Origin: a virus
Length of the DNA: 58,179 nt
IMG/VR virus record: IMGVR_UViG_3300046747_000371
Coordinates: 1-58,179 of that record
Direction: 5' to 3' (one strand)
The translations under genes and the position numbers were made by a program. The notes below the pieces were generated by a model. That model made no database searches, was not told the origin of the DNA, and saw nothing but the letters and a program-made list of their open reading frames with translations. This document shows, piece after piece, positions 1-58,179 of the stretch (positions are counted from its first letter, which is position 1; every line of letters begins with the position of its first letter).

Positions 1-336
1 GCGTTCGCAGCCAGCCACGAGCTGCTCGGCAAGCGCGGCGAGAACCCGCTCGCGTTCGTGCAGCGCGCCAAGCAAGTCGTCGCCTGGTGCAAGCGCCCGC
101 TCGCGGTCGCGACGCCGCTCGAGGAGCTGAAAAACAAGGCGCAGGAGATCGCCCGCCAGGTCGCGCGCAGGCTGTTCCCGAACGAGGGTTTCGTGCTGCT
201 GGTGTTCAACGAGGAGGCGCCGGGGCACGTCACGTGGACGACGAGCACGACGCGCGCTTCGGCGATCGAGGAGCTCGAGAAGTCGATCGCGAGCATCAAG
301 GCGGACCTGCTCGCGCGCAAGGCGACGTCGTCGTGA
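1..336 (+). CDS. hypothetical protein, 5'-truncated by the window edge
   Basis: The frame is open from the first base and ends in TGA at 334-336, so the visible 111 residues are the C-terminal part of a protein that starts outside the window. A GTG at 58 could serve as an internal start, but the residues before it (HELLGKRGENPLAF) read like real protein. The C-terminal third is helical and charged. I do not recognise a family. The stop overlaps the GTG of the next gene by four bases, so it belongs to the same rightward operon. Confidence 0.55.
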   Translation, partial: AFAASHELLGKRGENPLAFVQRAKQVVAWCKRPLAVATPLEELKNKAQEIARQVARRLFPNEGFVLLVFNEEAPGHVTWTTSTTRASAIEELEKSIASIKADLLARKATSS

Positions 337-788
337 GCACGGAGCGCGATGACTTCATGTCCATGCACGACCGCATCGGCGAGGCGCTCACGCGGGCGGA
401 CATCCTGCCGAGCATCAAGTGGTCACTCGCGCTGCTCTCGGTAGGCGCACGAATCCTGTGCGCACTCGGCACGACAGAGGAGATGTACCTCGGGCTGTGC
501 ACCAGCATGTTCGAGCAGCGGCCGACCGCGCATGCCCTGTCCAACAGCCTTTTCCCCGACCCGGAAGAGATTCCCGGCATGCGCGCGCGCCTGGTCGCTG
601 CGCTGCGCGATAGCAGCGTCGAGCTCGCCGACCACGAGAGCGCCGCGCACCTCGTGATCTTGGCGGCGTGCGCTGCCGAGGAGCGCGACGTCACGCTCGA
701 GGTGTGGCTCGAGCTCGCGCGCGCGCTGTACGTGGACGCTGAGGGCGACCTGCACTGGCTGGCGCGAGAGAAAGGCGGGCAGGCGTGA
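333..788 (+). CDS. hypothetical helical protein, 151 aa
   Basis: Start chosen at GTG 333 because it makes a GTGA overlap with the upstream stop; ATG 357 and ATG 363 are alternatives. The product is Leu/Ala-rich and predicted mostly helical, with a repeated 'RALYVDAEGD / LVAALRDSS' style and no catalytic motif I recognise. Translational coupling on both sides and strong third-position GC support it as a real gene. The size and style recall the 165-residue unknown protein at 11637-12134, but I cannot show homology by eye. Confidence 0.6.
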   Translation: MSTERDDFMSMHDRIGEALTRADILPSIKWSLALLSVGARILCALGTTEEMYLGLCTSMFEQRPTAHALSNSLFPDPEEIPGMRARLVAALRDSSVELADHESAAHLVILAACAAEERDVTLEVWLELARALYVDAEGDLHWLAREKGGQA

Positions 789-961
789 CGAAATGCGTAG
801 AGTGCGACCGGCCTGCTGACTTCTCGACCACGTCGCTCGGCGCCAAGCGCGTCCTGTCGTACTGCGTCCCGTGCGCAAAGCAGCTCGCCAAGATCAAGGG
901 CTGGCCCGCGCTCGGTGCTGCTGCAGCAGACGCCGAGAAGCGAAAGGCAACGCCATCGTGA
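785..961 (+). CDS. small CxxC...CxxC zinc-ribbon protein, 58 aa
   Basis: A short frame from GTG 785 to TGA 959-961 with GTGA overlaps at both ends. The protein begins VTKCVEC and has a second pair YCVPC about 23 residues later, the spacing of a small zinc ribbon. The C-terminal half is Lys/Ala-rich. Such mini zinc ribbons are common in tailed-phage accessory regions and are often DNA- or protein-binding modulators, but no function can be assigned here. Confidence 0.6.
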   Translation: MTKCVECDRPADFSTTSLGAKRVLSYCVPCAKQLAKIKGWPALGAAAADAEKRKATPS

Positions 962-1176
962 GCCGCGCGCGACGCAGGCGACGCTATCGGCAGCGACGAC
1001 GCCTGCGCATAGGGCGTGCGCGGCTTGCGCGCTGGAAGCTGCAGCGCGGGTTCAGCGCGACCGACTACTACGTCGGGGTCGACCAGGGGCGCGAGCCGAG
1101 CAGCACCGGGTTCTGGGTGCTGCTCGGGCCGTCGTGGGTCGTCCGCGTTGAACCGCCCCCACCACCCCTGCCCTAA
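958..1176 (+). CDS. hypothetical small basic protein, 72 aa
   Basis: Start at GTG 958 overlaps the previous stop by four bases. The first 30 residues are extremely Arg-rich, suggesting nucleic-acid binding, followed by a Tyr/Gly segment (DYYVGVDQG) and a hydrophobic stretch around WVLLGPSWVV. The C-terminus is a short run of prolines. It is the last gene of this small rightward operon before the integrase promoter region. No family recognised. Confidence 0.5.
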   Translation: MSRARRRRRYRQRRRLRIGRARLARWKLQRGFSATDYYVGVDQGREPSSTGFWVLLGPSWVVRVEPPPPPLP

Positions 1177-1197
1177 ACTGGGACTGATGGCTGACAC

Positions 1198-1218
1198 GCT
1201 CTAATATGGGGTTAGAGC
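1198..1218. promoter_or_regulatory. inverted repeat overlapping a -10-like hexamer upstream of the integrase
   Basis: GCTCTAA (1198-1204) and TTAGAGC (1212-1218) form a perfect 7-bp inverted repeat with a 7-nt spacer. The hexamer TAATAT at 1202-1207, a one-step variant of the -10 consensus, lies across it. No good -35 is visible at 17 bp. The position, about 35 bp before the integrase start, suits a promoter with an operator. A recombinase core site is an alternative. Both are inference. Confidence 0.4.
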
Positions 1219-1238
1219 TGCCCAGACCCCGACGCGAC

Positions 1239-1244
1239 AGGAGG
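1239..1244 (+). promoter_or_regulatory. strong ribosome binding site of the integrase gene
   Basis: A perfect AGGAGG lies seven bases before ATG 1252. It fixes the integrase start, and it stands out in a genome where most genes rely on coupled overlaps. Confidence 0.8.
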
Positions 1245-1251
1245 AACCAAG

Positions 1252-2304
1252 ATGGATCAACTGGCACGGAGACACGACGACGCCCGACTCGCTGCGCACC
1301 GGACGCTCGCCGAGCAGGCGCTCGAGTTTGCCAAAGCTGCAGACGCGCTGCGCACGCGCGAGGCGTACGACTATCAGTGGCAAGTGTTTGCAGACTGGTG
1401 CGCGCTGAACGGCCACGCGTCGCTGCCGTGTGAGCCGGGGACGCTCATCCTGTACATCACAGCGTGCGCGAAAGGCGAGGTGAGACCGCCGCGCGAGGAT
1501 CGCGAGTGGAAGCCCTGGGCGGCTTCATCGATTGCGCTCGCGCTCACTGCGATCAACCAGCGGCACGTGCGCATCGGGCACGCGCCGCCCCGCAGTCATC
1601 CGCATGTGCGGCTCACGTTCAAGGGCATCTGCAACACGCTCGGCAAAGCGCCTACGCAAAAGACTCCCGTGCTCGGCGAGACGCTGAGCAGGATGGTCGA
1701 GGTACTGCCCGACACGCTCATCGGCGTGCGCGATCGGGCGCTGCTCTTGGTGGGCTTTTTAGGCGCCTTTCGACGCTCCGAGCTCGTTGCGCTCAAGGTG
1801 TCAGACCTGACGTTCTGCGACGAGGACGGGCTCGACGTTCTCTTGCGCAAGAGCAAGACCGACCAGCAGAAGCAAGGTCGCGTCGTGTCGCTGGTGAAGC
1901 AGGTCGACGAGGACGTCTGCCCTATGCGCGCGATGAAAGCGTGGCTTGAGCGCGCAGGCATTACTGAGGGTCTCATCTTTCGCAGCGTCGACCGCCACGG
2001 CAACGTCGGCAAGAGCCTCAGCGACAAGGAAGTCGCGCTCATCGTCAAGCGCACTGCGTCTGCAGCTGGCATCAAATCAGTGGAAAACCTCGCCGGGCAC
2101 TCGCTACGTGCTGGGCTTGTGACGTCTGCTGCCAAGCGCGGCGAGCGCGCGACCTCGATCATGAAGCAGACCGGGCACACGTCTGTCGAGATGGTTTCGC
2201 GCTACATACGCGAGGCGAAGCGCTTCCAGGACAACGTCACGAGAGGGATGCTCAAGAGTGCTCGTCGAGCGGCCCAAGACAGCGCGATGGGAGGACAGTC
2301 GTGA
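1252..2304 (+). CDS. int: tyrosine recombinase / phage integrase, 350 aa
   Basis: Catalyses site-specific recombination between phage and host attachment sites. An N-terminal SAM-like core-binding domain spans about residues 20-130 (REAYDYQWQVFADWC). The catalytic domain follows with the full active-site set: R174 in FRRSEL, K202 in SKTDQQ, H283 and R286 in HSLR, H309 in QTGH, and the nucleophile Y318 in SRYIR. Length is typical. It has its own AGGAGG and probable promoter, so it can be expressed apart from the preceding operon. Codon use is somewhat less GC3-biased than the structural genes. The stop overlaps the start of the endonuclease VII gene. No attachment site could be identified from this window alone. 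Confidence 0.93.
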   Translation: MDQLARRHDDARLAAHRTLAEQALEFAKAADALRTREAYDYQWQVFADWCALNGHASLPCEPGTLILYITACAKGEVRPPREDREWKPWAASSIALALTAINQRHVRIGHAPPRSHPHVRLTFKGICNTLGKAPTQKTPVLGETLSRMVEVLPDTLIGVRDRALLLVGFLGAFRRSELVALKVSDLTFCDEDGLDVLLRKSKTDQQKQGRVVSLVKQVDEDVCPMRAMKAWLERAGITEGLIFRSVDRHGNVGKSLSDKEVALIVKRTASAAGIKSVENLAGHSLRAGLVTSAAKRGERATSIMKQTGHTSVEMVSRYIREAKRFQDNVTRGMLKSARRAAQDSAMGGQS

Positions 2305-2942
2305 CCGCCGAGGAAGCGATCGACGCGCTGCTTGCGCAAGCCTCTGAGATGGGCGTCATGGACGTGTATCGCGTGAGCCGCGCTGTCCCTGACATTTTGA
2401 AGGCGGGGCGGCTCGGCACTTTCACGACTGAGCTTTACGAGAGCGTGCGCAGCGAGCTTCTGGACCAGCCAGCACGTGCTCGCAAAGTCACGGACCACGC
2501 GCACGCGATGGCCTACCTGCTCGTGCGAGCGACAGGCGCGTACACGCCAGTCCCGGCATGTCACAGCTGGATGCCGCCCGCGCCGGGGCAGGGTCACATA
2601 GACTGGCAAGACGGTCGCTGCGCAGGATGCAACGACCGCGAGGAGAAACACGCGCGGCACGTCACCGACCACTGCCATCGGACAGGTCTTGAGCGAGGGC
2701 TGCTGTGCAGGAGCTGCAACATCAGCGAAGCCTACAGCCTAGACCAAGGGTTCTGGCAGTTCTACCGAGAGCGACCGCCGACCGTCATCTGCAAGAGCGC
2801 GCGAGTCTACGGGCGCGGAGCGCACGACACCCTTGAAGGATGGGTGTTTCGAGCGCTCGGTCCGGTTCCAGAAGCGCCGGCCGAGATGGCGGCGTACCTC
2901 GCTGCAGCTGCGGCGATGCCACAGCCAGGCAGGCGACTGTGA
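2301..2942 (+). CDS. recombination endonuclease VII-like nuclease, 213 aa
   Basis: Belongs to the phage endonuclease VII family (T4 gp49 type, His-Me finger), which cuts Holliday junctions and branched DNA before packaging. The signature lies around residues 107-140: C107xxC110, then D123-H124-x-H126 (the His-Me catalytic core VTDHCH), then LLCRSCN with C136xxC139-N140. The two cysteine pairs bind structural zinc. The first 85 residues are an unassigned helical extension. Start is GTG 2301, coupled to the integrase stop with GAGGAC upstream. A separate RuvC-like resolvase is encoded at 12131-12751, so two junction nucleases coexist. Confidence 0.85.
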   Translation: MTAEEAIDALLAQASEMGVMDVYRVSRAVPDILKAGRLGTFTTELYESVRSELLDQPARARKVTDHAHAMAYLLVRATGAYTPVPACHSWMPPAPGQGHIDWQDGRCAGCNDREEKHARHVTDHCHRTGLERGLLCRSCNISEAYSLDQGFWQFYRERPPTVICKSARVYGRGAHDTLEGWVFRALGPVPEAPAEMAAYLAAAAAMPQPGRRL

Positions 2943-3127
2943 CCGACATCGAAAAGTTGATCTGGTCTGCCGCGTTCGCAGCCGTCGTCACAAACGAAGA
3001 TGAGCAGCGCGCAGCTCGCCGCCCGCATCCGGGCGACCCTGTCGGTGCGCAGCGCGAGCTTGCGAGGTTCGCGAACGAGTCTGCAGACGCCGCTGTCAGC
3101 GCCTACCGCGTCAGGCCGGGGCACTGA
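2939..3127 (+). CDS. hypothetical small acidic/helical protein, 62 aa
   Basis: GTG 2939 overlaps the upstream stop and TGA 3125-3127 overlaps the next ATG (TGATG), so it is coupled on both sides. It starts VTDIEKLIWSAAFAAVV and looks like a short helical protein. Small proteins of this style, with an early 'LIWSAAFAA' helix, are frequent in phage accessory operons. No function assigned. Confidence 0.5.
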   Translation: MTDIEKLIWSAAFAAVVTNEDEQRAARRPHPGDPVGAQRELARFANESADAAVSAYRVRPGH

Positions 3128-3402
3128 TGCAACACACCGAAGAGTATCAGGTGCCAGCGCGCACCGAGACGCGCGTCGTCAAGACCACGTGCGACCTCTG
3201 CGGCAAGGACGTAGCGGCCGGCCTCGACCACTACGAGGTCGACGAAGTCACGGTCGAGTGCTCGGTCGGCACGCGCTACCCCGAGGGCACTGACCTTGAC
3301 ATGACCATCTTCGACCTGTGCGGCGCGTGCTTCCGAGACAGCCTCGTGCCGTGGCTCGTGTCGCAGGGCGCGCAGCCGCGCAAGAAAGAGATCTCGTTCT
3401 AG
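3127..3402 (+). CDS. zinc-ribbon protein, 91 aa
   Basis: Contains TTCDLCGKDV near residues 21-30 and DLCGACF near residues 63-69, two CxxC pairs consistent with a structural zinc ribbon separated by an acidic beta-rich insert (YEVDEVTVEC). This is a common architecture of small phage and plasmid proteins that bind nucleic acid or host proteins. The start overlaps the previous stop (TGATG). No specific role can be given. Confidence 0.65.
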   Translation: MQHTEEYQVPARTETRVVKTTCDLCGKDVAAGLDHYEVDEVTVECSVGTRYPEGTDLDMTIFDLCGACFRDSLVPWLVSQGAQPRKKEISF

Positions 3403-3412
3403 TGGAGGACGC

Positions 3413-3670
3413 ATGACCGAACCCCGCCCCACCAAGGCCGAGCTGGTCGAGCTCGGGCGCAGCATCGACATCGCGCTACGGCCCATCCGCCAGGCGCACC
3501 CCGAGCTCGTCTACGCAATCGCGTACGGACTGCCGCGCGAGGGCACCTCAGACGCCATCGCAGCAGCGACCGCGACCAACATCACCGACCTGCAGGCGGC
3601 CGTCGTGCTGCTCGTGCACAGCGCCAAAGAGATGCAGGAGCAGAGGCTCGACCCGAAGGCCAAAGCATGA
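3413..3670 (+). CDS. hypothetical helical protein, 85 aa
   Basis: Preceded by a good Shine-Dalgarno (GTGGAGGAC) before ATG 3413. The protein is predicted all-helical (PTKAELVELGRSIDIALRP), ends in charged residues, and its stop overlaps the next start. I recognise no family. Confidence 0.6.
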   Translation: MTEPRPTKAELVELGRSIDIALRPIRQAHPELVYAIAYGLPREGTSDAIAAATATNITDLQAAVVLLVHSAKEMQEQRLDPKAKA

Positions 3671-3915
3671 GCGCCTGCCCGCACCACGACCACGCCATCA
3701 GCGCGCCTGCCGTAGGCTGCCCGCTGCACCAGCAGGCGGGCGTGCTGCTCGACCTGGCCGAGCTGGTGCTGGGCGGCGCGCGGCTCGTCCTGGTCGTCGT
3801 CGACGAGGACGACGTGGGGCACCGCTGCCTCGCCGCCAACCTCGAGATAGCCGTCGCGCTGCACGTGCTCGAGCGCGAGGCCAAGCGCCTGCGTGACGAG
3901 CTCGAGCGCGGCTAG
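3667..3915 (+). CDS. hypothetical protein, 82 aa
   Basis: ATG 3667 makes an ATGA overlap with the upstream gene. The N-terminus is His/Cys-rich (CPHHDHAISAP...CPLH), which could coordinate a metal. The middle is hydrophobic (GARLVLVVVDEDD) and the C-terminus is a charged helix. It is the last gene of the rightward left-arm operon and converges, with a 4-base overlap, on the end of the leftward early operon. Confidence 0.55.
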   Translation: MSACPHHDHAISAPAVGCPLHQQAGVLLDLAELVLGGARLVLVVVDEDDVGHRCLAANLEIAVALHVLEREAKRLRDELERG

Positions 3916-4808
3916 GCCGGCTCGTCTTCCGTGCGCAGCTTGGTCACGCGCGCCGAGACAGGGCCCTCGCCCCGCCAAAAAGGCTCCAGCCAAGTTGCCC
4001 GCCTGAGCGTGCGGCCCGGCCCGTGCGGCTGCTGGCGCCAGTGCCCGCGCACGAGCGTGACCACGCTCGGCGAGCTGCGCCGGGTGCCGCGCGCGTAGTC
4101 GTAGACCATCTGTCTGCAGTCGATCGTCGTCTCGCGCTTGAGCTGGTGCACGTTGGCGCGAGGTACGCCGCGCTTCTCGGGGCGAGTCGGATGCTGCGGG
4201 TACGCGAGGGGCTTGTCTGCGCGCGCCGTGTTGATGAGCAGCACGACGCCGACCACCAGGCGCAGCAGCAGCTGCCGCACGCGCAGCTCTTGATCTTCGC
4301 TGTGGTCGAACGGCATCCCAAGGCCGTTCGACAGCTCGAGCGCGGACAGCGAGTCGCCGTCCGACAGCGCCGCGATGCTGGGCAGCGAGACGTGGCCGAG
4401 CGAGACCGGGTCGTTGTAGAGCACCGTCACGCCGCACGTGCGCGCGGTGCGATTGATGGGTATCCAGTCAGGCGTCTCGGCGACGTACACGCTCGTCACG
4501 TCGCCTGAGCTGGTCGCGACCAGACCGGGCGGCACCTGCAGCTCGAACGACGGCCAGGGCAGCTTCACGCCGTCGAGCGCCCCGCGCGCCGTCGTCGCCA
4601 TCAGCGCCGCGGCGAGCTTGTGGCTGACGACCACGGACTGCAGGCCCGCTGATGCCCAGACCGTAAACGTGAGCGTCATCTTGCTCGTCGTCTCGTCTGG
4701 CGCGTCGCGCATGTAGTGCGCCCAGTCCTCGGGCGCCGCGCGCCAGCGCGCAAGGAGCGTCTTGGCCATCAGCAGGTACGCGTCGCGGTCGGTGTTCACG
4801 TCCGACAA
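3912..4808 (-). CDS. AcrVA2-like protein (candidate anti-CRISPR), about 298 aa
   Basis: Last gene of the leftward early operon. The C-terminal quarter carries VRGHWRQQPHGPGR followed by a basic run and WLEPFWRGEGP. As I recall, this resembles the C-terminal signature of proteins annotated as AcrVA2-family anti-CRISPRs and of many unnamed phage and plasmid proteins; AcrVA2 blocks Cas12a biogenesis by acting on the nascent protein. The N-terminal 200 residues are alpha/beta with no motif I know. Start is uncertain: TTG 4808 gives the longest frame, with GTG 4799 and ATG 4766 as alternatives. Family resemblance is from memory of a short motif, so the function is tentative. Confidence 0.55.
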   Translation of the reverse strand: MSDVNTDRDAYLLMAKTLLARWRAAPEDWAHYMRDAPDETTSKMTLTFTVWASAGLQSVVVSHKLAAALMATTARGALDGVKLPWPSFELQVPPGLVATSSGDVTSVYVAETPDWIPINRTARTCGVTVLYNDPVSLGHVSLPSIAALSDGDSLSALELSNGLGMPFDHSEDQELRVRQLLLRLVVGVVLLINTARADKPLAYPQHPTRPEKRGVPRANVHQLKRETTIDCRQMVYDYARGTRRSSPSVVTLVRGHWRQQPHGPGRTLRRATWLEPFWRGEGPVSARVTKLRTEDEPA

Positions 4809-4838
4809 CTTCTACCGCAGCTGATCGCGCCTGTCATC

Positions 4839-5078
4839 TCAGTTGATAACGCGCACGTCAAGACTCAGGTCGAGGCTGCGCGTCACCTCGAGCGCGCTCT
4901 GGCCGAGCGCCATCACCCGCAGCCCGGACGCGAGGCGGACCTCCGCGCGCCAGTAGCAGACGCTGTCCTGGTGCTCGAGCCCGAGCCCGAGCAGCTCGGC
5001 ATCGTGCCTGCAGCACCAGCTGTGCACGACGCGCAAGAGCAGCGCGTGCGAGGGGCGCTCGTCGTCGTTGTCGGTCAT
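4839..5078 (-). CDS. hypothetical protein, 79 aa
   Basis: ATG 5078 is preferred over the longer frame because it makes an ATGA overlap with the upstream stop and has AGGAGGG just before it. The product starts MTDNDDERP and contains HSWCCRHD and a beta-rich C-terminal half (RAEVRLASGLRVMALG). The second half could form a small sheet domain. Unknown function, in the accessory end of the SSB/Sak4 operon. Confidence 0.55.
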   Translation of the reverse strand: MTDNDDERPSHALLLRVVHSWCCRHDAELLGLGLEHQDSVCYWRAEVRLASGLRVMALGQSALEVTRSLDLSLDVRVIN

Positions 5079-5272
5079 CGTCGCGCCCTCCTGTGCGCAG
5101 GCAAGCGCCAGCGCTCCTCGGTGCTGTCGTACGTCACATGGCCAAGTGCGCCGCAGTCCGGGCACCAGAAAGAGGAGACGTGCGCGCGCGTCCCGGTCGC
5201 CACGTAGGCCACCAGGACGCGCGCAACGTGCTTGCAGGCGCTGCGCTCAGAACGGGATCTGATCGTCGTCAT
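5075..5272 (-). CDS. small zinc-binding protein, 65 aa
   Basis: Contains SACKHVARV near residue 13 and CPDCGALG near residue 37, a Cys-x-His plus CxxC set like a small zinc ribbon. ATG 5272 lies inside the last codons of the SSB gene in another frame (26-base overlap). No later start keeps the first Cys/His pair, which supports this one. The stop overlaps the next ATG. Function unknown. Confidence 0.5.
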   Translation of the reverse strand: MTTIRSRSERSACKHVARVLVAYVATGTRAHVSSFWCPDCGALGHVTYDSTEERWRLPAHRRARR

Positions 5273-5804
5273 CCGGGGGCGACTCGTACTGCGCAGCGCC
5301 GTCCTCCGCGCGAGCGCGCGCGCCGAAGTCCTGCTGCCCGCGCGGCGCTGCGAAGGCGTCGCGGTGCTGGCCGCCGAAGCCGCCCGCGCCGGCGGGGCGC
5401 TGGTAGCCTGCGCCGTCGTCGCGCTGGTGGTAGCCCGCCCCGGCGTCCGCCCCGGCCGGTGCGCGCGTGTAGCGCTCCTGGCCGGGCGCGTCCGCGAGCG
5501 GCTCGAGGTCTTCTGCGACCAGCTCGAGGGCGGTCTTCTGGATGCCCTCGCGCGACTCGTAGTGGCGCAGGCCCAGGCGCCCGTGCGCGCCCACCATGCC
5601 GCCCTTGCGCAGCATGCGAGACAGCGGCTCGGCGCGCGTGCCGAACAGCGTCACGTCGACCCACAGCACGTCCTTGACCCACTGCCCGTCGCGCTTGACG
5701 CGCTGGTCGACGGCGACCGACAGGTTCAGAACGGCCGTGCCGTCGCGCGTCGCGGCGAGGCGCGGGTCGTGGCCTAAGCGACCAGAAATGCACCACGAAT
5801 TCAC
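5247..5804 (-). CDS. ssb: single-stranded DNA-binding protein, 185 aa
   Basis: Binds single-stranded DNA during phage replication and recombination. An OB-fold domain occupies about the first 110 residues (SGRLGHDPRLAAT, SVAVDQRVKRDGQW, WVDVTLFGTRAEPLSRML). A Gly/Ala/Tyr/Gln-rich disordered linker follows, and the protein ends in the acidic tip DDDDQIPF, which recruits partner proteins in bacterial SSBs. Start set at GTG 5804 because it makes a GTGA overlap and precedes the first OB strand; the upstream extension is Arg-rich out-of-frame sequence. Being next to a Sak4-like ATPase is the expected pairing for annealing recombination. Confidence 0.92.
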   Translation of the reverse strand: MNSWCISGRLGHDPRLAATRDGTAVLNLSVAVDQRVKRDGQWVKDVLWVDVTLFGTRAEPLSRMLRKGGMVGAHGRLGLRHYESREGIQKTALELVAEDLEPLADAPGQERYTRAPAGADAGAGYHQRDDGAGYQRPAGAGGFGGQHRDAFAAPRGQQDFGARARAEDGAAQYESPPDDDDQIPF

Positions 5805-6010
5805 TGGGCACCCCCGTCGTCGTCGGGTTCGCCGAGCGCCTCGCTGCTCGGGTCGAACTGCTCCCACTCTGCGTCCGGGTCGCTCGAGTAGAGCATCGTT
5901 GCTCGACCAGTCTTGTCGGCGTGCTCTTGCGCTAGGCGGCGCGCCGTCTGCTCGTCCATGCCGGTCGAGACCTGATTGCTGTCTGCATCGTCAACGCTCC
6001 AGGTAATCAC
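5801..6010 (-). CDS. hypothetical small acidic protein, 69 aa
   Basis: GTG 6010 overlaps the Sak4-like stop and its own stop overlaps the SSB start, so it is coupled between the two recombination genes. It has a short beta/helix N-terminus (MITWSVDD, TARRLAQEHADK) and a very acidic tail (PDDDGGAQ). It may be an accessory recombination factor by position only. Confidence 0.5.
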   Translation of the reverse strand: MITWSVDDADSNQVSTGMDEQTARRLAQEHADKTGRATMLYSSDPDAEWEQFDPSSEALGEPDDDGGAQ

Positions 6011-7095
6011 AGCGCACCTGCCTGCGCGCTCTCAGCGCTCGAGCTCGCGGTAGGCGTGAAGCCAGCTGCGGAAGTGTCCGGCGTCGAGCTCGTATCGGAC
6101 AAAGGGGCGTCACCCTCGGACGCGCTCGACCCAGTCGCCGAAGTGGCGGATGCGAAAGGGCCATCGCCCTTCTCGGCCGCCTCCTGCGCAGCGAGCGCGC
6201 GCTCGGCCTCCTCAGCCTCGGCGGCGTCCTCGGCGAGCTGCGCGATGCGCGCGAGGGCGACGCGCACAGCGTCGGCGACGAGCAGCACCTGCGGGCGCGT
6301 CATGGTGGGCTTGAGCGCGCTGGCGTCGTCCGTGGCCTTAGCAAGCGCCTCGGGCGTGCTCGCAGCCTTGAGCGCGGCGAGCAGTGCCTCGACTGGGTCG
6401 ACGCGCTCGACGACGGGGGCGCCGTCCGTGAGCCAGCGCTTGAGTACAGCAGCGACGTCTGCGCCGGGCTTGTCGATGACCTGGCCCGCCAGCGCTGCGC
6501 AGCGCGACTTGCTGATGGTCGCCATGTTGCGGTCGTTCATCTCGAACACGACGTCGAACTCGTACGAGAGATCGTCGCGCTGAACGGGAGCGAGGCCGAG
6601 CTTCTCGACCTTGGTTTCCTTGCGCCCGTTGCGCTCGGTCGACGTCACGTCGTACGCAATCTTCGAGCGCATGGTGCAGATGACGTGCCCAGGGTAGCTC
6701 AGGATCGCATCGACGAGCGACTGCTGCAGCGGCGTCGCGTGTCGCCACGCATCGAACTTGCCGCCGCGCTTGTCGACCTCCTCGAGCACGCCGCCCTTGC
6801 CCGCCCACGCATGGCTCATGCTGTCGACGACCAGCACGCCGTAAGCGCCGTCAGCGGCTTCCTTGATGGCGGCCAGGTACGCAGCGACTGAAAAGAAGGC
6901 GAGCTCGTTCGTGTCGAAGTCAGCGACGTCTCCGGCGTACTTGCTGGCGCTGCCGCGCTCTGTGTCGATGCACGCGACCTTGCCGCCGAGGTGCTTGGCA
7001 AGCAGGAGCGCGGTGTACGTCTTGCCGCTGCCGGGCGGGCCGGAGATTGCGAGGCGCAGCTTCGATTGCGACTTGGATGCTTTGACGAATGCCAT
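6007..7095 (-). CDS. Sak4-like RecA-fold ATPase (phage recombinase), 362 aa
   Basis: A phage AAA/RecA-superfamily ATPase of the Sak4 type, a Rad51-like core enzyme for single-strand annealing that works with a cognate SSB. Walker A is GPPGSGKT at residues 19-26. Walker B is VLVVDS around residues 87-92 (D91), followed by SHAWAGKGG. A conserved-looking ICTMRSK segment follows. The last 100 residues are Ala/Glu/Ser-rich and probably disordered. AAGGAG precedes ATG 7095. The neighbouring SSB, Gp157-like protein and two junction nucleases make a coherent recombination set. Confidence 0.82.
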   Translation of the reverse strand: MAFVKASKSQSKLRLAISGPPGSGKTYTALLLAKHLGGKVACIDTERGSASKYAGDVADFDTNELAFFSVAAYLAAIKEAADGAYGVLVVDSMSHAWAGKGGVLEEVDKRGGKFDAWRHATPLQQSLVDAILSYPGHVICTMRSKIAYDVTSTERNGRKETKVEKLGLAPVQRDDLSYEFDVVFEMNDRNMATISKSRCAALAGQVIDKPGADVAAVLKRWLTDGAPVVERVDPVEALLAALKAASTPEALAKATDDASALKPTMTRPQVLLVADAVRVALARIAQLAEDAAEAEEAERALAAQEAAEKGDGPFASATSATGSSASEGDAPLSDTSSTPDTSAAGFTPTASSSAESAQAGAL

Positions 7096-7107
7096 GATCA
7101 GACTCCT

Positions 7108-7350
7108 TCACTCACTCACGTTGTTTAGATCAGACTCACTCGAGCGTGTCCAGGCCGCCTGCACGCGGTCGCACCACACGCCCCAAAAATGCACGAACGC
7201 CGCAAGGCACTCGTCGTCACGCGACCCGTAGTCCTCGCTGTACAGGCAGCTGTGACAACTCCACGGCCCGCACTGCACGCCTATGCCGATGTCGACCTCG
7301 ATGCGGTCGAGGCTGTCAGACGCGCACCACGGGCAGAGCGGTCGCTTCAC
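7108..7350 (-). CDS. zinc-ribbon protein, 80 aa
   Basis: GTG 7350 overlaps the Gp157-like stop. The protein begins MKRPLCPWCASD and has CGPWSCHSCLY about 20 residues later: a four-cysteine zinc ribbon. A Trp/Phe-rich helical tail (AAFVHFWGVWCDRV) follows. Related small zinc ribbons are often encoded beside phage recombinases, but the role is not established. Confidence 0.6.
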   Translation of the reverse strand: MKRPLCPWCASDSLDRIEVDIGIGVQCGPWSCHSCLYSEDYGSRDDECLAAFVHFWGVWCDRVQAAWTRSSESDLNNVSE

Positions 7351-7847
7351 TTGATCACCAGCCGCTGCCCGCGTTCAATAACGCAGCCCGGCACAACCTC
7401 GCCGCGTCCGCCGTCGTACGCTTTGAGCACGGCGCGCTTGTCCACGCTGGTCGTCTCGACGACCTTGGTGCGCTTGAACTCGGGCGGCACGATGTTGAGG
7501 TTGGTCACCTCGACGCGCTCGGGGTTGAGCTGCAGGCGAAACGTGAAGGTCTCGCCCTCGACCTTCTCGATGCCGCGCGCGACCATCTGGTGCAGCACGT
7601 AGGCGCGCAGGTTCTCCGCGTTGCCGCTGATGCGCAGCGCCTTGGTCTTGAGACGCTCGGCCTCGTTGGCGCACGCCGCAGCGTCTGCATCGAGCTGCGC
7701 GAGCACCCTGCCGATGCCGCCGCACTTTTGCTCGATGGCCTGCGCGACGTCGCCCAGCGCGTCAGCGAGCGCTGCATCGCCCGGCTCCGCGTCCTCAGCG
7801 AGCTGCAGCAGCTGCTCGTACTCGGCGGCTAGTTCGTACAACCTCAC
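7347..7847 (-). CDS. Gp157-like protein, 166 aa
   Basis: Resembles the siphovirus Gp157 family, first described in Streptococcus thermophilus phage Sfi and found in many early regions. Start at GTG 7847 (GTGA overlap) gives the typical N-terminus VRLYELAAEYEQLL. A long coiled coil follows, then NAENLRAYVLHQMVARG and a strand segment ETFTFRLQLNPERVEV, the usual family order. The biochemical role is unresolved; the family has been linked to resistance to superinfection and often sits next to SSB/recombination genes, as here. Confidence 0.75.
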   Translation of the reverse strand: MRLYELAAEYEQLLQLAEDAEPGDAALADALGDVAQAIEQKCGGIGRVLAQLDADAAACANEAERLKTKALRISGNAENLRAYVLHQMVARGIEKVEGETFTFRLQLNPERVEVTNLNIVPPEFKRTKVVETTSVDKRAVLKAYDGGRGEVVPGCVIERGQRLVIK

Positions 7848-8140
7848 GGCGCCACCCGCGTCCACGTGCCGACCGCGTCAGCGTCGTAGTCGCCCTCGAA
7901 CGTCTTGAAGACCGAGACGAGGCCGTCGAACTTCCAGGTCCCCGGACCGTCAGGCGCGCCCACCCAGTGCAGGAAGTCGTTATGGTCATGGCCGCAGAAG
8001 TTCTCGAGCTCGTCCCGCGTGTTGTCGCAGCCGTCCATAACCACGCCGCACGAGCGTTCGAAGTCGGACCACACAGCAGTAAACGCAAGCGTCCGAGTGG
8101 CGGCGCCCGTGTTCTGAAGCGGCGGTCTGGTCGGCATCAC
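7844..8140 (-). CDS. hypothetical protein, 98 aa
   Basis: GTG 8140 gives a GTGA overlap (ATG 8137 follows directly). It contains a Cys/Asp/His-rich middle (CGVVMDGCDN, CGHDHNDFLHW) that could bind a metal, then a beta-like C-terminus. I recognise no family. Coupled within the leftward early operon. Confidence 0.5.
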   Translation of the reverse strand: MMPTRPPLQNTGAATRTLAFTAVWSDFERSCGVVMDGCDNTRDELENFCGHDHNDFLHWVGAPDGPGTWKFDGLVSVFKTFEGDYDADAVGTWTRVAP

Positions 8141-8412
8141 GCCACCTGCGTTGCGTAGGCGCGCAGGTCCGCGCAGGTCTGGTCAACGATGGCCTGGTCG
8201 AGCTCGGCAACGCGCTGCTCGCACGCCATCATCGCGAGCGCGACGTTGGCGAACGGCTCGCCGGGCGACAGGTCCTCGACCTCGTGTCGCGACGCCGGGC
8301 CGTAGACGCGCGACGCGTTCGCGCACCCGTCGCTGAGCACGTTGACGAAGAAGGCCCCGTGCGTCGCGTGCGTGCGCGACCACGTTCGTAGCTGCCATGC
8401 GTTGTCAGTCAT
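8137..8412 (-). CDS. hypothetical protein, 91 aa
   Basis: Starts at ATG 8412 with a GAGGAG-type site upstream. The sequence has a short alpha/beta N-terminus and a C-terminal helix (ALAMMACEQRVAELDQA). The stop overlaps the next start. No family recognised; early accessory protein by position. Confidence 0.5.
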   Translation of the reverse strand: MTDNAWQLRTWSRTHATHGAFFVNVLSDGCANASRVYGPASRHEVEDLSPGEPFANVALAMMACEQRVAELDQAIVDQTCADLRAYATQVA

Positions 8413-8428
8413 TCTGGTTGCTCCTCAC

Positions 8429-8875
8429 TCACCAGCCGAGAACGTCTCGGCCGAAATCACTGATGCCGCCGCACGTTGCGGCCTCGCGCTCGCGCGCCTC
8501 TCGCGCGTAGCGACTGCGCACGCGGTCGCACGCGCTGCACGTGCACGCCTCGTCGTGGCCCTCTGCGTCGTCGTCCTCGAGCTGCGCCTCGACGTCCGCC
8601 CAGGTCGCGTTGCGACGCGCGAGCGCGCGCAAGAGCAGCCCGCTCGGCTGCCAGCGCGCGCCCCACTTGCTACGTGCGTCGCGTGCGAGCTCAGCGAAGT
8701 GCGCGAGCATCGATGCGCGTGCGCGCGCGTCCTCCTCGAGGGCGAGCTGGGGCTCGTCGTAACAGCCGGTCGCACGCACCAGGAGCGCGCAAAGGGCGCG
8801 CCCGTAGCTCGCGCTGCGCTGCTCCTGGCGGTAGGCGCGCGGGTCGTCGGCGGTCTCGTGCAGCGGCGTTTGCAT
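8429..8875 (-). CDS. hypothetical protein, first gene of the leftward early operon, 148 aa
   Basis: ATG 8875 is chosen; GTG 8896 would add seven residues but lies beyond the operator palindrome. The protein is helical with a possible metal site EACTCSACDRV near the C-terminus. No family recognised. Its start codon abuts a 21-bp palindrome that matches the immunity operators, so it is probably the promoter-proximal gene of a repressor-controlled operon. Confidence 0.55.
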   Translation of the reverse strand: MQTPLHETADDPRAYRQEQRSASYGRALCALLVRATGCYDEPQLALEEDARARASMLAHFAELARDARSKWGARWQPSGLLLRALARRNATWADVEAQLEDDDAEGHDEACTCSACDRVRSRYAREAREREAATCGGISDFGRDVLGW

Positions 8876-8895
8876 GGGTACATGGTGTGTACCCA
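8875..8895. promoter_or_regulatory. operator-like palindrome, site 1
   Basis: TGGGTACA (8875-8882), 5-nt spacer TGGTG, TGTACCCA (8888-8895): a perfect 8-bp inverted repeat. The core GTACATGGTGTGT matches two sites in the immunity region 1.1 kb away. Its place at the first codon of the leftward early operon is what is expected of a site where a CI-like repressor shuts off early genes. Confidence 0.65.
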
Positions 8896-9082
8896 CGGAC
8901 CCCGCCCAAGCGCTAGCGGAAAGGTCGCCCGCCCGCCATTTAGCGGAGCGGCGCCGCCGGTTCCGCGCGGATTGCGCGTATACGCGGCGCGTGCGCAGCG
9001 CGCAGAGGGGCGCCTTGGGGCGATCGCATCGCCACCGAACGCGCGCAGCCGTTCGTTACAGCCCCGGCGTCACGTTACAGCG
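8896..9082. other. gene-free 187-bp control region upstream of the leftward operon
   Basis: No plausible gene. It holds two GCGCTAGCG copies (8910-8918 and 9080-9088) and two TTACAGC-type repeats near 9056 and 9076. On the minus strand, 9054-9070 reads ACGCCGGGGCTGTAACG, related to the repeated element at 23234 and 44669. Probably holds the leftward promoter and the end of the transcript of the gene at 9083, but no clear -10/-35 pair is visible. Confidence 0.4.
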
Positions 9083-9523
9083 CTAGCGTATTGCGACGAC
9101 AATACGATAGACGCGCGTGGTCGTGTAGCTGCCCGAGAGCCAGCGCGGTTCGGGCGGGCACTTGCGCATGCCCTGCGCGAGCGCGACGCGCTCCATGAGG
9201 CGCGCGAAGTCCGCGCCGGCGCATGGGGCTGCGTAGCTCGTGCCCGCGTCGTGCGCAGGCGCTGGGGCGCGCGCAGCCACTGCAGCACAAGCCGGGCGCG
9301 CTGTGTCGTTGGCGGGCAGCGCGGGCAGCGCGTGCAGCGCCTCGAGCTGGGCGCTCAGCTGCGCGAGTCGCGCCTCGTCGGCGGGCGCGTTTGCGCATAA
9401 CCCGAAGCAATCAGGCGCGACCTCAAACAGAATCGCGGCGACTGCGTTGCTTGTTCCGCGTCCCTGTTTGGCGAGGTATGTCGCCACGGACTGTCGGTAC
9501 CTGTCCCCCACTTGAGCCATCAA
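9083..9523 (-). CDS. hypothetical protein overlapping the repressor gene, 146 aa
   Basis: Codon use (CTC GAG GCG CTG runs) is that of a real gene, but its first about 34 codons overlap the 3' end of the repressor gene in another frame, an unusually long overlap here. It starts MMAQVGDRYRQSVATYL and has a low-complexity Ala/Pro middle and the C-terminal segment CPPEPRWLSGSYTTTRVYRI. No family recognised. It may be co-transcribed with the repressor and so be expressed in the lysogen. Confidence 0.5.
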   Translation of the reverse strand: MMAQVGDRYRQSVATYLAKQGRGTSNAVAAILFEVAPDCFGLCANAPADEARLAQLSAQLEALHALPALPANDTARPACAAVAARAPAPAHDAGTSYAAPCAGADFARLMERVALAQGMRKCPPEPRWLSGSYTTTRVYRIVVAIR

Positions 9524-9941
9524 GCGAGCTTGCTCGTTGTGTCAGGTTTCCGTCAATCAGCTGCGCGAGGGCAGCGACATGATTTGTGTCAACCTGGCCT
9601 GCGGTCAAGAGCGACCACGGGATGCGACGCAGACGGATCGCGACGGCCGGTGGACAGCGCGGTCCCTCTGCGGCGAGATACTGCTCGACGGCGGGCGGCA
9701 GCACCTCCTGCTCGCAGCCGTACCGCACGTAGTGCACCGAGCAGTCGAAGGCGCGCGCGTACGCCTCGAGCATCTCCTCGCGTGGCTCCATGCCGTACGT
9801 GATGTTGCGGAGCACAGCCTTGACGCTCACGCCCATGGCGCGCGACAGCGCGCGCTGGGACGGATAGCCGGTCTCGACGCGTAGGCGCTCGAGGCGCATC
9901 GGCAGGGTCTCGGACTCTGGGGCAGGGGCTCGTTTGTACAT
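9423..9941 (-). CDS. helix-turn-helix repressor of the immunity region, 172 aa
   Basis: An XRE-type HTH lies at about residues 28-50 (SQRALSRAMGVSVKAVLRNI), followed by helices EEMLEAYARAFDCSVHYVRY. No S24 peptidase domain is present, so it lacks the LexA-type self-cleavage switch. The gene diverges from a second HTH gene, and the start codon lies inside an operator-like site. TAATAT lies 10 bp before the ATG on this strand, so the mRNA is probably leaderless or nearly so, as for lambda cI. ATG 9899 is an alternative start. Likely the lysogeny repressor, by inference from position. Confidence 0.7.
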   Translation of the reverse strand: MYKRAPAPESETLPMRLERLRVETGYPSQRALSRAMGVSVKAVLRNITYGMEPREEMLEAYARAFDCSVHYVRYGCEQEVLPPAVEQYLAAEGPRCPPAVAIRLRRIPWSLLTAGQVDTNHVAALAQLIDGNLTQRASSLDGSSGGQVPTVRGDIPRQTGTRNKQRSRRDSV

Positions 9942-9952
9942 GGCGTGTCCAT
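9934..9952. promoter_or_regulatory. operator-like site 2, over the repressor start codon
   Basis: The core GTACATGGCGTGTCC (9936-9950) matches site 1 with few changes and covers the repressor ATG (9939-9941). Its position just downstream of the -10 of the leftward promoter suggests autoregulation. Confidence 0.6.
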
Positions 9953-9956
9953 ATTA
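9951..9956 (-). promoter_or_regulatory. -10 element of the repressor promoter
   Basis: On the minus strand these bases read TAATAT. Transcription would start about 7 bases later, within a few bases of ATG 9941. The -35 is poor, as is common for maintenance promoters. Confidence 0.45.
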
Positions 9957-10006
9957 CGCGCCCTGAGACGCAAAGTGCACCCTGCTGTTCGCAATCGCTA
10001 GATCGC

Positions 10007-10025
10007 GGGTACACGGTGTGTCCAT
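10007..10025. promoter_or_regulatory. operator-like site 3, before the rightward HTH gene
   Basis: The core GTACACGGTGTGTCCAT (10009-10025) shares GTACAYGGYGTGT with sites 1 and 2. It overlaps the -10-like CATACT (10023-10028) that precedes ATG 10039. Repressor bound here would block the rightward early promoter. Confidence 0.6.
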
Positions 10026-10038
10026 ACTCCCGCGAGTC

Positions 10039-10266
10039 ATGCGGACTCGGGGAGACATCGGTCGGCGCATTCGCGCGGCGCGCAAGCTCGCGGGCGTGCG
10101 CGTCGCAGAGCTGGCTGCTGCGCTCTGCGTCGGCATGCGCACGGTCTACCGCTGGGAGCAGGGCAGAAACAGCGCGTCGATCGACACGCTCAACGACATC
10201 GCAGACCACCTCGGCGTGTCGCGCGTCTGGCTCATCACAGGCTCAGGCGAGGCGCGCGCAGCATGA
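10039..10266 (+). CDS. Cro-like helix-turn-helix regulator, 75 aa
   Basis: A compact XRE-family DNA-binding protein with the HTH at about residues 21-42 (RVAELAAALCVGMRTVYRWE) and the typical following helices (TLNDIADHLGVSRVWLIT). It is divergent from the repressor and heads the rightward early operon, the place of Cro in lambdoid phages. ATG 10039 is preferred; GTG 10018 lies inside operator site 3 and would add seven residues. The stop overlaps the next ATG. Confidence 0.75.
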   Translation: MRTRGDIGRRIRAARKLAGVRVAELAAALCVGMRTVYRWEQGRNSASIDTLNDIADHLGVSRVWLITGSGEARAA

Positions 10267-10721
10267 ACAACAGGGGCGCCAGCATGCCGGCCGTCGTCTA
10301 CGTCGCAGGCGCGCGCGCTGAGCTCGAGCGCGTCAGGAAGTGGGCCGCGGCGGTCTCGCGCTCTCGCTCGCTCGAGCTTGCAGACCGCTGGTTTGACAGC
10401 GACGAGCCCGCGCCTGGTGCAGGCGTGCTCTCGCACGTGCAAGCGCTCGACGTGCTGCACCAGTATCGGGCGCTGCGCAGTGCGCGCGTCTTCTGGCTGC
10501 TCTGGCCGACCGAGCACGAGCACGCCGCGTCCGTCTCGTTCGGCTACGCGCTCGCGCAGCGCTTTCACACCGACCAGAGGTTCGCGATCATCGTGAGCGG
10601 TCTGTGCGCTGCGCGCACCGCGCTCACGTCGCTCGCCGACTACCGCAGCGACTCGGACGCGCTCGGCTTCGACGCCGTGCTGGCGCTCGCGCAGACGCGC
10701 GCCGCGGAGAGCGCGCGATGA
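10263..10721 (+). CDS. nucleoside 2-deoxyribosyltransferase-like protein, 152 aa
   Basis: The order of elements fits the small Rossmann-like deoxyribosyltransferase superfamily: an N-terminal strand VVYVAGAR, a W-F-D-S segment, an ALDVLHQYRALRSARVFWLLWP helix-strand unit, SFGYALAQR, then AIIVSG. In phages these proteins may take part in nucleotide salvage or base modification. I do not see an unambiguous catalytic Glu in a canonical motif, so only the fold-level match is offered. ATG 10263 is in an ATGA overlap. Confidence 0.5.
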   Translation: MNNRGASMPAVVYVAGARAELERVRKWAAAVSRSRSLELADRWFDSDEPAPGAGVLSHVQALDVLHQYRALRSARVFWLLWPTEHEHAASVSFGYALAQRFHTDQRFAIIVSGLCAARTALTSLADYRSDSDALGFDAVLALAQTRAAESAR

Positions 10722-11650
10722 GCTGGTTCAGGGTCGACGACGGCTTCCCTGAGCACCCGAAGGTCGAGGGCCTCGAGCGCAATCCCAAGCTCTACATGGC
10801 CGCGATCACCGTCTGGACGATGATGGGCGCCGACTGCGCGCGACGCCTCACAGACGGCTTCGTGAGTGTTTCGCGGCTCGAAAAAGTGCTCTGTCGGCTC
10901 GGCAAATCGGCGCGAAACGGTGCGACCGCCCTTGTGGATTGCGGACTTTGGCGCGTCGTAGACGGGGGCTGGCAGTACCACGACTGGCAGGAGTACCAGC
11001 CGACGAAGGCGGACGTAGAAGCGCTACGTCAAAGCAAAACTGAGCGGCAAAGACGCTGGCGAGGACGCGCTGTAGACGCGTCTACACAGCCGACTACGGG
11101 CTCGTCTCGAGACGATGCCCTCGTGCGCGCGTCTCCCATCCCATCCCATCCCATCCCATCCCAGAGAGAGAGCGCGGGCGCTCTCTCCGTGCGCGCGCCC
11201 GCTCGTGGCTTCGCCCCTTCCGAGAGCGTGACCCAGACCCGGACGCCCGAGCTGACCGGGTCCGCACTGCGCGCGCTGTTCCGCTCGACGTGGCTCGCGG
11301 CCGGGCGCGACGACCCGCCCTTCCCTGCCGAGGCCGAGCTCGACGACCTGGCCGAGCGCGTGACGAACACGGCCGCCATCCGGCGCGTGCCGCCGGCGCA
11401 GCTCTTCGCCTCGGCGCTCGAGCACTGGGCGCGCTCGGAGCTCAACCCGCGCGAGAAGCGCTCGCCGGTGCAGTGCTTCGCGGTCGCGTTCGGCGAGGTC
11501 GTCGACCAGGTCGTCACGTCGCAGCCCAGCGCGCACGGCACGCTGCTCAAGCAGCGCAACGAGGCGCTGCGCAACGGCGACACGGAGCGCTACGACGCGC
11601 TCAACGCAGAGCTGCGTGCGCTGAACGGAGGCAGTCATGCGCCCGCTTAG
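10718..11650 (+). CDS. phage replication initiator-like winged-helix protein, 310 aa
   Basis: ATG 10718 (ATGA overlap) gives an N-terminus MSWFRVDDGFPEHPKV that matches the common winged-helix replication proteins of tailed phages (O/DnaD-like organisers). The wHTH covers about the first 100 residues and ends in GGWQYHDWQEYQPTKADVE. A basic, low-complexity linker follows; its DNA contains a CCCAT array and a hairpin (see separate entry). The C-terminal domain from about residue 185 (LRALFRSTWLAAG) is helical and may contact the helicase or loader. It leads the replication part of the rightward early operon. Confidence 0.65.
   Translation: MSWFRVDDGFPEHPKVEGLERNPKLYMAAITVWTMMGADCARRLTDGFVSVSRLEKVLCRLGKSARNGATALVDCGLWRVVDGGWQYHDWQEYQPTKADVEALRQSKTERQRRWRGRAVDASTQPTTGSSRDDALVRASPIPSHPIPSQRESAGALSVRAPARGFAPSESVTQTRTPELTGSALRALFRSTWLAAGRDDPPFPAEAELDDLAERVTNTAAIRRVPPAQLFASALEHWARSELNPREKRSPVQCFAVAFGEVVDQVVTSQPSAHGTLLKQRNEALRNGDTERYDALNAELRALNGGSHAPA
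11135..11187. repeat. CCCAT pentanucleotide array plus 9-bp hairpin inside the initiator gene (candidate origin)
   Basis: Five perfect CCCAT units (11135-11159) and a partial sixth are followed by an AG run. A perfect stem then follows: GAGAGAGCG (11166-11174), loop CGGG, CGCTCTCTC (11179-11187). Together they encode the linker between the DNA-binding and C-terminal domains. In lambda-type phages the origin iterons sit in this part of the initiator gene. The unit length is not a multiple of three, so slippage would also shift the frame. Confidence 0.5.
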
Positions 11651-12134
11651 CGCCGACCCGATGGACCTCGCGCTCGAGCTCGTCAAGAGCGGTGGCGCTG
11701 AGCGCGACCTCTCGCTGTTCAGGCTCGCCGTCGAGCTGTGCGACGCGCTGCCCTCGTATAGCCCTGCGCGCTTTCAGGCGCGCCCCTACGAGCTCGTCGA
11801 CAAGACCTTCCTGCAGATCGAGGCGAGCCTCGGCAACGCCGCGTTCTGCGCCGTGCTCGGCGGCTACCGCGCATCTGTGACCGAGCACGAGGCGCTCAGC
11901 GCGCAGCGTCTGCTCGTGCTCTGCTCGACGGCGCGCACGCTGCTCAAGCTCTGCGACCGCACGAGCGACGAGCAGACACTCAGGCGCATCGAGGGCATGC
12001 TCACGCGCATCGCAGGGCACCTCGCGCTCATGTGGGCCGTCGAGCCGCCCGCCGCCTCGATCGACCTGCGCACGTGGAGCGTGCAGGTCACGCGACGCTT
12101 TGATCTGCTGCCGCGCAGCTGGCGGTACGTATGA
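11637..12134 (+). CDS. hypothetical helical protein, 165 aa
   Basis: ATG 11637 overlaps the initiator stop by 14 bases. All-helical, Leu/Ala-rich (LALELVKSGGAERDLSLF, RLLVLCSTARTLLKL), ending in RRFDLLPRSWRYV. No family recognised. The operon position between the initiator and a RuvC-like resolvase suggests a replication or recombination accessory, by context only. Confidence 0.55.
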   Translation: MRPLSADPMDLALELVKSGGAERDLSLFRLAVELCDALPSYSPARFQARPYELVDKTFLQIEASLGNAAFCAVLGGYRASVTEHEALSAQRLLVLCSTARTLLKLCDRTSDEQTLRRIEGMLTRIAGHLALMWAVEPPAASIDLRTWSVQVTRRFDLLPRSWRYV

Positions 12135-12751
12135 GCGAGCAGCGCCCCGTTCCCCAGCCCTGGCCGCACGAGCACGGACCGTCGCGCGAGCGTGCGCGGC
12201 ACCTGCTCTCGCACGGCACCGACGAGAACGTCTACGTGCTCGGCATCGACCAGGCGCAGCGCAGCGGATGGGCCGTGCACGACCTGCGGCGCTTCGTGCT
12301 GCACGGCTTCACGACGAACGCAGACGAGCAGCAGGCCGCCCTGCGCGCCCTGCGCAAGCTGCCCGGCTTTGACGTGAGCAGACTGCTCGTGCTGTTCGAG
12401 GACCACAGCAACATCCCAGCGAGCTCTGGCATCCCCACCAAAAACATTCTGAGCCTCGGCGACTCGCGCGGAGGCTGGCGCATGCTGCTCGAGATTCTCA
12501 AGCACCCGCCGTCGCAGCGCATGCTGGTCGAGCCGAGCGAGTGGCGCCGCGTCATGGGCGTGCGCATCAACCTGCCGCGCGCTGCATGGAAAAAGAGCGC
12601 GCTGTTCTGGGCGACGGTCGTGGCGGGGCAGCCCGTCACCGACGACAACGAGGCTGAGGCGATGGCGATTGCGCAGTGGGGCGCGGTCGACGGTCTGTTT
12701 CGCTGGGCCAAGAAGCGCGAGCTCGAGCTCGGCAAGAGGAGGTCCGCATGA
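12131..12751 (+). CDS. RuvC-like Holliday junction resolvase, 206 aa
   Basis: RNase H-fold nuclease of the phage RuvC-like group. Catalytic acidic residues are visible in the canonical order: D40 in VLGIDQAQRSGWAV, E90 in LVLFEDHS, and the C-terminal pair D171/D172 with E174 in DDNEAEAMAIA. It would cut branched DNA before packaging. Start ATG 12131 is in an ATGA overlap. A second junction nuclease of a different fold (endonuclease VII type) is encoded at 2301-2942. Confidence 0.78.
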   Translation: MSEQRPVPQPWPHEHGPSRERARHLLSHGTDENVYVLGIDQAQRSGWAVHDLRRFVLHGFTTNADEQQAALRALRKLPGFDVSRLLVLFEDHSNIPASSGIPTKNILSLGDSRGGWRMLLEILKHPPSQRMLVEPSEWRRVMGVRINLPRAAWKKSALFWATVVAGQPVTDDNEAEAMAIAQWGAVDGLFRWAKKRELELGKRRSA

Positions 12752-13029
12752 GCAGCGCGGCAGACATCAGTGCGTGTCTTGGTCCGGTGATTCGCAAGCG
12801 TCGCGTCGCGCTCGGGCTGTCGCTGCGCGACCTGGCCAAGCGCGTCGCCACGCACCGCCCGCTCGTCTCGCGCGCAGAGAGCACGCGGCACGTGCTGTCG
12901 ATCAGAACGCTCGAGCGCTATGCACGCGCGCTGCACTGCAGGCCCTCTGAGCTGCTCGCTGCGGCCGAGACGCTCTCTGCTGCGCTGGCCGAGCCCGCCG
13001 CGCCTGTCGCGCTCGAGGAGGTGCCCTGA
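12748..13029 (+). CDS. XRE-family helix-turn-helix regulator, 93 aa
   Basis: ATG 12748 makes an ATGA overlap. The HTH is at about residues 27-50 (SLRDLAKRVATHRPLVSRAE) in a typical Cro/CI-like five-helix domain, with a short Ala/Pro/Glu tail. It is the third HTH of this type in the genome. Lying inside the early operon, not at a divergent promoter, it may act as a delayed-early switch. Confidence 0.7.
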   Translation: MSSAADISACLGPVIRKRRVALGLSLRDLAKRVATHRPLVSRAESTRHVLSIRTLERYARALHCRPSELLAAAETLSAALAEPAAPVALEEVP

Positions 13030-13241
13030 TGGGACTGCCACGCGTACCGCTCAACGTGCTCGACGTGCAGGCCGCACGCGCACTGCACGGGGCCTCCTTC
13101 GAGCGGCTGCTCTGCGCTGTCGCGCGGCTGCCGACGTACCAGCGCACTGCGCTGCGCGAGCTCGCGCGCGAGCTTGGCCGCGGGGAGCTCCTCGCCATCG
13201 TGCCGAACGGACAGGGAAAGGGAACCGACGATGCAAGCTAA
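13029..13241 (+). CDS. hypothetical small protein, 70 aa
   Basis: TGATG junction with the upstream gene and a 11-base overlap with the next. Helical, basic C-terminal half (TALRELARELGRGELLAIV). No family recognised. Confidence 0.5.
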   Translation: MGLPRVPLNVLDVQAARALHGASFERLLCAVARLPTYQRTALRELARELGRGELLAIVPNGQGKGTDDAS

Positions 13242-13692
13242 CTTGTTCACCGAGTCGCTGCAGTGCCTGCTCACGCAAGACGAGAAGCTCATCCGTGGCG
13301 AGGAGCTCGCGCAGCTCTTGCTCACCACGCACAAGCTCGAGCTCGAGAAGAAGACTTTTTGCGACGACATCAAGTCCAAGCTCGCCGAGGCTGAGGAGCG
13401 CGCGCAGGACGTCGGCCGGCAGCTACGCGAGGGCAAAGAGTGGCGCGACATCGAGTGCAAGGAAGTGCCCGACTTCGAGCACGGCCAGGTCGACACGGTG
13501 CGCACCGACATCAACGAGGTCATCCGCTCGCGGCGCATGCGACCCGAGGAGCGCCAAGAGACCATCGTCTACCCGGACGGCACCAGCTGCTCGCCTCCCA
13601 AGACGCCGCGCTCGAGGCGCCTCGAGCAGACCAACAAAGACGACGACGAGGACGACGCAGACGACGACCTGTTTCGCGGCGGTCTGCAGTAA
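13231..13692 (+). CDS. conserved phage early protein with coiled coil, 153 aa
   Basis: ATG 13231 is chosen. The architecture is one I have seen in many phage early regions: an N-terminal L-x-x-x-E-K-L segment (LTQDEKLIRGEELAQLL), a coiled coil, then GKEWRDIECKEVPDFEHGQV, DTVRTDINEV and PEERQE. The tail is acidic (DDDEDDADDD). No molecular function is known to me. The family is often beside recombination and replication genes. Confidence 0.6.
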   Translation: MQANLFTESLQCLLTQDEKLIRGEELAQLLLTTHKLELEKKTFCDDIKSKLAEAEERAQDVGRQLREGKEWRDIECKEVPDFEHGQVDTVRTDINEVIRSRRMRPEERQETIVYPDGTSCSPPKTPRSRRLEQTNKDDDEDDADDDLFRGGLQ

Positions 13693-13742
13693 GCCGCGCG
13701 CACGACGCATCGCCCACAGCAGACGAAAGGAACCTGAGCCCC

Positions 13743-14060
13743 ATGACCATGACAGCCGCAGACACGCAGCCCTACGAGTCGGTCGAGACCGGCACGCCCA
13801 TCGACGAGTCCATCGCGAAGGCGAAGGCGCCCGACGAGCAGCCGCCTCCCAAGCGCGTCCACCGGCGCACGCAGGCCGAGCGTCTGCAGCAGCAGTACCA
13901 GAGCAAGCAGAACGTCGTCGACACGTGCAAGGCCCGCGTGCAGACGCGCGAGGCCGAGCTCGCTGCTGCCCAGCGCGAGCTGCGCGTGACCGAGCAGGAG
14001 CTTGATCTCATCGGCCGCATGCTCGAGCTCGCCAAGGCCGAGCAGGAGCTCGCCCAGTGA
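13743..14060 (+). CDS. hypothetical coiled-coil protein, 105 aa
   Basis: ATG 13743 follows GAAAGGAA at a reasonable distance. The second half is a long coiled coil (REAELAAAQRELRVTEQELDL). The N-terminal third is acidic and proline-containing. The stop overlaps GTG of the next gene. Function unknown. Confidence 0.5.
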   Translation: MTMTAADTQPYESVETGTPIDESIAKAKAPDEQPPPKRVHRRTQAERLQQQYQSKQNVVDTCKARVQTREAELAAAQRELRVTEQELDLIGRMLELAKAEQELAQ

Positions 14061-14233
14061 GCGGCGCGCAGCACTCTCACTCTCCCGAAGAGCGCGAGCA
14101 GCTGCGCGCGGAGGCGCTTGCGCTGCGCGAGTACAACGCCAAGCAGCGCCGCCTCGCCGACCAAGCCAGGAAGGGCACCAAGCGCAGGGCGCGCAAGCGC
14201 GCACGCGACTACCGCCGGCGAGTCTCGCCATGA
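14057..14233 (+). CDS. very basic small protein, 58 aa
   Basis: GTG 14057 to TGA 14231-14233, coupled at both ends (GTGA and ATGA). The last 25 residues are mostly Arg and Lys (GTKRRARKRARDYRRR), typical of nucleic-acid-binding peptides. It directly precedes the sigma-like regulator. No family recognised. Confidence 0.5.
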   Translation: MSGAQHSHSPEEREQLRAEALALREYNAKQRRLADQARKGTKRRARKRARDYRRRVSP

Positions 14234-14751
14234 TGGCAGCCTGCCCCGCGCCTCGACGTCGCCCACGCTCGCGCAAGCTCCGCGTCTCGCGCGAGCAGCT
14301 GACGATCGTGCGCGCAGTCGCAGCGCGCGGCAGGGCGCGCCGGCAGTGCATCCCGGACGGGCACCCAGGCGCGCTCAGCTGGGAGCTCACGCCGTGGACC
14401 GACGACGACGCTGCGTGGTTCGTGACGAGCGTGCACCCGGGCGGCCTGACGCAAGAGCAGGTCGCAGCCGCGATGGGCATCTCGCGCGTGCGCGTGAGTC
14501 ACCTCGAGGGCGAGGCGCTCGAGAAGCTGCGCATCGGCTTCGCGGCCATCCTCGCGCAGTTTCCGCTCAGCGCGCTCGAGCTCGAGCTCGGCATCGCGCT
14601 CGAGCCAGAGGACTACTTGCTCGGCATGTTCGAGCTGTTCGATCGGCATCGCCGCGCAGAAGCGCGTGCTGCTGCGGGACTGATTCACGCAGCCGCGGCG
14701 CCTTATGACCCTGAACCACGAACGCAGTCCCACCACCCACAGTCGCCATGA
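14230..14751 (+). CDS. sigma-70 region 4-like DNA-binding protein, probable late regulator, 173 aa
   Basis: ATG 14230 (ATGA). The centre contains GLTQEQVAAAMGISRVRV followed by LEGEALEKLR, a helix-turn-helix of the sigma region 4 type. The N-terminus is Arg/Pro-rich with ALSWELTPW, and the C-terminus is helical. Proteins of this kind are encoded directly upstream of terminase in many high-GC phages. This one is well placed to activate late packaging and structural genes, but that is inference from position. Confidence 0.6.
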   Translation: MMAACPAPRRRPRSRKLRVSREQLTIVRAVAARGRARRQCIPDGHPGALSWELTPWTDDDAAWFVTSVHPGGLTQEQVAAAMGISRVRVSHLEGEALEKLRIGFAAILAQFPLSALELELGIALEPEDYLLGMFELFDRHRRAEARAAAGLIHAAAAPYDPEPRTQSHHPQSP

Positions 14752-15152
14752 GCAAGAATCTCTACAACGAAGACCTGCGCGCGCGCGTCTGCCAGCTCAT
14801 CCAGGCAGGCATCGACGAGCTTGACGCGTTCGGCGTCGAAGGCATCTCGCGCACGACGTTCTTCCGCTGGAAGGCCGAAGCCAGGGAGGGCGTCGAGCCG
14901 TACGCGTCGCTCTGGGTGGACGTCGAGCAGGCAGCGTCCAAGCGCAACACGACGCTCACGTTCTGGGCGATGCGCGCCGCGAAGGCCGGCAACATCGAGG
15001 CGATCTTCAAGCAGCTGCGCGCGCACCGGCCCGACCTCTACAACGACAAGCAGCGTGTCGAGCTGAGCGGTCCGAACGGCGGGCCGATCACGGCAGGCAT
15101 TCGCTACGTCGTGCATGTGCCCGAGGACGAGCCGGAGGAGCAGGACACGTGA
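14748..15152 (+). CDS. terS: terminase small subunit, 134 aa
   Basis: Recognises phage DNA for packaging. The N-terminal HTH (EDLRARVCQLIQAG, GISRTTFFRWKAEAREG) and helical oligomerisation region resemble phage terminase small subunits; ANKQR-style C-terminal residues (YNDKQRVELSGPNGGP) are also typical. It is encoded just before, and overlaps by four bases, the large subunit. Confidence 0.75.
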   Translation: MSKNLYNEDLRARVCQLIQAGIDELDAFGVEGISRTTFFRWKAEAREGVEPYASLWVDVEQAASKRNTTLTFWAMRAAKAGNIEAIFKQLRAHRPDLYNDKQRVELSGPNGGPITAGIRYVVHVPEDEPEEQDT

Positions 15153-16543
15153 CGAGCGAAGCCGCAGTCGAGGAGGTGCACGTCAGGCTCAACCCAGGGC
15201 CGCAGACAGAAGCCGTGCGCTCGTCTGCAGACGTCACCCTGTTCGGCGGCGCCGCCGGCGGCGGAAAAAGTTTTTCGACGCTGTTCCGCTTCGGTCTGCA
15301 CGCAGCGCGCTACGAGAAATACTACGGCGCGATCTTCCGGCGCGAGATGCCGCAGGTCACGATGGGCGGCGGCATCTGGGAAGAGTCGATGAGCATGTAC
15401 CCCATGTGGTCTGCTCGCCCGAACCTCAGCACGCACGAGTGGCGCTTCCCCGAGACGCGCTCGCTCATCCAGCTGCGCGGTCTGCAGCACGCCAAGGACG
15501 TCATCGACTACGCAGGCGCGCAGTTCACGGAGTTCGCTTTCGAGGAGGCGACCCTGATGGAAGAGACGCAGTTCTGGTTCATGTACTCGCGCCTGCGCTC
15601 GACGTGCGGAATGCGCCCGCGCTGCTTTCTGACCTGCAACCCCGACCCCGACAGCTGGGTCGCCAAGATGGTCAAGTGGTGGATCGGCGACGACGGCTAT
15701 GCCATCCGCGAGCGCGCCGGGGTCAAGCGCTACTTCGTGCGCGACGGCGATGCGCTCATCTGGGGCGACACGGCAGACGAGGTGCGCGACCGCGCGCAGC
15801 ACGTGCTCAACCGTCCGCGCTCGACGCGCCCGCAGAGCTTCCGCTTCATCCCAGCCATGCTCGCCGACAACCCGCGCGGCGACCCTGACTACGAGACCAA
15901 GCTGATGGCGCTGTCGCTCGTCGAGCGCATGCGTCTACTCGGCGGCAACTGGAAGATACGGCCCGCTGCCGGCACGGTGTTCAAGAAAGTCTGGTTCGAG
16001 ATTGTCGACCGCGTGCCGCACGACGTCATCGCGACCAGCCGTGGCTGGGACCTTGCGGCGACCGAGCCGAGCACCGAGAACAAGGAGCCCGACTGGACGC
16101 GCGGCGTGAAGATGAGCCGGCACGCGTCGGGGCTGTTCGTCGTGCAGGACGTCAAGAGCCTGCGCGACCGCCCTTACGCCGTCGAGCAGCTCGTGCACAG
16201 GACGACCCGCGAGGACGGGCGCGAGTGCCGGCAGGCGATGTGGCAGGACCCTGGCGGCGCCGGCAAGTCCGAGGCGCAGCGTTTTCTGCGCGAGCTTGCT
16301 GGCTGGGACGTGCGCATCGCGGTCGCGTCCGAGAACAAGCTCACGTACGCCAAGCCCGTCAGCGCGCAGGCCGAGGGCGGCAACGTGAAAGTGCTGCGCG
16401 GCGACTGGAACGAGAGCTACCTGAACGAGCTCGAGGCGTTTCCTGACGGCGCCAAGAAAGACCAAGTCGACGCGACCTCGCGCGCCTTTCTCGACCTGAC
16501 CACGAGCGTCGTGCCCACGCCCTTCTACGTGCCCGGACTTTAG
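15149..16543 (+). CDS. terL: terminase large subunit, 464 aa
   Basis: ATP-driven DNA packaging motor and nuclease. Walker A is GGAAGGGKS at residues 33-41. The Walker B region is FTEFAFEEATLMEE, with the coupling segment FLTCNPDPDSWV downstream. The C-terminal RNase H-like nuclease begins with GWDLAA, continues with the GLFVVQDV strand and ends with the acidic segment KKDQVDATSRAF. Length is normal. GTG 15149 makes a GTGA overlap with terS. Confidence 0.92.
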   Translation: MTSEAAVEEVHVRLNPGPQTEAVRSSADVTLFGGAAGGGKSFSTLFRFGLHAARYEKYYGAIFRREMPQVTMGGGIWEESMSMYPMWSARPNLSTHEWRFPETRSLIQLRGLQHAKDVIDYAGAQFTEFAFEEATLMEETQFWFMYSRLRSTCGMRPRCFLTCNPDPDSWVAKMVKWWIGDDGYAIRERAGVKRYFVRDGDALIWGDTADEVRDRAQHVLNRPRSTRPQSFRFIPAMLADNPRGDPDYETKLMALSLVERMRLLGGNWKIRPAAGTVFKKVWFEIVDRVPHDVIATSRGWDLAATEPSTENKEPDWTRGVKMSRHASGLFVVQDVKSLRDRPYAVEQLVHRTTREDGRECRQAMWQDPGGAGKSEAQRFLRELAGWDVRIAVASENKLTYAKPVSAQAEGGNVKVLRGDWNESYLNELEAFPDGAKKDQVDATSRAFLDLTTSVVPTPFYVPGL

Positions 16544-16555
16544 GAGACCACCGCC

Positions 16556-18127
16556 ATGCCCTACGCATCCACCAAAGACGCTCTCGAGGCCAAGCGCGAC
16601 GGCTACGCGCTCGAGCTCGAGTGGCACAAGTTCTTGCTCGACAGCTACACGGGCGCGGGCGGCTACCTCGGCCGCATCAAGCAGGACGCCGCGGGCTTCT
16701 GGGGCATCGTCACGCAGACGTACAGCAAGTTCGCGACGCTCAGCAAAAGCGTGGTCGAGGCGTCGCACAGCTACCTCGACCGCTTCAACGCAGAAGACTC
16801 GATCAAGTACCAGCGGCGCGTCGACGTCGCGCACTACCTCAACTACGTCGAGCCGACGACTGCGATCAAGGTCGGCTACATCGCGCGCAAGCCCCACAAG
16901 CGAAACAACGTGCCGCCCGAGCTGCTCGAGTGGATCGATCGCACCGGCTACGACAAGGACCTGCGCAGGCGCGCGCTCGTCACGGCGGTGCTCGGCTGGT
17001 TTCCGATGCTGGTCGACCTGCCGAGCTCTCCGCGCGAGGCGCTCACCGTCGAGCAGACGGGCAAGCTCGAGCCGTACGTCGTGCTCAACCTGCCCTGTCA
17101 CCTGTTCGACTACGAGCTCGACGACGACGGCGCGTTCGTCTGGGCCAAGCTCGGCGTGACGTTCACGCGCAAGGCTTCGTGGGACCAGGACGCAGAGCGG
17201 GTCACGCGCTACACGGTCTGGACGCGCACCGACTGGACCGTCTACGAGGTCTCGGGCGAGCTCGTCGGCGCGCCGACGCATGGCGCGCACAACTTCGGCG
17301 CGGTGCCTATCGTCTCGTGGCGTGCGGACACGAGCGTCGAGGACAGCGTCAAAGCCAAGAGCGTCAACGCCAACATCGCGCTTGAGTGCCGGCGTCTGTT
17401 CAACTTGATCTCCGAGATGGACGAGCACATCCGCTGCCAGGTGTTTGCGCAGCTCGTCTGGCCAGGCGCTGCGCCTGCTGCGAACAACACGGGCACGGGC
17501 GGCGTCTCGACCGGGCTCGTCATCAGCGACCAGGCCAAGGTGGTGCCGTTCTACCTCGCGCCGCCGGCGAGCATCGCCGCGACGCTCGAGGCGCGCATCG
17601 TCGCCACCATCATCGAGATCTACCGCATCAGCGGCGTCGAGTATGCGAAAGCGAGCGGCGTCAACACGTCTGCCCAGAGCAAGGAAGTCGAGTTCGAGAA
17701 AACGAACGTGGCCATCGTGAGCTTGGCGCAGGCGCTGGCGCGCGCAGACCGCGACACGCTCATCCTGGTGGGGCGCGGTCTTGGCGTTGCCGAGGAAGCG
17801 CTGCAGGCCATCGAGTGCACGGCGCACGAGAGCTACGCGGACGCAGCGCTCGGCGACGAGCTCGAGCAGGTCACGCAGGCGCTGTCGCTCAACATCGGGC
17901 GGCAGGCCAAAGTCGAGATGCTGCAGCGCCTCGTCCAGAAGCTGCTGCCCGGCCTCGCCAGCGACACCAAGCTGACCATCGACGGCGAGATCGAGCAGGA
18001 GATCGACCAGGCGCAGAAGGACAAGGAAGCGGCCACCGCTGCGCTCACGGAGGGCGCAGCCGAGCCTGACGACGGCGAGCCGCCGCCGCCGCCCCAGGAC
18101 GACAAGCAGCAGCGGGAGGCAGCGTGA
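16556..18127 (+). CDS. portal protein, 523 aa
   Basis: Forms the dodecameric DNA channel at the capsid vertex. The sequence resembles the DUF4055-type portal family: N-terminal helices, YLNYVEPTTAIKVGYIARKP, the mixed region NLPCHLFDYELDDDGAFVW, and the long C-terminal helical part QSKEVEFEKTNVAIVSLAQAL, which fits portal stem/crown organisation. The tail is Pro/Asp-rich. It directly follows terL with its own GGAGAC site. Confidence 0.82.
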   Translation: MPYASTKDALEAKRDGYALELEWHKFLLDSYTGAGGYLGRIKQDAAGFWGIVTQTYSKFATLSKSVVEASHSYLDRFNAEDSIKYQRRVDVAHYLNYVEPTTAIKVGYIARKPHKRNNVPPELLEWIDRTGYDKDLRRRALVTAVLGWFPMLVDLPSSPREALTVEQTGKLEPYVVLNLPCHLFDYELDDDGAFVWAKLGVTFTRKASWDQDAERVTRYTVWTRTDWTVYEVSGELVGAPTHGAHNFGAVPIVSWRADTSVEDSVKAKSVNANIALECRRLFNLISEMDEHIRCQVFAQLVWPGAAPAANNTGTGGVSTGLVISDQAKVVPFYLAPPASIAATLEARIVATIIEIYRISGVEYAKASGVNTSAQSKEVEFEKTNVAIVSLAQALARADRDTLILVGRGLGVAEEALQAIECTAHESYADAALGDELEQVTQALSLNIGRQAKVEMLQRLVQKLLPGLASDTKLTIDGEIEQEIDQAQKDKEAATAALTEGAAEPDDGEPPPPPQDDKQQREAA

Positions 18128-18435
18128 CGCTCACGGACGGCAGGCTTATCGAGCTCGAGGACAAGGCGCTCGCGTCGCGCTCGTCGACGGTGCCCGAGGC
18201 GTGCTTCAACGTGAGCGTGCACGGCGGCGACCTGCTCGCGCTCGTGCAGCTGGCGCAGCAGCTCGACGTGCTGCGCGCGATGCCAGGCTTCAAGGCGATC
18301 GCTGCCACGCTGCGCAGCGACTACGCCGAGTGGCTCTACAACGAGCAGACCGGGCAGGAGGAGTACCCGGGCGAAGCCAAGGACTGGCGCGAGGCGTACG
18401 CGGTGCTGCTGCTGCTCCTGCAGGAGGCGCTGTGA
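18124..18435 (+). CDS. hypothetical protein, 103 aa
   Basis: GTG 18124 in a GTGA overlap with the portal gene. Helical with a Tyr/Glu-rich middle (EWLYNEQTGQEEYPGE) and a Leu-rich end (AYAVLLLLLQEAL). No family recognised. It is the first of a group of eight genes lying between portal and head morphogenesis genes that are normally adjacent. Confidence 0.5.
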   Translation: MTLTDGRLIELEDKALASRSSTVPEACFNVSVHGGDLLALVQLAQQLDVLRAMPGFKAIAATLRSDYAEWLYNEQTGQEEYPGEAKDWREAYAVLLLLLQEAL

Positions 18436-18617
18436 CGCTGACCAAGCAGCAGGTCGGCCAGATGACCGTCGCGACGTGGGTCGTCGTGCTCGCGCTGTGG
18501 TTCGGGGCGATCGTCGTTGGGCTGCCCTGGCTCGCCAGGCGCGACCGTCGCGCGTGCATCGAACGCAACCTGAAGAGCGGGCAGCCGCTCGGCGTCGCTG
18601 AGGAGGTCTGCCAGTGA
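18432..18617 (+). CDS. small single-TM membrane protein, 61 aa
   Basis: GTG 18432 overlaps the upstream stop. One clear membrane helix (ATWVVVLALWFGAIVVGL) is followed by a positively charged segment (ARRDRRACIER), giving an N-out/C-in prediction. It could be a lysis accessory or a host membrane modifier. Nothing specific is visible. Confidence 0.5.
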   Translation: MTLTKQQVGQMTVATWVVVLALWFGAIVVGLPWLARRDRRACIERNLKSGQPLGVAEEVCQ

Positions 18618-18772
18618 GACACAACCACGAAGACCAAGTCGTGCGCGTAGGCTGCGCATTCATGATGCTGGCGCTCGTCGTCGCTTTCCTGGCGAGCCTG
18701 CCGCTGTTCGACCAGCTGCTGAACGACGCCGACGCGCTGCACCGCGACGTCGAGGAACGAGGCCACCGATGA
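18614..18772 (+). CDS. small single-TM membrane protein, 52 aa
   Basis: GTG 18614 to TGA 18770-18772, coupled on both sides. One membrane helix (FMMLALVVAFLASLPLF) is flanked by a polar N-terminus and an amphipathic C-terminus (NDADALHRDVEERGHR). It forms a tandem pair with the preceding single-TM protein. A holin/spanin-like pair is possible but not demonstrated. Confidence 0.5.
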   Translation: MRHNHEDQVVRVGCAFMMLALVVAFLASLPLFDQLLNDADALHRDVEERGHR

Positions 18773-19008
18773 AGCTCGCCCGCATACGCCTCGAGTTCGA
18801 CCTGCGGCATGCATGGGTCGGCGTGTCCTGGGATGACCGGCCCGTCGTCGACCAGCTCGTCATCGTCGAGCGACGCCTGCCGAGCGGCACGCGCATCGAG
18901 CGCCTGGTGCACCCGCGGCACCTGCACGTCTACCTTTGCCTGATTCCCTTCGTGGCGCTGCACGTCGAGTTCTCGCTCGGCCTGCCGCGCGAGGAGCCCA
19001 CGCCATGA
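18769..19008 (+). CDS. hypothetical protein, 79 aa
   Basis: ATG 18769 in an ATGA overlap. Predicted beta-rich (ARIRLEFDLRHAWVGVSW, QLVIVERRL) with a hydrophobic C-terminal stretch (VYLCLIPFVALHVEF). No family recognised. Confidence 0.5.
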   Translation: MKLARIRLEFDLRHAWVGVSWDDRPVVDQLVIVERRLPSGTRIERLVHPRHLHVYLCLIPFVALHVEFSLGLPREEPTP

Positions 19009-19355
19009 GCCAGTCCTGGACCATCAGCATGGGCGACTACCCGGCCGGCTTCGAGAGCGCGCGTCTGCTCGTCGCGACGTTCCTGGGCATGTCGATGGTC
19101 GTCGCGTGCGACAGCTTCGACACAACCTTCACCGTCATGCTCGAGGCAGACGACGGCACGTGTCCGGTCGAGGTTACGCCCGCATCGTTCGCGAGCATCG
19201 CGGTCTCGTGCGCAGCCGTGCGCAAGCAGCCGCGTAAGCCGCTCATCGTGCTGCAGCGGCGCGACGTCGACAGGCCGTTCTCGTTCGTCCAGTTCGCCGA
19301 CGCGGACGAAGCGAGTGTGCTCTTGACGCAGGCGCAAAGGGAGACACCACAGTGA
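19005..19355 (+). CDS. hypothetical protein, 116 aa
   Basis: ATG 19005 (ATGA overlap) is chosen over the longer frame. Mixed alpha/beta protein with hydrophobic FLGMSMVVAC and a FVQFADADEASVLLT segment. No known motif. Coupled to the following zinc-ribbon gene. Confidence 0.5.
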   Translation: MSQSWTISMGDYPAGFESARLLVATFLGMSMVVACDSFDTTFTVMLEADDGTCPVEVTPASFASIAVSCAAVRKQPRKPLIVLQRRDVDRPFSFVQFADADEASVLLTQAQRETPQ

Positions 19356-19705
19356 ACATCACCGCGCACGAGGTTCTCACCTGCGACGTGTGCGGACGCA
19401 GGATCGAGCGCCTGCGGTCAGCAATGCTGGCGTGGACGGTTGAATCTGACGATCGCGTGTCAGCGCTGAGACTGTCTCACAAGGGCGAGTGCGACGACGA
19501 CAAGCGCTACTACTTCGATGAACTGGACGTCTACGCGCATCCGGCGTGGGCTCTGCGCAAGCTAATGCACCTGCACCTGTTCTATCTGTTCACGGCAGAG
19601 CAGGCGCGACGACTTGCGCTTATCGCATGGGCCGCGTCTGCCGTGGCGACAGCTGAGGAAAAACGCAGAAGCGTATCCTACGGACAGTTCTTGATGTCGA
19701 TGTAG
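19352..19705 (+). CDS. zinc-ribbon-containing hypothetical protein, 117 aa
   Basis: GTG 19352. It has CDVCGRR near residue 11 and a later Cys (GECDDD), a partial zinc ribbon, followed by helical, hydrophobic HLHLFYLFTAEQARRLALIAW. Codon use is visibly less GC3-biased here and in the next two genes than in the flanking structural genes, a sign of later acquisition. Confidence 0.5.
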   Translation: MNITAHEVLTCDVCGRRIERLRSAMLAWTVESDDRVSALRLSHKGECDDDKRYYFDELDVYAHPAWALRKLMHLHLFYLFTAEQARRLALIAWAASAVATAEEKRRSVSYGQFLMSM

Positions 19706-19768
19706 TGAGCAAGCATCCACCGCTCTTTCACAACGAGCGGCAAGGACGACGCGGGGGGATGAAGAGCC

Positions 19769-20455
19769 ATGGTCTATTTCGTAATCGGCGAGGGCACTCG
19801 CATGCTCAAGATTGGCAAGGCCGACGACGTCGCGCTGCGCGTCAAGGATCTGCAGGTCGGAAGCCCAGCGGTGCTGCGTGTCGCGTTGCTTTGCTCGGGC
19901 GGACTTGCCGAAGAGGGCGCGCTGCACAGACGCTTTGCGGAGCATCGCCGGCACGGCGAGTGGTTTGTCGCGGATGCGATTCTGAGCGAGTGCGCGGCAT
20001 GGACAGAGGAGACGCGAGTCTGCCAGGCGTGCGGTCATGAACGCGACCGCCACGCACAACGCTTCTGCCGCGCGCGCATCGAGCGCTTTCGCGCAGTGTA
20101 CGGCCGCGCTCTTCAGGAGCGACACCAGTACCGGTGCCTCTATCGAAGCGAGAACGGCAGGGCTTGCCGCACGCAAGTGCGAGGCGCGCTCTTCTGCGCG
20201 CAGCACGCTAGGCCGCACACGCCGTCTGAGCAGGAGCTCGACTGGGAGTACGGCGGGCCTCGGGCAGTCGAGCGTGCCGCTGAGGACAAGCTTTGGGTAG
20301 ACAGGCGCGAAGCAAAGTATCGCGCGATCGAGGAGTACAACGCCGCAGAGCAGATAGCGTGGGACGCGCGTCGTCACGCCGATCAGCGCGCACGAGAGCA
20401 GGAGACGCTGGACGCCCAGGTCCGGCTCGCTGCGCGTCAGGCAGTCGGGCAGTGA
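19769..20455 (+). CDS. T5orf172-like (GIY-YIG superfamily) protein, 228 aa
   Basis: The N-terminal 70 residues match the T5 orf172 / Mug113 type of GIY-YIG fold: VYFVIGEG, LKIGKADDVALRVKDLQ, a strand around LRVALL, then ALHRRFAEHRRHGEWF. A Cys/His cluster follows (VCQACGHERDRHAQRFC and CLYRSENGRACRTQV...FCAQH), then a charged helical tail. Such genes are often selfish or mobile nucleases or DNA-binding proteins in phages. It sits between portal and the MuF head gene, with reduced codon bias, suggesting insertion. Confidence 0.65.
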   Translation: MVYFVIGEGTRMLKIGKADDVALRVKDLQVGSPAVLRVALLCSGGLAEEGALHRRFAEHRRHGEWFVADAILSECAAWTEETRVCQACGHERDRHAQRFCRARIERFRAVYGRALQERHQYRCLYRSENGRACRTQVRGALFCAQHARPHTPSEQELDWEYGGPRAVERAAEDKLWVDRREAKYRAIEEYNAAEQIAWDARRHADQRAREQETLDAQVRLAARQAVGQ

Positions 20456-20474
20456 AGAGCGGGAGGCGCGCGCC

Positions 20475-21110
20475 ATGAGCGACGACACTGAGACGGACTA
20501 CCCGCAGGACTATGACCAGCTGGAGCGCGCCATCAGGCGCACTCCAAAGCTGCACATGCCGGGCGTTGCGACGAAGCTGCGAGCGCTTGGCTATCTGACC
20601 AGCCTAGTCGAGCGCAACGACGCATGCCTGAACCGAAGTGGCGAGCGACCAGTCGGGGCGATTCTGCTGTGTCCGTACAGCTCACCGCAGCACTGGGACC
20701 ACACGAGGCCGCTGATCTGGCGATGGCACGTCGATCACCACATGGTGAAGTTTCCACTACGCTCTTACAGAGAGCTAAGTCTTGAGTGCTCACGCGACCG
20801 TGACCCGTACCGCAACCCATACTGGACGCGTGCCGCAGACCAGCAGCGCAAGCTAGAGCTGTCCTGCCTGCCTTCTGAGCTGTCTGACATCGCTGCATGG
20901 CTGCCAGCATGGATCGACGCGCGCGACCGTGGAGAGCCGCACCCGAGCTGCAATGTCGCGATGTCGCGTAGTGGAGACGTGCTGGACTACGCGTGGACGG
21001 CTAGCGCTGCGCGGGAGATGGACGCTTGGCAGCAAGCGCAGCAGCAGCGCGAACTCGCACGCCAACAACAGCGACAGGCGCGCGAGCGCCGGCAGGAGAC
21101 CGATGCCTGA
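20475..21110 (+). CDS. hypothetical protein, 211 aa
   Basis: ATG 20475. Contains Trp/His-rich segments (HWDHTRPLIWRWHVDHHM) and a very Gln/Arg-rich C-terminal helix (QQQRELARQQQRQARERR). No family recognised. It shares relaxed codon bias with the preceding T5orf172-like gene, so the two may have arrived together. The stop overlaps the MuF gene start by eight bases. Confidence 0.5.
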   Translation: MSDDTETDYPQDYDQLERAIRRTPKLHMPGVATKLRALGYLTSLVERNDACLNRSGERPVGAILLCPYSSPQHWDHTRPLIWRWHVDHHMVKFPLRSYRELSLECSRDRDPYRNPYWTRAADQQRKLELSCLPSELSDIAAWLPAWIDARDRGEPHPSCNVAMSRSGDVLDYAWTASAAREMDAWQQAQQQRELARQQQRQARERRQETDA

Positions 21111-22782
21111 CAAAGCGCTCACGCTGTACCGCGCAGAGCTGCAGAAGCTGCTAGGCGCCATCCGCCGCGGCGAGCTCGAGCTCGAGGCCGCGCACTCGCA
21201 GCTCGCGACCGACGTCATCGCCAAGCTGCGCGAGGCAACCAAGACGCGCCGCACGACTGCGCAGCTCGAGCAGCTGTTCGATGCGGAGTTCGCAAAGACG
21301 TTCCCGAAGCGCGTGCGCATCGTACGCACGAACATCCGCGAGGGCGCAGACGCAGGACCCGCAGTCGGCAAGCGGACGTTTCGCGCGGTGCTCGGCGAGG
21401 ACGTGGTCGACTCGCAGGTACGCGAGACAGCGGGCGCGATGGCCGAGGCGGCAGACCGCATCGCCGGCCGCATCACCGTCGACAAGGTCGGGCTCACCAA
21501 GCGCATGCGGCGCGTCGACCGCGAGGTCTCGCAGGGCATGGCGCAGGAGGTGCAGCGCGGCATCAAGCAGCAGCGCGGCATCCTCGGCGCAGCGCGCAAG
21601 ATCGAGCGCATCGACCCGCGTAGCGTCGAGCTGCCCAAGTACCTGCAGGAGCTCGAGGCCGCCGCACGCGCAGGCGACAAGGGCGCAGTGCGCGACATCG
21701 CGCGCAGCTACACCAAGCGCATCGCCCAGCTCGGCGAGGTGCAGACTGACGGCACGTTCCTCGCGAGCAAGTACAGCCTCAAGAGCGCCACGAAGAAGTT
21801 CGTCGCGGACGTGCAGACCGCGAGCAGCAAGCAGCTCGACGGCGTCGTGAAGCGCTACGTGAAAGAGAAGCTGGCGTATCAGGCCAACCGCATCGCGCGC
21901 AGCGAGACGGTCGAGGCGATGCGCCAGAGTTACGTCAAGCAGATGGGCGACAAGGCCGGCGTGGTCTGCTTCCAGTGGACGCTGAGCAACCGGCACGCGT
22001 CGGCGCTGCACGGCGGCTCGCGCGAGGACGTCTGCGACATCCTGGCCAACCAGAACGCGTACGGCCTCGGGCCAGGGCGCTACCCCGCTGCGCACGTGCC
22101 GAAGCTGCCGCACCCGAACTGCATTCCGCCAGGGCACATGATCGAGACCAGCGAGGGCGACGTGCCGATCGAGCGCATCGTGCCGGGCATGCTCGTGCGC
22201 ACGCACTCAGGCGCGCTGCGATCTGTGCTGCGCCTGAGCGTGCGCTCGTGGCGTGGGGCGCTTGTCGTCGCGACTATCGGCGACGACAAGCGCCTGGAAG
22301 CGACGCCAGAGCACGAGGTGCTTACCGGCCGTGGCTGGCAGGCGGCGGAGCGTCTTCGCGTGGGTGACCTGGTCGTGACGCTTGTCTCTGCAGAGCGCCG
22401 CTTCACGCCTGCCCTCGTGACGGCGCTCGACCGCGTCGAGTATGACGGCCCGGTGCACAACTTCGCAGTCGCTGTCGACAAGACTTACGTCGTCGGCGGC
22501 ATCGTCGTGCACAACTGCCTCTGCACGGTGCACGCAGTCATCGACCGCAGTCACTTCGACCGCTCTGCAGACGAAGGTCGCGTGCCTGCAGACATGCAGG
22601 ACCACGAGTCGCCCGACGCAACGGCCTGGCTCAAGCAGAACCCCGGCAAGGCGCGCGCCATCCTCGGCCCGACCAGACACGCTGCGCTCGAGCGGGGCGT
22701 GCAGGTGCTCGAGCCGACCGGGCAGATCAAGCGCGTCAGCGCGCTGGTGCAGCGCAGCAGCAGAAAGGCAGGCGCGCGATGA
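21103..22782 (+). CDS. MuF-like head morphogenesis protein containing a mini-intein, 559 aa
   Basis: The extein is a SPP1 gp7 / Mu gpF-type minor head protein: helical N-terminus, then AYQANRIARSETVEAMRQSY and FQWTLSNRHASALHGG, and the family's terminal HPNCxC motif. That motif is split. Residue 340 begins CIPPGHMIE and residue 471 ends VVHN, giving a 132-residue Hint domain between HPN and CLCTVHA. Removing it restores HPNCLC and a 427-residue protein of normal size. ATG 21103 is chosen; upstream in-frame residues belong to the overlapping previous gene. The protein probably enters or lines the capsid next to the portal. Confidence 0.85.
   Translation: MPDKALTLYRAELQKLLGAIRRGELELEAAHSQLATDVIAKLREATKTRRTTAQLEQLFDAEFAKTFPKRVRIVRTNIREGADAGPAVGKRTFRAVLGEDVVDSQVRETAGAMAEAADRIAGRITVDKVGLTKRMRRVDREVSQGMAQEVQRGIKQQRGILGAARKIERIDPRSVELPKYLQELEAAARAGDKGAVRDIARSYTKRIAQLGEVQTDGTFLASKYSLKSATKKFVADVQTASSKQLDGVVKRYVKEKLAYQANRIARSETVEAMRQSYVKQMGDKAGVVCFQWTLSNRHASALHGGSREDVCDILANQNAYGLGPGRYPAAHVPKLPHPNCIPPGHMIETSEGDVPIERIVPGMLVRTHSGALRSVLRLSVRSWRGALVVATIGDDKRLEATPEHEVLTGRGWQAAERLRVGDLVVTLVSAERRFTPALVTALDRVEYDGPVHNFAVAVDKTYVVGGIVVHNCLCTVHAVIDRSHFDRSADEGRVPADMQDHESPDATAWLKQNPGKARAILGPTRHAALERGVQVLEPTGQIKRVSALVQRSSRKAGAR
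22120..22515 (+). other. mini-intein (Hint domain) coding segment, 132 codons, no homing endonuclease
   Basis: Block A starts with C1 (CIPPGHMIETSEGDVPIE). Block B has the T62-x-x-H65 motif (TPEHEVLTG), and the block F/G end is KTYVVGGIVVHN with H131-N132 followed by +1 Cys. These are the nucleophiles needed for class 1 splicing. The residue before T122-Y123, usually His in block F, is Lys. The length leaves no room for an endonuclease, so mobility would need an enzyme in trans. Confidence 0.85.
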
Positions 22783-23009
22783 TGTCTTACCGGCACTACC
22801 GAGGCGGCACCTACACGCTGCTCTGGGTCGCGCGGCTGAGCGAGGACCGCGAGCAGCGCGTCGCCGTCTACGTCTCGCACCAGCTCGGCCAGGTCTGGGT
22901 GCGCCCGATCGAGATGTTCCTGGAGCCGGTGCTCTGGCCGGACGGCGTCATGCGCGCGCGCTTCACGCTGCTGTCGCTCGCGCCACCGCTGCCGGCGACC
23001 GACCCGTGA
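22779..23009 (+). CDS. DUF1653-like protein, 76 aa
   Basis: Matches the DUF1653 layout from memory: YRHYRGGTYTLLWVARLSED, then VAVYVSHQLGQVWVRPIEMFLEPV and RARFTLL, i.e. the conserved 'YRHYKG...SE...VY...WVRP..MF.E' order. It is a small single-domain protein of unknown molecular role, common in bacteria and phages. ATG 22779 is in an ATGA overlap with the MuF gene, so it is translated with the head gene. Confidence 0.7.
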   Translation: MMSYRHYRGGTYTLLWVARLSEDREQRVAVYVSHQLGQVWVRPIEMFLEPVLWPDGVMRARFTLLSLAPPLPATDP

Positions 23010-23179
23010 CGCTGCTCGCGCTCGACCTGCTCGTTGCCACGCTCATCGCCTGGGGCTACGCGCACGTCGAGTCGCGCTACTGGCCGGCCGTCGCGCTGTT
23101 CTGGGCGCTCGAGCTCTGCGTCGACGTCTGGGCGTACTGCGCGACGTGTGCGCGAACGGCACGGCAAAACAGGAAGTGA
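23006..23179 (+). CDS. small membrane protein, 57 aa
   Basis: GTG 23006 to TGA 23177-23179. Two hydrophobic stretches (LLALDLLVATLIAWGY and YWPAVALFWALELCVDVW) with a basic tail (CARTARQNRK), consistent with two membrane helices. It is the last gene before a hairpin-rich gap. Holin-like size, but far from any recognisable lysis gene. Confidence 0.5.
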   Translation: MTLLALDLLVATLIAWGYAHVESRYWPAVALFWALELCVDVWAYCATCARTARQNRK

Positions 23180-23367
23180 TGGGGCCCGCGTAGCTGTCGC
23201 TGCGCAGAGGGTCTCATCCGAGAGAACGCCCCAGCGCCGGGGCAATGTTACGGGCCCGTGCGGTGCTGTGAAAGCATCCGCGCCAGCGCTGCAGCTCTCA
23301 CCCGTGAGCTGCCTGAGCGCGTGTTCTCAACGGGGATACCGGCCTAGCCGGGGAGACGAGAGCCACC
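23180..23367. other. gene-free 188-bp region before the scaffold gene, with hairpins
   Basis: Contains three GC-rich hairpins: GCCCC/GGGGC (23228-23243), GCAGCTC/GAGCTGC (23291-23312) and CCGGC-CTA-GCCGG (23339-23351). It also contains the 21-base element at 23234-23254 that recurs at 44669. No rho-independent U-tract is seen. It probably separates transcription or translation of the head genes from the upstream operon. Confidence 0.45.
23234..23254 (+). repeat. 21-bp intergenic repeat element, copy 1
   Basis: 18 of 21 bases match the element at 44669-44689. The shared parts are GCGCCGGGG and TGTTACGGG with a 3-base variable centre. Its first half is the right arm of a hairpin. It may be a terminator or late promoter element. 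Confidence 0.4.
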
Positions 23368-24216
23368 ATGCCCATGCCCATCAAGCACGCCCGCAGCCAC
23401 GCGTACGCCGCCAGCGCCTTTCAGCGCGAGGTGTTCGACCCGCTGTGCATGCGCGAGCCTGTCGTCCGCAGCGCGACCGTCTGCGGCGCCCTGCCCTGGT
23501 TTGCGCTGCGCGACGTGCTGCGCTCGCCAGACCACGACCCCGCAGGCGGCGGCAAAACCTTCTCGCAGGAGGAGGTCAATGCGATCGTCGGCGAGCGCGT
23601 CGGCAAGCTCAAGACGCAGCTGGACACGGCGACCGCAGCGCTGAGCGAGCTCGACAGCATCAAGGCCCGGCTGGCTGAGGCGGACGCAGCGCGCGAGGAG
23701 CAGCTCGAGCAAGAAAAGCTCAAGGGCAAGACCGAGCTCGAGAAGCTGCAGCACAACCTGCAGAAGTCGACCGAACAGCGCAAGCAGCTCGAGGCGGACT
23801 GGGCCGCGAAGGTCGCCGCCGCTGAGCAGGTCGCAGCCAAGGCAGCAGACGCGCACCGGGGCTACGTGCAGCGCCACCTGGTCTCGAGCGCGCTTGCAGA
23901 CGCGGGCATTGCCAAGGGCGCGAGCAAGGCCGCGACGCTCACGTTCCTGTCCGAGGCGCAGATCGAGCTCGACGACAACCTCGAGCCCAAGAGCGTCGCA
24001 GTCGGCGGCAAGAGCTTCGCGAAGCTCGCCGAGGCGGCCAAGCAGTACCTCGTCGACAACCCCTACTTCGCGGGCCGTAGCGACGGCGGCAGCGGCGCAC
24101 CGCGCTCGCCGCTCGGCGGCAATGGCAGTCCGCAGACCGTCGACCAGCACCCCAACATCGACAGCCTGCTCTCCGCAGGTCTCAGCGCACAAGCGCAGGC
24201 CAAAAACTCTTCGTGA
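23368..24216 (+). CDS. capsid scaffolding protein, 282 aa
   Basis: Position before the capsid gene and composition fit a phage scaffold: a short N-terminal region, then long heptad-rich coiled coil (residues about 65-160, e.g. AEADAAREEQLEQEKLKGKTE). A C-terminal helical part follows (SKAATLTFLSEAQIELDD, AKQYLVDNPYFAG), the typical capsid-binding end. It ends in a Ser/Gly/Gln-rich tail. The following gene on this strand is the capsid protein, but an antisense HNH gene lies between. Confidence 0.75.
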   Translation: MPMPIKHARSHAYAASAFQREVFDPLCMREPVVRSATVCGALPWFALRDVLRSPDHDPAGGGKTFSQEEVNAIVGERVGKLKTQLDTATAALSELDSIKARLAEADAAREEQLEQEKLKGKTELEKLQHNLQKSTEQRKQLEADWAAKVAAAEQVAAKAADAHRGYVQRHLVSSALADAGIAKGASKAATLTFLSEAQIELDDNLEPKSVAVGGKSFAKLAEAAKQYLVDNPYFAGRSDGGSGAPRSPLGGNGSPQTVDQHPNIDSLLSAGLSAQAQAKNSS

Positions 24217-24223
24217 CGGGAGA

Positions 24224-24787
24224 CTACCCTGCAGACGCTTTCAACATTGGCAGATGCTTCCACTTCCGACCCGTCACGACGCGGTGCGCTGTCGTGTGGT
24301 CGACGTGAAACCAGCCAGCAAGCGTCTTCTCGTGGACTTCGTGCGCGACGTGCAGGTACCGCATCAGCATCACGTGAGCGTCGGTTAGTCGCGCTCGGTG
24401 ATGCCTCTGCCCGTGGTACTCGGTGCCGTGCGCAGCGCGGTCTGCTGCGTTCTCCTGAGCAGTGCCCCAGCGAAGGTTTTCGAGACGGTTGTTCGTCGGG
24501 TCCCGGTCAGGGAAGTGGCACGCCTGAAGGCCAGGAGGGCGCGCGCCGACGAACGCTTCCAGTACGAGGCAGTGCACGCCTACGGGGCGACTTTGCTCGC
24601 CTGATTTCAGGCTTAGCGACACAACCAGGTGCCCGTACTGGTTACCGGGATACTGACGCAGCAGGCGCGGCTCTCGCCGGACGCCACCCTGGAAGTCTCG
24701 CCAGCTGCGCACGCGACCTTGGTCGCTCACTTCGTACTTCTCAAAACCGACAGTTGGCAACCAACGCTCAGACTCAGGTGCATCCAT
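24224..24787 (-). CDS. free-standing HNH homing endonuclease (NUMOD4 + HNH_3), 187 aa
   Basis: Encoded antisense in the gap between scaffold and capsid genes. The N-terminus is a NUMOD4 module (RWLPTVGFEKYEVSDQGRVR). The centre is an HNH_3-type nuclease (HCLVLEAFVGARP, then CHFPDRDPTNNRLENLRWGT) with the conserved His, His and Asn. A C-terminal helix-turn-helix-like segment (TLAGWFHVDHTTAHRVVTG) would recognise DNA. ATG 24787 gives the natural NUMOD4 start; ATG 24829 is a longer alternative. This is a typical self-propagating intergenic homing gene. Codon use is less GC3-biased than neighbours. Confidence 0.85.
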   Translation of the reverse strand: MDAPESERWLPTVGFEKYEVSDQGRVRSWRDFQGGVRREPRLLRQYPGNQYGHLVVSLSLKSGEQSRPVGVHCLVLEAFVGARPPGLQACHFPDRDPTNNRLENLRWGTAQENAADRAAHGTEYHGQRHHRARLTDAHVMLMRYLHVAHEVHEKTLAGWFHVDHTTAHRVVTGRKWKHLPMLKASAG

Positions 24788-24828
24788 TGCCTGCAGTGTA
24801 CCTGAGCATCTGAAAGGCGGGTATTCCA

Positions 24829-26103
24829 TTGAGTTTTACTCTGTACGAAGCGGCTAAGATCGCCCGAAACCCACTCACTCGCGGCGTGTTCCTCGGCATC
24901 GCTGTCACGAACGAGCTCTTCAGCCGAATGCAGTTCGTGCCGAAGTCTGGCTCCGCGTGGACATACGCTCGAGAGAAAGCGCTGCCCACGATCGAGTTCG
25001 TCGATCCCGCCAACCCCGTCACCGTCGAGTCGTCCGCGACGTTCGACGACGTGACTGTGCCGCTGCGTCTCATCGAGACCGACGTCGACGTGCTCAACAC
25101 GACGCTCAACCAGAACGACCCGAACGGCGACCCGCGCGCCATCCAGCTCAAGCAGAAGCTCAAGGCGCTGGGCATGAAGCTGCAGGACCGCATGTTCGGC
25201 GGCGGCTACGTGACGAGCGCAACGTTCGATCGCCCAGCCGTGTCGCCCGCTGCTGCGCTCGTGTTCGTCAGCGCCAGCGCGCACACAGACTCGTTCCGGT
25301 TCGGACCGGGTGACATCAAGTACACGCACGCCGGCACGCTCTGGAGCTACCGCGCGCCCGGCGACCGCACGTTCGGCGCGCCTGTCGCTGTCGCCGCGAA
25401 CTCGACCAACGTCGTGCTCAGCTCCGACAACCCCAACAAGAAGATCGTTCTCAACATCACGGTCGCCAGCGCGACTGCAGACGGCGTCGTGTCGGTCAAC
25501 TTCGCGACGACCACGCACGAGTTCGACGGTCTGCCGAAGCTCTGCCCCGCGACGCAGACCGTCGCGTCGACCGGCGTAGACGGTGACGCGCTGAGCTTCG
25601 ACGTCATGGACCAGCTGCTCTTCGAGAAGCTCAAGGAGCGCGACAACGCCTGCTTCTTCATGAACAGCAAGCTCAAGCGCAAGTTCATGGCGCTCGCGCG
25701 CAGCGCAGCGGGCGGCATGATGCCCGAGCAGCTCGCGATTCCGGTGCTCGGGATGAACGGGCAGCCCTCGCAGATTCTGGTGCCGCACTACAACGGCTAT
25801 CCGATCTTCCAGGTCGACGACGTGCCGAGCAACGAGGCCAAGGGCGCGAGCACGAACCTGTCGTCGCTGTACATCGCATCTCTGGCTGCAGAGCAGGGTC
25901 TGTACTTCGGCGTGCAGCAGGAGAGCGAGCAGGCGCTGGCGAACCTGACGCCGTTCGACGCGCTGATCGGCGGCGTGAAGATGTACGACATCGGGCAGCT
26001 CGAGGCGAAGGCGGCGTTCCGCACGCGCCTCGAGTGGTACGGCTCGCTCGCACTCGGCACCGAGTACGCCATCGCGCGCGCCTCCGAGATCAAGACCACC
26101 TGA
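24829..26103 (+). CDS. major capsid protein, 424 aa
   Basis: Resembles HK97-fold capsid proteins of tailed phages whose N-terminus reads like SFTLYEAAKIARNPLTRGVF, with the following TYAREKALPTIEFVDP and TFDDVTVPLRL strands and the C-terminal domain ending GIGGVKMYDIGQLE-type sequence. An insertion at about residues 130-220 could be a surface domain. Start is TTG 24829 with GAAAGGCGG eight bases upstream. A TTG start for the most abundant virion protein is odd and may result from the adjacent HNH insertion. A real start further upstream is excluded by stops. Confidence 0.78.
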   Translation: MSFTLYEAAKIARNPLTRGVFLGIAVTNELFSRMQFVPKSGSAWTYAREKALPTIEFVDPANPVTVESSATFDDVTVPLRLIETDVDVLNTTLNQNDPNGDPRAIQLKQKLKALGMKLQDRMFGGGYVTSATFDRPAVSPAAALVFVSASAHTDSFRFGPGDIKYTHAGTLWSYRAPGDRTFGAPVAVAANSTNVVLSSDNPNKKIVLNITVASATADGVVSVNFATTTHEFDGLPKLCPATQTVASTGVDGDALSFDVMDQLLFEKLKERDNACFFMNSKLKRKFMALARSAAGGMMPEQLAIPVLGMNGQPSQILVPHYNGYPIFQVDDVPSNEAKGASTNLSSLYIASLAAEQGLYFGVQQESEQALANLTPFDALIGGVKMYDIGQLEAKAAFRTRLEWYGSLALGTEYAIARASEIKTT

Positions 26104-26142
26104 CCTGCAGCGCTGCGCGCGCGCAGCAGGAGCTCGACGCCC

Positions 26143-27336
26143 ATGGCACTCTCGCTAACCGACGTCCCGTATGAGCCAGCGACCCAGTACACGGATCGCT
26201 GGCTGTTCGTGCTCAGCGACGAGCTACAGGGCGAGCACGGCGGCACCTTCTTCGAGCTCGGCGTCGCGACACGCGAGGTCGACGTGCGCTGTCTGCGCAA
26301 GTTCATCTGCGCGCACCCGGTCGAGGGCGCGCGGCGCACCTTCGGCGAGCGCCTCGACCTCGGCGACTGCACCAAGCTCGGCAAGCCGCCCAAGCCGCCT
26401 GACCCTGGCGAAGGCGAAGAGGGCGGCGGCGAAGAGAGCGGCGAAGGCGAAGGCGAAGGCGAAGGCCCCATCGGCGGCACGCTGCCCACTGCGCCCGGCG
26501 TCGACAACGCCTTGCCAGGTGAACAGCCCGGCATCGACCACGAGCTACCTGGCGAGCGCCCTCCCATCGGCAGCACGCTGCCAGAGGGGCCGGCGATCGA
26601 CAACGAGCTGCCGCGCCCTGGACTGCCGCCGCTGGGCAGCACGCTGCCAGAGGGGCCAGGCATCGACAACACGCTGCCGCGCCCTGAGCTACCTGACGAG
26701 CTGCCGCCGCTGGGCACGACGCTTCCGACGCGCCCTGGCGTCGACAACGAACTGCCCGGCGAGCAGCCCGGCATCGACAACGAGCTGCCGCCCGACCGTC
26801 CGCCCATCGGCGTGACGCTGCCCGAGGGGCCGCGCCCCGGCAACGAGCTGCCGCGTCCCGAGCTGCCGGACGAGCTGCCGCCGTTCGGCACGACGCTGCC
26901 CGAGCGGCCCGAGGGCGGCAACCTGCCAGCCATCCCCGAGGCTGGGCAAGAGCTACCGGGCGAGCAGCCCGGCATCGACAACGAGCTGCCGCCTGAGCTG
27001 CCGCCCATCGGCAGCACGCTGCCGGAGCGTCCTGGCATCGACAACGAACTGCCTCGTCCAGAGCTGCCCGACGAGCTGCCGCCCTTCGGAACGACGCTGC
27101 CCACCCGGCCTGGCGTCGACAACGAGCTCCCTGGCGAACAGCCGGACATCGACAACGAACTGCCGCCCGAGCCGCCTCCCATCGGCACGACGCTGCCGAC
27201 GCGGCCAGGCATCGACAACGTGCTGCCCGAGCCTGAGCCGCCGCCTGCTGCTCGCGAGCGCGCGCCCATCCCGCCGCCGCCGAAGCCCAGCTGGAGCGAG
27301 AAGCTCACGGGCAAGGGCAAGGGCAAGAGCAAGTGA
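26143..27336 (+). CDS. proline-rich 'DNELP' repeat protein, 397 aa
   Basis: A folded N-terminal part (about residues 1-85, FELGVATREVDVRCLRKF) is followed by an acidic Glu/Gly linker. Then come nine repeats built from PPIGSTLPERPGIDNELP-like units with intervening PRPELPDEL spacers. It ends in a Lys/Gly-rich tail (GKGKGKSK). The repeats should form an extended, proline-rich rod. Position between capsid and connector genes suggests a virion surface or head-fibre protein. The codon repetition also generates a long antisense frame that I treat as an artefact. No catalytic motif. Confidence 0.65.
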   Translation: MALSLTDVPYEPATQYTDRWLFVLSDELQGEHGGTFFELGVATREVDVRCLRKFICAHPVEGARRTFGERLDLGDCTKLGKPPKPPDPGEGEEGGGEESGEGEGEGEGPIGGTLPTAPGVDNALPGEQPGIDHELPGERPPIGSTLPEGPAIDNELPRPGLPPLGSTLPEGPGIDNTLPRPELPDELPPLGTTLPTRPGVDNELPGEQPGIDNELPPDRPPIGVTLPEGPRPGNELPRPELPDELPPFGTTLPERPEGGNLPAIPEAGQELPGEQPGIDNELPPELPPIGSTLPERPGIDNELPRPELPDELPPFGTTLPTRPGVDNELPGEQPDIDNELPPEPPPIGTTLPTRPGIDNVLPEPEPPPAARERAPIPPPPKPSWSEKLTGKGKGKSK

Positions 27337-27776
27337 TCACCTACGTCGCCGACTTCGACTCCTTCCATGCTGCGTTCGCGCAGCTCGAGGGAGCGCTGCA
27401 GCTGCGCTTGAAGCAGGGCCTGGACCTGACGCTCGAGAGCATCGCTGCGCGCGCGAAGCAGACGACGACGTTTACCGACCGCACGGGCGCGCTGCGCAAC
27501 TCCATCCAGTCAGACGGCGTGCAGGAGGAGGGCGACGAGCTCGTGGGTATCGTGAGCTTCGCCGCGACGAGCGAGGCGAAGCTGCGTAAGAAGCGCGGCA
27601 ACACGCGCCGCTCGATGGGCAAGGGCTACCCGTACGGCCTGGCCCAAGAGTTCGGCACGCGCACCGGCGTGCGTGAAAAGCGCTTCATCCGCGACGCCAT
27701 CGACGACGAGGACGGCGAGATCCTCGAGAGCGCCATGGCGCGCGCGTTTCGAGACTGCGGCTTCGAGGTGGTCTGA
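27333..27776 (+). CDS. HK97 gp10-like head-tail joining protein, 147 aa
   Basis: Matches the gp10-like / tail completion family in layout: an N-terminal amphipathic helix, FTDRTGALRNSIQ, a strand-rich centre, GYPYGLAQEFGTRTG, then RFIRDAIDDE. These proteins join the tail to the head or complete the tail top. Start is GTG 27333, overlapping the repeat-protein stop. Confidence 0.65.
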   Translation: MITYVADFDSFHAAFAQLEGALQLRLKQGLDLTLESIAARAKQTTTFTDRTGALRNSIQSDGVQEEGDELVGIVSFAATSEAKLRKKRGNTRRSMGKGYPYGLAQEFGTRTGVREKRFIRDAIDDEDGEILESAMARAFRDCGFEVV

Positions 27777-28168
27777 TGGCGCTCGCCGTCGACAGCATCT
27801 GCACCGACACGGACCTTGCCAACCAGGTCGGCGGTCTGTCCGAGCTCAACCGCATCAACAAGGACCAGCCGACGCGCGACGTCTTCCGCCAGGCTGCGCT
27901 CGCTGATGCGCTCGCCGCGCTGGCCTCGCGCTCTCCGCCCCTGCACGAGACTGACCTCGCCAACCCAGTCGAGCTCAAGCTCGCCGTCTGCTACCGCGCG
28001 CTGAGTAAGATCTACTTCGCAGCGATGGCGGCCGAGGACGACCGCAATCACACGCTCGCCAAGAACTACGAGCGCGAGTACCTCGGCGCCATTCGCGGGC
28101 GCTTCACGCCGGCAAGCGGCGGCGGCGGCACCGTCGGCGGCGGCACCTTCCCCTTCGAGCGGAGGTAG
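27776..28168 (+). CDS. probable head-tail connector protein, 130 aa
   Basis: Contains two short helical parts (TDTDLANQVGGLSELNR, LKLAVCYRALSKIYFAAM) like gp6-type connectors that bind beneath the portal, then a Gly-rich tail (GGGGTVGGGTF). TGATG junction with the preceding gene. The assignment rests mainly on position in the head-tail module. Confidence 0.45.
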   Translation: MALAVDSICTDTDLANQVGGLSELNRINKDQPTRDVFRQAALADALAALASRSPPLHETDLANPVELKLAVCYRALSKIYFAAMAAEDDRNHTLAKNYEREYLGAIRGRFTPASGGGGTVGGGTFPFERR

Positions 28169-28171
28169 CTC

Positions 28172-28882
28172 GTGGCGGACAACGCGCTCGACTCCCTGCC
28201 CGACCCGCTCATCACGCCGATCCTGGCGCTGCTGTACGACGCCATCAATGCAGACCTCACCGCCGAGATGACGGCCGCCGGCGTGCCGCCTGACCTGCTC
28301 GAGCCCGCGGTGCAGACGACGTGCAAGGTGCCGTTCACGCTCGGCATGGAAGGCTCGGGCGTCTTGCCTGCGCTGCACTGCTACCGCGTTCGTACGCGCT
28401 CGGTGCAGACGACGATGTATTACCTGGACCACGGCAGCACGCTGCAGTTCGCGTACGCGACGCCGCCGACCGGGCGCGACATGCTCGACGTGCGCTGGCC
28501 GCTGCTCGACCGCGTCTGGCACGCGCTCATCCGCACGCTCGTGCGCGGCAGTCACCCTGCGCATCAGGGCGGCGCGGACGTGCTGCTCGAGGCAGGCGTC
28601 GTGCGCATCCTTCGGCAGACCGCGATCAAGCGCGAGCTGTTCACGCCGGACGGACAGCAGACCTTCCCCGGCTTCGTCGCCGAGGTCGATGTCATCTGGC
28701 GCGATGACAACGACCAGGACCAAGGGCCGTTCTACCCGGCGCTGAGCTTCGACGCGCAGCTCTACACCGACAACGAAGACACCTCGCAGGACCCCGACGT
28801 CATCGCGCGCGTGCTGACCGACGCAGGCGAGGCGGACCCTGCCGGCAAGGACTTTCCGCGACCCCCAGACTGGAGCCTCTAA
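28172..28882 (+). CDS. probable tail terminator / tail completion protein, 236 aa
   Basis: GTG 28172. Beta-rich protein with LITPILALLYDAINADL and LEAGVVRILRQT near the middle, placed between connector and sheath genes where tail terminators are usually encoded. The second half contains FVAEVDVIWRDDND. No catalytic signature. Assignment is by position and approximate secondary structure only. Confidence 0.35.
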   Translation: MADNALDSLPDPLITPILALLYDAINADLTAEMTAAGVPPDLLEPAVQTTCKVPFTLGMEGSGVLPALHCYRVRTRSVQTTMYYLDHGSTLQFAYATPPTGRDMLDVRWPLLDRVWHALIRTLVRGSHPAHQGGADVLLEAGVVRILRQTAIKRELFTPDGQQTFPGFVAEVDVIWRDDNDQDQGPFYPALSFDAQLYTDNEDTSQDPDVIARVLTDAGEADPAGKDFPRPPDWSL

Positions 28883-29220
28883 TGTCAGACACGATCAAGG
28901 TGCAAGCCGTGGACGGCGCAGTCCTGCCGGTCGAGCGCGGCCACGGCTACGTCGGCTACACGCAGTGTGCAGCGGACGACCCGGAGGCCGACCACGTCAT
29001 CGGCACCGTGTGCGGGCTCAAGCGCGTGCCGACGCCTGTCGAGGTGCCGAACACGCTCTACTACCGCTGCGCGGTCAACGTGGGCGACCTGGTCGCGGTG
29101 CAGTCCGATCCACCACCACCCGAGCTCGAGGACGAGTCCGAGACTGAGTCGCGTCTCGAGGAGCTCGAGCGCTTCGAGCCTGAAGATGAGCAGCAGCCCG
29201 CTGCAGAGAGCGAGGTCTGA
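28882..29220 (+). CDS. DUF2635-like small tail protein, 112 aa
   Basis: The first 75 residues are beta-rich with LPVERGHGYVGYTQC and PNTLYYRCAVNVGDLV, which recalls the 'P..YW.RRL.DGDV' pattern of Mu-like DUF2635 proteins encoded just before the sheath gene. The C-terminal third is a Glu-rich tail. Role in the virion unknown. Confidence 0.45.
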   Translation: MSDTIKVQAVDGAVLPVERGHGYVGYTQCAADDPEADHVIGTVCGLKRVPTPVEVPNTLYYRCAVNVGDLVAVQSDPPPPELEDESETESRLEELERFEPEDEQQPAAESEV

Positions 29221-29223
29221 GTC

Positions 29224-30693
29224 ATGCCCATGCAAAGCATTCTCGCGGCAGGCGACAAGCGCCCCGGCGTCTACACCAAGGTCTGGCTCGGCGTCGGCCT
29301 GCGCGCGACAGGCGACAGCACGCGCCACGTCGAGCTGTTCGGCAACAAGCTGCCCATCGGCTCCGCGGTCGCGAACACCGAGTACGACGTCTACTCCGAG
29401 GACGACGCGCGCTCGCTGTTCGGCGCAGGCTCGGAGCTGCACCTGATGGTCAAGGCGGCCATCGCTGCGTGGGCCGGCGTGACGCTCAAGTGCATCGTCA
29501 TCGCGGAGTCGGCGGGCGCTGCAGCGAGCGGCACGATTATCTTCTCGGTCATCGCGAATGCGAACGGCACCGGCTACGTGACCGTGCTCGGCGAGGAGAT
29601 CGAGTTTCCGATCACGGCAGCCGACACGCCGACCATCATCGGCGACAACGCCATCGCAGCCATCAACGCGAAGGGCGACTGGCCTGTCACGGCGACTAAC
29701 GCAGCCGGCACGCTCACGGTCACAGCGCGTCAGAAGGGCCCGCGCGGCAACTACATCGCGGTGCGCGCGCGCGTAAGCGGCGGCATCGGCGTGCTCTGCG
29801 CGCCGCCCGTAGGCGGCTACCTGACGCTCGGCACGACGTCAGACGACCCGCAGACGGCGCTCGACGTCATCGCGTCTGTGCAGCGGCGCTACCTGGTCGC
29901 GCCGTACAGCGACCCGACCAACCTCACGAAGTTTCAGACGCACGTCGATGCGCAGGACGAGCCCGAGGTGGGCCATCGCAAGCAGATGGTCTGGGCGAAC
30001 CTCGACACGCTCGCCAACGCGACAGGCGTGGTCACGGGGCGCAACTTCGGACGCGGGCAGTGCGGCTGGATGTATAACTCCGACCTGCCCTGCTCGATGA
30101 TGGCGGCAGGTCTCGCCGCGCGTCGCGCAGCGGGCGAGTCGACTAGCTGCGCGCACAACTTCAACGGCGAGACGGTCGGCGGGCTCAAGGCGCAGTACCG
30201 CGTCGCAGACCGGCCCAACTCGTCGCAGCTGCAGGCGGCGCTCAACAACGGCGTCACGCCCCTAGCGAGCGCCGACGACGGCTCGGCGTACATCGTCCGG
30301 TCGATCACCACGCACAGCCGCGACACGCTCGGCAACGCCGACTACCGCGTGCTGGACACGCTCAAGGTCTCGATCACCGACGAGGCTGCAGACCGCGTCG
30401 AGACTGAGTTCTGGGACCGGTACCGCACGTTCAACGCGTCGCAGGACCCGCCCGAGGGCGAGCCGAGCGCACCGGGCGTGGTCACGCCATCGATGTGCGA
30501 GGACCTCGCGTACGAGATTCTGACCGGCATGGAGAGCGAGGGTCTGCTCGAGTCCGGCTCGGTCGAGCGCCTCAAGGATCAAATCATCTGGGAGCTGTCG
30601 ACGGTCAGCGCCGGCCGCTTCAACGGCGTCATGCTGCTCGACGCCGTCGAGTGGGCAAACCAGTTCGCTACGAGCGTGCTCCAGGTCGGCTGA
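29224..30693 (+). CDS. tail sheath protein (Mu gpL-like), 489 aa
   Basis: The contractile outer tube of a myovirus tail. N-terminal KRPGVYTKVWLGVG and LPIGSAVANTEYDVY, a variable middle domain, then the conserved C-terminal core (RVADRPNSSQLQAALNNGVTP, DYRVLDTLKVSITDEAADR, LSTVSAGRFNGVMLLD) match Mu-type sheath proteins. Start ATG 29224, shortly after the DUF2635-like gene. Confidence 0.85.
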   Translation: MPMQSILAAGDKRPGVYTKVWLGVGLRATGDSTRHVELFGNKLPIGSAVANTEYDVYSEDDARSLFGAGSELHLMVKAAIAAWAGVTLKCIVIAESAGAAASGTIIFSVIANANGTGYVTVLGEEIEFPITAADTPTIIGDNAIAAINAKGDWPVTATNAAGTLTVTARQKGPRGNYIAVRARVSGGIGVLCAPPVGGYLTLGTTSDDPQTALDVIASVQRRYLVAPYSDPTNLTKFQTHVDAQDEPEVGHRKQMVWANLDTLANATGVVTGRNFGRGQCGWMYNSDLPCSMMAAGLAARRAAGESTSCAHNFNGETVGGLKAQYRVADRPNSSQLQAALNNGVTPLASADDGSAYIVRSITTHSRDTLGNADYRVLDTLKVSITDEAADRVETEFWDRYRTFNASQDPPEGEPSAPGVVTPSMCEDLAYEILTGMESEGLLESGSVERLKDQIIWELSTVSAGRFNGVMLLDAVEWANQFATSVLQVG

Positions 30694-30717
30694 GGCTGAA
30701 AGACAAGAGGTCTCCGC

Positions 30718-31092
30718 ATGGACAAGTACGAAGGCAAAGGCATCATCCAGCTCAACGGGCGCACGCTCGCAGAGGCCACCAAGATCAGCGTAACCGTCAA
30801 GTCGCAGGACAGCCTCGTGGTCACCATGATCAAGGGCGCGACGGGCTTTAGCGACGGCCCTGGCATCACCGAGGCGTCGATCGAGTCTGCCGTCCCGCTC
30901 AAGGGCTACGAGGCCGACTTCGTCGAGGCGGTGCGCAGCAAGGCGACCGTCAAGCTCGTCACGATGTCTGGTGGTCGACGCCATCAGACCGAGGGGCGCA
31001 TCACCGAGTCGAGCTGGTCAAACCAAGTCGACTCGCCCACGCTGCTGACGGCGAGCTTTCAGGGCAAGATGCTCAAGAGCCTGGGCGGCTGA
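30718..31092 (+). CDS. tail tube protein, 124 aa
   Basis: Small beta-barrel-type protein (GKGIIQLNGRTLAEATKISV, KLVTMSGGRRHQTEGRITES) in the tube position after the sheath. It fits Mu gpM / gp19-like tube proteins that stack into the inner tail channel. Has an AGAGG-type site before ATG 30718, and its stop overlaps the chaperone start. Confidence 0.75.
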   Translation: MDKYEGKGIIQLNGRTLAEATKISVTVKSQDSLVVTMIKGATGFSDGPGITEASIESAVPLKGYEADFVEAVRSKATVKLVTMSGGRRHQTEGRITESSWSNQVDSPTLLTASFQGKMLKSLGG

Positions 31093-31625
31093 TGGCGAAG
31101 TTCTCCGACGAGATTGTCGCCGCTGCGCTGCGGCCGCGCAGCGTGGTGCGCAAGTACCCCTTCCCTGGTGCGCCGGGCATCGAGGTCGGCATCAAGCTGC
31201 TCACGGACAGCGAGCTCGATAGCGCGCGCCTGCAGGCGGTCGACTACTGCTCGAAGAAGTCGGCGAACTTGATCGCGGACCCGGAGTTTCTCGACCGGCT
31301 CATTCAGCGCGAGATTATCGCGCGTGCGTTCTTCGACCCGGAGCAGGCGGGGCACTACTTCTTTGCCGACCACGGCGAGGTTGCGCAGCTCGACAACCTG
31401 ACGGTGCGCTCGCTGCACGAGCTCTATCAGCTGCACGCGCAGTCGATGGACCCGCTTGCGTTTTGCCCGGTCGAGCAGGTGCAGGAGCTGGCAGACACGT
31501 TGGGAAAATCCGAGAACGCCGCGGGCATTTTGAGTTTGTACGACTTGTACACGGCGCGGAGCTGCGTGCTTTCTTTGGCCTTGAAGCTGCGCGAGACGCA
31601 ACTGTCACGCAGTGCGTCTACCTGA
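31092..31625 (+). CDS. tail assembly chaperone, short (frame 0) product, 177 aa
   Basis: Helical protein in the classical chaperone position between tube and tape measure. The zero-frame product (MAKFSDEIVAAALRPRS...) ends at TGA 31623-31625. A GGGAAAA slippery heptamer lies at codons 137-139. By analogy with lambda gpG it should coat the tape measure during tail assembly. Confidence 0.75.
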   Translation: MAKFSDEIVAAALRPRSVVRKYPFPGAPGIEVGIKLLTDSELDSARLQAVDYCSKKSANLIADPEFLDRLIQREIIARAFFDPEQAGHYFFADHGEVAQLDNLTVRSLHELYQLHAQSMDPLAFCPVEQVQELADTLGKSENAAGILSLYDLYTARSCVLSLALKLRETQLSRSAST

Positions 31626-31666
31626 CTGAGCTGCGCAAAGCGGCACGAGAGGCGGGGCACCTGTGA
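31092..31666 (+). CDS. tail assembly chaperone, -1 frameshift (GT-like) product, about 191 aa
   Basis: Same start as the short chaperone. After codon 139 a -1 slip on GGGAAAA moves to a frame that stays open for 52 more residues (start of the new part: IRERRGHFEFVR) and ends at TGA 31664-31666. That stop gives the usual GTGA overlap with the tape measure gene, whereas the zero-frame stop leaves a 37-base gap. This is strong circumstantial evidence that the fused form is made. Confidence 0.7.
31502..31508 (+). promoter_or_regulatory. -1 ribosomal frameshift slippery site
   Basis: G GGA AAA in the zero frame: the X XXY YYZ heptamer used in tailed-phage chaperone genes (lambda uses GGGAAAG). 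The -1 frame is open from here to the tape measure start. Confidence 0.75.
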
Positions 31667-33699
31667 CAATCGAAGCGATTGCCAAGATTGTTGTGCGGGG
31701 CGTCTCCGAGGCGCTCAAGGCCACGCAGGGCGTCACGCGCGCGACGCGCGAAGCGAACAAGGCCGGGCAGGAGCAGGCCAAAGCGTCTGAGGCTGCCAAC
31801 AAGGCAGCGATTCGCGATCACCAGCAGCGCATCAAAGAGCAGGAAAAGCTCACCGCTGCGACGCAAAAGGCTGCCACCGCGCAGGCCAAGGCGCAGGCGA
31901 AGGCAGCACAGGCGGCGGCCGACGCAGCGACGCGTGCGGAAAAAGAGCAGGAGCGCCTCGCGCAGAAGCAGGCGGACTACTGGGCCAAGCTCGCGCAGAA
32001 GTCCGCCGACCAGCGCATCCGGCAAGAGGAGCGCGTGACGCAGGCAGCGGCGCGCGAAGCTGCCAAGCAGCAGAAGGAAGCGGAGAAGACTGCGGCCAAG
32101 CAGAAGAAGGACCGCGACGAGACGTTCCGGCGCGTCGGCGGCGCAGTCGGCGCAGTCGCTGCAGGCGCGCTGGCGGGCGGCATGGCGGCGGTCGGCACGG
32201 CGCGCTCGATCGGCGGATACAAGAGCGTGCAGGAGCGCGTGACGTCCGCGAACGAGTTTCGCGAGCGGCTCGTAGGCGTGACCAGCGCGGCAGGCATGAC
32301 TGCCGAGCAGCGCGAGGCGACGCAGGGGCAGGTGCTCGAGGCGAGCAAGGCGACGGGCAAAGACCAGGGCGAGCTGCTCAGCGTGCTCGAGACCGGGCAC
32401 GGGCAGTTCAACGACCTGAAGTTTTTCGCGGACAACCTCAAGGAGATCGCCACCATCGCGAAGGTCGCCAACGCCGACACGGGCGACTTCGCCAAGGCGG
32501 TCGGCTCGGTGAAGCAGGCGTTCAACCTGACGGGCGAGGACGCCATCAAGGCCGCGTACCTCATGAAAGCTGGCTCGGACAAAGGCTCCGTCGAGCTCAA
32601 GGACTTCGCGAAAGACTTCGCTGCAGGCGCCGGCATCTTTGCGCAGAACACCAAGCAGACTGGCATCGCTGGCGTGCGGCAGTTCTTAGGCACGGCGCAG
32701 GGCATCGCGACCGGGCAGTTCGGCTCGGCTGAGAGCTCGACGCGGCTCGAGCGCTTCATCGCGGACGTCAACGACGTCGACGTGCGCAAGGGCCTCAAGG
32801 GCATCGGCATCAACAACGTCGCGGACTCGAGCGGCAAGGTCGACGTGGGCCGGCTGCTCGACCAGCTCGGCAACAGCCAGAAGTTCAAGAGCGCAGCGAC
32901 GCGTCAGGGCATCTTCAAAGAGACGCGGTCGCTACAGGCAGTCGAGGCGCTGGTCGCTGCGCGCGAGCGCGAGAAGACGGGCGGCGTCGGCTTCAAGAGC
33001 ATCGCGGGCGTGGACGAAGCCGCAGGGCGCAGCGCGGTCAGCACAGGCTTTGACGCGCTGTCGCAGGAGGGCTTCTTCAAGATGCAGCAGCTGGCCGCCA
33101 AGCAGCAGGCGGACGTCACGGAGAACCTCGACAAGTACAACAAGCAGGTGCTGCGCGTGCTCGAGGCAAGCGGCCGGCTCGAGAGCGCATTCGGAACGCT
33201 TGCCCTGTGGGCCAATAGCATCGCAGCGGCCGGCGTCGTGGGCAGCGTGGCGAAGCTCGCGCTTGCGTCGAGGGGTAAGACGGGCGCCGACGTGGAGACC
33301 GCAGGCGGCTCGCTGGCTGGCATGGCCGTCAACTCGCTCAAGACCACGGGCGCGATCGGCGGCGCTGCCGCAGCGGGCGGCGTGGCGGGCGGCGCTGTCA
33401 TGGCAGCGGGCGGGCTGTTTGCGCTCGGCGCCGGCGTGGCTGCAGGCATGGCGCTCAACGAGGGCGTGAGCGCGGCGCGCGACGACAAGCAGAGTTTGAG
33501 CGACTTGCTCGCAGGCGTGCTCGAGCAGATTGCAGGCGGCGGAGTCGTCGGCGGCAGCGCCAAGGACCGCATCGGCGCGACCATCACCAACGAGAACGGC
33601 GGCACGCGTCAGATCGTCGCGGTGCTCGAGAAGATCGACACGGGCCTACGCGCGCAGGCAGACAAGCCCCAGGCGGGCGGGAAGCGCGGGCCCCCATGA
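31663..33699 (+). CDS. tape measure protein, 678 aa
   Basis: Sets tail length and is ejected with the DNA. The N-terminal 180 residues are coiled coil rich in Ala/Lys/Gln (REANKAGQEQAKASEAANK). A Gly/Ala hydrophobic stretch follows (AVAAGALAGGMAAVG), then a conserved helical region (DTGDFAKAVGSVKQAFNLTG). Another set of Gly/Ala-rich membrane-like segments lies near residue 560. Short for a tape measure, implying a short contractile tail. GTG 31663 overlaps the frameshift stop. Confidence 0.85.
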   Translation: MTIEAIAKIVVRGVSEALKATQGVTRATREANKAGQEQAKASEAANKAAIRDHQQRIKEQEKLTAATQKAATAQAKAQAKAAQAAADAATRAEKEQERLAQKQADYWAKLAQKSADQRIRQEERVTQAAAREAAKQQKEAEKTAAKQKKDRDETFRRVGGAVGAVAAGALAGGMAAVGTARSIGGYKSVQERVTSANEFRERLVGVTSAAGMTAEQREATQGQVLEASKATGKDQGELLSVLETGHGQFNDLKFFADNLKEIATIAKVANADTGDFAKAVGSVKQAFNLTGEDAIKAAYLMKAGSDKGSVELKDFAKDFAAGAGIFAQNTKQTGIAGVRQFLGTAQGIATGQFGSAESSTRLERFIADVNDVDVRKGLKGIGINNVADSSGKVDVGRLLDQLGNSQKFKSAATRQGIFKETRSLQAVEALVAAREREKTGGVGFKSIAGVDEAAGRSAVSTGFDALSQEGFFKMQQLAAKQQADVTENLDKYNKQVLRVLEASGRLESAFGTLALWANSIAAAGVVGSVAKLALASRGKTGADVETAGGSLAGMAVNSLKTTGAIGGAAAAGGVAGGAVMAAGGLFALGAGVAAGMALNEGVSAARDDKQSLSDLLAGVLEQIAGGGVVGGSAKDRIGATITNENGGTRQIVAVLEKIDTGLRAQADKPQAGGKRGPP

Positions 33700-34652
33700 G
33701 CTACTGGGAGGAGAACCTTCAGCAGGCGTCGCTCGAGTACGTCGAGTTCCCCGTGCAGGACAGGAAGCTCGGCACCGGCCGGCGCAAGGCCAGCACGCAG
33801 CTGCCCTACCGCAGCGGGCAGCTCGTCGAGGACATGGGCCGCAAGATCTACACCTGGACGCTCACCGTGCCGCTCTATCGCGGCATGGACTGGCCGACCG
33901 AGACGCTCTACCCGGACGTGTATCTGCGCCTGCTCTCGCTCGTGACCGACGAGAGCGTGCGCGGCGAGGTCAGCTACATCGACCCGGAGTTCGGGCCGTT
34001 CCAGGTTGCGATCCTCGACTACGACATCAGCACGCCTGCCGACAAGCAGGACGGCGTGCTCATGACGCTGCACCTCGAGGAGCGTGGTCTCGACCAGGAC
34101 CTGCTCGCCAACCTCTCGCCGAGCAAGCAGGGCGGCGCCACCAAGGCGCTGCTCGCCGCGCAGGAGGTCGACCAGCAGGTCGAGTTCGACCCGGCGCCGC
34201 AAGAGGACAAGCCCGACGTCTCGCTAGGCGCTGCGTGGACAGACTTTCAAAACACGCTCGACGCGGGCGCGCTCGCGGCGGACGAGATTGCGGCGCTGCT
34301 CGACGACCTGTACTTGACTGCGGAGAAGTTCATCAACTTCAGCGCAGCCGAGGAGCTCGAGCGCTGGTCGCTGTTTCAGAGCGTGATTCGATTCCTCGGC
34401 GCTGCGGAGGACGCGGCAGACTCGAGCGCGTCTGACCAGGGCTCGACGAGCGCGCTGGTCGAGGCGGTGCTGCTCGCCGACATGAGCGCGTTCGACATCG
34501 CGACCTACTACCACGACGACGCAAGCCGCGCGGACGAGGTCGTGTTCAACAACCCGGTCAGTAACCCGCTGAGCTACCCGCGCGGCAGCACGGTGCGCGT
34601 GGCGAGCGATGCGCGCACGCCTGAGCAGCGCGCGACCGGGACCGGCCGATGA
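33696..34652 (+). CDS. Mu gpN-like DNA circularisation / tail protein, 318 aa
   Basis: The N-terminal domain reads WEENLQQASLEYVEFPVQDR, GTGRRKASTQLPYRSGQLVEDMGRK-like sequence and then DPEFGPFQVAILDYDIS, the pattern of the 'DNA circulation protein' N-terminal domain found in Mu gpN. It probably forms part of the baseplate/tail junction. A helical second half follows, ending in SYPRGSTVRVASDARTPEQ. Overlaps its neighbours by four bases each. Confidence 0.75.
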   Translation: MSYWEENLQQASLEYVEFPVQDRKLGTGRRKASTQLPYRSGQLVEDMGRKIYTWTLTVPLYRGMDWPTETLYPDVYLRLLSLVTDESVRGEVSYIDPEFGPFQVAILDYDISTPADKQDGVLMTLHLEERGLDQDLLANLSPSKQGGATKALLAAQEVDQQVEFDPAPQEDKPDVSLGAAWTDFQNTLDAGALAADEIAALLDDLYLTAEKFINFSAAEELERWSLFQSVIRFLGAAEDAADSSASDQGSTSALVEAVLLADMSAFDIATYYHDDASRADEVVFNNPVSNPLSYPRGSTVRVASDARTPEQRATGTGR

Positions 34653-36091
34653 GCGAGCAGCGCGAGGACTGGGCCGAGCTCGAGGTCGACGGCCAGGTCG
34701 TCGACAGCTGGACCAGCTACAGCGCGCAGAACGACCTGTTCACGCCCGCTGACGCGTGCCGGCTGAGCATCGGCGTCGGCGTCACCAGCCAGCAGGAGCT
34801 CAAGCAGAACCTCACGCGCCTACGCGCCATGTTCACGCCTGGCCGGACCGCGAAGCTTTGGATCACGTCGGCAGGCAAGCGGTCGCTGCAGGGTGTGTTC
34901 GTCATCGACCGGCGCAACGTCGACAACGACTACGACTCCGGCACGCAGTTCTCGGTCGAGCTGCGCGACCTGGCCGCGAAGATGGTCGACAGCGCCGCCG
35001 ACCCCAAGCTCTACGAGCGCGGCGATACGCTCGTCGGCGTCGCGCGTAAGGCCGTCAAGCAGTGGGGCATCGAGGTCACGGCCGACCACATCGGCAGCCG
35101 CGACTTGCGCCAGGCGCGCGTGACCAAGGACAAGCTCGCACGCCTGCAGAGCAAGGCGCGCGCAGCAGGCGTGCCGCCGCGTCTGATGAGCGAGAAGATC
35201 GCAGCGAGTATCGAGAAGGGCACCATCACGTTTGACGACTTCGTCGCTGCGTCCGTGGGCGGCATCTACACGCAGAAGGCGTACAAGACGTTCGACGCAG
35301 TCAGCGGCACGAGCATCGTCGTGGACGAGAAGACCGACCTTCGCCCGTTCACGCCGGGCGCCGCGGTCGTCTCGTACAAGGGCTATTACACGGGCATCCC
35401 GTACAGCGGCGCGGCCGGCCTGAGCTCGCTCAAGATCTACCAGCTCAAGGTGCAGGACGTGCGGCCGCAGTCCGGCGAGACCGTCTGGGAGTTCCTCGAC
35501 CGCAGCGCCAAGCGCAACGGCTTGATCATGAGCATGACCCCAGACGGCAAGCTGCTGTTCTGCGGGCTGCACTATGACCAGGCGCCGAGCTACCGCATCG
35601 TGCGGCGCATCTCGGATGGCTCCGAGAACAACGTGGTCAGCGGGTCTGAGTCGCTCGACATCAGCAACGTCTACAGCGACGTCGTCGTGTACGGTCGCGC
35701 CAAGGGCAAAGACAAGACGCGCACCAAGTTCAAGGGGCACGCGTCGACCAAGCCGAACGAGGCAGTGCACGTGCCCTATCCCAAGACGCTCGTCGTCAAG
35801 GACAACTCCATCAAGAGCAAGGACGACGCGCAGCACCGCGCCGAGTACGAGCTCGCCAAGAGCAGGCAGGGCGCGCAGGTCCTCGCGTACACGATGATGG
35901 GGCACTCGCAGAGCGGGCTCATGTTCGCGGCCGACACGACAGCGACCGTCGACGACGAGGTGCTCGGTATCAGCGGGACGTTCTACGTGACGGCGCGCGA
36001 CTTCACGCGCTCGACCAGCATGCCGCCGCGGACCGCGCTCAAGCTCGTTCCGCTCGGCAGCATCGTCCTATCCACCAGCGGAGACATCTGA
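34649..36091 (+). CDS. baseplate hub protein (Mu gpP-like), 480 aa
   Basis: Resembles the gpP/gp27-type hub: N-terminal WAELEVDGQVVDSWTSYSAQND, the region LWITSAGKRSLQGVFVIDRR, the motif SGETVWEFLDRSAKRNGLIMS near residue 280, and DAQHRAEYELAKSR near the C-terminus followed by beta strands. These are typical of phage late control/hub proteins. Follows gpN as in Mu. Confidence 0.72.
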   Translation: MSEQREDWAELEVDGQVVDSWTSYSAQNDLFTPADACRLSIGVGVTSQQELKQNLTRLRAMFTPGRTAKLWITSAGKRSLQGVFVIDRRNVDNDYDSGTQFSVELRDLAAKMVDSAADPKLYERGDTLVGVARKAVKQWGIEVTADHIGSRDLRQARVTKDKLARLQSKARAAGVPPRLMSEKIAASIEKGTITFDDFVAASVGGIYTQKAYKTFDAVSGTSIVVDEKTDLRPFTPGAAVVSYKGYYTGIPYSGAAGLSSLKIYQLKVQDVRPQSGETVWEFLDRSAKRNGLIMSMTPDGKLLFCGLHYDQAPSYRIVRRISDGSENNVVSGSESLDISNVYSDVVVYGRAKGKDKTRTKFKGHASTKPNEAVHVPYPKTLVVKDNSIKSKDDAQHRAEYELAKSRQGAQVLAYTMMGHSQSGLMFAADTTATVDDEVLGISGTFYVTARDFTRSTSMPPRTALKLVPLGSIVLSTSGDI

Positions 36092-36615
36092 TGGGCAATC
36101 GCGGCAACACGCGCGAGGTCGTCGGCGAGCTCATCTCGTTCGGCGAGCTGGTGCGCGCAGGCAAGAACGGGCTCACCGAGACGCTGCGCGAGCACGACGA
36201 CGACCAGTCCGCCGACGAGTGCGAGGTCTACGGCAGCGCGGGGCTACAGAGCAACTGCCCGCCTGGAGCGGATCGCATGTTCGTCGACCTGGCGGGTGAG
36301 CGCGTGGTCATCGGGCAGCGCGAGGTGCGCTGGCAGATCGCGGTCGAGGCGGGCGAGACGGTGCTGCGCGCGCTCGGGCCGGGCAAGCCCGCGTACCTCA
36401 AGCTGCGTCCGGACGGGACGGTGCTGCTCTCGGGGCTGGGCATCGTGCTCGGCGCGGACACGGCAACAATGCACGTCGCGCTTGCTGAGCTCGTCGCGAC
36501 TGCCGTCAACGCGTGCGTCGTGGGGCACACGCACGGCAGCCCCGGAACGCCGGGCGCGATCACGGTGCCTGTGACAGCGGCGGCCATCTCGAGCGCCGTG
36601 GTGAAGTCGCTGTGA
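36091..36615 (+). CDS. baseplate spike protein (Mu gp45-like), 174 aa
   Basis: Follows gpP as gp45 does in Mu. The N-terminal part is mixed, then EVYGSAGLQSNCPPGADR and beta-rich repeats (AYLKLRPDGTVLLSGLGIVLG) lead to the C-terminal GHTHGSPGTPGAITVP. The His-x-His tip is the kind of site that coordinates a metal at the spike apex. It would pierce the host outer membrane. Confidence 0.65.
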   Translation: MGNRGNTREVVGELISFGELVRAGKNGLTETLREHDDDQSADECEVYGSAGLQSNCPPGADRMFVDLAGERVVIGQREVRWQIAVEAGETVLRALGPGKPAYLKLRPDGTVLLSGLGIVLGADTATMHVALAELVATAVNACVVGHTHGSPGTPGAITVPVTAAAISSAVVKSL

Positions 36616-36628
36616 CCGAGGAGGCAGC

Positions 36629-37672
36629 ATGTCTGTAAGTTTCATCGACCCTTCCGGTAAGACGCTCGTCTCGACCAGCGAGCCGCTCGACTTCTCGTGC
36701 ACGACGACGCCGATCGCCATCAGCATCGGGTTCGGCTCCGTGCGCCCTGAAGAGCGGGTGTATCGCGACGGCGCGTTCCTGCCGGGCTATCGGCGCAGCA
36801 CAGCGAGCGCAGGCGTGTTCAGCATCGTGCGCGACCAGGAGTGGCCGGCGAACCCGCAGCTGTACGTCGACGAGCCGACGCTGCCGCCCGTTGGTGGCCA
36901 GACCATGGGGGCGATCTACGAGGTCGACCTCACGGCCCAGCCCTCGCAGCCCCTCATGGCTGCGGGCAGCTACGTCATCGACGGCAAGACGTGGTGGGCC
37001 AAGGGCGGTCTCGGCAGCCAGGGCGCTCGCACAGAGGTCATCAACGGAAGCGGGCTGCGCTTGTACTGGCCGCAGGGCGTGAACTTCCCGGGCGACTACT
37101 CATCGTGGCGATCAGGCTATCCATCGATTACGCCCATCAAACGGACGCTGCTCATGCCGCTCAGTCAGATTGCTGGGTACAACCCGCAGGCAGCGCTAGC
37201 GATCCTGTGGCGCTTCAGCAGCAACAGGTCTTTGTCCGCATCGATTGACGGGGCTGGCAACTACGGCGGCGTCATGGACGCTGCGCTAAACAGCGCGGAC
37301 ATCCTGCGCGCAGAGCATCAGACGCAAATGTCTGTTTCGCGTGTGCAGCAAACAGGGTCATGGTGGACCAGCAACGAGAACGGGGACACGCGCAACCCTG
37401 GCGGCGCTGGCACCGCAGTACAAGCAGACCACGTGCAAGGCGTCTATCGCTTCCTCGCCGATCGCTGGTACCCGTTGCTCGGGCCGTGGACAGGCTCTTT
37501 GACTGTGCCTGATAACTACGTCTCGGAGATCACCCTCACAGGCGACATGGTGATGCGCAATCGGTGCTCAGCGAGCCCATGCTTCCTGTTCGCCTTCGAG
37601 CACACGAACGGCGGCTCCGGGATGACCGACACGTATCTGACGCACCTCAAGATTCTGCAGCCGAAGGTGTGA
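36629..37672 (+). CDS. unknown structural protein inserted in the baseplate cluster, 347 aa
   Basis: Beta-rich protein with many aromatic and Gly/Asn residues (GLRLYWPQGVNFPGDYSSW, CFLFAFEHTNGG), in the style of carbohydrate-binding or fibre domains. It lies between the spike and gp46-like genes, which are adjacent in Mu. From about residue 150 codon use is less GC3-biased than in neighbours, suggesting acquisition. May be a second receptor-binding or tail-surface protein. Confidence 0.45.
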   Translation: MSVSFIDPSGKTLVSTSEPLDFSCTTTPIAISIGFGSVRPEERVYRDGAFLPGYRRSTASAGVFSIVRDQEWPANPQLYVDEPTLPPVGGQTMGAIYEVDLTAQPSQPLMAAGSYVIDGKTWWAKGGLGSQGARTEVINGSGLRLYWPQGVNFPGDYSSWRSGYPSITPIKRTLLMPLSQIAGYNPQAALAILWRFSSNRSLSASIDGAGNYGGVMDAALNSADILRAEHQTQMSVSRVQQTGSWWTSNENGDTRNPGGAGTAVQADHVQGVYRFLADRWYPLLGPWTGSLTVPDNYVSEITLTGDMVMRNRCSASPCFLFAFEHTNGGSGMTDTYLTHLKILQPKV

Positions 37673-37676
37673 AACC

Positions 37677-38114
37677 ATGAGCTCGTCCGCCTCGTACTTC
37701 CTGCCTGCCCCCTACGGCGGCACCTCGTCTGCAGGCTCAGGCCCCGCAGCGCTGAGCAAGCCTCGGCGCTGGATCGACGCGCGCACGCGTGACTGGCTGG
37801 TCGAGGGCGGCGACTACAAACAAGACGACGGCTTCACCAGCAAGGTGGTGCTCGCGCTCGGCACCAAGCGCGGCACGTGCCAGGCGCACCCGCGCTTCGG
37901 CTCGATGCTGCACCTGGTCAAGCACGCCGACGAGCGCGGGCGCAGGCTCTCTGAGAGCTACGCGCTGCTCGCCGTGCAGCACCTCTCGGACGAGGTGCGC
38001 GACCTCAAGGCGACCGCTGAGCTCGACGCCAAGTGGCCGGGCCTCATCTTCATCACCGTGTCCGGTCGCCGTGGCACGACGACGGTGTACGCGAAGTACA
38101 CGGCGAGGGTCTGA
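37677..38114 (+). CDS. baseplate wedge protein (Mu gp46/gp25-like), 145 aa
   Basis: After a Gly/Ser N-terminus, the sequence DARTRDWLVEGGDYKQDDGF leads to KVVLALGTKRGTCQAHPRFGS and helical VQHLSDEVRDLKATAEL, matching the gp46/gp25-like fold that builds the baseplate wedge. Sits before the gp47-like gene as expected. Confidence 0.7.
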   Translation: MSSSASYFLPAPYGGTSSAGSGPAALSKPRRWIDARTRDWLVEGGDYKQDDGFTSKVVLALGTKRGTCQAHPRFGSMLHLVKHADERGRRLSESYALLAVQHLSDEVRDLKATAELDAKWPGLIFITVSGRRGTTTVYAKYTARV

Positions 38115-38116
38115 CG

Positions 38117-40009
38117 ATGGCGCTCTCTTTCTACACGATTGCTCGGCTCATCTCGGATGCGAAGGCCATCGTCCGCGGCGGGCCTGCCGTCGGAATCGGC
38201 ACCGAGATTGGGACCGACACGGACTTGTTGCTCAACGCGTCTGCGCGCATGCTGCAGGGCGCGCAGGTCTCGGCCGAGCACACCTACCAGCAGCTGGACC
38301 CGGCGACGGCAGACGCGCAGCGACGCGACAATCTGGCCGACACGTACGGCGTGACGTTCGAGCGCGAGGCGACGCCTGCGCGCGGGCTGATGGCGATCTA
38401 CTTCGGCGTGGATTCTGGCGGCGACCCGATCAACCTGCCGGCCGGGCACGTCGTCGAGTTTCCGGGCGAGCTGTTCGGCGACGGGCAGGCGCGCTCATAT
38501 CGCACGCTGCAGGACGTCAACCAGGTAGGGTTTTACCTCTTCGGCGAGATCGCATTCGGGGTCGGCACGAGCGCGCGCAAGCTCAGGCCAACAGGCCCAG
38601 ACGGCGTGAAGCTCATCTCTCGGCACGACATCCTGCGCGTGCGGACCAGCGACGGCGCCGCGATCCGGGAGACGTGCGTGCGTCGGGTCAACACCGAAGA
38701 CCAGTCGGTTGATCTGCTGGCCGCGCTCAACAGCGCGTTTCTGGGCACCACGAACGAGTGGATCGAGCAGACCGCCAAGAACGTGGTCGTCGAGGTCGAG
38801 TGCACGACGCCGGGCGCCCTCGGCAACGCGCCGACCGTTCGATACGACCATCTCGACGACGAGGTGCACCTGCTCACGCACTATCTCTTCGAGGCGAGCG
38901 GCGGGGGCGAAGCGGTCGGCCCGATGGACGGCGACACGGCGCGCGTCGTGCGCACGCTCGAGGACACGATCGCCTACCCGCCGAGCTTCGCCAATGCGCA
39001 ACACCTGCGCGAGCTCGCGCTCGCGTGCCCTGACGTCGACCTCGACGACGCGCTCGTGTACCGGGGCGTGCGCGGCCGCGGCACGGTCGACATCGTCTGC
39101 ATCGGGCGCAGCGGTAGCATCCGCTCGAGCGCCTTCCCCGACGTGAACCTGAGCTACGTGAGCTGGGGCAACAACACGCGACGCATCGGAGACGCGCAGG
39201 CCGCGCGCGTGCAAGCGTGGCTCAGCAGCAAGCTCGGCTACTTCGACGACGTGCTCGTGCGCTCGGTCGAGTGGGACTGGCGCGGCCCCTGCTACGCAGC
39301 GCCGAGCTCGGTCAGCTTCCTGCAAGCCATCAACGCGGTCGAGGTCATCGTCACAGCGCTCGACGGCTACGGCCCGGACAGCGGCACGGTCGTCGAGGTC
39401 GCGCCCTACGTGGCAAGCGCAACGCGCCTGTACGCCGCAGCCGACGGCGACCCGATCGACACGGACATCCTGCCCGGGCAGCGCGTCTGGGTCACGGTCG
39501 GGCACAGCCAGACGGACGGGCGCCTGGCCTACGCGACGGTCGTCACGGAGGTGCTCAACCTCGACGCCGAGGGGAAGTACGCGACCATCGCGGACGTGAC
39601 GGCGCTCGGGCCGGGCGCGAGCGCGCTCGACGGCTCGGACCTGGTGGTGCTGCGCTGGGGCTCGGCCGGTCGCCTGACGCAGCAGCTGCTCGACGTGGTC
39701 TACGCGTACTACGACCAGCTCGGGCCGGGCTCGTACACAGCAGCGCCGTTCGGGCCGGGCTTCGCCAAATACTTTCAGCCGACCGTCACGACGCTGGCGC
39801 CGGGCGTGGGCGCCTCGCGCTGGCCGCCCGAGGGTCGGCGCTGGGCATCGGGCGTGCGCGCGAGCGAGCTGCGCGCAGCGCTGATGGCCGTCGAGGGCGT
39901 CGACAACGTGCTGCTGCGCGCTGCAGACGGCAACGGGCAGCTCATCGACTATGACCCCTTGCTCTTTCAGACCTGCGCGCTCTCGGGCTGCCTGGTCAAG
40001 TACCTCTGA
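38117..40009 (+). CDS. baseplate J-like protein (Mu gp47-like), 630 aa
   Basis: ATG 38117 chosen; the longer frame belongs to the gp46-like gene. N-terminal features of J-like wedge proteins include ADAQRRDNLADTYGVTFERE-type sequence and INLPAGHVVEFPG. The central region has NTEDQSVDLLAALNSAF and CTTPGALGNAP, with IVCIGRSGSIRSSAFP later on. It is longer than Mu gp47 and probably carries an inserted domain. Confidence 0.7.
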   Translation: MALSFYTIARLISDAKAIVRGGPAVGIGTEIGTDTDLLLNASARMLQGAQVSAEHTYQQLDPATADAQRRDNLADTYGVTFEREATPARGLMAIYFGVDSGGDPINLPAGHVVEFPGELFGDGQARSYRTLQDVNQVGFYLFGEIAFGVGTSARKLRPTGPDGVKLISRHDILRVRTSDGAAIRETCVRRVNTEDQSVDLLAALNSAFLGTTNEWIEQTAKNVVVEVECTTPGALGNAPTVRYDHLDDEVHLLTHYLFEASGGGEAVGPMDGDTARVVRTLEDTIAYPPSFANAQHLRELALACPDVDLDDALVYRGVRGRGTVDIVCIGRSGSIRSSAFPDVNLSYVSWGNNTRRIGDAQAARVQAWLSSKLGYFDDVLVRSVEWDWRGPCYAAPSSVSFLQAINAVEVIVTALDGYGPDSGTVVEVAPYVASATRLYAAADGDPIDTDILPGQRVWVTVGHSQTDGRLAYATVVTEVLNLDAEGKYATIADVTALGPGASALDGSDLVVLRWGSAGRLTQQLLDVVYAYYDQLGPGSYTAAPFGPGFAKYFQPTVTTLAPGVGASRWPPEGRRWASGVRASELRAALMAVEGVDNVLLRAADGNGQLIDYDPLLFQTCALSGCLVKYL

Positions 40010-40018
40010 GGGGAGCGC

Positions 40019-41644
40019 ATGCCAGACCAGCCAAGCTACTCGCGTGACGAGCTCGACCAGCAGGCGCGCGACCTCTTGCGCACGCGCAGGCGCGGCGTAG
40101 ACGTCAAGGAAGGCTCGCCCTGGGACCTCGACGCGCGCGTGCTTGGCGCGCTGTCCTGGGGCGTGCAGGCGCAGAGCAAGGTCGCCTGGCGCCTGCTCGA
40201 CCGCGCCAAGTCGTTCGGGCAGTACCTGCGCCAGTACGCCTACGAGGCCGGCGTAGGCGCGGACCTGCCGGCAACGACGGTCGGCGCCACCAAGGCGACC
40301 GGGCGCGTCATCCTGCGCTCGACGACGGGCTCTCAGGTGCAGCCTGCTGGCACGGTGTTGCGGCACGCGGACGGCACCGAGTACACGCTCGACGCGAACG
40401 CGACGACCTCCGCCACCGCGACGCTGGTGCTACGCGCAGGCCATCGCAGCGGGCGGCGTCGGCTGTACCAGGGGCATGCGGGCGCAGGCTTTGTGACGGT
40501 CGCCCCGGGCATGGTCTTTCGCTTCGCGCGCACGGGCGAGCTGTGCGCGCTCGAGGACACAGAGCAGTCAGTCGCGCTGCAGCGCTACCTGTTCGACCTG
40601 TACATCGACCTCGACGACGACCCGCAGACGCTCGACCAGTTCAGCCAGGAGCTCGGCGCAGTCGGCGCGATCACCGCCAAGCTCGCAGGCGCGCGCGCGA
40701 ACAAAGAGTCCAAGGACGTGCTCACGATCGTGGGCCCGGTCGGCACCATCCTCGGCGAGGCCACCATCCTCTACACGCGCGGCGGCGCCGACGTCATGGC
40801 CCCCGCTGCGCAGCAGGCCGCCATCGACGAGCTCGACAGCGTGCGCGCAGGCACCGGCACCATCGAGGACATTCGCCAGATCGCGCTGAGCTACCCGCGC
40901 GCACGCATCCGCGAGTGCTACGTCATCCCGGCGACGCACGGCATCAGCACCTACACGCTCTTGCCCATCCTCGCCGAGGGGCAGTACCTCGGGCCTGCGC
41001 TGCGTGCGGATGTGATCGCCTACGTGGCGGCGCGCCTGTCGCCCGTCGACAAGCTGCACGCAGCGGGCGTGTACGAGGAGGTCGACACGGCAATCGCGAC
41101 GCTCAACGTCGCGGTCGCCGAGAACTACGAGCCGGACTGGACGCTCGCCAACCCGTCGCAGCCTGGGCTCACCGTCACCACGACCGGCAGCCAGTCGCTC
41201 GTGCTGAGCGCCGTCGATGACATCGCTGTCAACGACCGCGTCATCGTCTCGACGACCGGCATCGGCACCGGCAGCGGGCCCTACATCGTGCAGCGTCGCG
41301 TGACCTCGCTGGTCGGTCTGACCGTGGGGCTCGACCTGCCCCTGCCCTACCCGCCCGGCACCTCGGACACGCGCGTCACGCCAGGCGGGCCGCTCGCCGA
41401 CAGCCTCATCGAGGCCATCTACCAGGCGTACGAGGCGCGCGCGCCGAGCGTCGCCTCGACAGGCCCCGAGATACGCTTCCCGCCGCCGGCGGTGTCGGAC
41501 GACGAGGCCGGCATCTGCGCAGCGGTCTCGACCGTGCCGGGCGTGGTCGACGCAGAGTTTCTTGGCGGCGCCCCGGTCACGCTCACCCAGGCGGGCGGCG
41601 TGCTGCTGCCCGGCTGCACCATCCTGATGCGCACGGAGCGATAA
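40019..41644 (+). CDS. second baseplate J-like protein, 541 aa
   Basis: Independent gene of the same general fold: VKEGSPWDLDARVLGALSW, QPAGTVLRHADGTEYTLDA (the typical 'aGT.l...dG..y' strand), GTIEDIRQIALSYPRARIRECYV and VIAYVAARLSPVDKLH, which correspond to J-like landmarks. It stands where Mu encodes gp48. Two J-like proteins in tandem suggest a heterodimeric wedge, by inference. Confidence 0.65.
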   Translation: MPDQPSYSRDELDQQARDLLRTRRRGVDVKEGSPWDLDARVLGALSWGVQAQSKVAWRLLDRAKSFGQYLRQYAYEAGVGADLPATTVGATKATGRVILRSTTGSQVQPAGTVLRHADGTEYTLDANATTSATATLVLRAGHRSGRRRLYQGHAGAGFVTVAPGMVFRFARTGELCALEDTEQSVALQRYLFDLYIDLDDDPQTLDQFSQELGAVGAITAKLAGARANKESKDVLTIVGPVGTILGEATILYTRGGADVMAPAAQQAAIDELDSVRAGTGTIEDIRQIALSYPRARIRECYVIPATHGISTYTLLPILAEGQYLGPALRADVIAYVAARLSPVDKLHAAGVYEEVDTAIATLNVAVAENYEPDWTLANPSQPGLTVTTTGSQSLVLSAVDDIAVNDRVIVSTTGIGTGSGPYIVQRRVTSLVGLTVGLDLPLPYPPGTSDTRVTPGGPLADSLIEAIYQAYEARAPSVASTGPEIRFPPPAVSDDEAGICAAVSTVPGVVDAEFLGGAPVTLTQAGGVLLPGCTILMRTER

Positions 41645-41645
41645 C

Positions 41646-44003
41646 ATGCAGCTCGGAGTTCTCACACGCGCCGGCTATCGCGCGCTGCTCATCCGCCTAC
41701 AAGGCTCGGGCCTCGCCAACGAGCCTGGCACCAAGCGCTACACGGAGCTCGACGCCGTTGCGGACATCGCCGACAAGGTGACGCAGGCGCTCGAGAACGT
41801 GACCGCGGGCCTGTTTATGACCAGCGCAGTCGCGACGCTCGACCTCTACGAGCGCGTTCGCTACCTGGTGCAGGGCACAAGCGTCACGGACGCGACGCGG
41901 CAGGCGCGTCTCATCGCGTTTCACCAGGGCGCGAGCAAGCTCGTGCCTGCACGCCTGGCCAACGCGTTCGGGACGTACCTTGCGAACCTGACTGGGCAGA
42001 CGCTGGGCAGCGAGGCTGCGGCGCTCAGGGCGCACGCATCGTCGCCGCTCAGCGCGTTTCTGGTGGGGCGCAGGGAGACGGCAGCAAACACCGAGCTCAA
42101 GCGTCGTGACCTCTGGCCCATCCTCGAGCGGGGGCTACCTGCGCGCGCGACGCCTGGCCCCATCTCGACAGCAGACGCTGTCTGGGGCGCAGCGCTCGAC
42201 CCGGCGAGCATCGCGGTGGCGTCGGTCGTGAGCGTGCCGACGAACAAGGCGCGCATCGCTCCGATCGAGGTGCCGCCTGGCGGGTCGCTCACGCGCGAGC
42301 AGTGGATCGAGCTGCAGTCCATGCTCTGCTGGAAGTCGCACGGCTTCTCCGTCAACCAGGACAAGCAGGGCCGCACCATCTTCGTGAAGATCACGCTCGC
42401 CCCAGGCGCAAGCTTTACCGAGACCTCGCTCGACTATACCGACCGGCTCATCACCGTGGCCGGCTGCGTCTCAGAGTACTCCGTCGACGACCCTACGGTT
42501 CGCTCTCCTGCCGAGCACGTGTTCGCGACGACAGGCAAGACGAACTACGGGCAGAACCTCCGCAACTACAACGGCACAAACGGTCAGGGTAACGGCGCTG
42601 GCGTGCTCGGCATCGCGGTCGGTGCGATCGGCACGTCGCTCGAGATTGACAACATCACCAACACGATGGCGGTCCCGCTCACGCTCAACCTGGCGCTGAT
42701 GATCCAGGTCACGCCCACCTTCCTGCGAAACACGACGACAGACACGCAGCCCTGGCTCGACGCGGACACGGTGCTGCGCGCCGACCTGGCTGAGCTGTAC
42801 AAGGCGCAGGTCGTCTCGAGCCAGAACACGCCTGGCAACTTCGCGGGCGTCTCTGCAGGCGCGCTGCGGCGCGTCCTGTACACCGGGCCGCTCTACTACC
42901 AGCCCGACTATGGCGTGCCGGACACGGCCGTGCTCGACAGCTCTGAGGACTGGCGCAATCGTTGGGTGCTGGTGTCCAGCTGCTTCATCGCGTCCGGGGA
43001 CGCCGCGATTCCGAACGACGCATTCCCGGTGCCGAGCTGCGACGGCATGTACAACGCCGACGGCGCGCCGTGGCGCATCTGGTACACCGGGCCGGGCGCA
43101 GCGTCCCCGCCTGCCGCGCTCGGCGCCAACGAGCACCCTGTCGAGTTTCCGGGCGTGGGATTCCAGCAGACGATCTTCTTTTACGTCGACCCTGCCGGCG
43201 CGCTGTGCGTCCGAATGAAGCCCGTGGGAAGCACGCTGCGGCGCGCTGCCAGCTGCATCGCGCTCGTCATCGCGACCGAGCGCGACGTCAGTCCGGTCTC
43301 CGTGGCGAGCGTGCCAGTGCATGCGACGCAGGTGCAGACCGTCGACCTCGAGCAGCCCCAGCACTGCGGCTGCTTTGCGCAAGGCCAGCAGGGCGGCGCG
43401 CCGCGCTACCTGCTCAGCGACGCTGCGCCCAAGGCGGCGCCGACAGCGCCCCCGCTCGGGCTCATCACCGAGGGACACTCGCCCTCGCGCCCTGTCTCGT
43501 GGCGCGTGCACGAGCGCCTCGGCGCGCTCGACAATGGCACGTACGAGGTGCGCCAGAAGATCTACGGGCAGCGCAAGCGCGTCGTGTCGATCGTCGTGCC
43601 TGCCGGCGCCACCGTCCCTATCGACGACTTCAACAAGCTGGCAGAGACCGCGCCTGGGCTGAACGACCAGGTCGACTTCCGCGACCGATACCTCATCGTG
43701 CACGGTCGCGCGAGCTACTCTGACATCCGACTCGGCGCAGCCGTGCCGCTGCCGGACAACATCGCATTGGCGATCGGGTGGTCGATCTACACGGGGCCGT
43801 ACGAGCTGGCCGCGCACACAAAAGAGATCAACCCGACGCTCTCGATTCGCTTCGAGTTCGCGCGCGCAGGCGCAGGGCGCGGCCTGCACTCGCGGCTCGT
43901 CCTAATCAACACAGACGCGCTGCCGGTCTACGTGAACATGACTGTCGAGGTCAGCGGCAAGCTCGGACTGTGCGACTCGCGCCTGTACGGGTACGTCCCC
44001 TAA
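41646..44003 (+). CDS. large tail/baseplate structural protein, 785 aa
   Basis: N-terminal about 150 residues are helical (GSGLANEPGTKRYTELDAV) and may dock on the wedge in place of gp48. The remainder is beta-rich with many aromatic/Gly/Pro segments and repeated related units (e.g. ITLAPGASFTETSLDYTDR and VPAGATVPIDDFNKL, each followed by a DRLI/DRYLIV strand). This suggests two copies of one domain. Probably a tail fibre or baseplate-attached receptor binder. No enzymatic motif seen. Confidence 0.55.
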   Translation: MQLGVLTRAGYRALLIRLQGSGLANEPGTKRYTELDAVADIADKVTQALENVTAGLFMTSAVATLDLYERVRYLVQGTSVTDATRQARLIAFHQGASKLVPARLANAFGTYLANLTGQTLGSEAAALRAHASSPLSAFLVGRRETAANTELKRRDLWPILERGLPARATPGPISTADAVWGAALDPASIAVASVVSVPTNKARIAPIEVPPGGSLTREQWIELQSMLCWKSHGFSVNQDKQGRTIFVKITLAPGASFTETSLDYTDRLITVAGCVSEYSVDDPTVRSPAEHVFATTGKTNYGQNLRNYNGTNGQGNGAGVLGIAVGAIGTSLEIDNITNTMAVPLTLNLALMIQVTPTFLRNTTTDTQPWLDADTVLRADLAELYKAQVVSSQNTPGNFAGVSAGALRRVLYTGPLYYQPDYGVPDTAVLDSSEDWRNRWVLVSSCFIASGDAAIPNDAFPVPSCDGMYNADGAPWRIWYTGPGAASPPAALGANEHPVEFPGVGFQQTIFFYVDPAGALCVRMKPVGSTLRRAASCIALVIATERDVSPVSVASVPVHATQVQTVDLEQPQHCGCFAQGQQGGAPRYLLSDAAPKAAPTAPPLGLITEGHSPSRPVSWRVHERLGALDNGTYEVRQKIYGQRKRVVSIVVPAGATVPIDDFNKLAETAPGLNDQVDFRDRYLIVHGRASYSDIRLGAAVPLPDNIALAIGWSIYTGPYELAAHTKEINPTLSIRFEFARAGAGRGLHSRLVLINTDALPVYVNMTVEVSGKLGLCDSRLYGYVP

Positions 44004-44036
44004 AGTTTCCTCGCCGATCTGCCGATAACGTGAGCC

Positions 44037-44630
44037 ATGCGAAACATGCTCACGATGGTGTGCGTTCTCGCCGTGGCTGCATGTGCAGACGACCCGGCGA
44101 CGAACGACAACGGCAACAGAACAGACGCGCCGGACGCAAGCACGCTTGTCGTGCTCGACGCTGCAAGCGACGCGCAGCAGACGCTCGAGCCAGACGCAGG
44201 CGCGCCAGACGCAGGCGCGCACGCGAGCGACGCGGGCGTGAGCGCAGGCGACGCGAGTGCGGGCGACGCGAGCGCAGACAGCAGCGTCGTAGCGCCTGCG
44301 CCAGTCGTGCTGACGCAGGCGTCTTATCAGCGGCTGTGGGACAGCACGCTCGCGTCGACGTGCTGGGACTGCCACACGTACGACGACCACCAGCCGCCGG
44401 TCATCGACTTCAGCCCCGGCTTCGGCGTGGACGTGCTCCTTCGCGCCTCGCGCTGCAACGGCATGCCCTACGTGACACCTGGAGACCCGAGCCGGTCGCT
44501 GCTCTGGCGCGTCTTTCAGTCGGACGCGCCCTGCGGCGTGCACCCTGACACGCAGCGCTCGCCGCCGATGAAGCCGAGCAGGCTCGACCCGATCGCTGCG
44601 TGGATACGCGGCGAGCTCGAGACGCGCTAG
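44037..44630 (+). CDS. lipoprotein with c-type haem motif (CXXCH), 197 aa
   Basis: An N-terminal signal with lipobox LAVAAC (lipidated C16) directs it to a cell membrane. Residues about 28-85 are an Asp/Ala/Gly-rich linker (DAGAPDAGAHASDAG), as in Myxococcota lipoproteins. The folded C-terminal domain contains CWDCH (C109, C112, H113), a c-type haem attachment motif. Further on PYVTPGDPSRSLLWRVF, PPMKP (M178, a possible second ligand) and DPIAAWIRGEL match cytochrome-like domains. Its place among phage tail genes is unusual; it is likely cargo affecting the host or a virion-associated lipoprotein. Confidence 0.7.
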   Translation: MRNMLTMVCVLAVAACADDPATNDNGNRTDAPDASTLVVLDAASDAQQTLEPDAGAPDAGAHASDAGVSAGDASAGDASADSSVVAPAPVVLTQASYQRLWDSTLASTCWDCHTYDDHQPPVIDFSPGFGVDVLLRASRCNGMPYVTPGDPSRSLLWRVFQSDAPCGVHPDTQRSPPMKPSRLDPIAAWIRGELETR

Positions 44631-44730
44631 CCCGAGGGGGGTCACAAGAGCGATACCGCCCGCGCGCGGCGCCGGGGGCTTGTTACGGGTTCGCAGTCCT
44701 CTTGGGCATGCTCCCGCGCGAGGAGCCCCC
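44631..44730. other. 100-bp intergenic region with repeat element
   Basis: No gene. GC-rich self-complementary sequence (CGCGCGCGGCGCC) is followed by the second copy of the 21-base element at 44669-44689. Separates the lipoprotein gene from the next structural operon. Confidence 0.4.
44669..44689 (+). repeat. 21-bp intergenic repeat element, copy 2
   Basis: Begins GCGCCGGGGG and ends TTGTTACGGG. 18 of 21 positions are identical to 23234-23254, differing only in the three central bases. Confidence 0.4.
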
Positions 44731-45141
44731 ATGACGACGACTGCGCAGACGCGAGAGGCGTCGTACGGCCCAGACCAAGCGCCCTACGCAGCCGCCTGCC
44801 TGCGCGGCGCCATGCGCGGCGAGCCCTACCCCATCACCGTGACCACGGCGAGTAAGCCCTTCGTGGTGCCCGACGCCTGGAAGGGCGCGCTCGTGCGCAT
44901 CCAGGCCGAGACAGCCGACGTCTTCTACGTGATCAGCGCCGACGCGACGCTTGCCGTCTGCGACAAGGCGGCGCTCGCTGGCGAGGCGGGTAGTCCGGCT
45001 GTGCTCACCGCGCCCGTAGGCGGCTGCGGGCGCATCGTCAAAGACCAGTGGCAGGATATCCCGTTCCCGAAGAACGCGCAGACGTTCGCGCTGCAGGGCT
45101 CGGTCGCTGGCGTCGCGCGCTGCCACCTCGCGGAGAGCTGA
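44731..45141 (+). CDS. hypothetical structural protein, 136 aa
   Basis: ATG 44731 with GCGAGGAG upstream is preferred over the longer frame. Beta-rich: YPITVTTASKPFVVPDAWKG, LVRIQAETADVFYVISAD, FALQGSVAGVARCHLAES. It looks like a small beta-sandwich head-fibre or tail protein. Ends three bases before the large LamG-like fibre, so the two may act together. Confidence 0.5.
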   Translation: MTTTAQTREASYGPDQAPYAAACLRGAMRGEPYPITVTTASKPFVVPDAWKGALVRIQAETADVFYVISADATLAVCDKAALAGEAGSPAVLTAPVGGCGRIVKDQWQDIPFPKNAQTFALQGSVAGVARCHLAES

Positions 45142-45144
45142 GCC

Positions 45145-48081
45145 GTGAGCACTCGCCGCACGCGCGCGCGCTTCCGCCGCATCCCGGAGACGATGCGGCG
45201 CGCAGGACGCAGCGGCCCCGGCGGCAGTGGCGGCGGGCTCGGCGGTGGCGGCGCCCCGTCAGGCCCCGTGCAGATCGTCGGGCTGAACAACTTCTCCGCA
45301 GCCAACTCCATGATCACTGCCGTGGGCGGCGGCGAGGCTGGCGTCGCTACGGGCTTCGGCGCTGTCTTCCTCATGCAGCATCCGCCGTTGGTAGGCAGTC
45401 GCTTTGGCGGCGGGTGGAACGGCGGAGCCGGCTACACGCTCGATGTTGGCGGCACCTCTTACTTCGCGCAGATGGTCGACGGCGGCGGCACCGGACGATC
45501 AGTAAGTGTTCCGTTGGCGGCCTCCGACGTGGGGAGGCTGGTCCTCTATTGCTTCTATTACGACGGCACAAACATGGCCGTCGAGATGCATCGCGGCGAG
45601 GTGGTCAAGACCTTGGCTGTGACGGGATACGGGCCGTGGACAACGCGTCGTCTGTGCTTTGGCGGGGAGTCTGCAGCTGCCTGGTACAACGGCACGGTGC
45701 TCGGCATGTGCGCGTATCGCGGCACGCCCACGCTCGCGCAGCGGCAGGCGTTCTACGATGCGGTTCGCACGCTCGGCGACATCCCCACGACGTTCACGGG
45801 CGCGACCATCACGCGCCGTGCGAGCGTGCGCGCAGAGCTCGCAGGCACCACTGCGGTCAACGGACAGACCGGCCCCGCGCAGCTCTCAGACACTGTGACG
45901 CTCGCGCCCGTGGACGCGTACGTCAAGGTCGGCAGTCCCACGGTGCGCATCATCGACCCATCGGTCGACGGCCGCCGCACGCTCGGCGCACAGGGGTTTA
46001 GCTCGACTGCAGATCTGCGCGCTGCCGTGGGCGCGGGCATTCTTGGGTCCGCCGCTGGCCACTTCATCGTGGTGTCGATGCGGTTCGACGTCGCGCCCAC
46101 GGGTGCACAGGACATTGTCTCGTATTGCAACGCGAGTGGTCACGGTTGGCAGATGTATCAATCGGGCTCGCTGCTGCGCTTCTTCACGCACAGCTCAGTA
46201 GGTGGCGTTTCGAGCGCTGGATATACGGTCACTGCTCCAGACATCGGAATCCCGATTCTGCTGATCGGACAGAACACAGGAACTGGCGTCCATCTCTACG
46301 TGTGCCGAGCCAAGCAGAACGGTCCGCCGGTGCAGACGGGTGCGGACTCCGCGATTAGCGGCTACACGGCGCCAGCGGGTTCCGAGATGCGCATCGGCAG
46401 CATCAACGGCCTGACTCAGCCTTTTGTGCACGGGTCTGTTTTCGCCGTCAGCGGAGGCAGCGGCGTTTCTCTCGCGCTCGCCGAAGTAACCGACCTTTTC
46501 AACTATTGGGATGCGACGGGTCGCTTGCCCGCCACACCCAAGACGCAGCACCTGTGGGAGATCTCCACCGACGTTCTTGCAAGCGGCGTCGATGCAGTGC
46601 CAGCGACCGTGCTCGATCGCGTGGGCACCGACCACCTAACGCGTGTCGGCGTGGCAGTGCAGACAAACGCAAATGCGATTCGCGGCGTCGGTCCATACGG
46701 CGCGATTGACGTCTGGCAGACTGCACCAGGCGGCGGCGTGCAAGGCGCTGCGTCGGGCTACCATCTCGTGCTTGACGTCTGGTGGACAAGAGTCCCCGCC
46801 TCTGGCGTAGCCGAGGTGGTGGCACACTGCGCAAACAGCGCCGCGAGCAGTGGGTATGTGGTGCAGGTCAACAGCGGAGCGTTGCGCGTGGTAGCCGGCG
46901 GTGTCGTGGCCGGCAACTACACGATCACGAGCGCAGACCTCAACAGGCGCACGCGCGTCGCGCTGCGTTGCACCGGCGTCAATATCGAATTGCTGGTCAA
47001 CGGCGTGCAGATCACTTCGATCCCGCAGGGGTCGTTTGTTGCGAACACCAATATCTCGTTCGCGCTAGGCAGCTTCTACGGCGCCCAGCCCTTTACCAGC
47101 GGCGTCATCGAAGCCGCTGTTGGTGGTAACACAGTGCTCAGCGCTGGCGACCTGACCACATACTTTGCCGACATCACGCAGGCGCCCCCGACGATTCCCG
47201 GCGTCACGCTCAAGCGCTACGTTTTCGAGCAAGACATCGCAGCTGTCGCAGGCGCACTGCCCGTGCGGTCTGCGGAGCGCATCACTGGCAACGATGACAT
47301 GGTGCGCTCGGGATCCGGTCTGACACTCGCGCAACGCACCGAGCGCGTTTGGAGCTACGAGACGAGTCCAGTCCTGTACGGCGCCAATGCGCTCACGGAC
47401 ACGGACTACTACGGCTCAACTGACGGTGTGTCAGGCCACGTAGCAGGCGCCTGGTTCGGCGTGCCGTTCGTGGTCGAGTCGCAAGCAGTCGCCTCGCAGA
47501 CGCGCACGCTGATGGGCAAGGGCAGCGCCGGCACCGGCTGGGCGCTGAACTCCGCAGGCACAAACTCGACGCTCGGCTGCGTGCTCTACAACGGCGTAGG
47601 CGCGCCCATCGCGGGGCCGGTGATCGTCATCGCCGCAGCCGACGTCGGCAAGCAGCTCTTGCTGGTCGTGAGCTGGGACGGCGCCGGGAAGATTCACGCC
47701 TACGTCAAGCGCGCAGAGTCAGGCACCGGCGCGACGATGGTGGGCTTCACGCCTGCGCTTGTCGGCGATGCGTTCCGCCTCGGACGACACCCCTTCACAG
47801 CGGGCCAGTCTGCCTCGGGCATTCGCATCCTCGGCTGCATGGGCGGCGTCGGCGTGCCGAGCTTGGCTGAAGTGCAGGCCGCGCACGATGCGTTCCTCGC
47901 AGCAGACGACATCGTCGAGATACCGGGAAAGACCGACTACCTCGTCTCGCTCAAGCAGGACGTGCTCGCCAACGGCGGCGCGCTGCCCGCCACGCTGATC
48001 AACCGCAAGGGTGCCGGCAGCCTGACCAAGGCTGGCGCCCCTCTGCTCGCGCCGATCTACGCACGCGCCGCTGGCTGGTAA
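45145..48081 (+). CDS. tail fibre with repeated LamG/concanavalin-like domains, 978 aa
   Basis: The N-terminus is a basic segment plus Gly-rich linker (about residues 1-40). About four homologous beta-sandwich units follow. Each has a SVGR-like strand (AASDVGRLVLYCFYYDG, ADVGKQLLLVVSWDGAG), a GSFYG/GSING-type turn, and a closing segment such as VLASGVDAVPATVLDRVG or VLANGGALPATLINRKG. LamG-like repeats bind glycans, so it is the best candidate for host recognition. Several segments have relaxed codon bias, consistent with domain exchange. GTG 45145. Confidence 0.7.
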   Translation: MSTRRTRARFRRIPETMRRAGRSGPGGSGGGLGGGGAPSGPVQIVGLNNFSAANSMITAVGGGEAGVATGFGAVFLMQHPPLVGSRFGGGWNGGAGYTLDVGGTSYFAQMVDGGGTGRSVSVPLAASDVGRLVLYCFYYDGTNMAVEMHRGEVVKTLAVTGYGPWTTRRLCFGGESAAAWYNGTVLGMCAYRGTPTLAQRQAFYDAVRTLGDIPTTFTGATITRRASVRAELAGTTAVNGQTGPAQLSDTVTLAPVDAYVKVGSPTVRIIDPSVDGRRTLGAQGFSSTADLRAAVGAGILGSAAGHFIVVSMRFDVAPTGAQDIVSYCNASGHGWQMYQSGSLLRFFTHSSVGGVSSAGYTVTAPDIGIPILLIGQNTGTGVHLYVCRAKQNGPPVQTGADSAISGYTAPAGSEMRIGSINGLTQPFVHGSVFAVSGGSGVSLALAEVTDLFNYWDATGRLPATPKTQHLWEISTDVLASGVDAVPATVLDRVGTDHLTRVGVAVQTNANAIRGVGPYGAIDVWQTAPGGGVQGAASGYHLVLDVWWTRVPASGVAEVVAHCANSAASSGYVVQVNSGALRVVAGGVVAGNYTITSADLNRRTRVALRCTGVNIELLVNGVQITSIPQGSFVANTNISFALGSFYGAQPFTSGVIEAAVGGNTVLSAGDLTTYFADITQAPPTIPGVTLKRYVFEQDIAAVAGALPVRSAERITGNDDMVRSGSGLTLAQRTERVWSYETSPVLYGANALTDTDYYGSTDGVSGHVAGAWFGVPFVVESQAVASQTRTLMGKGSAGTGWALNSAGTNSTLGCVLYNGVGAPIAGPVIVIAAADVGKQLLLVVSWDGAGKIHAYVKRAESGTGATMVGFTPALVGDAFRLGRHPFTAGQSASGIRILGCMGGVGVPSLAEVQAAHDAFLAADDIVEIPGKTDYLVSLKQDVLANGGALPATLINRKGAGSLTKAGAPLLAPIYARAAGW

Positions 48082-48101
48082 ACGGAAAGGACCGCGCCCC
48101 C

Positions 48102-48605
48102 ATGGAACGAGAAGAGCTCACGCCAGAACACCGCGCCGCGGCTGACGAGTTCATCGCCACCTACGAATACTTCAACGCGGACGGCAGCGTGTACGAGGGC
48201 AGTAACCTCGTCGTCGGCGACCAGCTCGAGGTCGACCACGCCTGGCGCGGCGAGGTGCTCGGCGGCGAGGGCGGCCTCGTATGGTTCATCATCCCGGCCT
48301 GGGGCGCGCCCATCTTCCCGATCGACCTGGTCGCCTACGTGAGCGACCGCATCGGGCCCAACGGCGAGACGATGCCCATCCTCGATCCGCCTCCTGAGAT
48401 CAACCCCCAGTGCGGGCCATCGGTGGCGGCAGCGATGGCTCAGATGAAACCACGCCGCCCCTTCGCAGAGGTTCTGCGCGACGCACTGCGACGGCTGTCG
48501 CCGCTGCGCGAGTTTCGCGCGCTCGTCACGCTCGAGCGCCTCGGAGTGCTGGACTGTCAGAAGCCCAAGACGCGCAGGCACCCGCACCACGGAGGTCACA
48601 AGTGA
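48102..48605 (+). CDS. hypothetical protein, 167 aa
   Basis: ATG 48102 after GGAAAGGA. Acidic N-terminal half (SNLVVGDQLEVDHAWRGEVL, WFIIPAWGAPIFPIDLVAYV) and basic C-terminal half (RALVTLERLGVLD, RRHPHHGGHK). No family recognised. Coupled to the GH5-like gene. Confidence 0.5.
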   Translation: MEREELTPEHRAAADEFIATYEYFNADGSVYEGSNLVVGDQLEVDHAWRGEVLGGEGGLVWFIIPAWGAPIFPIDLVAYVSDRIGPNGETMPILDPPPEINPQCGPSVAAAMAQMKPRRPFAEVLRDALRRLSPLREFRALVTLERLGVLDCQKPKTRRHPHHGGHK

Positions 48606-49966
48606 AGCTCACGCTCTGGTTGTTCCTGCTGCTGAGTCTCGTGACCGTCGCGCGCGCGCAGACGGCGACCGTCACCCTCACCTGCCCTGCCGGTCCGCCC
48701 GTCGTCGTCGTCGACGGCGGCGCGCTGCCGCCGACAGACGCAGGCGTGCCGCCCGTCGTGGACAGCGGCGTGCCGCCTGTCGTCGACGCTGGCGTGCCTC
48801 CTATCCGTGACGCAGGCGGTCCGCCGCCCTCGACCTCGCGCCCGCCCGCGTCCAGGGGCACCGGCTTCTACGTGGTCGGCCCGCGTCTGTACGACGGCAA
48901 CGGGCAAGAGTTTCGGATGCGCGGCACGAACAAGACCCATCAAGACAATTGGGGGCCGGGCCTCGGCAAGACCAAGAGCAACACGACGCGCTGGCTGGTC
49001 TACTTCAAGGACGATCCAGACCGCACGATCGCAGACATGCAGTCGCCCAACATCGGCGGGTCGACCACGAACGGCCTCGCGGTGCAGGTGCCCGGCTTCT
49101 GGGACGGCACCTGCAAGAGCGACGCAGCGAGCTTCGAGACGATGGTCGCGCGCTGGGTCCGCGACGCGAAGAAGTACCAGAAGATCGAGCGCCTCATGGT
49201 GCTCAACATCGCCAACGAATGGGGCAGCGATCACAGGGCCTGGCGCGATGCGTACGTCGCTGCGCTGCCGCGCATTCGCAACGCAGGCTGGCACGGCGCC
49301 ATCATGGTCGACGCACCAGGCTGCGGTCAGGACGCTGCGGCGATCGTCGAGTACGGCGCAGCGGTGTTCGCTGCAGACCCTGAGAAGAACGTGCTGTTCG
49401 ACTGGCACATCTACGGCAACGTGTCGGACCCTGCCGGGGGCGTGCCGCCCTCGTACGGTGGGCAGCTCGAGCTCGTGCCGACGATGGACGCGCTACGCGA
49501 CACGGGGCTGACTGTCATCGTGGGCGAGTTCGGGCCGGGCCGAAACATCGGGCCATCGCCCACCATGATCACGCCCGAGCGCATCATCACGGTCAGCGAG
49601 CAGCACGGCATCGGCTGGCTCAGCTGGAGCTGGGAGGACAACGACCAGGCGAACGCCAAGTGCAGTAACACGAGCTTCTGCCACGTCTACGACACGCTGA
49701 GCGCGTCGATTGCGCCGAGCAACCTGACTGACTTCGGCGGCATCATGGTGGCGCAGTGGCAGGCGCTCGCGACGCCAGCGAGCATCTTCACGTCGCAGCA
49801 GAAAGGCTGGACCTGGTACGACTACGTGCTGCTCGGCATCCCGGTCGCGCTCGTGCTCATCGCTGCGCTGATTGCGCGTCACCACCACGTGCGCAGTAAG
49901 AAGCGCGCAGCGGCTCGAGCGCGGCACCAGGCAGACCTCGAGCGCATGCTCGACCACGACGAGTGA
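48602..49966 (+). CDS. secreted, membrane-anchored GH5-like glycoside hydrolase, 454 aa
   Basis: GTG 48602. Signal peptide (KLTLWLFLLLSLVTVARA), then a Pro/Asp/Val-rich linker with VPPVVDAG repeats. A TIM-barrel domain of GH5/cellulase type follows from about residue 86. It shows the catalytic acid in N205-E206 (LNIANEWG), H269-x-Y271 (DWHIYG), the nucleophile E309 (VIVGEFGPG) and W342/W344 in SWSWEDND. A membrane helix (YVLLGIPVALVLIAALIA, about 407-425) and a basic tail end the protein. It would sit on the outer face of the inner membrane or be shed. Hydrolysis of a polysaccharide is implied; the substrate is unknown. Confidence 0.75.
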   Translation: MKLTLWLFLLLSLVTVARAQTATVTLTCPAGPPVVVVDGGALPPTDAGVPPVVDSGVPPVVDAGVPPIRDAGGPPPSTSRPPASRGTGFYVVGPRLYDGNGQEFRMRGTNKTHQDNWGPGLGKTKSNTTRWLVYFKDDPDRTIADMQSPNIGGSTTNGLAVQVPGFWDGTCKSDAASFETMVARWVRDAKKYQKIERLMVLNIANEWGSDHRAWRDAYVAALPRIRNAGWHGAIMVDAPGCGQDAAAIVEYGAAVFAADPEKNVLFDWHIYGNVSDPAGGVPPSYGGQLELVPTMDALRDTGLTVIVGEFGPGRNIGPSPTMITPERIITVSEQHGIGWLSWSWEDNDQANAKCSNTSFCHVYDTLSASIAPSNLTDFGGIMVAQWQALATPASIFTSQQKGWTWYDYVLLGIPVALVLIAALIARHHHVRSKKRAAARARHQADLERMLDHDE

Positions 49967-50226
49967 TGCGCAAGAACCTGCGCGTGCTGTACAGCGACGG
50001 CGAGCCGCTTCCTGCTTGGGGCGAGAGCGAGGTCGCCGACCTGCATACGTTCGTCGATGAGGCGCTGTGCTCGAGCGACAACGTCGTGGTCGTGGCGCTC
50101 GAGCGCGACGCGCACGGCGTACGCATCGCCAAGAGCTACCGGATGAAGCGCGGCGCGCGCACGAGCATGTACGAGCTGCTCGGCGCGCTGCAGGCAGCGA
50201 GCCTCTCGTGGCTCGACGGCGACTGA
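49966..50226 (+). CDS. hypothetical protein, 86 aa
   Basis: ATG 49966 (TGATG junction; GTG 49963 also possible). Alpha/beta with LRVLYSDGEPLPAWGE, a central helix and VVVVALERDAHGVRIAKSY. No motif recognised. Lies between the GH5-like protein and a holin-like protein. Confidence 0.5.
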   Translation: MRKNLRVLYSDGEPLPAWGESEVADLHTFVDEALCSSDNVVVVALERDAHGVRIAKSYRMKRGARTSMYELLGALQAASLSWLDGD

Positions 50227-50239
50227 AAAGGGCGTGACC

Positions 50240-50392
50240 ATGAACAGTCATCTGTACGAGTGGTGTCTCTTCTGCTTCTGCACGACGGTGCTGGCGATCT
50301 ACTTCGGCCTGCCGCAGCCGCTCGGGCGCGCCGTGCTGGCGGTGTTCTGGTTTCTCATGCTGCTGTGCCTGCTCTTTCGGGGGAGCCTGTGA
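50240..50392 (+). CDS. holin-like two-TM protein, 50 aa
   Basis: ATG 50240 to TGA 50390-50392. Two hydrophobic segments (WCLFCFCTTVLAIYFGL and AVLAVFWFLMLLCLLF) are joined by the short loop PQPLGR and end RGSL. Size and topology suit a class II-type holin or similar pore. It follows a secreted hydrolase but no canonical endolysin is nearby, so the lysis role is inferred. Confidence 0.5.
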   Translation: MNSHLYEWCLFCFCTTVLAIYFGLPQPLGRAVLAVFWFLMLLCLLFRGSL

Positions 50393-50940
50393 GCAAGGCC
50401 CCCGCAGCCGCACGCGCGCAGCCCGAGCCAGAGGAGGCGGCAGCCGTCTACGTGCCGCTCGACCAGCTGCACGGATGGGACCGCAATCCGAGAATAAACG
50501 ACCACGTCGTGGACGATGTAGCCGCGTCCATCACCAAGTTCGGCTTCGGCAACCCCATCCTCGCGCGCAAGGCCAACGGCGAGATCATCGCGGGCCACAC
50601 GCGCATGAAGGCGGCGCTCAAGCTCGGGCTCGAGCGCGTGCCGGTGCGCTACCTCGACCTGAGCGAGCGCGAGGCGCACCTGCTTGCGCTCGCCGACAAC
50701 AAGCTCGCCGAGCGCGCGGACTGGGCCGAGGCCGACCTGCTGACGCTCTTGCGCGAGTTCGACACCGAGGAGGTCGAGCTCGCCGGCTGGGGCACGGACG
50801 AGATCGAGAAGATGGCCGCCAAGATTCTCGCCAAGGACGCCGACACCGATGGCGCCACGGAGGTCAACCCCGATGAGTATGAGTTCGCCCATCGCTGCCC
50901 CAAGTGCGGCTTCGAGTTCAACGACAAAGACAAGCCCTAA
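50389..50940 (+). CDS. ParB/Srx-domain protein, 183 aa
   Basis: GTG 50389 (GTGA overlap). Residues about 20-130 carry a ParB-like N-terminal domain: VYVPLDQLHGWDRNPR, GFGNPILARKANGEIIAGHTRMKAA-type sequence and EREAHLLALADNKLAE. This domain is frequently fused or adjacent to DNA methyltransferases in phages. A C-terminal zinc ribbon (HRCPKCGFEFND) follows. It overlaps the start of a cytosine methyltransferase gene, so the two probably act together in DNA modification rather than in chromosome partition. Confidence 0.75.
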   Translation: MSKAPAAARAQPEPEEAAAVYVPLDQLHGWDRNPRINDHVVDDVAASITKFGFGNPILARKANGEIIAGHTRMKAALKLGLERVPVRYLDLSEREAHLLALADNKLAERADWAEADLLTLLREFDTEEVELAGWGTDEIEKMAAKILAKDADTDGATEVNPDEYEFAHRCPKCGFEFNDKDKP

Positions 50941-51979
50941 CCCCTGCGCCTGGACGCTCGCTGAGCTCGAGCAGGTTCCGAAGAACGGGCTCAAGGTCGT
51001 CTCGACGTTCGCGTGCGGCGGCGGCTCGAGCATGGGGTACAAGCGCGCCGGCTTCGAGGTCGTGCTCGCCAACGACATCGACCCCGAGATGGCCTGGCAC
51101 TACCAGAAGAACCTGCACCCGCAGCACTACGTGCTCGCGCCCATCAACCAGCTCGTCAGCAAGTGGCCGGCAAACCTGACGGGCGAGATCGACCTGCTCG
51201 ACGGCTCGCCGCCGTGCTCGACGTTTTCGACGACGGGTCTGCGCGAAAAGGACTGGGGCAAGAAACGCCTTTTTCGTGAGGGTCAGGCAGCGCAAGTGCT
51301 GGACGACCTGTTCTTTGAGTTCATCACTGCGGCTGAGGTCATCCGACCGCGCGCAATCATTGCCGAGAACGTCACGGGTCTGATCAAGGGAGCTGCGAAG
51401 GGATACGTCCGGCTCATTTTCGCGCAGCTGCGCAGCATCGGGTACGTGCCGCAGTTATTCGTGGTTGACGCCTCTCGTTGTGGCGTGCCGCAAAAGCGCG
51501 AGCGCGTGTTCATCTGCGCGAGGCGCGAGGACGTTGCACCTGGACGATCACTCTTGCTGTCGCCGAACCTGCCTCGCGTGTCGGCCCGAGCGGCAACGGC
51601 CGACCTTCGGCTGACTCAGTTAGAACGCGAAGACACGGTTCCGGCGCGCTGCATCATGGAATACTGGCCCATCACGAAGCCCGGCGAGTCAGCTTCTAAG
51701 GCCAACCAGAGGCGCGGCAAGCGCGGTATCTACTTCAGCTGCTGCCGTCTGGATGGTGACCGTCCGTCGCCCACGCTCGTGTCAAGCTCAGCTGACAGCG
51801 TGTTGCATTGGGATGAGCCACGGCTGTTGTCTGCGCGCGAGTGGATGCGGCTAAGCTCGTTTCCCGACGACTACTACGCGAAGACGTTTCGACTCGGGCG
51901 CTACCTGACGGGCATGTCAGTGCCGCCCAAGATGGCGGAAGTCGTCGCCGCCGCCGTCCGCGACCAGTGGCTCGCCTAG
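50873..51979 (+). CDS. DNA (cytosine-5) methyltransferase, 368 aa
   Basis: ATG 50873 has GGAGGT eight bases upstream (50859-50864); it lies inside the ParB-like gene in another frame. Motifs of C5 enzymes: I FACGGGSSMG (46-55), IV GSPPCSTFS with catalytic Cys 115, VI ENV (165-167), VIII QKRER (207-211), target-recognition region in the middle, and a C-terminal motif X-like MSVPPKMAEVV. It would protect phage DNA from restriction or mark it. The second half has weaker codon bias than the first. Confidence 0.88.
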   Translation: MSMSSPIAAPSAASSSTTKTSPNPCAWTLAELEQVPKNGLKVVSTFACGGGSSMGYKRAGFEVVLANDIDPEMAWHYQKNLHPQHYVLAPINQLVSKWPANLTGEIDLLDGSPPCSTFSTTGLREKDWGKKRLFREGQAAQVLDDLFFEFITAAEVIRPRAIIAENVTGLIKGAAKGYVRLIFAQLRSIGYVPQLFVVDASRCGVPQKRERVFICARREDVAPGRSLLLSPNLPRVSARAATADLRLTQLEREDTVPARCIMEYWPITKPGESASKANQRRGKRGIYFSCCRLDGDRPSPTLVSSSADSVLHWDEPRLLSAREWMRLSSFPDDYYAKTFRLGRYLTGMSVPPKMAEVVAAAVRDQWLA

Positions 51980-52072
51980 CCGCCCTCCCCCGGCGCCGGC
52001 GAGCGCGCCAGCGGCGCAGCAGGACCGGCCCAGGCGACGCGCGGACGCCCCCGGCGCTACGCCCCTAGCTCC

Positions 52073-52115
52073 ACGGCGGTCGCGGGCGCTCCTGCGCGCC
52101 CTGGGCGACCGCCGT
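52073..52115. terminator. long nested hairpin 1 in the convergent junction
   Basis: ACGGCGGTCGC (52073-52083) pairs perfectly with GCGACCGCCGT (52105-52115). Inside it GGGCGC (52084-52089) pairs with GCGCCC (52096-52101). Together they make a 17-bp stem with a 3-nt bulge and 6-nt loop. No U-tract follows. Confidence 0.5.
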
Positions 52116-52243
52116 CAAGCAGCGCTTGCGAGCCAGCTGGCTGGGCTGCAGAGCGCCCTCGCGCCTGCGTGCGCCGCCCTGAGCGCGAGGACGTGTGCGC
52201 GTGCTTCCGGCAGCTCGGAGCGCCTCGTGCTGGCGCCAGACGC

Positions 52244-52285
52244 GAGCGCGCCCCGCTGGGCAGCTTGGCTCAGCGGGGCGCGCTC
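52244..52285. terminator. long hairpin 2 in the convergent junction
   Basis: GAGCGCGCCCCGCTG (52244-52258) and CAGCGGGGCGCGCTC (52271-52285) form a perfect 15-bp stem with a 12-nt loop, 20 bp from the end of the leftward operon. Bidirectional terminator is the most likely role. Confidence 0.55.
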
Positions 52286-52305
52286 AGACGTTGGGGGGCG
52301 GCGGG

Positions 52306-52635
52306 CTAGTCGACTTCGAGCACGAGCGCGTCGCCGACGATGGCGCTGCGCAGCCGGCCCGGATAGAGCTCGGTCGCCCGCTCGTTCAGAGGCAAGCCCT
52401 TGAGCTGGCCCTCCTCGTTGACGACCAGGCGCACCATACCCTGCGGCACGGTACCGCCGAGCTTGACGCCGAGCTCCTGCTCGAGCTCAGCGAGCGCCAG
52501 CGGGTGCGGGCGCACGAGCTCGATCCACCCGCCGACGATGGCTTGCATCGCGTCGAGCGTGGGCCGGAAGTCGCGCACGACCTCGGGAGGCTGGTCGACG
52601 CGCAGGATGACGGCGACGCGAGGCTTGGTGTTCAT
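52306..52635 (-). CDS. DUF3846-like protein, 109 aa
   Basis: Sequence order fits DUF3846: AIVGGWIELVRPHPLALAEL, then MVRLVVNEEGQLKGLPLN and RLRSAIVGDALVLE. It is a small domain of unknown function common in phages and plasmids of diverse hosts. ATG 52635 overlaps the stop of the upstream gene. Last gene of the leftward right-arm operon. Confidence 0.7.
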   Translation of the reverse strand: MNTKPRVAVILRVDQPPEVVRDFRPTLDAMQAIVGGWIELVRPHPLALAELEQELGVKLGGTVPQGMVRLVVNEEGQLKGLPLNERATELYPGRLRSAIVGDALVLEVD

Positions 52636-52808
52636 CGTTCACCCACCGGGAACCAGCCCCGACACGTCTTGCACGTGACGTCCTTTCGAACGGTCGTCAG
52701 AAGCAGCACCGATCCGGGCTTCGCGCCGCAGCGCGCGCCGCAGCGCGCGCGTCCCGCGTTGTGAGAGTCAGCGTGGTGCACGCGCGGGGTCTTGTCTCGC
52801 GTAGGCAT
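52632..52808 (-). CDS. small zinc-binding protein, 58 aa
   Basis: ATG 52808 in an ATGA overlap. VHHADSHNAGRARCGAR and CGAKPG precede VTCKTCRGWF, a Cys/His set that likely binds zinc. The CGAKPG...VTCxxC pattern is shared with the protein at 56414-56662, so the two are probably paralogues. Function unknown. Confidence 0.6.
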   Translation of the reverse strand: MPTRDKTPRVHHADSHNAGRARCGARCGAKPGSVLLLTTVRKDVTCKTCRGWFPVGER

Positions 52809-53107
52809 CAATACTCCTCCGGGAGCAGCACGGTCGTGACGGCTCGCTGGCCGCCCTCGCCTACCGCGTCGGTGATGATCCAGAACTTGCCGCGCGCAGG
52901 CGAGCCGAGCTCGTCGATGAAGTACACCGACAGGATGCGGCTGCCGTCCTTGAGCGCCGCGACGTTCGCCGCCGCATCGTGCGCGTCGACCTCGCCCCAG
53001 TCGCCGCTCACGTGTCGAGCCAGGCACATCAGCAGGTGACCGAAGTCGACAGCCTGCTCGACGCCCGGCGTCTGCACGAGCAAGCCCAGCGGGAATAGCT
53101 TTGTCAT
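52808..53107 (-). CDS. conserved plasmid/phage accessory protein ('HVSGDWGE...LLPEEY' family), 99 aa
   Basis: ATG 53107 is chosen; the longer frame is shadow of the next gene. The protein contains LMCLARHVSGDWGEVD, then LSVYFIDELG, FWIITDA and the terminal VTTVLLPEEY, a pattern I recall from small proteins encoded on many plasmids and phages, of unknown function. Some database names for this family mention restriction enzymes, but the sequence shows no nuclease motif. Confidence 0.65.
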   Translation of the reverse strand: MTKLFPLGLLVQTPGVEQAVDFGHLLMCLARHVSGDWGEVDAHDAAANVAALKDGSRILSVYFIDELGSPARGKFWIITDAVGEGGQRAVTTVLLPEEY

Positions 53108-53496
53108 GTGATGTCCTCCGGGCGCAGGCGCGCGTCGAGAATGTTGGCGCGGGTCAGCGTCTCGAAGTCGAGCACGATCATGGCGGGCGGCTGCTCGGGG
53201 TGCGCCTCCCAGAGCGCAGCGATGCGCGCGCGGAAGTGCTCGACGGTCGGGCAGAACGTCTGCGTGCAGTCGCCCTCGGCGTAGCAGAACGTCTGGCGCA
53301 GCTCGACGTTGACCCAGACGCCGAAGTACCAGGCATCCTGGTCGGTGTCCCACTGTTGCCAGCCGAGGGCGAGCAGCTTGTGGTCGTAGATGTAGCGCTC
53401 GCCCTCCTGGCGGAACCAGGACGCGACGTCGTTGCCTTCGGCGAGCGTCTGCTCAGAGAAGTTGGGGCGCACGTTGTCGACGTACACGCGCGTCAC
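53104..53496 (-). CDS. hypothetical accessory protein, 130 aa
   Basis: GTG 53496. Aromatic-rich with DVASWFRQEGERYIYDHKL, GWQQWDTDQDAWYFGVWV and LWEAHPEQPPAMIVLDFETL. It pairs by a 4-base overlap with the LLPEEY-family gene, an accessory arrangement also familiar from plasmids. No motif recognised. Confidence 0.55.
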   Translation of the reverse strand: MTRVYVDNVRPNFSEQTLAEGNDVASWFRQEGERYIYDHKLLALGWQQWDTDQDAWYFGVWVNVELRQTFCYAEGDCTQTFCPTVEHFRARIAALWEAHPEQPPAMIVLDFETLTRANILDARLRPEDIT

Positions 53497-53768
53497 GACG
53501 CACCTCCGTCAAGGTCGAGGTCCGCGATCGCGCCCTGCGTGCGACGCACGCGCAAGAGCTGCCCGTACTCGTCCTCGCTCGCGCGCTTGTGCGCCCGGAC
53601 AGAAGACTCGACGTGCTCGCAGCGCGCCGCGACGTCGCCGCGCGCGTGCGCTTCCATCGCGTGCGCCATCTGCTCGCAGGCGATCGAGTATTGCCGATTG
53701 CGCGCAGTCGCAGCGATGCGACGCAGCGCGCCGACCGTGGACTGCTGCATGTCGAGAAGGCTCAGCAT
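53493..53768 (-). CDS. hypothetical helical protein, 91 aa
   Basis: ATG 53768 chosen; the longer frame is Arg-rich shadow. Helical: MLSLLDMQQSTVGALRRIA, CEQMAHAMEAHARGDVAA, HKRASEDEYGQLLRVRR. Overlaps the start of the gene downstream and the end of the RHH gene upstream. No family recognised. Confidence 0.5.
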   Translation of the reverse strand: MLSLLDMQQSTVGALRRIAATARNRQYSIACEQMAHAMEAHARGDVAARCEHVESSVRAHKRASEDEYGQLLRVRRTQGAIADLDLDGGAS

Positions 53769-53959
53769 GCGGCCTCCTGGCTGCGCACGAGCTGCGCGAG
53801 CGCGAGGCGCACGACGGTGGCGGTGGTGGTGCGCAGCTGGCGCGCGAGCGTCTCGAGCTGCGCGGCGTCGCCGGGGCTCAGGCGCACGACGACGCGCTCG
53901 CCGAGGCGAACGTTCGCGGGCAGCGGCGGGCGGCCGGGCTTGCGGGTCCCGGTGTTCAT
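53762..53959 (-). CDS. ribbon-helix-helix DNA-binding protein, paralogue 1, 65 aa
   Basis: The GRPPLP motif precedes RVVVRLSPGDAAQLE (the beta strand and first helix) and ATVVRLALAQLVRS (second helix), the Arc/MetJ-type ribbon-helix-helix layout. Small dimeric regulators of this type bind tandem DNA half-sites. Three related proteins are encoded at 54778, 55008 and 55285, forming an unusual local family. ATG 53959 is in an ATGA overlap. Confidence 0.65.
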   Translation of the reverse strand: MNTGTRKPGRPPLPANVRLGERVVVRLSPGDAAQLETLARQLRTTTATVVRLALAQLVRSQEAAC

Positions 53960-54045
53960 GCGCGCCCCAGCAGGACGCGCACAAGCGCAGAGCAGCTGCG
54001 CACGTACGGCAGCGCAGACATGACGTGGTCGAGGTAGCGTTTCAC
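53956..54045 (-). CDS. possible 29-aa leader-sized peptide
   Basis: GTG 54045 follows a good site (TAGGAGAC) and the frame ends in an ATGA overlap with the RHH gene. The peptide VKRYLDHVMSALPYVRSC... is basic and partly hydrophobic. It could be a leader peptide or a small gene; evidence is only the RBS and coupling. Confidence 0.35.
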   Translation of the reverse strand: MKRYLDHVMSALPYVRSCSALVRVLLGRA

Positions 54046-54063
54046 GGGTGTCTCCTATCGGCT

Positions 54064-54082
54064 CGGGGTAACAGCTACCCCG
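54064..54082. repeat. 7-bp inverted repeat upstream of an RHH operon
   Basis: CGGGGTA (54064-54070), ACAGC, TACCCCG (54076-54082): perfect. It lies about 20 bp before the small leader-like frame. It could be an operator or a short terminator. The half-site GGGTA is also in the immunity operator, but spacing differs. Confidence 0.4.
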
Positions 54083-54159
54083 CGACTAGGCTCGAGCTCT
54101 CGCCGGCTAGAGCACAGTCGCGGCGCAGACGCGCAGCGAGGGCGCGTGCGTCACGACGT

Positions 54160-54612
54160 TCAGCGGACGAGGTCGAGAATGCGCTGCGCGATGCGCAGGC
54201 CCTCTGCGATGCCAGCGGCGCGCGGGTCGGCGGCCTCGTCCTGCGCGCGCTTGCGGGCGGCGGCGAGCTGCACCGCGAGGGCGCCCTGCGCCTGCGTGAG
54301 CGTCACGCCGAGGTCGAGCGACTGCTGCGCGGGCTGCTGCGCCGCCGCCTTCTGGGCGGGCTGCTGCGCGACGGCGGGCGCCTTGACGGGCGCCGCGACG
54401 ACGGGCGCGGGCTGCGCCTTCTGCGCCTTCTTCTTCGCGTACCAGCGAGCGGCGGCGGCGCGCTTGGCCTCGAGGCGCGACGCGACACGGGCCTCCTCGG
54501 CGGCGATCTCGGCGGCGCGCTGCACGGCGAGTCGGTCCTTCGGGGACAGCGTCTTGGCGCGAGCGGAGACGACGGTGGAGACGGGGGCGGACTTCTTGAT
54601 GAGCTTCGACAT
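54160..54612 (-). CDS. hypothetical Ala/Lys/Gln-rich protein, 150 aa
   Basis: ATG 54612 is chosen. The N-terminal half is a basic, Ala-rich helix (EEARVASRLEAKRAAAARW), the middle is a Pro/Ala/Gln linker, and the end is AAGIAEGLRIAQRILDLV. Composition suggests an extended, nucleic-acid-associated protein. No family recognised. Confidence 0.5.
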   Translation of the reverse strand: MSKLIKKSAPVSTVVSARAKTLSPKDRLAVQRAAEIAAEEARVASRLEAKRAAAARWYAKKKAQKAQPAPVVAAPVKAPAVAQQPAQKAAAQQPAQQSLDLGVTLTQAQGALAVQLAAARKRAQDEAADPRAAGIAEGLRIAQRILDLVR

Positions 54613-54777
54613 GGGGGTACTGCTTCTGCGGGCGGGAGAGGGGCGCGGCACCCTGCCGCCCGACCTGCTCACCACCACGCAAAACAAGCATGCGCTTTCT
54701 TGGCAGCCAAGTAAACGGGCAATAGTTGGCTGCCCGATAACCGCGCGTGGTTACGCGCTCTTGGCGATGCGCTTTTT
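54613..54777. other. gene-free region with nested palindromes
   Basis: Contains CTTGGC-A-GCCAAG (54699-54711), CGGGCA/TGCCCG (54716-54736) and TAACC/GGTTA (54738-54753) within 55 bp, plus a T6 run at 54773-54778. It is AT-richer than the rest. Probable promoter and operator region for the leftward gene at 54612. Confidence 0.4.
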
Positions 54778-54969
54778 TCAGAGCTTGCGGGCGGCCAGCT
54801 CGGCGACCGCCAGGCGCACGACCTCTACATCGCTGAGCCCGAGCTGCCTGCTCAGCGCGTGAAGCTGCGCGAGCGCGCTCGGCACGAAGCGCACGGTGAC
54901 GCGGTCTGCGCTGCGCTTTGCAGCAGGTAGCGGGGGGCGCCCGCGCTTCGGTGTTTTCTTGGCGGCCAT
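54778..54969 (-). CDS. ribbon-helix-helix DNA-binding protein, paralogue 2, 63 aa
   Basis: KRGRPPLPAAKRSADRVTVRF carries the GRPPLP motif and beta strand, followed by SALAQLHALSRQLG and VEVVRLAVAELAARK. Same layout as the protein at 53762-53959. Stop TGA 54778-54780. Probably a transcription regulator of this right-arm region. Confidence 0.65.
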   Translation of the reverse strand: MAAKKTPKRGRPPLPAAKRSADRVTVRFVPSALAQLHALSRQLGLSDVEVVRLAVAELAARKL

Positions 54970-55007
54970 CTAGTCGACAGCTACACGACGCGCCCGCGCA
55001 CGTCGAG

Positions 55008-55202
55008 CTATCGCACGCGCTTGCGCTTGGCAAACTCCCGCAGCGCGCGTCGCACCACGTCGGCCGGCCCCAGCCCCAGCTGCGCACACAGCTCAGTCAG
55101 CGCGAGCTCGTCCTCCGGGTACAGGCGCGCGACCACGCGCCGCTCTGCGCGCGCGAGGCCCGGTTGCGCGCGCCCGCGCCGCTTCTTCGCTGCTCCAGTC
55201 AA
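55008..55202 (-). CDS. ribbon-helix-helix DNA-binding protein, paralogue 3, 64 aa
   Basis: RRGRAQPGLARAERRVVARL replaces the GRPPLP motif with a related GRAQPG, then LYPEDELALTELCAQLGLG and PADVVRRALREFAK. It is most similar to paralogue 4 in the YP-D/E-DE-LAL region. The upstream gap of 82 bp contains a GCAGCGCTGC palindrome. Confidence 0.62.
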   Translation of the reverse strand: MTGAAKKRRGRAQPGLARAERRVVARLYPEDELALTELCAQLGLGPADVVRRALREFAKRKRVR

Positions 55203-55284
55203 TGCCTTTGCCCTGCCGTAAAAATGTCTGACACAAAGGACGCATGCTGCAGCGCTGCCCAGTAGCTGTCAACAGCACCCTGCT

Positions 55285-55509
55285 CTATTGCGCGGCGTCG
55301 TGCGCGCGAACTGCATGCCTGCGCGCGAGCAGCTGCAGCGCGGCGCGAATGATCTCGCCCTCGCTGCTGTCGAGCTTCGCGCAAAGCTTGGCGAGCAGCT
55401 TCTCGTCGTCCGGGTACAGGCGCACGCTGATGCGCCGCACTGCGCGCTGCTCAGGCGGCAACGCCGGCCGACCTACTGCGCCAGCTTTGTGAAGACTCTT
55501 TTTGGTCAA
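55285..55509 (-). CDS. ribbon-helix-helix DNA-binding protein, paralogue 4, 74 aa
   Basis: VGRPALPPEQRAVRRISVRLY is the GRPxLP motif plus strand, followed by DDEKLLAKLCAKLDSSEG and IIRAALQLLARRH. Start appears to be TTG 55509; a later GTG would lose the conserved motif. A pair of CGTGAAA repeats 10 bp apart lies 24-40 bp upstream, the spacing Arc/MetJ-type proteins use. It would be the promoter-proximal regulator. Confidence 0.6.
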   Translation of the reverse strand: MTKKSLHKAGAVGRPALPPEQRAVRRISVRLYPDDEKLLAKLCAKLDSSEGEIIRAALQLLARRHAVRAHDAAQ

Positions 55510-55741
55510 CGGCGCGACCCTAGTCTGACTGACGTGAAATCGCGTGAAACTGAGTGGCCATAGTTGGGCACCTCTATATCACCGGAGCGGCGCACTAGGA
55601 AAAATCATGGGCGCGATTGGCAGCGCGGCAAAGTGTACGCGCACCGCGCGCTCGCAACGTTCGACGTAGTTTGTCCTATGCGCTGGCTGCCTTCAGTATT
55701 TGTTCAGTCCGACGTGCGCTCGGGGCGCGCCTCCCCCGGCG
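55510..55741. other. 232-bp intergenic region
   Basis: No credible gene on either strand. It is relatively AT-rich (e.g. CTCTATATCACC, AGTTTGTCCTATG, TATTTGTTCAG), as expected for promoters, and holds the CGTGAAA repeats. It separates the RHH cluster from the next leftward operon, so a terminator of that operon and a promoter for the RHH genes are both expected here, though I cannot place them. Confidence 0.4.
55533..55549. promoter_or_regulatory. tandem CGTGAAA direct repeats (candidate RHH operator)
   Basis: CGTGAAA at 55533-55539 and 55543-55549, offset by 10 bp, i.e. one helical turn, upstream of the leftward RHH gene. Tandem half-sites of this spacing are typical for ribbon-helix-helix dimers. 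Confidence 0.4.
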
Positions 55742-56236
55742 TCAGTCCGCATCGTCCCAGACCGGCACGACTTGCAGCTCGTCCCGTTTGAGCCCGTGCC
55801 GGCGTGCAACTCCGTCCAATTCCCGTTCGGCCTCAGCGCGCGTGTCATAGCGCAAGTCCTTGAGCAGCCCGCGCGCGGGCTCCCAGTCCTGTCGACTCTC
55901 ATTCCAGCGCTGCCATGTGAACCTCGCGCCGAGCTCGAGCTCGCGCGAGCGGCGGGTCGCTAGCTCGCGCATGCGCTCGCCGAAGCCATCGATGCTGTCC
56001 GCGTACGTGCCGCCCGGCGCGCGGCCGATCATCGCGATCACTGTCAGGGCCGCAGGCAGGCGCACGTGATCAAACTGCCACAAGTCGTTCAGGTGAAAGC
56101 CTCCGAGCTCGGAGGCATTCCACCAGCTGCACAAGAGACGCCGCATGCGCAGGCCCGTACTGCTGTGGCCCTCGGCCATCTCGAAGACGACATCGAGCGC
56201 GCGCAGCTCGGCGTCGGTGGGAATGAACTTGGCCAT
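55742..56236 (-). CDS. hypothetical conserved phage protein, 164 aa
   Basis: ATG 56236. MAKFIPTDAELRALDVVFEMAEG, MRRLLCSWWNASELGGFHLNDLW-like sequence and MIGRAPGGTYADSI recall a family of small helical proteins from phages and plasmids (DUF7673-like, from memory). The C-terminal 70 residues (FTWQRWNESRQDWEPA, RAEAERELDGVARRHGL) look like a separate small domain. No catalytic motif. Confidence 0.55.
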   Translation of the reverse strand: MAKFIPTDAELRALDVVFEMAEGHSSTGLRMRRLLCSWWNASELGGFHLNDLWQFDHVRLPAALTVIAMIGRAPGGTYADSIDGFGERMRELATRRSRELELGARFTWQRWNESRQDWEPARGLLKDLRYDTRAEAERELDGVARRHGLKRDELQVVPVWDDAD

Positions 56237-56237
56237 G

Positions 56238-56414
56238 TTAGACCTGGCACTCCCCGTCGCGATGCGTGCGCGCGCTGTGGCCGCAGTGCGGACACACGTA
56301 GTCGTCGTCGGGCGGATCGGGCGGCAGGTCTGGCCAGTGCGGCACGAGGCGCTTGTCGTTCGGCACTTCGTGAAACGGGTTGTCCATCGGGCGGGGGGCC
56401 ATTGCGTTGAGCAT
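56238..56414 (-). CDS. small zinc-ribbon protein, 58 aa
   Basis: ATG 56414 (TGATG junction) to TAA 56238-56240. Pro/Asp-rich N-terminal half, then YVCPHCGHSARTH and a late Cys (GECQV), together with His a likely zinc site. Short enough to be missed by ordinary size cut-offs. Function unknown. Confidence 0.6.
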   Translation of the reverse strand: MLNAMAPRPMDNPFHEVPNDKRLVPHWPDLPPDPPDDDYVCPHCGHSARTHRDGECQV

Positions 56415-56662
56415 CAGCTTGTCTCCTCAGGTTGGCATACCTCGATCGGCTCGAGCTTCGCCCAGCGTCGAGCGCAGCGCGCGCACGTGACGAGCGGCGC
56501 CTCGTACTCTGACCAGCCTGCGCTGCGTCGGCCAGGCTTAGCGCCGCACAGCGCCGACCAGTTCGCGCCCTGCACTGCATGCGCGACCCTACCCGTGTCG
56601 CGCTCGGCGCCGTTGGCGCAGCGACCGAGCAGTCTACGAGGGGCGATTGCGTTCTTGACCAT
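56414..56662 (-). CDS. zinc-binding protein, 82 aa
   Basis: HAVQGANWSALCGAKPG followed by APLVTCARCARRWAKLE: a His/Cys...CxxC zinc site. Shares the CGAKPG...VTCxxC pattern with the 58-residue protein at 52632-52808. TGATG junctions on both sides couple it to the winged-helix gene upstream. Confidence 0.6.
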   Translation of the reverse strand: MVKNAIAPRRLLGRCANGAERDTGRVAHAVQGANWSALCGAKPGRRSAGWSEYEAPLVTCARCARRWAKLEPIEVCQPEETS

Positions 56663-57612
56663 CAGCTTGCTTTCGCCTTCCGCGCCACGATCCGGCGCCC
56701 GAGCTCATGCACAGCAATGCACAGCTGCCCGTACCGGTCAGCGTCGCCCACGCTGCTGTCGCGCAGCCCGCGCAGCGTCGCGAACTGCAGCTCGAGCTCA
56801 GCGAGCGACCCCGGCGCCGGCGTGTCTGGCGCCGGCCTGATCGAGCGCAGCCCCGGCCCCGCCTTCGCCATCGTGCGCATCGTGCCGAGCACGTACCCGG
56901 CAGGGTTGGGAACCTGCGCGGCTGAGCGTCTGAGAAGCGCAGCGAGGGCGGGCGCAGCGACGTGCGCCAGCTGCTGCCCTTCCCGCTTCTGCAAGAGCTG
57001 CCAGACCTGGCCGTAGTGCGGCCAGCCCCAGCGCGCGCAGACGAGCTCGAGGGGGCTGCCACGCACGGGCTCTGGGACATTCTCGGGCTCGGGAAATTTC
57101 AAACCTCTGCCAACAGCCGCGAGCGCAGCTCGGTCCTCGGGCGTCAGGTCATCCACAGGCGGGCAGTTATCCACAGGGCTCACGCGCGCAGCAACAGTCT
57201 CCTCTGGGATCTCTTTCTGTTGGTTGCTCACGACGCTGCGCCCCCTAGTCATCGTGACGTGGGCAGGCGCCAGGTCGACGACGAGCTCGCGCTCGAGCGC
57301 TTCGAACGCAAGCACCGCGTACGAGTTCGCCGTCTGCGAGTGGTCCTCGTCCTCGCGGAAGCACGGCTTGCTCGCGATGTAGCCGGCGCGCTCAAGGGCC
57401 TTGGTCGCGCGGTAGGACGTCGAGGGGCTGAACCCGCTGAGCTCGCCAAGGTCTGCATGCGAGACGACGGCGCCGCCCTCCCCGCCGTCGTCGAGCGCGT
57501 ACAGGGTGATCAGCGCCATGCGCTCGGCAGCGCTCGAGCCGGGCGGCAGGTAGCCCCAGAGCTGTCGCAGCTGGGCTTTGAACAGGCGCTGCGCGCGCAG
57601 GCGCTCAGCCAT
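56662..57612 (-). CDS. winged-helix replication-type protein, 316 aa
   Basis: ATG 57612 is chosen as it follows the HNH gene stop; the longer frame overlaps it. A winged helix occupies about residues 20-85 (ERMALITLYALDDG, SHADLGELSGFSPSTSYRATKALERAGYI). This is the layout of plasmid- and phage-type replication initiators and GntR/MarR-like regulators. The C-terminal half is helical with a PPVDDLTPEDRAAL linker. It is the second such protein besides 10718-11650. Confidence 0.6.
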   Translation of the reverse strand: MAERLRAQRLFKAQLRQLWGYLPPGSSAAERMALITLYALDDGGEGGAVVSHADLGELSGFSPSTSYRATKALERAGYIASKPCFREDEDHSQTANSYAVLAFEALERELVVDLAPAHVTMTRGRSVVSNQQKEIPEETVAARVSPVDNCPPVDDLTPEDRAALAAVGRGLKFPEPENVPEPVRGSPLELVCARWGWPHYGQVWQLLQKREGQQLAHVAAPALAALLRRSAAQVPNPAGYVLGTMRTMAKAGPGLRSIRPAPDTPAPGSLAELELQFATLRGLRDSSVGDADRYGQLCIAVHELGRRIVARKAKAS

Positions 57613-58179
57613 GGCGCGCCTCGACGATCTGCTCGAAGCGAGCAGCGTGCTCAAGCTCCACACATCTGAGCCGAGCGTGACAGTCCCGGCAGAGCGTGAC
57701 TCCATTGCGGCGGTCGAGCGCGCGCTCAGGGTACGCAGCCTGCGGGTAGATGTGATGAGCTTCCAGCTCGCGCTGCGCACCGCAGTCTACGCAGCGATGG
57801 CCGTCGAGCTTGAACACGGCACGCTTCCAGCCCTTCAGCTTCGGAGTACGCCTTGGTGCTGCTCTCTCAGCAGAGCACAGGCAAACGCCCTTGGCAGGTC
57901 GCTGCAGCAGACCTGTCATCTGCAGCGTGATGAGCGCCAGCTGCGTTTTCTCGTGGCTGATAGCGGCTTCGCGTTGGAGTTCTTGTTGCCACGCAGTCAC
58001 GAGCGGGAAGCGGTCGCGTAGCGCGAGAAGCTCCGCAATGCGCAGAGCGTTAGCGTCGCTGGTCTTGGCCTTCACCTGTGCGAGCCACACTGCTCGGGTG
58101 TCGACCGCGATGCGGCGATCGGACGTAGCGCCAACTTGGGACGCGACAAATCCTTGCGCGGTGTGGTCGTCGCTGATAG
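57605..58179 (-). CDS. HNH nuclease-domain protein, 5'-truncated by the window edge
   Basis: The frame is open to the last base, so the true start lies outside; GTG 58090 is an internal candidate, but upstream residues (SDDHTAQGFVASQVGATSD) look genuine. The C-terminal 60 residues form an HNH domain: WKRAVFKLDGHRCVDCGA, LEAHHIYPQAAYPE, RNGVTLCRDCHARL, with the His-His and two CxxC pairs. The N-terminal part has a helical DNA-binding look (EAAISHEKTQLALITLQMTG). Could be a restriction or packaging-associated HNH. Confidence 0.75.
   Translation of the reverse strand, partial: ISDDHTAQGFVASQVGATSDRRIAVDTRAVWLAQVKAKTSDANALRIAELLALRDRFPLVTAWQQELQREAAISHEKTQLALITLQMTGLLQRPAKGVCLCSAERAAPRRTPKLKGWKRAVFKLDGHRCVDCGAQRELEAHHIYPQAAYPERALDRRNGVTLCRDCHARLRCVELEHAARFEQIVEARHG

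Follow-up and report, generated by a model that had tools for sequence, protein, structure and literature searches.

In textbook inteins, mobility comes from an endonuclease domain that belongs to the intein itself. Homing endonucleases of the EDxHD/Vsr-like kind, for example I-Bth0305I, are known as free-standing or intron-linked genes, as are the fractured genes that carry split inteins. MuF inteins are already in the literature: the Jerseyvirus UPWr_S phages have an intein-containing capsid morphogenesis protein (PMC8425127), and a minor head protein with an intein has also been described (PMC7468147). The target in both cases is of the same kind as here, and the accessible parts of these two papers report the intein and do not mention an antisense endonuclease. 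In UPWr_S2, we find a 272-residue intein between HPN and C.

The nearest precedent for the arrangement described below is the ShiLan insert in phage methylases, which contains a hidden out-of-frame HNH endonuclease (PMC11855218). As here, the endonuclease lies in another frame, the host frame is open and the sense reading is unfolded. Unlike here, the endonuclease is on the same strand, is of the HNH type and comes without a splicing domain, and the report mentions neither antisense coding nor MuF. Nuclear group I introns in myxomycete rDNA do have antisense homing endonuclease genes, i.e., genes opposite to the strand of the mobile element (PMC9548176), but they are RNA introns, so their sense strand need not be translated. 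The MuF intein is therefore of a known kind, and our literature search, whose coverage was incomplete, found no earlier report of an antisense homing endonuclease gene in an intein.

The sequence analysed here ("the window") is the whole of IMG/VR virus record IMGVR_UViG_3300046747_000371 (G000; 58,179 bases, 67.8% GC). We consider it very probable that the window contains a mini-intein from a widespread homing group whose endonuclease is encoded by a separate, overlapping gene on the opposite strand.

The mini-intein of the head protein gene

The features of the head protein gene are listed in Table 1. Its product has 559 residues with the intein and 427 without it (339 + 88). We assign it to the MuF / SPP1 gp7 type because its extein matches phage head-morphogenesis families and it carries the HPNC motif, which is unbroken in an intein-less relative.

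Table 1. Features of the head protein gene and its intein (window coordinates)
Feature	Position	Strand	Basis
MuF-type minor head protein gene, intein in frame	21103..22782	+	ATG start, frame open throughout; phrog_1657 profile match, 1.9e-20
N-extein, 339 residues, C-terminal HPN	21103..22119	+	alignment with intein-less relatives
Mini-intein, 132 residues	22120..22515	+	Hint_2 7.8e-10; Mtu RecA intein structures 8e-5; missing in L151 and L158
C1, first splice residue	22120..22122	+	invariant in alignment A5
Block B T-P-E-H (T62-P-E-H65)	22303..22314	+	T and H invariant in alignment A5
Approximate insertion point of the sister inteins' 185-273-residue insert with antisense endonuclease gene	22395..22396	.	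alignment A5
Blocks F and G, VHNFAVAVDKTYVVGGIVVHN	22453..22515	+	alignment A5
K121 of block F	22480-22482	+	alignment A5
H131-N132, terminal intein residues	22510-22515	+	alignment A5
C-extein, 88 residues, starting at the +1 Cys (CLC)	22516..22782	+	alignment with intein-less relatives
Weak antisense match to the endonuclease HMM (E 7e-5), Hint block B only	22222..22416	-	HMM

Searched against Pfam, the 132-codon segment matches Hint_2 above the cut-off, Intein_splicing below it (8e-5) and, weakly, PT-HINT. It also matches structures of the Mtu RecA mini-intein by sequence, in an alignment that reaches the terminal HN. It has the residues of a class 1 intein (C1, a TxxH block B, terminal HN and a +1 Cys), and at 132 residues, with no insert between blocks B and F, it is a mini-intein. 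With class 1 inteins and mini-inteins (nearest structure the Mtu RecA splicing domain, 2in0), the group shares the Hint fold, these residues and insertion into a conserved motif. Unlike them, its members with a mobility gene have it on the opposite strand, outside the intein protein, and the block F His is usually missing.

When spliced in silico, the extein aligns end to end with two intein-less relatives: L151 (79% identical, HPNCLC intact) and L158 (53%, with HPLCLC). Unbroken sites are also present in phages SETP3, Ent1 and MA12. The original prediction, made before any database search, placed a mini-intein with C1, a TxxH block B, a terminal His-Asn, a +1 Cys and a Lys in block F between HPN and CLC of a MuF protein, with excision leaving 427 residues, and every one of these elements is present. 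It named two outcomes that would count against it, and both failed to appear: the profile search of the segment gave a Hint match, and there are close MuF homologues that lack the segment. Window positions 22120-22515 are thus a confirmed mini-intein splitting the HPNCLC motif. Judging by its motifs, its fold and the empty sites, it most likely excises itself and restores HPNCLC.

It is very unlikely that the Hint domain has lost its splicing activity and now serves in processing or as a structural part of the head protein. The weak PT-HINT match would suit such a role and splicing is predicted, but intein-less homologues keep the motif intact, the catalytic residues are complete (including the +1 Cys), and among Jerseyviruses presence at a single site is variable. 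As for the suggestion that splicing controls head assembly, none of the findings speaks for it.

The MuF target and the Lys in place of the block F His had both been called unusual, and neither description stands. A single peptide pattern confirmed inteins at this MuF site in 386 viral stretches, one intein query matched 120 cultured-phage records, and the block F His is missing in nearly the whole family (alignment A5), so Lys is no special defect. The target, site and Lys121 of the window intein are ordinary for its family. Another MuF mini-intein, of 140 residues, occurs in L196. The only cultured-phage match to the window's own intein is in Microcystis phage Mvi-JY20 (L051 668-4033, +), where a mini-intein lies in an apparent DNA polymerase I gene.

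Other features were seen near the head protein gene. Upstream, 19769-20455 (+) encodes a protein with MUG113 and T5orf172 (GIY-YIG-like) matches. Downstream, 24227-24829 (-) encodes a NUMOD4 + HNH_3 protein, probably a free-standing homing endonuclease, adjoining an ORF at 24829-26103 that looks like a major capsid protein, judged by position. A 397-residue ORF at 26143-27336 (+) contains many DNELPGEQPGIDNELP/PPIGSTLP-type repeats.

Endonuclease genes opposite related inteins

A first search found seven loci. Two of them, L004 and L008, belong to a single contig that has the same allele as the window. The other five have inteins of 304 or 392 residues at the window's site, and two later finds (L014 and L015) have inteins of 383 and 385 residues. 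The N-exteins of these sister phages are approximately 98% identical to the window's. Between blocks B and F, their inteins hold an insert of 185-273 residues whose sense reading resembles nothing. Read from the opposite strand with the codon register kept, the same insert encodes a protein with an HTH and a nuclease domain.

This antisense protein matches Pfam MTES_1575 at 1.9e-10, above the curated cut-off, and DUF559 at 1e-3. An AlphaFold model of one family member (L025) has a pLDDT of 86.6, and its top Foldseek matches are 3hrl, I-Bth0305I (3r3p) and Vsr (1cw0 and 1vsr), all with probability 1.00 but E 0.013-0.024. The antisense proteins share conserved E, D, E and WH-type positions (alignment A3), and their predicted nuclease fold is close to those of 3r3p and Vsr. 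We therefore classify the protein as a predicted HTH + Vsr-like (EDxHD/Vsr-like) homing endonuclease. In the sense direction, the modelled L003 intein has a confident Hint-like fold at residues 1-90 and 265-304 (TM 0.77 against the Mtu RecA intein, 2in0) and is disordered between them. A canonical in-frame endonuclease is absent from these relatives: the nuclease is found in the antisense frame only. The lack of an endonuclease had been noted as an oddity; it is a state of the window allele, and relatives encode an endonuclease on the opposite strand. In Salmonella phage LPSE1, the antisense ORF by itself hit no Pfam family at E 0.01, although the group HMM matches it at 7e-60.

The arrangement recurs in several scans. 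Scanning with the endonuclease alignment gave 36 loci, and in all 27 that were analysed the sense frame facing the endonuclease in register 0 runs without a break; its ends can usually be recognised as MuF-type. Scanning with the intein C-terminus found the antisense endonuclease inside the sense ORF and in the same register at 80/80 kept viral loci, and an antisense endonuclease at 14/14 loci in contigs from bacteria and MAGs (including records of Gordonia, Glycomyces, Ornatilinea and Micromonospora), but the pattern used (GHVY) overlaps the endonuclease start and so is biased towards carriers. In a less biased Hint-N scan, the antisense gene lies inside 61 of about 80. An endonuclease query matched 130 cultured-phage records, and in the seven checked in detail (Salmonella phages LPSE1 and vB_StyS-sam, Gordonia phage Angelicage, one Pseudomonas, one Vibrio and two Klebsiella phages) the endonuclease is always opposite the head protein gene. 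A scan of bacterial and MAG contigs with the endonuclease alignment confirmed no relative, which reflects the query, since the C-terminus scan found its 14 endonuclease-bearing loci there. The arrangement is also present in contigs of 35-50% GC.

Some existing annotations cover parts of this arrangement. The PHROG 15127 "head protein" model takes in a MuF extein and an intein together with the antisense endonuclease gene as read in sense; almost the full length of the Klebsiella phage RCIP0015 protein matches this model (1.7e-197). In vB_StyS-sam, part of the antisense endonuclease frame (L160 1626-2027, -) is annotated as hypothetical protein gp43, which adjoins another hypothetical ORF inside the intein. 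Antisense-endonuclease inteins also occur beyond MuF, with exteins that are UDG-like (L205), weakly Terminase_3-like (L228) or unassigned (L202).

Coding on both strands

Substitutions show which strand is constrained in each part of the intein. Sense position 1 of a codon faces antisense position 3. Between L002 and L003, differences in the insert fall at antisense codon positions 1/2/3 as 21/16/48, with synonymous/non-synonymous counts of 34/29 for the antisense frame and 8/55 for the sense frame; the C-terminal part of the Hint domain has few changes, with sense-frame polarity. Across 12 close pairs, the insert has 584/237/378 differences at sense positions 1/2/3, compared to 838/632/1266 in the N-extein, and the insert polarity agrees in 11 of the 12. 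Between the Salmonella phages LPSE1 and vB_StyS-sam, the counts at sense positions in the insert are 20/5/3, and the synonymous/non-synonymous counts are 17/8 antisense and 1/24 sense. The sense frame also lacks stop codons: none occur in 63 non-redundant inteins (180.7 expected from third-base usage) or in the 27 loci (89 expected), with the caveat that all statistics here and below treat related sequences as independent. By computation, both frames are under selection: the antisense frame within the insert, the sense frame beyond it.

These results bear on whether the antisense frame could be a chance ORF opposite a GC-rich gene, with the insert as the decayed remains of an in-frame endonuclease domain. 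The extein of these GC-rich phages does have long antisense frames opposite it, and GC-rich third positions favour them. However, the antisense protein matches a nuclease family above the curated cut-off and has a confident fold while the sense insert has none, substitutions spare the antisense protein, and the arrangement is kept at 35-50% GC. Homology, fold and codon-position tests lead us to reject high GC as the source of the frame, and we regard the combined proposal of chance ORF and decayed domain as extremely improbable.

Codon usage in the splice blocks points to expression signals for the antisense gene. In inteins with GHVY, block F read from the opposite strand commonly shows GGAG or a variant of it, followed after 8-9 bases by ATG or GTG. 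The GHVY His codon is CAT in 52/65 (125/451 in exteins, p 7e-16), and the Leu codon is CTC or CTT in 60/65 (p 3e-17). Antisense to the last splice block (G) is a TATAAT-like box, which is perfect in 23/79 and matches at least 5 of 6 positions in 61/79; drawing codons from the same genes' exteins gives expectations of 1.7% and 24%. The Ile at -3 is encoded by ATA in 30/51, compared to 94/793 (p 3e-14). A simple promoter scan of LPSE1 found no full two-box sigma-70 site, so the evidence supports a -10 box but falls short of proving a promoter. In the window's sister group, GGAGAG precedes the likely start codon, a GTG on the border of the insert, and the -10 match is only weak.

We judge it likely that these inteins form a large natural phage group in which both strands code, with a splicing domain on the sense strand and a self-contained endonuclease gene on the other whose signals lie within splice-block codons. 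The endonuclease gene of the relatives is separate from the intein it overlaps, not fused to it in frame. Its -10-like box lies antisense to block G. The ribosome-binding site and the start codon are opposite block F (or, in the window's sister phages, at the insert border), and the gene ends in a stop codon opposite the N-terminal portion of the intein. Read in sense, the gene gives a disordered loop at the position in the Hint fold where an endonuclease usually sits, and its freedom from stops keeps the precursor translatable. Splicing of the precursor and transcription and translation of the antisense gene are predicted steps, as is DNA cleavage: MuF alleles without the intein are probably cut by the Vsr-like enzyme and then acquire an intein copy during repair.

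Inteins may have come to hide an endonuclease in a different frame on more than one occasion, because related inteins hold either an antisense zinc-ribbon gene in another register or a same-strand Vsr-like gene in the +1 frame. The first type occurs in the MuF inteins of L176 (2302-3126, -) and L177 (647-1534, -), whose zinc-ribbon proteins have an HNH-like stretch by eye (with NUMOD3 at 1e-6 in L176), and looks like an independent origin of the antisense layout. The second is seen in L181 (716-1501, +), where an MTES_1575 gene lies inside the intein ORF, and L224 (2739-3545, +) and L178 (2754-3452, +) appear similar, with Vsr/MTES_1575-like genes. These +1-frame genes recall ShiLan, but they sit in real inteins. 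In L182 and L214, a Vsr-like stretch is in the sense frame.

Homing and the window allele

Jerseyviruses and their kin provide occupied and empty versions of the same site. The gene matches 406 records, of which 58 have at least 80% of the intein-bearing gene and 70 match the intein; SETP3, Ent1 and MA12 have an empty site (347 residues vs 619). Between Salmonella phages dunkel and vB_StyS-sam, nucleotide identity is 70.9% in the N-extein, 100% in the intein and 96.8% in the C-extein. By computation, this pattern in cultured isolates carries the footprint expected of copying by homing with co-conversion.

Mosaics also occur among the metagenomic relatives: L003 changes partner approximately 100 bp into the intein, and L005 and L006 do not differ until the intein ends, after which they are 88% alike. 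Homing could produce these breakpoints, but so could chimeric assembly of metagenome contigs, so we treat them only as a hint and use the cultured Salmonella phages as evidence instead. We rejected circularity for the 66-kb sister contig, whose ends overlap in the intein without an exact repeat.

A similar contrast, which also fits homing, separates the window from L002: they are 98.5% identical in the N-extein but only 77% and 69% in the two Hint halves. No nuclease match was found in the window intein beyond the one antisense to block B, which may mirror Hint codons, so we do not claim an endonuclease remnant. Where L002 has GTG and GGAGAG at the start and ribosome-binding site, the window has GCG and GGGCAG. 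We lean towards the endonuclease gene having been lost from the window allele rather than never present, because the endonuclease is so widespread. An ancestral mini-intein that never had an endonuclease, with the antisense gene joining the sister lineage later, is possible, though we doubt it. It would agree with the Hint tree, which places the window as sister to the endonuclease-bearing L002, L003, L005, L014 and L015 and not nested among them, and with the second MuF mini-intein in L196. Against it, all the scans turned up the endonuclease far more often than the mini form, and the altered start and ribosome-binding site fit loss, short of proof. Under loss or original absence alike, the window allele has neither the endonuclease gene nor its signals; it is probably maintained as an immobile form that only splices.

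For the family, this arrangement means that splicing and mobility share DNA but use opposite strands, which allows the endonuclease to be produced and to evolve independently. In-frame endonuclease searches would file such inteins as having unknown inserts, and the antisense gene accounts for the meaningless appearance of these inserts in current annotation (e.g., PHROG 15127). Cultured phages of this group offer a large natural example of antisense dual coding that can be put to the test. The group also suggests how free-standing endonucleases and split inteins might arise, and it may supply new site-specific nucleases.
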